A stretch of 24,554 nt of DNA from a virus. The translations under genes were made by a program, and so were the position numbers. The notes below the pieces were generated by a model. It did not search any database. It worked only from the letters and a program-made list of their open reading frames with translations, and was not told the origin of the DNA. How positions within the stretch are numbered: the stretch's first letter is position 1; every line of letters starts with the position of its first letter. The DNA is taken from IMG/VR virus record IMGVR_UViG_3300047365_000366, positions 1 through 24,554 of that record. One strand, 5' to 3'. Shown in pieces: positions 1-24,554 of this stretch.

Positions 1-87
1 GATACGTTTACAAATAAATTCTAGTCGTAGTCTATATTGTGTAGATAACATACGGCACTCATTTCCACGTAATTATTTAGAACCATG

Positions 88-110
88 AAAAAAGGGACCC
101 GAAGGTCCCC
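88..110 (-). terminator. Rho-independent terminator of the beta-barrel gene
   Basis: Read on the minus strand, GGGACC-TTCG-GGTCCC (94-109) is followed by six T (88-93). A 6-bp GC-rich stem closed by a UUCG tetraloop plus a U-run is a canonical intrinsic terminator. It lies about 55 bases past the stop codon of the beta-barrel gene at 163-534. Confidence 0.9.
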
Positions 111-127
111 TTGGGTGTTCCGACTTT

Positions 128-155
128 CGTAGAGACCGCACGAAAGGTCTCAACG
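128..155 (-). other. Second inverted repeat between the beta-barrel gene and its terminator
   Basis: GAGACC (132-137) and GGTCTC (146-151) form a 6-bp stem with an 8-base loop, and flanking CGT/ACG extends it across one mismatch. No U-run follows, so alone it is not a terminator. It may protect the 3' end of the mRNA or back up the terminator just downstream. Confidence 0.5.
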
Positions 156-162
156 TTATTTA

Positions 163-534
163 TCAGAAGCTGTACTTCAAACCGAGTTTGGTTCCATAAC
201 CACGGTCGATGTCGCTGTCGCCACTACCAACGAAGGAGACTTCGCCATATGCTCCAAGAGCATCGGTCAAACCGATACCAACGCCTGCCTTACCAGAAGG
301 AACGGTGTCGCTCTCAGCACCATCAGGAGAGACTACAGTAGCGCCGCCTTGGACGTAGTATGAAGCGTTCTCGCCAAGAGCGCCTTCATAACCTACGTGA
401 AGGTCAGTCGCGGTTCCGTTGTAGCTGGATCCCGTGAAACCGGAGTTGGCTTCTACGTTAACGTAGGGTCCTGCGAAAGCAGCACCAGCAGAGACGGACA
501 GGGCAGCGGTTGCTGCGAATACAGATTTGATCAT
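163..534 (-). CDS. Small secreted outer-membrane beta-barrel (porin-like) protein
   Basis: 123 residues. The N-terminus is a clear Sec signal peptide: positive MIK, a hydrophobic Ala/Ser/Val core, and an AxA-type site near residues 20-22 (AFA|GPY). The mature part, about 100 residues, is rich in Gly, Tyr and Ser with alternating polarity (for example VNVEA, DLHVGYEG, GAYGEVSFVG) and ends in LGLKYSF. A terminal Phe is the usual outer-membrane barrel signature. Length would allow perhaps eight short strands. It stands alone, with its own sigma70-like promoter (616-644) and terminator (88-110), and its base composition is visibly GC-richer than the tail genes next door, suggesting a separate origin. 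Role is inferred only: it could alter the envelope of the infected cell, for example permeability or superinfection. A general OmpA-like fold is the alternative. No family name is assigned. Confidence 0.72.
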   Translation of the reverse strand: MIKSVFAATAALSVSAGAAFAGPYVNVEANSGFTGSSYNGTATDLHVGYEGALGENASYYVQGGATVVSPDGAESDTVPSGKAGVGIGLTDALGAYGEVSFVGSGDSDIDRGYGTKLGLKYSF

Positions 535-615
535 TGTTGTTTAATTACCTTTGTTTACTTGCGGAATTTATACCCGCAGATGATGGATCGGTTCGACTCC
601 CGATCGCATGAATAT

Positions 616-644
616 ATTATAGCAGAAGACGCTCGATGCGTCAA
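616..644 (-). promoter_or_regulatory. Sigma70-type (early) promoter for the beta-barrel gene
   Basis: On the minus strand TTGACG (644-639) is separated by exactly 17 bases from TATAAT (621-616). Transcription would begin near 609, giving a leader of about 75 bases to the ATG at 534. The leader holds a GCGG/CCGC hairpin (561-577) and a TATAAATT late-like motif (572-565), so late transcription is also possible. Confidence 0.85.
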
Positions 645-760
645 CCAGGTTATGCAAGTAATTGCGGCACTCGCCTGATTTGCTACAAGAGTAATTTATC
701 ACACCATAACCCTAAAAGCAATGGGGCTTGTGCCAGTTTACTATCAGTATCAGTGATCGT

Positions 761-1777
761 TTAGTTAAGTAAAATTAATGCGCCTGTGATTGTAACGTTT
801 CCTAATGCCGACATTGTAACGTTACCACCACCAGCAATAGTCATTGCTCCAGTGGAACCAACAATCATTGGTCCGGTAGAAGTCATTGTTGATGCACCAG
901 TTGCTGCTGATACGATTGCTCCACCTGCTGTCGTGGCAATAGCATCTGTTGCTTTAATTGAAACACCACCAATAACAGTATTAACACTATAAGAAGTATC
1001 TCTTGCTTTAATTAACGGTGGCACTGATGGTTTTCCAGCAATGACAGTTTGTGCTATGCCACCAACCCATTGCTTATAATCACCAAGAATAGACCAATTA
1101 ACATGTCCAGGTGAAACAATGTTTTGTGATGCTCTAGGGTCAAACTGTACAGATGTTTCTTCACCAGCACCAAATGTCATCTTCTGACCAAAGATAATAT
1201 CTTTTTTATTGTCTACAATTTGCTCAATAGTGCCAGCACTCATTTGAATAGTACCACCACCATTAGATCCTGCCTGAATGAATACTTGTGATTTTCCAAT
1301 CAAAAATAATTCTTCTTCGGCAGTAATAACAATTTTCTGTGCTTTAATATGTCTTTCACTACCGGTAGCTTCTTCTACAATATCTCCATATGCAATAATG
1401 TTTAGTGCTTCATGACCATCATCACCACAATTATATTCAATGTGAGTTACTTGTTCATGTTTTTGTTGCTGTCCATGAGTGTGTATACACAATTTTCCAC
1501 TAGAAGCACCTTTTTCTACATTTTTTTCTCCAGTAACAATAACAATAGATCCATTGTTTTGAAGTGAAAGAAACCCAGCAGTGCCTTCGGGACCATCTAT
1601 TCTTAGCGTTGATGTCTGACCATCAGGATACATACGTTCATAAATCTGTGAACGAGTCAACACACCTTTCCAGCATGTTGTGAAGACAGGACCATCTTTT
1701 AAGTTCTGTGTTTCATCTGCCGTGGTTTGTTTGAAGATACCTGTAGGGTATTCATTAGCGGGTACAGCGTGTGACAT
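761..1777 (-). CDS. Baseplate central spike / cell-puncturing needle (gp5 C-terminal-like beta-helix)
   Basis: 338 residues from ATG at 1777, chosen because it overlaps the gp5 stop as TAATG; a TTG three codons upstream is the alternative. The C-terminal about 70 residues are short Gly-anchored repeats (GAMTIAGGGNVTMSALGNV), as in the trimeric beta-helical needle at the end of T4 gp5 and VgrG proteins. The middle part has a His-rich loop (CIHTHGQQQKHE) and beta-rich sequence. In T4 the needle is part of gp5; here it is a separate gene directly behind gp5. Inference: the two proteins make up the membrane-piercing device together. I see no HxH metal-binding tip at the C-terminus, which ends ALILLN. 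An alternative is a spike-tip adaptor that sits on gp5. Confidence 0.7.
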   Translation of the reverse strand: MSHAVPANEYPTGIFKQTTADETQNLKDGPVFTTCWKGVLTRSQIYERMYPDGQTSTLRIDGPEGTAGFLSLQNNGSIVIVTGEKNVEKGASSGKLCIHTHGQQQKHEQVTHIEYNCGDDGHEALNIIAYGDIVEEATGSERHIKAQKIVITAEEELFLIGKSQVFIQAGSNGGGTIQMSAGTIEQIVDNKKDIIFGQKMTFGAGEETSVQFDPRASQNIVSPGHVNWSILGDYKQWVGGIAQTVIAGKPSVPPLIKARDTSYSVNTVIGGVSIKATDAIATTAGGAIVSAATGASTMTSTGPMIVGSTGAMTIAGGGNVTMSALGNVTITGALILLN

Positions 1778-4644
1778 TATGGACAATCAATATAACGACC
1801 AGTTCCGATCTTAGTAGATCCAACTGTAGTAAGTGCTTCAGTATCTAGGCATCTGAAAGATGGTAATAGTTTAGCACCATATCCACCGCCACCAACGATT
1901 ACAATCTCAGGGAATTTTTCAAATGTCAATTGTCTATCTAAAATTCTAGCGCCAACGACAAATCCATCTTCGTTGATAACTGCTTCCGCAACACCAAGTT
2001 CACCATTTATATACATATCAGGTTCTGATGTATATCCAATTCCGGGGCGGATTATAGTAAATGCATCAATAATACAACGAACGCCAGATTCATTAGCAAG
2101 ATTTAATTTATAACCATATCCAGATGCTTTAATACGAATTTCTGTAATAAATCCATCTTGATCTAGTAAAGGAGTTGCTACAGCACCAATTCCTTCACCG
2201 CCAATAAAGACATATGGTGGTTCTGCCCAGGGATCTCCAGGTTGACTGATAGGTATTTCAATAATTCCTCCATTATCATCTGTAATAATAGTTTCAGGAA
2301 TAACTTCCGGAACAATAAATTCATCTGTGGTTGTTCCTGGAGTATCACCCTCACCATCATCTTCTGGTGGTTCAGTATTAATTTCCGGCACCACCAGCAC
2401 ATTTGCAGTAGCACCAGTTCCATTTACAGTGAATGTAAGTAACTCTTCATCTTCATCTAAAGAATCTTCAGAAATTCCAATTATTACTTCAGCAGTATTA
2501 TTATTAATAACAAAAATACCTGTTGTTTTTCCACCAATAATATCATCAGATTCAATATCACCTGTTAATGTATAGTATGCATATGTACCATTTTCTACAT
2601 TTTCTGTAGTAATTGTATATGTCACAAAATCACCTTCCTTGACAGATACCTTATCAGCAATTACTTCATATGAAGGTGGAGTATCATTTGTTGTATCATC
2701 TGTTGTGCCATCAGAAAATGGGTCATCATCAGGAGATGGTGTATCATCAGGAGGTGGAGTAGGAATATCTTCTACTACTTCAGGTGGAAAAATATCAGGT
2801 ATAATTGGATTGGGATTTAATGGTCTAGGAGAGTATGGATTTCCTGGTTCTTTTATATTACGCTCTGTAATCACACACCTACCAACATTTTTTATAAGTC
2901 TAGATCTAACTCTACTACCTTCACCCGGAGAGTTTATCTTTAGAATGACATAAAAGTCTTCATCACCTTCTTTTTCCTCTGAATAGAAAGTTCTAATACT
3001 AATTCTTTTTACAGTTTCTCCTTGAGCAAATCCAAGAATACCATTATCAGGTAAGTAATCTTCATCTGGAGTAGCAGTTCCTTTCTTGGATGTTTTATAA
3101 GTTACAGATGAAGCAGATTCAATAAATCCTGTTCTAGTTACCTCAAATACAGCATTAAATCCTTCCTCAACAATAATATCAGATATCGTATAAACAATTT
3201 TTGGTGATTTTGTTGGTTTATCACTATAACGAGGAACTCCTCCAGTAAATCCAATTGTTGTAATAGATAACGGTTTCCCAGTATAAGCATCGTCACAAGT
3301 ATACTGATTAAAATCAGCTCCTGTGGTAGGAAATAAGTTATCGATATTAGAAAGAAGATCATCTAAGAAATCATTTCCTTTTTTATCCTCTTTATCTTTT
3401 TTCTCTCCATCTGTACAAATTTGCTTATATCCGGCACATTCATTATTAGGTCCAGAACAAGAAATACCAAGCAAATTTAATACAAAATTAATTGCTCCAC
3501 CTAAAATATTAAGTGGTCCAGCAATAGCACCAAGAATATCCTGAATAGGTCCAAGAACTTTTCCTAAAATCTCTTCCATCAAGGAATTGATTTTTGATAG
3601 AATACCATTTACTAATGTATCTACTTGACATGCTGCAGCACGATAAACTTGATTAATTAGACCCATTAAAACGTTTGTCAAGAATTCCGCTAACCGGTCT
3701 CCAAGATCTGCCATTTTACATCCAAGATCTTTAAGAAGATTATTGAACCATTCTGTAACTGGAGTAAGAGCGTTTCCAGTTTCATTTGGATATAATACTG
3801 CTTTAATTAGATCCTTAACTGCATTAGTGAGTTTCTCAAGTACAAAACCTTTTACTTTTGCGATAAAATGCCTGATCACACTCATAAACTTATTGACATA
3901 CTTTCTTGCTATGCCAATACCACTATTAATTGTTCCACTAATAGGACTAATTAAATACGTGCCAATATTTCCATTATTTTTCTGAACTTCATTTAAAAAT
4001 TCACCAAGTAAAATTTTGGTTTTGTCAGTTAGATTTTGTTTGTCACATTTTTCTGCTACAGATTGACACCATTTTTCATCATCCCGACCCCTCAGCATTC
4101 TTGGGGGTATTGGGACTGTATCATCACCAGTTGGCAAAGCACCAGTAGTTTTGTTTGCTTCTCCTTGTCCACCTTCAGGATTTTCTGGTGCTGGTTGTCC
4201 GTCCGTAACAGGATTTACCGGATTATCAACTGTATTATTGACTGTTCCAAAAGCTGTGCTGCCATTAGGTCTCTCACTCTTAGAGATAGTTGTAGCACCA
4301 GGAGTTTGTCCAATAGAACCCATGATAATGGGTTTCTGCTTTAAGTTGTCTAAGTAAAAACCAACAACCCAGCATCCCTTAATAAGTTGTGGATGTGCTC
4401 CACCAACATTACCAGGCATAAAGGGCACATTGACTGGCATCATCACATTTGCCCATGGCAAGTCTGGCGTATCAAGGATCTCCTTACTTTCAGGGTGATC
4501 TCCTACGATACGAACTTTAAAACGATAACCGCCTTTGTTAGTTTTTTCTTCTGCGGCAGTTTGTTCGACTTGACCCACCCACCAATTGAAACCATCGGAT
4601 CCAATGCGCTGAGTAGGAATCAACTGTGATAATAGTTGGTCCAT
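1777..4644 (-). CDS. gp5: Baseplate hub gp5-like protein with OB-fold, Calx-beta domains and Gly-rich repeats, no lysozyme domain
   Basis: 955 residues. Residues 1-125 resemble the gp5/VgrG OB-fold (WWVGQVEQ, YRFKVRIVGDHPE, then LPWANVMMPVNVP and KPIIMGSIGQT). A helical region with amphipathic stretches follows (about 200-430). A Calx-beta domain lies around 485-595 (GTATPDEDYLP, GETVKRISIRTF) and a second Calx-beta-like unit around 665-755. A Pro/Asp-rich linker separates them. The end (about 800-930) carries GxGY..P..IxGGG-type glycine-rich repeats, common in marine phage structural proteins. T4 gp5 has a lysozyme domain after the OB-fold; none is visible here, and a lytic domain occurs instead in the protein at 6310-8973. 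The gene lies between the CP12-like gene and the spike gene. It is very likely the spike base on the gp27-like hub; Calx-beta units probably bind carbohydrate or calcium (inference). Confidence 0.78.
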   Translation of the reverse strand: MDQLLSQLIPTQRIGSDGFNWWVGQVEQTAAEEKTNKGGYRFKVRIVGDHPESKEILDTPDLPWANVMMPVNVPFMPGNVGGAHPQLIKGCWVVGFYLDNLKQKPIIMGSIGQTPGATTISKSERPNGSTAFGTVNNTVDNPVNPVTDGQPAPENPEGGQGEANKTTGALPTGDDTVPIPPRMLRGRDDEKWCQSVAEKCDKQNLTDKTKILLGEFLNEVQKNNGNIGTYLISPISGTINSGIGIARKYVNKFMSVIRHFIAKVKGFVLEKLTNAVKDLIKAVLYPNETGNALTPVTEWFNNLLKDLGCKMADLGDRLAEFLTNVLMGLINQVYRAAACQVDTLVNGILSKINSLMEEILGKVLGPIQDILGAIAGPLNILGGAINFVLNLLGISCSGPNNECAGYKQICTDGEKKDKEDKKGNDFLDDLLSNIDNLFPTTGADFNQYTCDDAYTGKPLSITTIGFTGGVPRYSDKPTKSPKIVYTISDIIVEEGFNAVFEVTRTGFIESASSVTYKTSKKGTATPDEDYLPDNGILGFAQGETVKRISIRTFYSEEKEGDEDFYVILKINSPGEGSRVRSRLIKNVGRCVITERNIKEPGNPYSPRPLNPNPIIPDIFPPEVVEDIPTPPPDDTPSPDDDPFSDGTTDDTTNDTPPSYEVIADKVSVKEGDFVTYTITTENVENGTYAYYTLTGDIESDDIIGGKTTGIFVINNNTAEVIIGISEDSLDEDEELLTFTVNGTGATANVLVVPEINTEPPEDDGEGDTPGTTTDEFIVPEVIPETIITDDNGGIIEIPISQPGDPWAEPPYVFIGGEGIGAVATPLLDQDGFITEIRIKASGYGYKLNLANESGVRCIIDAFTIIRPGIGYTSEPDMYINGELGVAEAVINEDGFVVGARILDRQLTFEKFPEIVIVGGGGYGAKLLPSFRCLDTEALTTVGSTKIGTGRYIDCP

Positions 4645-4649
4645 ATTAA

Positions 4650-4877
4650 TTAATCATCGTAAATTAAACATTCTAATTCTGATGGATTTTGATCGCAATA
4701 AAGTTCGAGTGCAGTTGGATCGTGATGATCTCCTGCTTCAATTTCTTCTTTGTGATGTTCTACATAATCCTCTAATTCATGAAGTTCGCCTTCAATATGA
4801 CGACGTTGGTTAGGAGAAGTCATAGGATTGTCAAGGATCTCTTTATCCTTAGCAATGTGGGCTTCGATGTTTTCCAT
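4650..4877 (-). CDS. cp12: CP12-like Calvin-cycle inhibitor protein
   Basis: 75 residues, acidic, mostly helical. The C-terminus DPTALELYCDQNPSELEC then LIYDD matches the CP12 C-terminal domain: two cysteines (61 and 70) eight residues apart and a final YDD. The N-terminal half (MENIEAHIAKDKEI, RRHIEGELHELEDY) resembles the marine cyanobacterial form without the N-terminal cysteine pair. CP12 binds glyceraldehyde-3-phosphate dehydrogenase and phosphoribulokinase and inactivates them when oxidised. In cyanophages this is an auxiliary metabolic gene thought to divert reductant from carbon fixation to the pentose phosphate pathway and nucleotide synthesis. It is wedged between two baseplate genes and has its own CACTAAATA late-type motif (4899-4907), so it may be made late, as one cell-redirecting gene inside a structural operon. 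Confidence 0.75.
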   Translation of the reverse strand: MENIEAHIAKDKEILDNPMTSPNQRRHIEGELHELEDYVEHHKEEIEAGDHHDPTALELYCDQNPSELECLIYDD

Positions 4878-4897
4878 AAGTAATTGCTTCTACGTTT

Positions 4898-6307
4898 TTA
4901 TTTAGTGCCGTGGTTTGATGGTCTATCTTTAAGACCATATGAATCTCTCATAAGTCTGAGAGTTGTTGTGAACTTACCACCAGGACCTGCTGTAGTATCA
5001 TAAAAATGTGCCACTTCTGAGATTAAGTAAACTCCACTACTTTCTGAGTCAAATGGTTCCTTTTTTCCTTCGACTGTTGGTGCTTTATTTACTAACCTAA
5101 TATCAATTTTATCTCCGGCACAAATATCTGGATTTCCAGGTATCACAAGAGTACATGATTGATTATTCAATAACTCATATCTCGCAATAGACTGTGCGGA
5201 GTAAAATTTCTGCCAATCGGCAAATTTTGTAGGACTTGAACTACCGTCTTTTGGGTCTGGTGAAGCAGGGGTTTTTTCGTTATACCATGATTCGTGATCC
5301 AAGTAGATAGACATCACTCTACTCGGATAATCAGATAATTCAATCTGATTTGTTGGAATCAAAGTAATTCCTTCTTGACCACCAAGATGTGCCATATTAT
5401 CATAACTATCCTTGATCTTGTAAACATATTCTTCATACTGTCCCGTGGAGTGGTTGAAGAACACCATCATGGAAGAATATTTTCCTTTACGTAACGAAAC
5501 GAGCAGATTAATTTCAGACGCAAAATTTGATTCCAAAATTTGAAATCTAGTATCACCATCTTCCTGGTTGCCCAATCTCTCTACATATTCTCCCCACGTT
5601 TGTGAATCTAATTTTTTTGATTTTAATTCGCTATTATCATCAGCACATAAAGAATCGACAGCAAAAAAATTATATCCTCTGATTGTTTCCCAAAAGAAAA
5701 ATCCACCGGATCCTTTAATTTGCTGCTCTGATTCATTATTATTTGAACTATTACTAGAACTATAATTTGTTTGCGGAGATACACTTCGTACAGAAAGATC
5801 AGCAATTAAATCAAACGGTCTTTTTCTGCTTGGAATCATCTTTGTCTCAAACTTTGATGGTTCCGAATATACTGTTTTTGTCGTCTTTAAAGAATTAACA
5901 AGAAGATCATTTATAATACTCTCAGAATTTCCAAATAATGGTTTATTGATTCTGGTAACTTCATTTATTAATGCTTCAGCAGAAACTAAACCAATATCAT
6001 ATGACTGTTTTTTCTGTTGGGCAAATCTATTTTGTACAGTCCAAATTACAAATTCGTATTCTATCTTTTTTTTAAATGCGGTAGAATTAACTTCTATTAT
6101 TACTTTCTCCCCACCCTGTATTGGAAGACCTATAAGCAATCCAGCACTATCAACAACCCTCATTTTTGCTGATAAAAAAGGAAAAGCAATATTTTCTACG
6201 TATTCTATATGATTGACTAGTCCCGTAATAGGACGTGGTTTTTTATCACCATTTGGATAAATGATAACTTTTGTTAGCGTAAAGTCAGTTGGATTTGATA
6301 CTACCAT
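4898..6307 (-). CDS. Baseplate hub protein, T4 gp27-like
   Basis: 469 residues (T4 gp27 has 391). N-terminal beta-rich region (TKVIIYPNG, GLVNHIEYVENIAFPFLSA, MRVVDSAGLL, GGEKVIIEV) has the pattern of the tube-like domains of hub proteins: a directional membership statement, then a field of short strands. A Ser/Asn-rich loop (about 180-195) looks like an insertion. The C-terminal part (CTLVIPGNPDICAGDKIDIR, SGVYLISEVAHFYD) resembles the second barrel of gp27/gpD-type hubs, with the typical PGNP..AGD motif. The gene starts two bases after the tape-measure stop and precedes cp12 and gp5, the expected hub-spike order. Role: trimeric adaptor between the tail tube and the gp5 spike. Assignment rests on motif pattern and position. 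Confidence 0.68.
   Translation of the reverse strand: MVVSNPTDFTLTKVIIYPNGDKKPRPITGLVNHIEYVENIAFPFLSAKMRVVDSAGLLIGLPIQGGEKVIIEVNSTAFKKKIEYEFVIWTVQNRFAQQKKQSYDIGLVSAEALINEVTRINKPLFGNSESIINDLLVNSLKTTKTVYSEPSKFETKMIPSRKRPFDLIADLSVRSVSPQTNYSSSNSSNNNESEQQIKGSGGFFFWETIRGYNFFAVDSLCADDNSELKSKKLDSQTWGEYVERLGNQEDGDTRFQILESNFASEINLLVSLRKGKYSSMMVFFNHSTGQYEEYVYKIKDSYDNMAHLGGQEGITLIPTNQIELSDYPSRVMSIYLDHESWYNEKTPASPDPKDGSSSPTKFADWQKFYSAQSIARYELLNNQSCTLVIPGNPDICAGDKIDIRLVNKAPTVEGKKEPFDSESSGVYLISEVAHFYDTTAGPGGKFTTTLRLMRDSYGLKDRPSNHGTK
4899..4907 (-). promoter_or_regulatory. Late-type promoter motif CACTAAATA upstream of cp12
   Basis: Minus strand CACTAAATA, a variant of the T4-type late promoter TATAAATA, ends 22 bases before the CP12-like start codon. 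The same 9-mer occurs before gp26 (9896-9904) and gp4 (10599-10607). It sits in the last codons of the gp27-like gene. Confidence 0.55.
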
Positions 6308-6309
6308 GA

Positions 6310-8973
6310 TTATTTTATAGCAGCAATATTTGCGAAAGCAACCAAACCGTGCCCGCTAGATCCAAGAGTTGCCATTGAGGTAGTAGCTTGAGATTCTTGC
6401 GTGGATGATTGTGTGGTGGGTGCTGGCACTGTAATAACAAATGGATTTTGTTGAAGTTGCTTTTCCTGCTGTTGTATCATAAAAGACTTCAGAAAAAGAT
6501 TATCACTTTTGTCTTCTACTGGATCCATTAATGCTGATAAAGGATTAATTGGAGGAGTTGTAGTTAAATCACCAAATTGCCCACTTCCAGAGTTTGCTTT
6601 CTTCAGCATATCACTATACAGTTTCATAGCACCAGATTCTGTAATATGATTGTTTTCCACAGAAAGTCCTTGCCATCCTGCCATTGATCCAGCTTTTGAT
6701 AACGAAGCAGAATCCATTGCTTTATTTGGATCAACACCAAGACTCATCAAATGAGCTAAAGCAAGTTTTTGTTGATTTTCAGGAGTATATAAAGTTGTTG
6801 TTGGATCCATTCCTGCGTCCTTCACTCTCGCCATCATTGTACCTGGATGGAATTGGAAAGCACCAGCAGCATGAGAAGAATATACTGTACCATCTGGGGA
6901 AGCATATTTAACTTTTCTACCGCCAAATCTTTCTGGCAAGAATCCTTGTCCAATAGAACTTCCATACGCCATATCATAAACTTCCTGCATTGTCATTTTT
7001 GTCAATTCAGGAACAACCTCACCACCAACTATTGTGTTATATCTATCTTTACCACCCGCTTCTGTAGCGTTAATTGCTGCCAACCATGCTTTTGCTTCTG
7101 GGGTATCACCAGCAAGTTTAGATACATCAATGTCTCCACCACCGCCAGGAGTACGATCGCGATCGTCATCTCCACCACCTCTCATCCATTTTGGTAAGAG
7201 TTTGCCAAGTGCATCTAATAGTCCTTTCCACCATGGTTTTTTATCAAAATACTCAGAGAATCCCGATGCTTGTAGTTCGGCATATTTTCTTTTGTTATTT
7301 TTTTGTGCCTCTAACATACCTTCACCAAACATAAGAAATGTTTTTCTACCTCTAGCACCTTCAAGTGGAAAAACACCTTCTTGACCAGCTTCGCCAACTA
7401 GACCAGCAACTGGTTTAGTAACAATACCACCAGAAGCAAATGGAGTCAAACTCTCTGAGTTAGAGTTGCTAGATTTATTTCCACCGGTTAAAGCATCATA
7501 AATTGCTCCACCAACTAAATCACCAGCAATACCACCAAGAATAGTGCCAACACCAGGAATTGGAACAAACGATCCTAGACCAGCACCAAGTGTAGCACCA
7601 ACTGCCTTTGCTGCTGCTCTACCAACCGATTCTCCCAAAGCAAGACTTATACCAAAATCTAATAGACCACCAACTATAGGAACTCTCTTTAATACAGGAC
7701 TCAAGAACTTCATCACTCTTGCTCCTTTAGCAAGACCCATTCCTGCTGCTTCCAAACCTTCTGCGCCAAAGCGTTTCATGGCAGCTTTTTGACCATATCT
7801 TTGAGCGTATCTCTTTGTTATATCGTTTTGTGCTGTACCAAGCGCATCACCTGGACCAGCAGTGCCAGCAAAAATTCTATTAATAGATAACTTACTACCA
7901 GTCATACCGTTGTTGCGGAAATTCATTCCACGGATACCAGGTCCCCCAGCATTAGCAGTAGATAATCCTGATGCTCTTTGTGCTCTTCTCCCAGCACGAC
8001 TCATTCTACCAAGACCACGACGGCGACCACGGCGACCACCACCAAGCATACTCAATCCAGTATCTAAAAGATTTCCCATGCCACCAAGCATGTTACCAAG
8101 AATTCCACCTTGAGGACCTTCAAAACCAGATCCTTCAGGATCTAAATCTCCACTAGACTTACGTTGCAGAGACATATTTGATTTTTCAGCAGCTGCTAAT
8201 TGCCTGGAAGCAATTTTTTCTTGTGTATTCTCTGCATTTGAAGCAATCAGCATTTGCTGTTGTAATTGACGCTCCGCAATACCAACCTGAAGTTGTCCTA
8301 AACTTTGAACACTATCAACTACTTTTACATTTATTCTTTGTACACTATCAATTGCTTGAACAGTGGTATTATTGGATCTAACAATTATTTGCCCAATTTG
8401 ATTTAAAATACCAGCAATATCTTTAATTTCAGTTGCTGTAGTATTAACACTACTAAATCCAGCAGCATTAGTTTTAGTTCCTTGGTATTTGGCAACTTCT
8501 CCACCAAGAACTTCAGGATTAATTGCTTGTGGTCCTGCTTCTAATAAGTTTTGAGCAACTCCGCCACCTGCCTGAGCAACTCCACCAAAAAAAGATGCTA
8601 ACCCACCACCATCTTCAGCAGGAGAAAAAATCTCATTTGAAACGTTATAATCAAAACCACCACGAAAACGAGATGCCTGAGATCCTGTAGGATCTCTACC
8701 AGGACCAGGATCAGATTCAAATCTACCTCTAGTCCTGGCAATTCTATCACCACCAAAACTAGATCCTAATGCTCTCTTAAAGAAATATCCTTTACCAATT
8801 CCTGCTTCTTCTAAGGATGTGCCACCATCTTCTGCTTTTTTTGAAGCAAAAGCACGCTCTTTACGAGCCATGTTTGATGAGTTTCCTATTCTATCACCAA
8901 TAGCACTAGCAATACTACCGAGAAGATTTCTCTCAGTTCTTAAATCTGTTGGGTTTAAAGATCCGTGTGCCAT
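6310..8973 (-). CDS. Tape-measure / baseplate hub protein with lambda R-type lytic transglycosylase domain
   Basis: 887 residues. The N-terminal third is polar, with predicted coiled coil (about 180-270, Gln/Ala-rich). A Gly/Arg-rich stretch (GRRGRRRGLG) follows. Residues about 425-500 are a Gly/Ala hydrophobic segment typical of tape measures. Around 515-540 is ASGGIVTKPVAGLVGEAGQE, a motif shared by many tail tape-measure proteins. Residues about 620-795 (roughly 6585-7110) resemble the lambda endolysin R fold: INATEAGG with the probable catalytic Glu, YNTIVGGE, SSHAAGAFQFHPGTM and TPENQQKLALAHL. This would cut peptidoglycan during injection. It lies directly after gp26 and its frame-shifted extension, the normal place of a tape measure, and at the T4 gp29 position. 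The start overlaps the extension stop as TAATG. It could also be called a hub protein; the lytic domain is the surest part. Confidence 0.72.
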   Translation of the reverse strand: MAHGSLNPTDLRTERNLLGSIASAIGDRIGNSSNMARKERAFASKKAEDGGTSLEEAGIGKGYFFKRALGSSFGGDRIARTRGRFESDPGPGRDPTGSQASRFRGGFDYNVSNEIFSPAEDGGGLASFFGGVAQAGGGVAQNLLEAGPQAINPEVLGGEVAKYQGTKTNAAGFSSVNTTATEIKDIAGILNQIGQIIVRSNNTTVQAIDSVQRINVKVVDSVQSLGQLQVGIAERQLQQQMLIASNAENTQEKIASRQLAAAEKSNMSLQRKSSGDLDPEGSGFEGPQGGILGNMLGGMGNLLDTGLSMLGGGRRGRRRGLGRMSRAGRRAQRASGLSTANAGGPGIRGMNFRNNGMTGSKLSINRIFAGTAGPGDALGTAQNDITKRYAQRYGQKAAMKRFGAEGLEAAGMGLAKGARVMKFLSPVLKRVPIVGGLLDFGISLALGESVGRAAAKAVGATLGAGLGSFVPIPGVGTILGGIAGDLVGGAIYDALTGGNKSSNSNSESLTPFASGGIVTKPVAGLVGEAGQEGVFPLEGARGRKTFLMFGEGMLEAQKNNKRKYAELQASGFSEYFDKKPWWKGLLDALGKLLPKWMRGGGDDDRDRTPGGGGDIDVSKLAGDTPEAKAWLAAINATEAGGKDRYNTIVGGEVVPELTKMTMQEVYDMAYGSSIGQGFLPERFGGRKVKYASPDGTVYSSHAAGAFQFHPGTMMARVKDAGMDPTTTLYTPENQQKLALAHLMSLGVDPNKAMDSASLSKAGSMAGWQGLSVENNHITESGAMKLYSDMLKKANSGSGQFGDLTTTPPINPLSALMDPVEDKSDNLFLKSFMIQQQEKQLQQNPFVITVPAPTTQSSTQESQATTSMATLGSSGHGLVAFANIAAIK

Positions 8974-9164
8974 TATCGTTGTTTAGCGGCGGCTTCGTTT
9001 TGTTGTTTAACTTGTTCTAAGTGTTGCATCAATAAAGAAACATATACTTGCCTCTCAAATGGCATCATATTTTCAACATCACTTAAACTATATTTATGAT
9101 GCTGCATCAAAGCAAAGTTAGTTTTGTAGTACCCCTCCAAAGTATTATGGAAGAGTGCTATCCG
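8973..9164 (-). CDS. -1 frame extension of gp26 (frameshift product tail, putative tail assembly chaperone T-like part)
   Basis: 63 codons open in the -1 frame immediately past the gp26 slippery site, ending TAA at 8975-8973, which shares its last A with the tape-measure ATG (TAATG). The first ATG in this frame is only at 9107 (44 residues) and has no ribosome binding site. The residues before it (ALFHNTLEGYYKTNFAL) look like real protein that only frameshifting could express. The rest, HHKYSLSDVENMMPFERQVY then VSLLMQHLEQ, is a helical segment of a type found in short tail genes of marine phages. The fused product would be about 299 residues. In lambda-type phages the GT fusion binds the tape measure; that role is inferred here. 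Alternative: an independent 44-residue gene starting at 9107. Confidence 0.72.
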   Translation of the reverse strand, partial: RIALFHNTLEGYYKTNFALMQHHKYSLSDVENMMPFERQVYVSLLMQHLEQVKQQNEAAAKQR

Positions 9165-9170
9165 AAAAAA
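9131..9170 (-). promoter_or_regulatory. -1 programmed ribosomal frameshift signal (slippery heptamer plus stem-loop)
   Basis: In the gp26 frame the codons run AGT TTT TTC GGA TAG, so 9170-9164 reads T TTT TTC, an X XXY YYZ heptamer. After a 7-base spacer (GGATAGC, 9163-9157) ACTCTTCCA (9156-9148) pairs with TGGAGGGGT (9139-9131) over nine positions (two G-U), with an 8-base loop. The gp26 stop lies in the spacer. All three parts have the usual spacing of bacterial -1 frameshift sites. Confidence 0.8.
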
Positions 9171-9871
9171 CTTGATAACCCGGAAAATACGACCTCATTC
9201 TCAACACCAGTATTTGGATTTTGTATTTTTATGGTGTGCTCTAGTTTAGGAGCAGATTCAAAGAATTTTTGAATTTTTTCAAATTGACTATTAGTAAGAT
9301 TTTCTAAAAATTCTACAAATTCTTTTTTTGAAGTAGTAGAACTATCGTAAACATCTTCACCATCAAAAAGTTGATCAATACAACCAGAAATAATATCAAT
9401 TATAGAATCAGCAGTTGGTTGTATCCCAATAATAGATCCAGTAACAAAAGTATCAAATTTTGGATATTTCATCACAATTCCCATATCATCAGATAACATA
9501 ATTTTATTAGAATGCCCTTCTGGTTTTTGAACTCGAACTTCTAACAAATTAAGATTATAACGAACTTTTGTAGATCCATCATCTTGACATGTAATTGACA
9601 ATTCTACAATTTCACCAATCGACACAGCACGAATTTGGAGAAAAATGTATTCTAAATCAAAAATTGCTAAATCATCTAGTTTTACACGAGATTGAATACA
9701 ACCTTTTAATAATTGTTTTACTGCATTTTCAATATGTTTCTCGTCTTCTGATTCCAACGCTAGTAAAAGTAATTTTTCTTCTTTTACTACAAATGGGCGA
9801 TATTTGATTTTTTTGCCATTAGACGGAATTTCCAACTCATAGGTTGGAAGCACAACTTGTGGTAATGCCAT
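9158..9871 (-). CDS. gp26: gp26-like baseplate hub subunit / tail assembly chaperone
   Basis: 237 residues (T4 gp26 has 208). The N-terminus MALPQVVLPTYELEIPSNGK, then KIKYRPFVVKEEKLLLLALE and a stretch on KQLLKGCI, is the hallmark of the T4 gp26 family (T4 baseplate protein family). Helical and acidic in the C-terminal third, ending GLSSFFG. It is the first gene downstream of a CACTAAATA late-type promoter. The last codons contain a -1 frameshift site that joins it to a 63-codon extension preceding the tape-measure gene, the arrangement of lambda G and GT. That suggests gp26 is a tail assembly chaperone rather than a stoichiometric hub part; T4 gp26 and gp51 are described as hub assembly factors, which fits. 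Family assignment is firm, the chaperone reading is inference. Confidence 0.85.
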   Translation of the reverse strand: MALPQVVLPTYELEIPSNGKKIKYRPFVVKEEKLLLLALESEDEKHIENAVKQLLKGCIQSRVKLDDLAIFDLEYIFLQIRAVSIGEIVELSITCQDDGSTKVRYNLNLLEVRVQKPEGHSNKIMLSDDMGIVMKYPKFDTFVTGSIIGIQPTADSIIDIISGCIDQLFDGEDVYDSSTTSKKEFVEFLENLTNSQFEKIQKFFESAPKLEHTIKIQNPNTGVENEVVFSGLSSFFG

Positions 9872-9895
9872 TATGTTCAGATCATATCATATTAA

Positions 9896-9904
9896 TATTT
9901 AGTG
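9896..9904 (-). promoter_or_regulatory. Late-type promoter motif CACTAAATA upstream of gp26
   Basis: Minus strand CACTAAATA, 24 bases before the gp26 start codon, identical to the 9-mers at 4899-4907 and 10599-10607. Spacing suits a T4-like late promoter read with the phage sigma factor gp55 and coactivator gp33. Confidence 0.6.
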
Positions 9905-9905
9905 C

Positions 9906-9972
9906 GACTTTTTTAAGCAAAAATGAGCAGGAAAAATTTTCCCACTTTCATGGAATTGAAAAATTAATTTTG
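9906..9972 (+). repeat. Copy B of a dispersed about 67-bp AT-rich element
   Basis: Begins GACTTTTTT, continues AAGCAAAAATGAGCAGG, then AAAAATTTTCCCA and TTGAAAAA to TTTTG. It aligns almost gaplessly with copy A (13597-13664). Both copies lie at the 3' end of a minus-strand gene and, read on the minus strand, contain GGGAAAATTTTTC followed by T-rich sequence, so a transcription-end or mRNA 3'-end role is possible. Confidence 0.6.
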
Positions 9973-10599
9973 CTATGCTGCACCACCATTAAAAATTTTA
10001 ACTGCTTGTTCCAATGGTTTTCCTGTTACTCCAGTAATATCTCTATCGATAGTATAGTGTCTCTGATATTTAAACTGAGCAGTAACCTTAGTAATTTGAG
10101 AAGATCCAAACTGAAGTGGAACAGCATCTATGGCATATGGATATGCCTTCTCCATGACATATGTGATTGGTTTTCTTTGTGTTGGCGAATCAGGACCAGT
10201 TTCAGATTTTGTAATTTTTATAGTGCCAGCATATTCATTTCTATATTTTACTCTAACAGTTCTATTTTCTGATGTGCCAGTCTCATCAAACATAGAATTA
10301 TACCATTGGTTCAAATATTTTAACATAGAAAGATCAGCATCTAGCATGAATCCCAATTGAAGTTCTGTAAATACTTTAGTGTGTGGGTAATCTATATTGC
10401 CGAGTCCGGTGTAAAGACCGTTAATAGTTCCAGTTGCCGTATTAATATTTGGTAATTGTGCTTCGTCACAAAAGTACTCAATTCCTTCAGATATACCAGG
10501 ATAACTAACTGGAACATTCTCAAAGGCGACAACAAAATTATTCGAGTATGACATTCCGCCTCTAGCGGATATAGCAGACATAAATCTATTGATTGACAC
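9973..10599 (-). CDS. Tail tube-like / baseplate tube initiator protein (gp19/gp54-like)
   Basis: 208 residues from a GTG at 10599; ATG six codons later (10581) is the alternative but has no better ribosome site. The sequence (SNNFVVAFENVP, EYFCDEAQLPNINTATGTIN, PHTKVFTELQLGFMLDADLS, then LKYLNQWYNSMF and RTVRVKYRNEYAGTIKI) has the layout of the T4 gp19 tail tube family: a beta-sandwich with a conserved LP then P-H-T-K loop and a long helix LxYLxxWYNxMF. T4 gp19 has 163 residues and gp54 320, so it fits between; the baseplate tube initiator role fits its place near gp48, which is divergent. It has its own CATAAATA late-type motif overlapping the gp4 start. Confidence 0.68.
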   Translation of the reverse strand: MSINRFMSAISARGGMSYSNNFVVAFENVPVSYPGISEGIEYFCDEAQLPNINTATGTINGLYTGLGNIDYPHTKVFTELQLGFMLDADLSMLKYLNQWYNSMFDETGTSENRTVRVKYRNEYAGTIKITKSETGPDSPTQRKPITYVMEKAYPYAIDAVPLQFGSSQITKVTAQFKYQRHYTIDRDITGVTGKPLEQAVKIFNGGAA

Positions 10600-10607
10600 A
10601 CTAAATA
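10599..10607 (+). promoter_or_regulatory. Late-type promoter CACTAAATA for the gp4 operon
   Basis: Plus strand CACTAAATA, ending 23 bases before the gp4 ATG, the third copy of the 9-mer. Its first base is also the first base of the divergent gene's GTG codon on the other strand. Confidence 0.6.
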
Positions 10608-10625
10608 CCTATGTTGATCCTTCTA

Positions 10626-10633
10626 TATTTATG
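10626..10633 (-). promoter_or_regulatory. Late-type promoter CATAAATA for the tube-like gene
   Basis: Minus strand CATAAATA, an NATAAATA match, 26 bases upstream of the GTG at 10599. Its bases on the other strand contain the ATG of gp4 (10631-10633), so the two operons share one compact promoter block. Confidence 0.55.
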
Positions 10634-11062
10634 GCATACTCTGGATTTTACAAACCTAAAAATCCTACTAAGTATCGTGGCAATCCAACAAACATTGTTT
10701 ATAGATCACTTTGGGAACGTAAGTTCATGGTGTTCTGTGATAGTAATCCCTCAATAATCGAATGGGGTAGCGAAGAGATAATTATTCCCTATCGCGCACC
10801 TGATGGTAAAGTAAGACGATATTTCCCTGACTTTTACATTAAAGTAAAAGAAAAGAGTGGCAAACTTACCAAGTATATTATTGAAATCAAACCCAAAAAA
10901 CAAACTCAACCACCGAATGAGAAAAACAAAAAAACTGCTGCCTATCGTAATGCCGCACTGACTTATGTAAAGAACCAAACTAAATGGTCCGCTGCGAGAG
11001 AGTATTGTGAAGACAGGCAGATGAACTTCTTAATACTAACCGAAGATCACTTAGGAGTCTAA
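10631..11062 (+). CDS. gp4: gp4-like head completion protein
   Basis: 143 residues from ATG at 10631; an upstream TTG would add 14 codons but crosses the divergent promoter. The sequence (NPTNIVYRSLWERKFMVF, NPSIIEWGSEEIIIPYRAPD, YFPDFYIKV, YIIEIKPKKQ) shows the RSxxE...W..E..IPY....YFPDF......EIKP pattern of TnsA-like PD-(D/E)XK nucleases, which T4 gp4 (gp50/65) belongs to. In T4 it completes the head after DNA packaging and before tail joining. First gene of the plus operon, one base upstream of the next gene. Assignment is strong from motif and position. Confidence 0.85.
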   Translation: MAYSGFYKPKNPTKYRGNPTNIVYRSLWERKFMVFCDSNPSIIEWGSEEIIIPYRAPDGKVRRYFPDFYIKVKEKSGKLTKYIIEIKPKKQTQPPNEKNKKTAAYRNAALTYVKNQTKWSAAREYCEDRQMNFLILTEDHLGV

Positions 11063-11063
11063 A

Positions 11064-11753
11064 ATGGCAACCGGATTTGCGTCAGTCCAACGTAATATTA
11101 CAAACAAGGACCCTGGATACAAAACATTATTTGAACGAGTATCTAATTCCACAGGAGGAGAAAAGAAATCTCTTTCTTGGTACAGATCTGCAGTAAAAGC
11201 AGAAGCAAGTAAATACAAAAAAAATTTTAACAAGTACATCTTGGATGAACGTAAAGATCGTGCTGGTGCTGTCAAAGAACAAGACAAGAATGAACTGCGT
11301 AGATATACAGTAGCAGGTCATCTTTATATGTTTGAGTATAAGGCAAAGATGAAGTACCTGCCTTACTATGATAGATTTCCTTTAGTGTATTGTTTTAAAG
11401 CACCAGGAAAGCATGAGTTTTGGGGTGCTAACTTACACTACCTCTCCCCAAAGAAAAGATTGATCGTTACAAAGAAATTGATGCAAGGTAGAGTTGACAT
11501 ACCCAAGATATGTTTCCATAAATATCTCAGTAGTAATGTAGATGGATTATATCTTGACCTTGCTGCAGATGAATGGGACACTGCTATTCTTTTGCCGACC
11601 GAGGATTATGTGAAAAATGTTAACGGAAGAGATTTCCCTATCGATAAAAAAATCGTATGGGAAGAGACCGATGACAAATTCTACGATAAAATCTCAGGTC
11701 AAAGAATGATTAGAGGATACGGAACTAAACAGTCTAAGGAGATGTCTAAGTAA
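11064..11753 (+). CDS. Probable gp2-like DNA end protector / structural protein
   Basis: 229 residues. The middle has the conserved block YTVAGHLYMFEYKAK, LPYYDRFPLVYCF, WGANLHYLSPKKRL, DIPKICFHKYLSSNVDGLYL, then DEWDTAILLPTEDYV, well known to me from many T4-like marine phages but without a firm name. In T4, gene 2 (DNA end protector) lies beside gene 4, and this gene follows gp4 after one base, so gp2 is the likeliest identity. N-terminal 70 residues are Lys-rich. It overlaps the next start codon by one base (TAATG), which couples it to gp48. Confidence 0.5.
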   Translation: MATGFASVQRNITNKDPGYKTLFERVSNSTGGEKKSLSWYRSAVKAEASKYKKNFNKYILDERKDRAGAVKEQDKNELRRYTVAGHLYMFEYKAKMKYLPYYDRFPLVYCFKAPGKHEFWGANLHYLSPKKRLIVTKKLMQGRVDIPKICFHKYLSSNVDGLYLDLAADEWDTAILLPTEDYVKNVNGRDFPIDKKIVWEETDDKFYDKISGQRMIRGYGTKQSKEMSK

Positions 11754-12967
11754 TGGCAGAAGAACAATCACCATCAGCACAACCTACACAAAACCCCTTA
11801 GCATATAATCCTGGAGACTATTTTATATCTGGGGGTAAAACATATGTTTATAAAACCGATGATTTTAATTTTGGTACTGGACAATTAAATTATACTTGGC
11901 AAGAGCAACCATTTTCCTTTAAACCAGAAGGAGGAAAACAGCTTGTCGCGCCACCAACCGGACTTATTGCTGCCGCGACAGGATATGACTTTCAAACACA
12001 AGCAGAAAATGAGATAGGAGACCTAGGCAACAAAGTTAATATACGATCATTTGCACCTGTATCTAGACCTCCAGAAGGAGCAGGAACTCTTCGTTATCCT
12101 TTACCAGGAGAAGGTGAAGGTGGAATATCACAAGATGGCGACTACGTATTATTTCAATTTTACGATTATGCGCCACCGTTTAGAGATAGAGATGGTATCG
12201 GTAGTGGGATTGATTATAACCAAGCAGGAGAATATACTGCCGCAGCAGGATATAAACCAATCATGCTTTATATGCCAGAAGATATTTCATCCGGATTTAA
12301 AGCAAATTGGGATGGCAAAAACATGAGTAACCTAGCTACCGATTCTTTACGTGCTGCAGGTCGTACCGGTACATTAAATAAACTTGGCGGAGCTCTAGAG
12401 GGTGCCGGTAATTTGGTTGATAAAGCTGGAGCACTAGCGGGTGCTGCAGCAATTCAAGCTGCTACATCAAAAATAGCAGGCGACTCTCTATCGTATGATG
12501 ATATTTTTGGTGGTATATCTGGAGCAATCTTAAACCCAAATACAGAACTATTGTATGGTGGTACTCAACTGAGAAACATTCAATTAAGTTTTAAATTAGT
12601 TCCAAGACATCAAAAAGAATCTGTAGAAGTAAGTAAAATTATAACACAATTTAACAAAACATTACTTCCATCAAAGAGTCCAGGAAACGGTGTATTTAAA
12701 ATCAATAATAAGGGCACACAACTAGGGTTTATTGGAGTTCCAAAACTAGTAAAAGTTTCATTTATGAAGGGATCAGGAGAGAATACTAGATTACCAAGAT
12801 TTAAAATGTGTGCTCTAACATCATCTGATATAAACTATACTCCAGATGGAACTTATGCTACATATCTTGACGGACAACCAGTAGCAGTTGGTTTACAATT
12901 AAGTTTTCAAGAAACAAAAATTGTATTTTCAGAAGAAATTGCAAACGACTCAGAGTCAATAAGGTAA
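11753..12967 (+). CDS. gp48: gp48-like baseplate tail tube cap
   Basis: 404 residues (T4 gp48: 364). The N-terminus is Pro/Gly-rich and low in pattern. The conserved parts are the middle and end: YKPIMLYMPEDISSGF, an Ala/Gly-rich helical stretch (about 225-250), NPNTELLYGGTQLRNIQLSF, KLVPRHQKESVEV, LGFIGVPKLVKVSFM, and PVAVGLQLSFQETKIV. These are the typical blocks of gp48 and related tube-cap proteins, where NPxxELLYxG...R.F.L.FKL.PR is the core. It caps the baseplate and starts tube polymerisation on the hub. It lies between the gp2-like gene and gp53, overlapping the first by one base. Confidence 0.85.
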   Translation: MAEEQSPSAQPTQNPLAYNPGDYFISGGKTYVYKTDDFNFGTGQLNYTWQEQPFSFKPEGGKQLVAPPTGLIAAATGYDFQTQAENEIGDLGNKVNIRSFAPVSRPPEGAGTLRYPLPGEGEGGISQDGDYVLFQFYDYAPPFRDRDGIGSGIDYNQAGEYTAAAGYKPIMLYMPEDISSGFKANWDGKNMSNLATDSLRAAGRTGTLNKLGGALEGAGNLVDKAGALAGAAAIQAATSKIAGDSLSYDDIFGGISGAILNPNTELLYGGTQLRNIQLSFKLVPRHQKESVEVSKIITQFNKTLLPSKSPGNGVFKINNKGTQLGFIGVPKLVKVSFMKGSGENTRLPRFKMCALTSSDINYTPDGTYATYLDGQPVAVGLQLSFQETKIVFSEEIANDSESIR

Positions 12968-12968
12968 A

Positions 12969-13598
12969 ATGTATTTTTCACTCATTCCAAACATCTCATA
13001 CGATGAGAAACCAATTAGTTATCCATTTTCAAATTCTGATTTTGTAACTGCTAAAAATTTCTTTCGCAGATATAGAATTAACGATGATGTATTTTCGTAT
13101 GCTGTTATTTTTCAAAAGTATTCAATTGAAGACGGCGAACGTCCAGATACATTAGCAGATAAAGCATACGGAGATCCATTCTATGATTGGATTATTGTTT
13201 TAACAAATAATATGGTCAACGTCAAATATGATTGGCCAATGACAAACTACGAGATGTATAAGGTTCTAGAAAAAGAATACGATGATCCGTATGGAACTAT
13301 TCACCATTATGAAACAGACGAGATTGGACCATACAAAAAGGGTCAACGTGTTGATGAGACATTTTACAACGAGACGCACAAACTAAACATTGACGGTGCT
13401 ATCACAACAAAAAACGGCAACGAGATTTGTGGTCCCGTCACCGTTGCTGAGTGGTATAATAATGAGAATGAAAAGAAGAGAGAAATCTTTTTACTGAAAC
13501 CTGCATATCTAGAATCATTTATTAATGATTTCAGAAGACAAAATTTATACAAAAAAGACGCTAACTTTATTAGTCAGCGTCTAAAGAAAACTGGTTGA
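12969..13598 (+). CDS. gp53: gp53-like baseplate wedge subunit
   Basis: 209 residues (T4 gp53: 196). Contains YFSLIPNISYDEKPISYPF, FFRRYRI, GERPDTLADKAYGDPFYDW, IIVLTNNMVNVKYDWP and NYEMYKVLEKEYDD, the defining core of the gp53 family (LADKxYGDPxYdW). gp53 is a wedge protein of the inner baseplate. The start has AAGG six bases upstream, inside the end of gp48. It ends the plus-strand operon and is convergent with the minus-strand gene at 13639. Confidence 0.9.
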   Translation: MYFSLIPNISYDEKPISYPFSNSDFVTAKNFFRRYRINDDVFSYAVIFQKYSIEDGERPDTLADKAYGDPFYDWIIVLTNNMVNVKYDWPMTNYEMYKVLEKEYDDPYGTIHHYETDEIGPYKKGQRVDETFYNETHKLNIDGAITTKNGNEICGPVTVAEWYNNENEKKREIFLLKPAYLESFINDFRRQNLYKKDANFISQRLKKTG

Positions 13599-13664
13599 CT
13601 TTTTCGGGCAAAAAAATGCTAGAAAAATTTTCCCAGTTTTATCGTTTTGAAAAACCCATTTTGT
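13597..13664 (+). repeat. Copy A of the dispersed about 67-bp AT-rich element between convergent genes
   Basis: Starts within the gp53 stop codon (TGA then CTTTTTCGGGCAAAAAAATG), continues to AAAAATTTTCCCA and TTGAAAAA, and overlaps the last codons of the minus-strand gene at 13639. Aligned with copy B it differs at only scattered positions. GGG...CCC (13606-13634) with A/T runs between could fold on both strands and end convergent transcription. Confidence 0.6.
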
Positions 13665-13848
13665 AGCAACTAGGTTTTGCTAGTTGTGGGTCTTTTTTTA
13701 ATGCTCTAAACACATGACCGTGAACGTCTGCTTCATAAGTAAGGTGTGCTTTGGTATGCACGAACTGAATCACAAATAACATTCCAACAAACGTAAGGTT
13801 TAGATAAGTCACTGGATGATTCAGTCCTTTCCAAAGAAACTTAATCAC
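13639..13848 (-). CDS. Small membrane protein of unknown function
   Basis: 69 residues from a GTG at 13848 that overlaps the gp32 stop as GTGA. One hydrophobic segment (about 13-30: TYLNLTFVGMLFVIQFV) should span a membrane once, with a short N-terminus and a positively charged C-terminal half (VFRALKKDPQ, KMGFSKR). Position directly behind gp32 suggests co-expression with it. Not recognised; could be an envelope or holin-like accessory protein, but no evidence for a role. Confidence 0.6.
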   Translation of the reverse strand: MIKFLWKGLNHPVTYLNLTFVGMLFVIQFVHTKAHLTYEADVHGHVFRALKKDPQLAKPSCYKMGFSKR

Positions 13849-14768
13849 TCTTCAGCAAGACGTGCGAAGTATGATAGTGCGTCGTCATCCTCAACGATTG
13901 CCTCTTCCTTGACAGGAGAGGGAGCATTCATCTGCTGACGGAAAGAAGATCCGCTAGTGATGTCAGGGTCGTTGAACCCACCAGTAGCAGCGACTGGTTC
14001 GTACTCTTCGCTGTCTACTGTAGGAACAGCAGTGCGTTGAGTGATACCAAGCACCATATTCAGACGCTTCTCAAGGTCAGCATATGATTTGAACTGATCC
14101 TTGTGAGTGAATGCTTCAAGGGAATGCTCTTGCTTCCAAGTTGCTTCCAACACGTCATCATCTGCACTGAGAGCAGAGACATTATCAAACTCAGAACTAT
14201 CATAGTTCCAGTATCCTGCGACCTTCTTGATCTTCAGTTTGAAGTTAGCACCTTCCCAGAAGTCAAAGACATTTACTTTCTCTTCATCTTGGAACTCAGG
14301 TTGCATCGCAGCGAGGATCTTGTCGTGGATCTTCTTGCCATACTTATAGAGGAAGACTTTGCCTTCGTTCTCAGGGTGCTTAGGATCCTTCACAACATAG
14401 ATGTTGCTGTAGTATTGAAGCTTACGCTTCTGCTTACGAGCAGTCTCTTTGTCTTCATCAGCACCGCTGTTCCAGAGACGGCGGTTTACTTCACCAACAG
14501 GATCGTTTTCGTTGAGTGTAGTCAAAGAGTTTTCAATATACCAACCACCAATACCTTGGAAGGCGTGGGAGTATAGTTTCGCCCAAGGGAGGGTCTCTCC
14601 ATCAGGGGCAGGGAGGAAACGGATAACAGCGTATCCATTTCCAGAAGCGTCAACCTCTGGTTTCCAGAAACGTTCATCAACGTTCTTACCGCTGGATGAT
14701 TTCTCTAATTCCTTTTGTAGGAAGTCAAAGTTGGTCTGGGATTTACGCTTAAGGTCTGAAAAAGACAT
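13845..14768 (-). CDS. gp32: gp32 single-stranded DNA-binding protein (cysteine-free)
   Basis: 307 residues from ATG at 14768 (MSFSDLKRK); upstream in-frame codons cross the promoter and the leader hairpin and are not coding. It follows the T4 plan: N-terminal cooperativity region (DLKRKSQ), OB-fold core (FWKPEVDASGNGYAVIRFLP, QYYSNIYVVKDPKHPE, GKVFLYKYGKKIHDKI), then an acidic C-terminal tail (EEAIVEDDDALSYFARLAEE) that in T4 recruits replication proteins. The T4 zinc site (His and three Cys, CPVC) appears here as NDPVGEVN: both cysteines of CPVC are replaced and the protein has no cysteine at all. It coats ssDNA in replication, repair and recombination. Strong sigma70-type promoter and leader hairpin upstream. 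Confidence 0.92.
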   Translation of the reverse strand: MSFSDLKRKSQTNFDFLQKELEKSSSGKNVDERFWKPEVDASGNGYAVIRFLPAPDGETLPWAKLYSHAFQGIGGWYIENSLTTLNENDPVGEVNRRLWNSGADEDKETARKQKRKLQYYSNIYVVKDPKHPENEGKVFLYKYGKKIHDKILAAMQPEFQDEEKVNVFDFWEGANFKLKIKKVAGYWNYDSSEFDNVSALSADDDVLEATWKQEHSLEAFTHKDQFKSYADLEKRLNMVLGITQRTAVPTVDSEEYEPVAATGGFNDPDITSGSSFRQQMNAPSPVKEEAIVEDDDALSYFARLAEE

Positions 14769-14798
14769 AGATTCTTTTAGATTAAATTGGATTTGGTT

Positions 14799-14840
14799 TT
14801 CGTGTTGGGTCTTACGCTTAATACTGTGCTGCCCAACGAA
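14799..14840 (-). promoter_or_regulatory. gp32 leader stem-loop (possible autoregulatory operator)
   Basis: TTCGTTGGG (14840-14832) can pair with CCCAACACGAA (14809-14799) as nine base pairs with a 2-base bulge, enclosing 22 bases. It lies at the very 5' end of the transcript predicted from 14844. T4 gp32 represses its own mRNA through a leader pseudoknot; a similar function here is inference. Confidence 0.5.
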
Positions 14841-14843
14841 GTT

Positions 14844-14872
14844 ATTATAGCAGGTGGTGGGGTGGGTGTCAA
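14844..14872 (-). promoter_or_regulatory. Perfect sigma70 consensus promoter for gp32
   Basis: Minus strand TTGACA (14872-14867), a 17-base spacer and TATAAT (14849-14844): both boxes match consensus at every position. The -35 box overlaps the stop codon of the DUF1825 gene. Expected start near 14837, leader about 70 bases. This points to strong host-polymerase early transcription. Confidence 0.92.
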
Positions 14873-15231
14873 CTCTTTGGTTTCCAGTCTGGTGGTCCCT
14901 CACCATTTTCAAAACGAGTCTTGAGAATTTGAACTTTCTCCAACAACTCATCAAACATCTGCTCGATGGGTGTACCAGGTGTTGCACCTAGCATAACAAC
15001 GCCTTGCTTCATTGTCTCAAGGACAGAGACAGCTTCAGGATCGTCACTCAACTTGATGCGAGCATAAAAGATCTTTTGTTTTTCAATAAGAGTTGCTAGA
15101 GTATCAAAGTATTCCAGTTTACGTTCTTCATCGAGAAGAGCAAAGTTCATAGCAGATCTAAAACAAAACTGCTGGAGTTCCATCATCTCCTGGATATCTC
15201 CTCGGATGATTTCAGATTTAAAGAAGCTCAT
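14869..15231 (-). CDS. DUF1825 family protein (cyanobacterial-type)
   Basis: 120 residues. MSFFKSEIIRGD..., FALLDEERKLEYFDTLATLI, then EKQKIFYARIKLSDDPEA and PIEQMFDELLEKVQILKTRF match the DUF1825 pattern of cyanobacteria (xFFxSEIV...KLxFIExMExLIExxxIFxxRxxLSDD....Q...TPxxMFxxM). All-helical, acidic, function unknown. The family is nearly restricted to cyanobacteria and their phages, so it is host-derived. Start overlaps the gp33-like stop as ATGA; the gp32 promoter -35 box is in its last codons, so the gene lies in the operon upstream of gp32. Confidence 0.72.
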   Translation of the reverse strand: MSFFKSEIIRGDIQEMMELQQFCFRSAMNFALLDEERKLEYFDTLATLIEKQKIFYARIKLSDDPEAVSVLETMKQGVVMLGATPGTPIEQMFDELLEKVQILKTRFENGEGPPDWKPKS

Positions 15232-15449
15232 ACTAATGTTAACTTGGCACGACTGGTTTTTTTCATAAAGTTAAGTTGCTGTGCGTCATGACGCAACTTT
15301 TCTTTGAGTGGTTTACTAATCAATTTATTAATAGTATCTACTTCAATCTCATTCACTTCACAGTAGTGGATAACAGAATCAATATAGTTCATGTCGGGAT
15401 TGTGTAAAGCAATCTTCTCCACCTCCTGCGAGAATCTCGCAGCAGTCAT
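15228..15449 (-). CDS. gp33-like late transcription coactivator
   Basis: 73 residues from ATG at 15449, chosen because AGAGGA lies seven bases upstream; an in-frame ATG at 15482 would overlap the exonuclease and has no ribosome site. Sequence: ARFSQEVEKIALHNPDMNYI, then DSVIHYCEVNEIEVDTINKL, ISKPLKEKLRHDAQQLNF. This matches short marine T4-like proteins called gp33 that act as coactivator linking RNA polymerase to the sliding clamp at late promoters. T4 gp33 is 112 residues; similarity is by pattern, so moderate certainty. Neighbours: DUF1825 downstream (ATGA overlap) and exonuclease upstream (4-base gap). Confidence 0.65.
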   Translation of the reverse strand: MTAARFSQEVEKIALHNPDMNYIDSVIHYCEVNEIEVDTINKLISKPLKEKLRHDAQQLNFMKKTSRAKLTLV

Positions 15450-15453
15450 AAAT

Positions 15454-16149
15454 TTATCCTCTAATAATTGTTTTTTGTCCATGTTGTTCTTGATACTCCG
15501 AGATATAACTCATTAGTTTCATAAAGAATTCTTTCTTAGGTGGAAGCACCTTAACTTGAGTCTCTCCGTTTTCACAAGCAACAATAGTAACGAGTTGTTT
15601 GACACTCAACCCGTAGTTTTCTTGAAGCATACATGCGTATGCAGTTTCTTGAACGAAGTAATCGTAAAGATATTTCTCACGCTTTGGTTCAGCAGCAGTC
15701 TTGAAGTCAATGATAGACAACACACCGTCAAACTCAGCGATACAATCTACTCGCCCTGCAATCTCTAAATGTTTAGAGTAGAGCGCCGCTTCCTGTAAGT
15801 AAATATTATTTATACGGTCCAAAGTAGGGCGACTATGATGGAACATTAGTACAGGAAGTGGGTGCGATTTATACTTCTTCAGGTCTAGATTATTATTAAA
15901 GTAGTCTTCAGCAATAGAGTGATACTTTGTGCCACGACCAGTAGCACGAGTTGTCTTAGCATTCGCTGCCTTCTCGCCAACACGAGCTCGCCACTTAGCA
16001 ATGCCTGCTTTCTTTGCTGCGTTGTTGCCAATCACAGTGGTGACAGATGGATAATGATGTCCTGTTGGTGTAAGATAAACACGTTTGCCCTCCACCATTT
16101 CAGCAGACATTTCAATAGGATCTAATCCCACATGATTGAACAGTTTCAT
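15454..16149 (-). CDS. PD-(D/E)XK family exonuclease
   Basis: 231 residues. Motifs in order: RGTKYHSIAEDYF (about 72-84), YLQEAALYSKHLEIAGRVDC (about 117-136; E120, D135), LSIIDFKTA (about 144-152; D148, K150), and Q/ETAYACMLQENYG. This is the catalytic set of RecB-like or mitochondrial MGME1-like nucleases: E...D...D-x-K. Annotated as exonuclease in cyanophages; expected role is DNA degradation or recombination. The last codons carry the ribosome site for the gp33-like gene, and its own start overlaps the PhoH stop as ATGA. Confidence 0.82.
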   Translation of the reverse strand: MKLFNHVGLDPIEMSAEMVEGKRVYLTPTGHHYPSVTTVIGNNAAKKAGIAKWRARVGEKAANAKTTRATGRGTKYHSIAEDYFNNNLDLKKYKSHPLPVLMFHHSRPTLDRINNIYLQEAALYSKHLEIAGRVDCIAEFDGVLSIIDFKTAAEPKREKYLYDYFVQETAYACMLQENYGLSVKQLVTIVACENGETQVKVLPPKKEFFMKLMSYISEYQEQHGQKTIIRG

Positions 16150-16898
16150 AGACCCAGATTAATTTTGTTGATGATGTAAGATTTGACGAGACCAGAGCGA
16201 ACGATATCATCCACACCAAACTCAACCAGTGAGAACTCATCCATGTTTTGTAGGATGCGTTGGAAGTCTAGGATACCTGAACGTTCAGAGATCTTTTGAA
16301 GGTCAGTTTGTGCTGCGTCTCCACAGAAAATGATCTTACTGTCTTGTCCCACACGAGTGATGATTGAATCAAGTTCGTGGAAGTTTAGGTTCTGACACTC
16401 ATCAATGATAACGATAGCATTGTCTAGTGTAGTACCACGTATGAAACTAGTAGACCAGAAGGAGATAGTTTCCTGTGCCTTCAGGTTATCGTAGAGCATT
16501 TCATATGATGCATCGTCTGGCATCTCAAACATAGATTGAACCATGTTCTTGTATGGTATCTGATAGAGAGAAGACTTATCCTCGTGGTCTCCAGGAAGGA
16601 AACCAATCTCCCTAGTAGCGACAAGAGAGCGGACAATATAGATCTTTTCAAAAGGTGTATACTCATTGAGTACATCCTTGAGTGCTTTGTAAAGAGCAAC
16701 ATATGTTTTGCCTGTGCCTGCGACACCGTAGGCATAGACCATCTTACCTTTGTCCCACTCATCAAACATGATTTGTTGATTGTGAGTGAGAGGTTCGATT
16801 GGAACCATGTATGCTTCATCAATAGGCTTACGACGCTTCCTCTGCTTCGCATTCATACCTTGTCCAGGTGCTTTAGTAGTCTTCTTTCTAGCTGGCAT
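16146..16898 (-). CDS. phoH: PhoH-like P-loop ATPase
   Basis: 250 residues from ATG at 16898 (MPARKK); the upstream in-frame codons overlap the neighbour and are unlikely. Walker A GVAGTGKT (58-65), Walker B with AIVIIDECQN (161-170), later FCGDAAQTDL and a C-terminal FGVDDIVRSGLVKSYI. This is a complete PhoH domain (about 200 residues), with a basic N-terminal extension. PhoH is linked to phosphate starvation in hosts and is common in marine phages, but the biochemical function is uncertain (RNA helicase or nuclease-linked ATPase). One-base gap to the upstream small gene and ATGA overlap with the exonuclease. Confidence 0.92.
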   Translation of the reverse strand: MPARKKTTKAPGQGMNAKQRKRRKPIDEAYMVPIEPLTHNQQIMFDEWDKGKMVYAYGVAGTGKTYVALYKALKDVLNEYTPFEKIYIVRSLVATREIGFLPGDHEDKSSLYQIPYKNMVQSMFEMPDDASYEMLYDNLKAQETISFWSTSFIRGTTLDNAIVIIDECQNLNFHELDSIITRVGQDSKIIFCGDAAQTDLQKISERSGILDFQRILQNMDEFSLVEFGVDDIVRSGLVKSYIINKINLGL

Positions 16899-16899
16899 G

Positions 16900-17163
16900 T
16901 CAGTTATACTTTTGTGTGATGGTTCTGTTTCTTGGTGCCTTAGGAGCAATCTTATTCTTCATTATATCATGAAAACCAGGATGTGTTCTACTCATCTTGT
17001 CTCTCCATTCACCAACTTCACCTGATCCAGGACACGTAGATGGATCACTCCAATCTCTTTTCCAATCAGGATTATCTTCACACCATTGTGTCCACTCATG
17101 AACACTGATTACAAGATCCTTTTGTTCACCAGTTTCTTTATTAATCACTGGGTAAGTCGCCAT
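16900..17163 (-). CDS. Conserved small phage protein of unknown function
   Basis: 87 residues. The start has GGAGGGAG five bases upstream, a very good ribosome site. Sequence MATYPVINKETGEQKDLVIS, VHEWTQWCEDNPDWKRDWSD then PSTCPGSGEVGEWRDKM. This type occurs in many T4-like marine phages beside phoH or packaging genes; some resemble FmdB zinc-ribbon N-termini, but only two cysteines (28 and 44) are present, so no zinc site can be claimed. Stop is one base before phoH. Confidence 0.75.
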   Translation of the reverse strand: MATYPVINKETGEQKDLVISVHEWTQWCEDNPDWKRDWSDPSTCPGSGEVGEWRDKMSRTHPGFHDIMKNKIAPKAPRNRTITQKYN

Positions 17164-17371
17164 CGTCTCCCTCCTTTACTTTATTAAATCCAAATGGACC
17201 TGCTCCCTTTTCTTCGAGTGCTAGCTTCAGTGCAACACCACCAATTGCTTCCATAACTTTAATGACTTGCTCAGGTTTGGCATCCTCACCAAGTTCTTTG
17301 GCAACGTACCAATACTTAGGCCAAAATGTTTGACCTGCTAATTCATAATCTTCTAACGTTAATAGTTTCAT
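17141..17371 (-). CDS. Small acidic protein of unknown function
   Basis: 76 residues from ATG at 17371, which overlaps the thyX stop as ATGA. Sequence starts MKLLTLEDYELAGQTFWPKY, then ends with an acidic tail (VKEGDDGDLPSD). It overlaps the next gene by 23 bases, whose ribosome site is in this gene. No family recognised. Operon position between thyX and the next small gene is the only context. Confidence 0.65.
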   Translation of the reverse strand: MKLLTLEDYELAGQTFWPKYWYVAKELGEDAKPEQVIKVMEAIGGVALKLALEEKGAGPFGFNKVKEGDDGDLPSD

Positions 17372-18018
17372 GTCCACTCCAGTGCTTCCGCACAAATAGG
17401 TAATTCATTTACAAATACATCGCGACATTGTTGAGCGATATCCATGTGTTCTTTCTGTGTTCCATGAGCAGAACGCAGATCGATATAGTGCATCCACGAA
17501 CGAACTGATCCGCTCATGTAGATTTTTGTGGGCACCGCCAAAGGAAGCACAAATCTAGCACATTCCTTTGCCACACCATGATCAAGCATAGTCTGGTATA
17601 GATCCATAGAAGAAGCAAAATGCCTCTCGATAGCAATCTCAAACTCTTGCTTATGAAAAGCATCTAAATCATCAGTAGAATTCTGACGATTCTTTTTATC
17701 CTGACGACGTAAATCAGGTAGAGGAATACGATCTGCTAGCATAGAACTATCAGCATACCGTTGAGAAAACTCTTGGAATGTAAAAGATCTATGCCTCAGG
17801 ATCTGAGCTGCGATTCCGCGATTCGTTTCTATCTCTAGTGTCATGAACGCTTGTTCAAATACAGACCAGTGATTATGTTTGATACAATAACTAAGGAGTC
17901 CCGATACTTTGGGGTTGTCCTGATTGTTCGGGTTGCTCACCCTCGCTACGTACCCCATCATCTTCTCCGCTTCTGGAGTTATAGAGACTAGACGGACTGA
18001 CCCATGTTGTTGCTTCAT
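17368..18018 (-). CDS. thyX: Flavin-dependent thymidylate synthase ThyX
   Basis: 216 residues. Signature RHRSFTFQEFSQR (75-87) is the RHR-x7-S-x-R ThyX motif. The N-terminus has VRLVSITPEAEKMMGYVARV and the C-terminus MHYIDLRSAHGTQKEH with dUMP-binding residues. It converts dUMP to dTMP using methylene-tetrahydrofolate and NADPH with FAD. It supports phage DNA synthesis. Start ATG at 18018 has AAAGGA five bases upstream. The first 128 bases overlap the end of the upstream gene in another frame. Confidence 0.95.
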   Translation of the reverse strand: MKQQHGSVRLVSITPEAEKMMGYVARVSNPNNQDNPKVSGLLSYCIKHNHWSVFEQAFMTLEIETNRGIAAQILRHRSFTFQEFSQRYADSSMLADRIPLPDLRRQDKKNRQNSTDDLDAFHKQEFEIAIERHFASSMDLYQTMLDHGVAKECARFVLPLAVPTKIYMSGSVRSWMHYIDLRSAHGTQKEHMDIAQQCRDVFVNELPICAEALEWT

Positions 18019-18184
18019 TCTTGAATCCTTTGCTCATCATTTCACGTTTTTTCTTGAGACCTAACTTCGCAGCACGTAACTGCAGTCGCATGTAATGGAT
18101 CTCTTCATCAGTATACATCATCGGATTCTTATCCGCAAGCTTAATCGCTTTCTTTGCTACTTTAATTGTGTCTTTAAACCTCAA
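17891..18184 (-). CDS. Small basic protein of unknown function, overlapping thyX
   Basis: 97 residues. Start overlaps the preceding stop as ATGA. The first 55 residues (MRFKDTIKVAKKAIKLADKN, MYTDEEIHYMRLQLRAAKLG, then KKKREMMSKGF) are basic and helical and look like a conserved phage protein. The rest is low complexity (EDDGVRSEGEQPEQSGQ) and coded in the first 128 bases of thyX. The tail may be a product of a lost stop codon rather than a folded domain. Unknown function. Confidence 0.6.
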   Translation of the reverse strand: MRFKDTIKVAKKAIKLADKNPMMYTDEEIHYMRLQLRAAKLGLKKKREMMSKGFKNEATTWVSPSSLYNSRSGEDDGVRSEGEQPEQSGQPQSIGTP

Positions 18185-18384
18185 TTGGTTACCTCTTCTA
18201 AGTATTGAAGAAATGCTTTCTCAGCACCCTCCGTTGATTTATTGCCCTGGGATACCCAATGATGACAGAATTCATACAGATGCTTTCCTGTTTTTAATTT
18301 CAAATAATGTTTCAATTTAATAAACACATCAGCACGAAGAAGCATACGTTCATCGCTGTATCTCCAATCAGATTCAATATCCAT
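18181..18384 (-). CDS. Small protein of unknown function
   Basis: 67 residues, MDIESDWRYSDERMLLRADV, mixed charge and mostly helical (LKHYLKLKTGKHLYEFCHHW). Leads the thyX operon. A CATAAATA motif (18386-18393) lies just in front of the ATG, too near for a normal late promoter unless translation starts at Met-14. Not recognised. Confidence 0.6.
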   Translation of the reverse strand: MDIESDWRYSDERMLLRADVFIKLKHYLKLKTGKHLYEFCHHWVSQGNKSTEGAEKAFLQYLEEVTN

Positions 18385-18417
18385 ATATTTATGGGTAGTA
18401 TCAACACATCATAGCAC

Positions 18418-18443
18418 AAAAAAAGAGGGGTCGCAACCCCTCT
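18418..18443 (-). terminator. Rho-independent terminator after the 56-codon gene
   Basis: Minus strand AGAGGGGT-TGCG-ACCCCTCT (18443-18424) followed by seven T (18424-18418). Strong 8-bp stem with tetraloop. It ends the 18452-18622 gene and insulates the thyX operon. Confidence 0.92.
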
Positions 18444-18451
18444 TGATGATC

Positions 18452-18622
18452 TTATGCTAAGATTCTCCTACAAATACGTTTACATAATGACTGACCTTCT
18501 CGACATTCGATTAAGCATTCATAGTATTCATTAATTGTTTCTAGTTCCTCTTGTGATTGTTTTACGGATGATTCAAAATTTCTCCACTCATGTAGTTGAT
18601 TGAATGGTATTAAATTATGCAT
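18452..18622 (-). CDS. Small Cys-containing protein of unknown function
   Basis: 56 residues. ATG at 18622 with a perfect ribosome site GGAGGT seven bases upstream and stop nine bases before the terminator. Sequence begins MHNLIPFNQLHEWRNFESSV, is Glu-rich in the middle, and ends with four Cys in about 18 residues (YECLIECREG, LCKRICRR). The paired cysteines suggest a small metal- or disulfide-bound helix hairpin. Not recognised. Complete gene structure supports reality. Confidence 0.78.
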   Translation of the reverse strand: MHNLIPFNQLHEWRNFESSVKQSQEELETINEYYECLIECREGQSLCKRICRRILA

Positions 18623-18763
18623 GATAAACCTCCTTGGTATAGAATAAAACTAAATCATAACTAAGATTTATTTCTTACATCACTAGTCCCCATTTCTATA
18701 ACTAATTATAAGGGTTTCCTAACATTTTAGCATCCGTAAATATGCTTAAAAATAAATAGGCAC

Positions 18764-18789
18764 AAAAAAAGAAGGGCGTTAACCCTTCT
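18764..18789 (-). terminator. Rho-independent terminator after the DUF4278-like gene
   Basis: Minus strand AGAAGGG-TTAACG-CCCTTCT (18789-18770) followed by seven T (18770-18764). Flanking A/T runs exist on both sides, so it may work in both directions. Confidence 0.9.
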
Positions 18790-18809
18790 TTTACAAGTTT
18801 ACAAGTAAC

Positions 18810-18977
18810 TCACTTACTGTAGGTACGACCACGATAACAGAATGTGCCGTGGGGTTCCTTTAATTCGACACAACGTGTAGTATACTCAACACCACGATAT
18901 GAAGTGTGTGTAATCTGTGCGTCGTGAAGAGCAGATACTTTATTGATCTGCTTTCTGATGATGTTTAGTGTGTTCAT
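18810..18977 (-). CDS. DUF4278-like small protein
   Basis: 55 residues. Ribosome site CAGGAG eight bases before ATG at 18977. The C-terminal half, SYRGVEYTTRCVELKEPHG then TFCYRGRTYSK, has two YRG-x-x-Y units like DUF4278 proteins of cyanobacteria and their phages. Two cysteines. Function unknown. It lies between its terminator (18764-18789) and the 53-residue gene, forming a small operon. The family call is by short motif only. Confidence 0.72.
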   Translation of the reverse strand: MNTLNIIRKQINKVSALHDAQITHTSYRGVEYTTRCVELKEPHGTFCYRGRTYSK

Positions 18978-19018
18978 TTGTCAGTCTCCTGAAGTTAGGG
19001 TTTTTAATCCCCGTTCCT

Positions 19019-19180
19019 TCAGTCGTGTGCGTCCCAGAAACACTCAGGGGTAGATTCCTTTACGGTCTCTATCAACTCTACCTTAAAAGCATTTGAGATA
19101 TTTTCATTTGCTTTCATCTTAAGCATGATTGTATCAGCTTGTTGGCAGGTGAGTGATGAATAGAATAATAGTTCTAACAT
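19019..19180 (-). CDS. Small conserved cyanophage protein of unknown function
   Basis: 53 residues: MLELLFYSSLTCQQADTIML, KMKANENISNAFKVELIETV, then KESTPECFWDAHD. I recognise the pattern LELLFYxSLTCxQADxI...VKVELVETVKES.PECFWD as a recurrent unnamed protein of cyanophages. Acidic, helical, two Cys. The leader carries a promoter with a palindrome (19236-19255). Ribosome site is poor (GGAG 12 bases upstream). Confidence 0.75.
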   Translation of the reverse strand: MLELLFYSSLTCQQADTIMLKMKANENISNAFKVELIETVKESTPECFWDAHD

Positions 19181-19235
19181 GGGATGAACGGCTCCGTTCC
19201 GCGACTTACTTGCGTCCTCCTTGCGGGGGATGAAC

Positions 19236-19277
19236 GTATGGTAATTATACCATACTTTATTTATGATCGCAAGTCAA
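19236..19277 (-). promoter_or_regulatory. Composite promoter with palindromic -10 region
   Basis: Minus strand TTGACT (19277-19272), 17 bases, TATGGT, with TATAAT three bases further (19249-19244) and CATAAATA (19265-19258) between. The -10 region sits in an inverted repeat with 8-bp arms GTATGGTA/TACCATAC (19236-19255) and a 4-base centre, an operator-like arrangement. Early (sigma70) and late use may be combined. Confidence 0.6.
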
Positions 19278-19543
19278 GTTCCAGATAGATAAAATGCATC
19301 TCCTCTCGCATGACAGACTCTCTTGACCTGTGCGTCATAGATAGGAACTGTTCCAGCACCAGTGATTAAATTCTTAGCAAAGTCAAATGCTTCTTTAAAT
19401 CTACCAAATTTATACACATCGTCATAAGTTTTAGCAGACATAAGAACACCATCCTTCCTCCATGTCTTCATCGTATGCCAGACAGTAGGTTCAGATAATT
19501 TACGATAGAAAATACACCAGTTACCAGTTTGATTTGCACTCAT
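19274..19543 (-). CDS. Small protein of unknown function
   Basis: 89 residues, neutral to basic, with aromatic residues (WCIFYRKLSEPTVWHTMKTW, KFGRFKEAFDFAKNLITGAG). Stop overlaps the promoter region of the next operon. Start overlaps the preceding stop by four bases (ATGA type). Unrecognised; member of the small-gene chain 20210-19274. Confidence 0.65.
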   Translation of the reverse strand: MSANQTGNWCIFYRKLSEPTVWHTMKTWRKDGVLMSAKTYDDVYKFGRFKEAFDFAKNLITGAGTVPIYDAQVKRVCHARGDAFYLSGT

Positions 19544-19797
19544 TTGCTTTTCTTGTTAGGATTTTGCCAGAGTTTAGGATTAGCTCTACCCTCTGTTTGT
19601 TTCATACTAATCACACTATGATACTTGTCCCAATAATGATCAAATATCTCTGATTGCTTGGCAGATATAACAATGTCATGTTGAACACCACCTTCAACAC
19701 TATACTCAATAATGTAAGCGGTACATGGTAGTGATGTATCTTTTGCTAATTCAGGATCACAATTTTCATGAAGTAAATTCAAGAGCGACCTCCCCAT
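19540..19797 (-). CDS. Small protein of unknown function
   Basis: 85 residues. YIIEYSVEGGVQHDIVISAK then QSEIFDHYWDKYHSVISMKQ, a mixed alpha/beta pattern with basic C-terminus (NPKLWQNPNKKSK). Overlaps the upstream gene by 19 bases and the downstream one by four. Not recognised. Confidence 0.65.
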   Translation of the reverse strand: MGRSLLNLLHENCDPELAKDTSLPCTAYIIEYSVEGGVQHDIVISAKQSEIFDHYWDKYHSVISMKQTEGRANPKLWQNPNKKSK

Positions 19798-20210
19798 TGA
19801 ATCTGGGGATATGCTTCTTCAACACACTGCTTAGTAATCTTCCAACGTTTGCCTAGTTTCTTGTCCTTCATCAAACATAATACCTCTGCTTCTCCATGAT
19901 GAAGACCTTCGAGGAGTTGAATGAACAAGGTTTCACGACGACTTTGAGATACATTCGCTCCACCTTTAAAGAAGAGATAGAGTTTACGATACTCATGAAC
20001 TAGTTTCGTATGCTCTGTATCTTCTGGTGCTTCATTCTTTTCATAGGGAACTTCACCTTCCGGAAGCATAGAAATAATGCTCTCATCAAAGTTGGCAATT
20101 AGAATTTGCCTGAGTGCTGGAGAGTTATGCTCCACCAAAAGTTTAATTTTTTGTGCCTTAGTCTTAGCGTTGCTTATTTTTTGCAGCACTTCATTCAGTA
20201 ATAATTGCAT
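19779..20210 (-). CDS. Conserved phage protein, DUF6433-like
   Basis: 143 residues: MQLLLNEVLQKISNAKTKAQ, KIKLLVEHNSPALRQILIAN, FDESIISMLPEGEVPYEKNE, HEYRKLYLFFKGG, RRETLFIQLLEGLHHGEAEV, LCLMKDKKLGKRWKIT. The blocks resemble a family common in T4-like marine phages that I take to be DUF6433; the name is from memory. Helical and soluble, function unknown. An AATAAATA late-type motif (20233-20240) is 22 bases before the start. Confidence 0.7.
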   Translation of the reverse strand: MQLLLNEVLQKISNAKTKAQKIKLLVEHNSPALRQILIANFDESIISMLPEGEVPYEKNEAPEDTEHTKLVHEYRKLYLFFKGGANVSQSRRETLFIQLLEGLHHGEAEVLCLMKDKKLGKRWKITKQCVEEAYPQIQWGGRS

Positions 20211-20235
20211 GACCTAATTAATATCATAAGTGTAT

Positions 20236-20460
20236 TTATTCTTCTTCAAGTTCCTCTTCATCTACAAAGCGAACTGATAGAAGTTCTTCGTTGATCCATT
20301 GACCGTCTCCATCTAACATTTCTGGGTGGATGTTATCTTCTTGCATACGATACATGTACTCATGGAGTTTTTCGTTTGCTGTCCACCCAGCAATCACACC
20401 TACACATAAAAATATAAAAGAAACAGTTGCTGAGAAATAAACTATGGTTGCTTGCGTCAT
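20236..20460 (-). CDS. Small membrane protein with acidic C-terminus
   Basis: 74 residues. One hydrophobic segment (about 5-25, ATIVYFSATVSFIFLCVGVI) predicts a single membrane span, then an acidic soluble tail ending EEELEEE. Ribosome site GGAG nine bases upstream. Similar short proteins occur in T4-like cyanophages. Function unknown. Confidence 0.7.
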   Translation of the reverse strand: MTQATIVYFSATVSFIFLCVGVIAGWTANEKLHEYMYRMQEDNIHPEMLDGDGQWINEELLSVRFVDEEELEEE

Positions 20461-20475
20461 TGGTTCAACTCCAAT

Positions 20476-20649
20476 TTAAATTTGCTTGCTGTCCCACAAA
20501 AGTTCAAAGTTGAAATAGACTCTTCGCTTTAGTAGGGTAAAAAACCTAGTGATAGCGATACCTTTTGATGGGGGTTTCGCTTCTTCCTTTTCTGCCTTCG
20601 CCCCCCGAAGCATTAGTTCTATGCCTTTATTTATTTTAAGATCTTTCAC
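20476..20649 (-). CDS. Small basic protein of unknown function in the purM-grx operon
   Basis: 57 residues from GTG at 20649, which overlaps the glutaredoxin stop as GTGA; ATG at 20613 (45 residues) is the alternative. Sequence KDLKINKGIELMLRGAKAEK, then EEAKPPSKGIAITRFFTLLK and RRVYFNFELLWDSKQI. The gap between the glutaredoxin and the 74-residue gene has no other content, and the frame is open, with the stop 15 bases before the next start. Positive charge and an amphipathic end. No family recognised. Confidence 0.6.
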   Translation of the reverse strand: MKDLKINKGIELMLRGAKAEKEEAKPPSKGIAITRFFTLLKRRVYFNFELLWDSKQI

Positions 20650-20891
20650 TTTTTTGGTGCAGAGACTAATCCATTTTCCAATAAGAATTTAGCAGTCTCT
20701 ACCAGACCACCAATTTCTTTTCCATCCATAATAACATAAGGAAAAGAACTTGCTTCGGGATAATCGACACGAAGTTCATCTCCGTTATTACACAACTGCT
20801 CATCATATTCAGTGATGTTCGCACGTTCAAAGAGTTGCTTTAACTTACTACAATAAGAACACCCTGGTGTAGAATAAACTTTAATCTTCAT
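20646..20891 (-). CDS. Glutaredoxin
   Basis: 81 residues from ATG at 20891 (MKIKVYSTPGCSYC), which overlaps the purM stop as ATGA. Redox site CSYC at 11-14, SSFPYVIMDGKEIGG as the cis-Pro and glutathione-binding part. Compact single-domain glutaredoxin (family length 80-90). It reduces disulfides, probably including ribonucleotide reductase, with glutathione. Operon with purine synthesis and nucleotide genes supports that. Confidence 0.92.
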   Translation of the reverse strand: MKIKVYSTPGCSYCSKLKQLFERANITEYDEQLCNNGDELRVDYPEASSFPYVIMDGKEIGGLVETAKFLLENGLVSAPKK

Positions 20892-21820
20892 TGTACTTTT
20901 CCAATAACCCAAGACATCATACCATAAGGTGTGTCAGAAATCAAGGTCTGAGTTAGTTCTGCTACATCTGGTGGCACAACTAAACAGAATCCAATACCAC
21001 AGTTGAATACATTACGCATCTCTTCCTCAGCAATGTCTCCTGCCTCTTGGATCTTGGTAAAGAGTTCTGGTCTCTCCCAAGCAGAATAGTCAACGTCAAC
21101 TGTGAGACCCCTTGGAAGGCATCGTGGGAGGTTCTCAGGCAGTCCTCCACCTGTGATGTGTGCCATGCCTAGGATAGGAACTTCATCCAACAGGTGCTGG
21201 ATCAGACGAGCATAGATGGTAGTTGGAACCAACAGCTCGGGCATCTCCTTATAGAAAATATAATTTCTCCACAGCATATCATTGACCAGTGTGTATCCAT
21301 TACTATGAAGACCACTACTCTCAATACCTATGACTACATCACCTGCTCGGATGTTACTACCATCAACAATCTGATTCTTCTCTACAATACCAGTACAGAA
21401 ACCAGCAAGGTCATAATCATGTGCCCTGAAATGCTCTGCTGTTTCTCCACCAATAAGTTCCATCCCCGCCATTGTACAACCAACATTAATCCCATACACA
21501 ATGTCACTCACATTAGCATCAAGTGTTTTGGCAGAGACATAATCTAAAAAATATAATGGTTTAGCACCAGAACATATAACGTCATTGACGCACATAGCAA
21601 CGAGATCCTGACCAATAGTGGTGTAATCATCAGCAATCCTACAGATATTAATTTTAGTTCCGACACCATCAGCACCAGATACTAGCACAGGTTTCTCATA
21701 TCCTGATGGGACCTCCATCATTCCACTGAAACCACCATCAATCTTAGGTGCCAATACCTTTAGATACTCTACGAAAGATCGACCTTTAATAATATCAACG
21801 CCAGCAGTTTTGTAGTCCAT
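20888..21820 (-). CDS. purM: Phosphoribosylformylglycinamidine cyclo-ligase (AIR synthetase) PurM
   Basis: 310 residues (host about 345). DYKTAGVDIIKG, GADGVGTKINICRI, DLVAMCVNDVICSGAKPLYF, LIGGETAEHFRAHDYDLAGF, HITGGGLPENLPRCLP and VFNCGIGFCLVV are the PurM motifs, with the ATP loop and FGAR-binding regions intact. It closes the imidazole ring of AIR in purine synthesis, feeding dATP/dGTP for phage DNA. The usual MPG after GGETAE is replaced by HFR, and about 35 residues are missing relative to hosts. Start overlaps the upstream stop as TAATG, stop overlaps the glutaredoxin start. Confidence 0.95.
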   Translation of the reverse strand: MDYKTAGVDIIKGRSFVEYLKVLAPKIDGGFSGMMEVPSGYEKPVLVSGADGVGTKINICRIADDYTTIGQDLVAMCVNDVICSGAKPLYFLDYVSAKTLDANVSDIVYGINVGCTMAGMELIGGETAEHFRAHDYDLAGFCTGIVEKNQIVDGSNIRAGDVVIGIESSGLHSNGYTLVNDMLWRNYIFYKEMPELLVPTTIYARLIQHLLDEVPILGMAHITGGGLPENLPRCLPRGLTVDVDYSAWERPELFTKIQEAGDIAEEEMRNVFNCGIGFCLVVPPDVAELTQTLISDTPYGMMSWVIGKVQ

Positions 21821-22089
21821 TAGTGAATTTCTCCTTTGATAATTTGTTCACGGTTCTTTAGTTTCCATACAATGTAGTCCATGGTAGGGACACACTGAGG
21901 ATTCCATCCAGCAAAAGTTGAGTGTTCTCCACTTGGTATCTGCCAACAGGGGGAGTCATCGTTTTCAAGGTCTAGTGACTCACGGTATGCTTCATCACCT
22001 AGTAGGACAACTGCTCTCTCTGCCTGGTTTAAGCTAGTGAAACAAGAAAAACAATTCTTCTTAATCTCATCAGGGATTTCGTGTTTCAT
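21820..22089 (-). CDS. Small protein of unknown function between purC and purM
   Basis: 89 residues: MKHEIPDEIKKNCFSCFTSL, NQAERAVVLLGDEAYRES, DSPCWQIPSGEHSTFAGWNP then VPTMDYIVWKLKNREQI. Four Cys, Trp-rich middle. Joined to purC by ATGA and to purM by TAATG, so probably translated with them. No family recognised; it might be a purine-pathway accessory, but only position suggests it. Confidence 0.7.
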   Translation of the reverse strand: MKHEIPDEIKKNCFSCFTSLNQAERAVVLLGDEAYRESLDLENDDSPCWQIPSGEHSTFAGWNPQCVPTMDYIVWKLKNREQIIKGEIH

Positions 22090-22784
22090 TGAATAGCAAG
22101 GGGTTGTAGTCTCTCAAGGATCTCACGATAAGCAGGGACAATATCACCTTCATCGTTTCTGAATAGATCCTTATCGAATCTTTCATCACCACCAATCTTC
22201 CACAATCTCATACTATCGGGACTGATCTCATCAGCAAGTAGCAACTCACCATGTGCAGTGTATCCATACTCAACTTTAAAATCAACCAGATCAATACCTA
22301 AGATGTAGAACAATGAACGGAGAATGTCATTGATACGTAGAGTCAAGTCAATAAAAGGTTCAGGATCATATCCCATCAGACGCACACGATCTCTTGTCAA
22401 CAGAGGATCATGCTTGTTATCATCCTTCAAGAAGAACTCAACAATAGGATGTGGTAGTGAGTAACCTTCTTGGAGAGTTGTCTCACGGACAATAGATCCA
22501 GCAGCACGGTTCCTACAAATAACTTCCAGTGGAACGATGTCTACTTTCCTACAGATCATCTTGTTAGCACCAACCATATTAATATAATGTGTTGGGATAT
22601 GTTCTTTGGCAAGTTTCTCAAAGATAAGAGCAGAAATACTACAGCAGAGGGATCCCTTTCCTAAAGGATGATCAACCATCTCACCGTTGCCTGCTGTCAC
22701 CTTATCATGATACTCAATGATGACACGATCAGCATCATCACCAGCGTATACAGTTTTGACCTTGCCTTCTACAATTACTTCCAT
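22086..22784 (-). CDS. purC: SAICAR synthetase PurC
   Basis: 232 residues from ATG at 22784 (MEVIVEGKVKTVYAGDD). ATG at 22808 is in frame but directly abuts the predicted -10 box, so the mRNA would start beyond it; the family normally begins at this EGK motif. Blocks: GKGSLCCSISALIFEKL, PLEVICRNRAAGSIVRE, PIVEFFLKDDNKHDPLL, LVDFKVEYGYTAHGELLLAD, EISPDSMRLWK. These include the ATP and CAIR binding residues. It joins aspartate to CAIR in purine synthesis. Full length. First gene of the purC-orf-purM-grx chain, with a promoter and terminator in front. Confidence 0.93.
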   Translation of the reverse strand: MEVIVEGKVKTVYAGDDADRVIIEYHDKVTAGNGEMVDHPLGKGSLCCSISALIFEKLAKEHIPTHYINMVGANKMICRKVDIVPLEVICRNRAAGSIVRETTLQEGYSLPHPIVEFFLKDDNKHDPLLTRDRVRLMGYDPEPFIDLTLRINDILRSLFYILGIDLVDFKVEYGYTAHGELLLADEISPDSMRLWKIGGDERFDKDLFRNDEGDIVPAYREILERLQPLAIQ

Positions 22785-22804
22785 AGAAATAGGGCGTTTA
22801 ACTT

Positions 22805-22957
22805 TCATAGTATACAATAAAAAAGCACTCCCGTCAAGGAGTGCTGTGTCGGTTTAGGAGGTGGTCTGAATGGACAGTCTGGACACCCAGCACCACAACA
22901 TCCTCTAGAAAGGTTCAGTGAAGTGCTTACCGATAACTTCGATACGTTCTTCTTCAT
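22805..22957 (-). CDS. Cys-rich small ORF (CCGAGCPDCPF), uncertain
   Basis: 50 residues, ATG at 22957 within the upstream gene in another frame. Contains RGCCGAGCPDCPF (C20, C21, C25, C28), a motif like that of DUF5522-type cyanobacterial and phage small proteins (CCGxGCxxCP). The motif lies right after the stop of the 73-residue gene. The ORF runs through the terminator, which argues against it, and there is no clear ribosome site. It may be a decayed or frameshifted gene. The conserved motif is the only support. Confidence 0.38.
   Translation of the reverse strand: MKKNVSKLSVSTSLNLSRGCCGAGCPDCPFRPPPKPTQHSLTGVLFYCIL
22809..22837 (-). promoter_or_regulatory. purC: Sigma70-type promoter for purC, -35 in the terminator loop
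   Basis: Minus strand TTGACG (22837-22832), 17 bases, TATACT (22814-22809). The -35 hexamer is the same as that of the 616-644 promoter. The spacer consists of the terminator's 3' arm and its T-run. Transcription would start near 22802, giving a leader of about 18 bases to the 22784 ATG. Confidence 0.8.
22819..22845 (-). terminator. Rho-independent terminator upstream of purC
   Basis: Minus strand AGCACTCC-TTGACG-GGAGTGCT (22845-22824) followed by T-run 22824-22819. The loop equals the -35 box of the purC promoter. It ends the psbD-doxX side operon. Confidence 0.92.
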
Positions 22958-23126
22958 GAGCGATGATATCTAGTTGTTCCTGAATAGCAGCAAGCACATC
23001 AGGGTGCTCACCAATACCAACAGGATTGTGTAGGTATACTTCTACGTTTGCTTTTGCTTTGGCAATATTACCTTGGGCATCAGCAAGTAGAGCATCCAAC
23101 ATTTTAACGCGAAGATTGCAAGACAT
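22905..23126 (-). CDS. Conserved small cyanophage protein
   Basis: 73 residues: MSCNLRVKMLDALLADAQGN, IAKAKANVEVYLHNPVGIGE, HPDVLAAIQEQLDIIAHEEE. Helical. The core IAKAKaNVEVYLHNPVGIGEH recurs in T4-like marine phages, without named function. An AATAAATA late-type motif (23146-23153) is 20 bases upstream. No strong ribosome site. Confidence 0.78.
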   Translation of the reverse strand: MSCNLRVKMLDALLADAQGNIAKAKANVEVYLHNPVGIGEHPDVLAAIQEQLDIIAHEEERIEVIGKHFTEPF

Positions 23127-23144
23127 AATAATTTTAAATTTGTT

Positions 23145-23345
23145 TTATTTATTGTATAGATCTTCTAGTTTTTCTCTAGAAAGATCCACATACATAACCT
23201 TCTCACCTAGTTGAGGTGCTTCAGGATGTCTCCGAGATCTAGCACCCCAGTAAATAGATTTAAGGTTGTAGTACATAAGAGCAAAGGCACCGCCAGCAAT
23301 GATAGCGAAGCATGTGAAATAAAGAAATACTTCAAAGTTATTCAT
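23145..23345 (-). CDS. Small membrane protein of cyanophages
   Basis: 66 residues from the second of two adjacent ATGs (23345; GGAGG four bases upstream; the first ATG at 23348 is too near that site). One span (about 5-25), then YWGARSRRHPEAPQLGEKVM and YVDLSREKLEDLYNK, a cytosolic tail known to me from cyanophages. It shares bases with the upstream stop. Function unknown. Confidence 0.72.
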   Translation of the reverse strand: MNNFEVFLYFTCFAIIAGGAFALMYYNLKSIYWGARSRRHPEAPQLGEKVMYVDLSREKLEDLYNK

Positions 23346-23590
23346 CATGCCTCCTGAAGAGATTGAACTGTATTGTGAAGTTCTCCAATATCTAGGAGAC
23401 CTTCAGCACTGAACCATGGAGCATTTGCCCAACTAAATCCTTCACCCATGGTGCTATCGGGTGCAGTGATATACCAATGACATGCTGTGTCTGGTACATC
23501 AACAGCGCACTTACTCCAGTCATCCTGCCACTGTGGGACTTGTACCCACATCACCGCAGCAAATATAAAACTGAATAGTGCTTTAATCAT
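23345..23590 (-). CDS. Small secreted or membrane protein with two cysteines
   Basis: 81 residues. Hydrophobic N-terminus ([16 protein letters not shown]) is a signal peptide or anchor. Then WQDDWSKCAVDVPDTACHWY: Cys28 and Cys37, probably a disulfide outside the membrane. Tail GFSWANAPWFSAEGLLDIGE. Overlaps DoxX end by eight bases. Not recognised by name. Confidence 0.7.
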   Translation of the reverse strand: MIKALFSFIFAAVMWVQVPQWQDDWSKCAVDVPDTACHWYITAPDSTMGEGFSWANAPWFSAEGLLDIGELHNTVQSLQEA

Positions 23591-23981
23591 TTGTGAGTTT
23601 CCGTTTTATGAGATGGTCTATTGAGAAGTTACCAGGACCACTGAGAACGATACATGCTGCACCTCCCCAGTAAAGAACTAAAAGTTCTAACAAGTAAATG
23701 TTAAATCCAGATGTAACTAGGGCATGATAAATTGCGAATGATATTGTACCTAAGATTGCTAAGGCACCCAGACGAGTGCCTAGTCCACAGATAACCATCC
23801 AACTCCCCACAATCTCAGCAAATGCTGCGAAGTATGAGGAGACGATTGGGAATGGAAGATGCAATGGTCGTACAAATGCATCCGCAAAGTTTTCAATGTT
23901 CTCTAGTTTCTCATATCCATGATGGATAAGCATGGTGCCTAACGCTATACGAAGTAATAAGAATCCTAGAGATTGAATCAC
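23583..23981 (-). CDS. DoxX-like membrane protein
   Basis: 132 residues, four predicted spans. [20 protein letters not shown] then [20 protein letters not shown] and [20 protein letters not shown] match DoxX family proteins: R...LG..li.HGyeKl, ...E..g...li.Gl.tr. The family includes thiosulfate:quinone oxidoreductase DoxD subunits and redox stress proteins. In cyanophages this lies beside photosystem genes; the real role is not known. It starts with GTG at 23981 that overlaps the psbD stop (GTGA), so translation is coupled to D2. Confidence 0.82.
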
Positions 23982-24554
23982 AGTGCGTTACCTCTAGGTA
24001 GAACTTCTTCAGGGAAGACGAAGTTTTCATGTGGTTGATCAACTGGTGCCAACCATGCGCGTAGTCCTTCATTCAATAGGATGTTCTTAGTGTAGAACGT
24101 CTCGAACTCAGGATCTTCTGCTGCTCTGATCTCTTGACTCACGAAATCGTAAGCACGAAGATTGAGAGCAAGACCAATAATGCCAATACTGGATGTCCAT
24201 AGACCCATAACAGGCACAAACAACATAAAGAAATGAAGCCACCGCTTGTTAGAAAACGCAATGCCGAAGATCTGCGACCAGAAGCGGTTTGCAGTGACCA
24301 TAGAGTAAGTTTCCTCCTCTTGTGTTGAATCAAACGCCTTAAAGGTGTTTGCTTGATCTCCATCTTCGTATAATGTATTTTCAACTGTGACTCCGTGAAT
24401 AGCAGATAGCAATGCTCCACCTAGGATACCAGCAACACCCATCATATGGAATGGGTTGAGCGTCCAGTTATGGAAGCCCTGTAGGAAGAGTAGGAACCTA
24501 AATATCGCTGCAACACCAAACGACGGTGCAAAGAACCAACTGGACTGTCCGAGA
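23978..24554 (-). CDS. psbD: Photosystem II D2 protein PsbD, 5' end beyond the window
   Basis: 191 C-terminal residues; the frame runs to the window edge without a start. Ordered features: [34 protein letters not shown] (iron/QA His at the HMMGVAG helix), [36 protein letters not shown] (QA-site Trp), [14 protein letters not shown] (second iron His), [18 protein letters not shown] and the C-terminal [10 protein letters not shown]. These are D2 and not D1 (PsbA). It is an auxiliary photosynthesis gene replacing the damaged D2 in infected cells. About 160 N-terminal residues lie outside the window. Followed by the DoxX-like gene with GTGA overlap. Confidence 0.97.

Follow-up and report, generated by a model that had tools for sequence, protein, structure and literature searches.

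Gene 26 of a marine T4-like cyanophage carries a conserved -1 frameshift signal predicted to fuse gp26 to gp51

We identify, with high confidence, the gene 26 locus of a marine cyanobacterial virus as encoding a lambda G/GT-like pair of tail assembly chaperones, in which a predicted -1 slip near the end of the short gene yields a gp26-gp51 fusion. The 24.5-kb stretch analysed (hereafter the window), a virus record of IMG/VR, has as its nearest complete genome that of Synechococcus phage ACG-2014j (Kyanoviridae; gp26 identity 94.5%). The tail tube, gp26 and probable tape-measure genes follow one another directly, with gp26 between the other two (Table 1). Most ribosomes would stop at the gp26 TAG and release the short form of 237 aa, while a minority, aided by a hairpin 7 nt downstream, would shift back by one base on T TTT TTC and produce a gp26-gp51 fusion of 299 aa; we infer both the slippage and its efficiency from the DNA. 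By analogy with lambda (PMC5009743), the shared gp26 part would coat the tape measure protein, the rarer extension would bring tail-tube subunits, the extended gp26 would recruit the tape measure, and both forms would leave before the virion is completed and be absent from it. The proposal of a frameshifted chaperone pair, made in a first-pass annotation of this DNA, is supported by homology to T4 gp26/gp51, by the position of the locus and by matches of the gp26 N-domain in the PDB. T4-like cyanophages are abundant marine viruses, and this interpretation of gp26/gp51 offers a testable handle on tail length control.

Table 1. Positions and supporting evidence for features of the gp26 locus (window coordinates)
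Feature	Position	Strand	Basis
gp26, short form of tail assembly chaperone, 237 aa	9158..9871	-	PF12322 E 4e-73; phrog_150 E 1.5e-80; model pLDDT 90.6
Slippery heptamer T TTT TTC	9164..9170	-	three codons before gp26 stop; slip codons synonymously invariant in 52 close relatives
Downstream stem-loop (stem 9 bp, loop 8 nt)	9131..9156	-	7 nt after heptamer; z -3.54 and -3.65; clade-specific
-1-frame extension (gp51 / 'T' part), 63 residues after FF	8973..9166	-	phrog_634 E 1.2e-28; phrog_150 C-terminus; dN/dS 0.061
Candidate late promoter CATAAATA inside extension, upstream of tape-measure gene	9091..9098	-	fixed position in relatives; consensus NATAAATA (PMC2984593)
Tape-measure gene (probable)	6310..8973	-	weak tape-measure PHROG matches; GGxxxxPxxxLVGExGxE-type motif; size; position
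Tail tube protein gene, immediately upstream of gp26	9973..10599	-	PF23849 E 2.7e-94; phrog_45

The 0 frame of gp26 ends in AGT TTT TTC GGA TAG, which puts the heptamer TTTTTTC, in the phase T TTT TTC, at 9170-9164, exactly where the first-pass annotation had placed it. To follow this site across relatives we used 212 loci with a gp26-like gene, drawn from IMG/VR and phage records, together with a close-relative test set of 52 distinct window-clade sequences. The heptamer proved conserved: T TTT TTN lies 2-4 codons ahead of the gp26 stop in 181 of the 212 loci, and takes the form T TTT TTC in 177. Within the close-relative set both slip codons are invariant (TTT in 52/52, TTC in 52/52, synonymous change nil); the mean synonymous divergence is 0.378, and none of 90 other codons shows a value of zero. 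With the chance of T-TTT computed from the codon usage of each phage itself, its joint occurrence in 19 clusters (<60% identity), which are not fully independent, has a probability of ~10^-14.5. Phages that prefer TTC still keep TTT at the slip position, and the slip codon of ACP17 is the sole TTT among its 14 Phe codons. No conserved upstream stimulator resembling a Shine-Dalgarno sequence was seen when relatives were inspected by eye. This pattern of codon retention points to a genuine programmed -1 frameshift signal under strong selection at the end of gp26.

The open -1 frame runs from 9194 to a TAA at 8975-8973 that overlaps the tape-measure ATG (8973) as TAATG, and its first ATG lies at 9107; these coordinates of the earlier description are right, as is its estimate of about 299 residues for gp26 plus extension, the conceptual fusion being 299 aa long. 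A -1 extension of 53-66 codons follows T TTT TTN in 181/181 loci, and in the 52 distinct relatives its dN/dS is 0.061 in the -1 frame vs 1.66 and 3.79 in the other frames; on these two grounds a chance open frame was rejected. Protein-coding selection acts on the extension from the slip site onward. The stretch between the slip site and the 9107 ATG, previously proposed to be coding, holds some of the most conserved residues of the extension, so that conserved residues precede the first ATG, and both the heptamer and the part of the extension upstream of 9107 are conserved in relatives. The extension matches phrog_634, 'baseplate hub assembly catalyst' (gp51), as well as the C-terminal end of phrog_150. 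The earlier remark that no description was known for a gp26 gene needs correcting: the extension belongs to the family annotated as gp51, and T4-like gp26/gp51 chaperones were proposed in 2022. Among the phage records compared, none annotates the locus as frameshifted; gp51 appears as a separate gene, as hypothetical or not at all, and the ACG-2014j annotation omits the extension. The 'gene 51' listed separately or left out in such records is very probably the tail end of a longer gp26 protein.

Downstream of the heptamer, arms ACTCTTCCA (9156-9148) and TGGAGGGGT (9139-9131) form the 9 pairs of a hairpin with an 8-base loop after a 7-base spacer, all as first described. Its stability in the window is z -3.54 vs dinucleotide shuffles and -3.65 vs synonymous recoding; under the latter comparison z <= -2 was obtained for 47/48 distinct window-clade sequences and for 47/53 in the next large clade, a pattern that argues for selection on the hairpin in the two largest clades. 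Its expected conservation across relatives did not hold up: the hairpin is absent or weak in the P-SSM4 clade, HTVC008M, RHph_I1_9 and Aeromonas 65, and a hairpin common to all relatives was therefore rejected. In one sub-clade the stem is re-formed in a shifted register (CCCTCT/AGAGGG), and an RNA alignment (RNAalifold) contained one-sided compensatory changes and no two-sided ones. The hairpin thus appears to be a clade-specific stimulator and no defining feature of the system.

Two other routes to the C-terminal part of the pair were weighed against ribosomal slippage. The extension could be an independent small protein, gp51, translated either from a start codon of its own or through reinitiation after termination at gp26, as the separate gp51 CDS annotated in many GenBank records would imply; several relatives that are not cyanophages (ValKK3, EniLVp02, Marzo, RHph_I1_9) have an ATG overlapping the stop of gp26 (TAATG/TGATG), an arrangement that would also keep the -1 frame constant there, and reinitiation could therefore add a short protein in these phages. 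Against this, the start codon given in annotations differs from phage to phage, S-ShM2 and P-SSM4 have a Val or Ile codon in place of the window's 9107 ATG, the conservation extends upstream of that ATG to the slip site, T4 gp51 contains a gp26-like part, and an independent protein has no need for a T TTT TTC without synonymous change. We consider this account very improbable and rejected an independent start at 9107 as the main route, the ATG being unconserved and the conservation lying upstream of it. The earlier remark that the extension has no ribosome site is correct insofar as no Shine-Dalgarno sequence occurs at the window's candidate starts, but it is a weak argument without discriminating power, since a match is missing for gp26 as well. 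Fusion through RNA polymerase slippage on the T run, with ribosomes not involved, would give nearly the same protein from a homopolymer site that counts six Ts here and seven or eight in pf16, phiM12 and HTVC008M. We rate it marginally lower still: six Ts are short for bacterial transcriptional slippage, the Ackermannviridae-type site has four only, and a selected RNA hairpin at 7-nt spacing combined with the codon phase X XXY YYZ fits ribosomal slippage.

As for the function of the pair, the gp26 model (pLDDT 90.6) consists of a helical N-domain followed by a beta-rich domain. The top PDB matches of residues 1-94 are B. subtilis YqbN (3klu, Z 7.2), of the XkdN-type prophage chaperone family, and the tail assembly chaperone of HK97 (2ob9, Z 6.7), followed by 3fgx (Z 6.6) and 5ir0 (Z 5.0) and, after a gap, by unrelated folds from Z 3.7; all these values are < 8 and hence not decisive. 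Foldseek with the gp26 model returned no E-value below 0.001, and because its E-values are not significant we treat the tail assembly chaperone fold of the N-domain, as modelled, as supportive only. A PDB sequence search with gp26 and gp51 gave no significant match, and comparison of a T4-type gp51 model with the PDB (VIA-align) found nothing at Z >= 5. Database names, and older T4 genetics placing gp26 in the hub (PMC3004832), would instead make gp26 a structural baseplate hub subunit whose frameshifted form has a hub role and no tape-measure chaperone role. The same source, however, also counts both gp26 and gp51 among the hub assembly chaperones, the locus position and the fold indicate a tail assembly chaperone, and T4-like tail assembly chaperone genes are named in the 2022 study as cited by PRFect (PMC10885494), so that we regard the hub reading as unlikely. 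T4 gp51 is required, yet it is not in the particle (PMC3004832).

The chaperone pair proposed here resembles lambda G/GT in that the short gene lies between tail tube and tape measure, the slip site sits a few codons ahead of the short gene's stop, and the -1 extension has no usable start of its own and ends at the tape-measure gene. It differs in its heptamer, T TTT TTC, in an extension of only 63 residues and in a larger gp26, with a beta-rich domain following the helical N-domain; the profile searches run detected no sequence similarity of gp26 or the extension to lambda or HK97 chaperones. Another parallel is the locus of phage Adele (Vandenendeviridae/Andersonviridae; PMC12846349), where a -1 slip on a T run likewise ends the short form and the extension is often annotated as a separate hypothetical gene, although the motif there is GTTTTT and the phage families are others. 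Frameshifted tail chaperones are a known class of mechanism, of which the cyanophage gp26/gp51 case is a well supported member. Vladimirov, Gautam and Davidson (2022) describe a short and a long fused chaperone gene in T4-like phages, as cited by PRFect (PMC10885494), and poly-T slip sites in T4-like short-form genes, as cited in the Adele paper (PMC12846349); as far as these citations convey, their study may already cover cyanophages. In the literature searched, which did not include that study, we found no explicit account of cyanophage gp26 frameshifting, and the case is there at most incompletely described. Sullivan et al. (2010) reported that in cyanophages and marine vibriophages gp51 is without its N-terminal ~200 residues and that gp51 is missing in Aeh1, with no mention of a frameshift in the text (PMC3037559). 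Their cyanophage 'short gp51' is the same extension as here, and the frameshift would account for both the 'short' and the 'missing' genes, supplying the N-terminal part that the former lack.

Heptamer and extension together are found in all relatives outside the T4-type and Ackermannviridae-type clades, with the exception of one contig (L154), and reach down to about 27% gp26 identity. Carriers comprise Kyanoviridae, Pelagibacter phage HTVC008M, Pootjesviridae, phiM12, pf16, ACP17, Marzo and Rhizobium and Sinorhizobium phages, as well as Straboviridae outside the T4 group (Ah1, Aeromonas 65, ValKK3, EniLVp02); both elements are also present in the contig L184, which may be Aeh1. In the exceptional contig (236 kb, around position 1907), the slip site has a 2-nt deletion relative to its likely ancestor, so gp26 and gp51 are fused in frame into one reading frame of ~297 residues, and the contig holds no second gp26 copy; the deletion may be natural or may stem from a sequencing error. 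Ackermannviridae (Det7-like), Vibrio phage K351 and Pseudomonas phage Cygsa01 have a homologous-looking -1 extension with ATT TTC or CTT TTC in place of TTT TTC (L090, L187-L201, L209 and L210), which suggests slippage on a shorter TTTTC site in this clade.

Both hallmarks of the T4 gp26/gp51 family are present in the window, gp26 belonging to PF12322 and being homologous to T4 gp26, and the extension being homologous to the gp51 C-terminus. In T4, genes 26 and 51 are separate, divergently oriented and without a slip site, unlike the single gene with frameshift here; the end of T4 gp26 keeps Phe-Phe, but as TTC TTT. T4 gp51 matches PF12322 over residues 1-201 and phrog_150 and gp51 family profiles in its C-terminal part, and its alignment with the conceptual fusion of gp26 and extension spans 234 columns. 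By these matches T4 gp51 is a full-length homologue of gp26 plus extension, encoded in a gene of its own. Complete frameshift-type records, including ACG-2014j, contain one PF12322 gene and T4 contains two; a two-gene arrangement with a separate long-form gene was not found for ACG-2014j (single PF12322 match). In an unrooted gp26 tree, T4-type lineages form one clade (100/99) and Ackermannviridae-type lineages another (99/99). The simplest reading of this tree is a frameshifting ancestor of the T4 superfamily, with T4 genes 26 and 51 likely a derived two-gene replacement of the older frameshift: T4-type phages would have exchanged the slip for two genes, one short (26) and one long (51), and the Ackermannviridae-type clade would have retained the arrangement with its shorter site.

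The same ~200 nt of cyanophage DNA may also carry a promoter. The sequence CATAAATA (9098-9091, minus strand), corresponding to the published cyanophage late-promoter consensus NATAAATA (PMC2984593), lies inside the extension at a fixed place (gp26 stop +63 nt) in 81/81 loci of the window clade and 56/60 of the L114 clade, but in 0/13 of the P-SSM4 clade. This candidate late promoter may drive the tape-measure gene; with the RNA stimulator in the same stretch, chaperone ratio and tape-measure supply would therefore be set by overlapping signals. We advance tentatively, as somewhat less likely than not, that frameshifting is ancestral with T4 as the exception, that the cyanophage region combines RNA stimulator and tape-measure late promoter, and that the Ackermannviridae-type shift occurs on a non-canonical TTTTC. 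If true, T4 as the exception would recast the statement in the review of Atkins (2016) that G-T frameshifting is conserved 'except T4' (PMC5009743).

Several further features of the window were recorded. A second candidate late promoter, CTAAATA at 9902-9896 (minus strand), lies about 25-30 nt upstream of gp26, and nearly every locus checked has an [AC]TAAATA motif in the 120 nt that precede gp26. The probable tape measure has a lysozyme-like stretch beside its tape-measure-like motif and is labelled endolysin by PHROG and 2OG-Fe(II) oxygenase in the ACG-2014j record, both likely misannotations. Elsewhere, all on the minus strand, lie a gene (1777-4644) whose product is a gp5-like baseplate protein containing OB and Calx-beta domains and three host-like metabolic genes, namely CP12 (PF02672; 4650-4877), an AIR synthase-like gene (purM; 20888-21820) and one whose product resembles SAICAR synthetase (purC) by eye (22086-22817).
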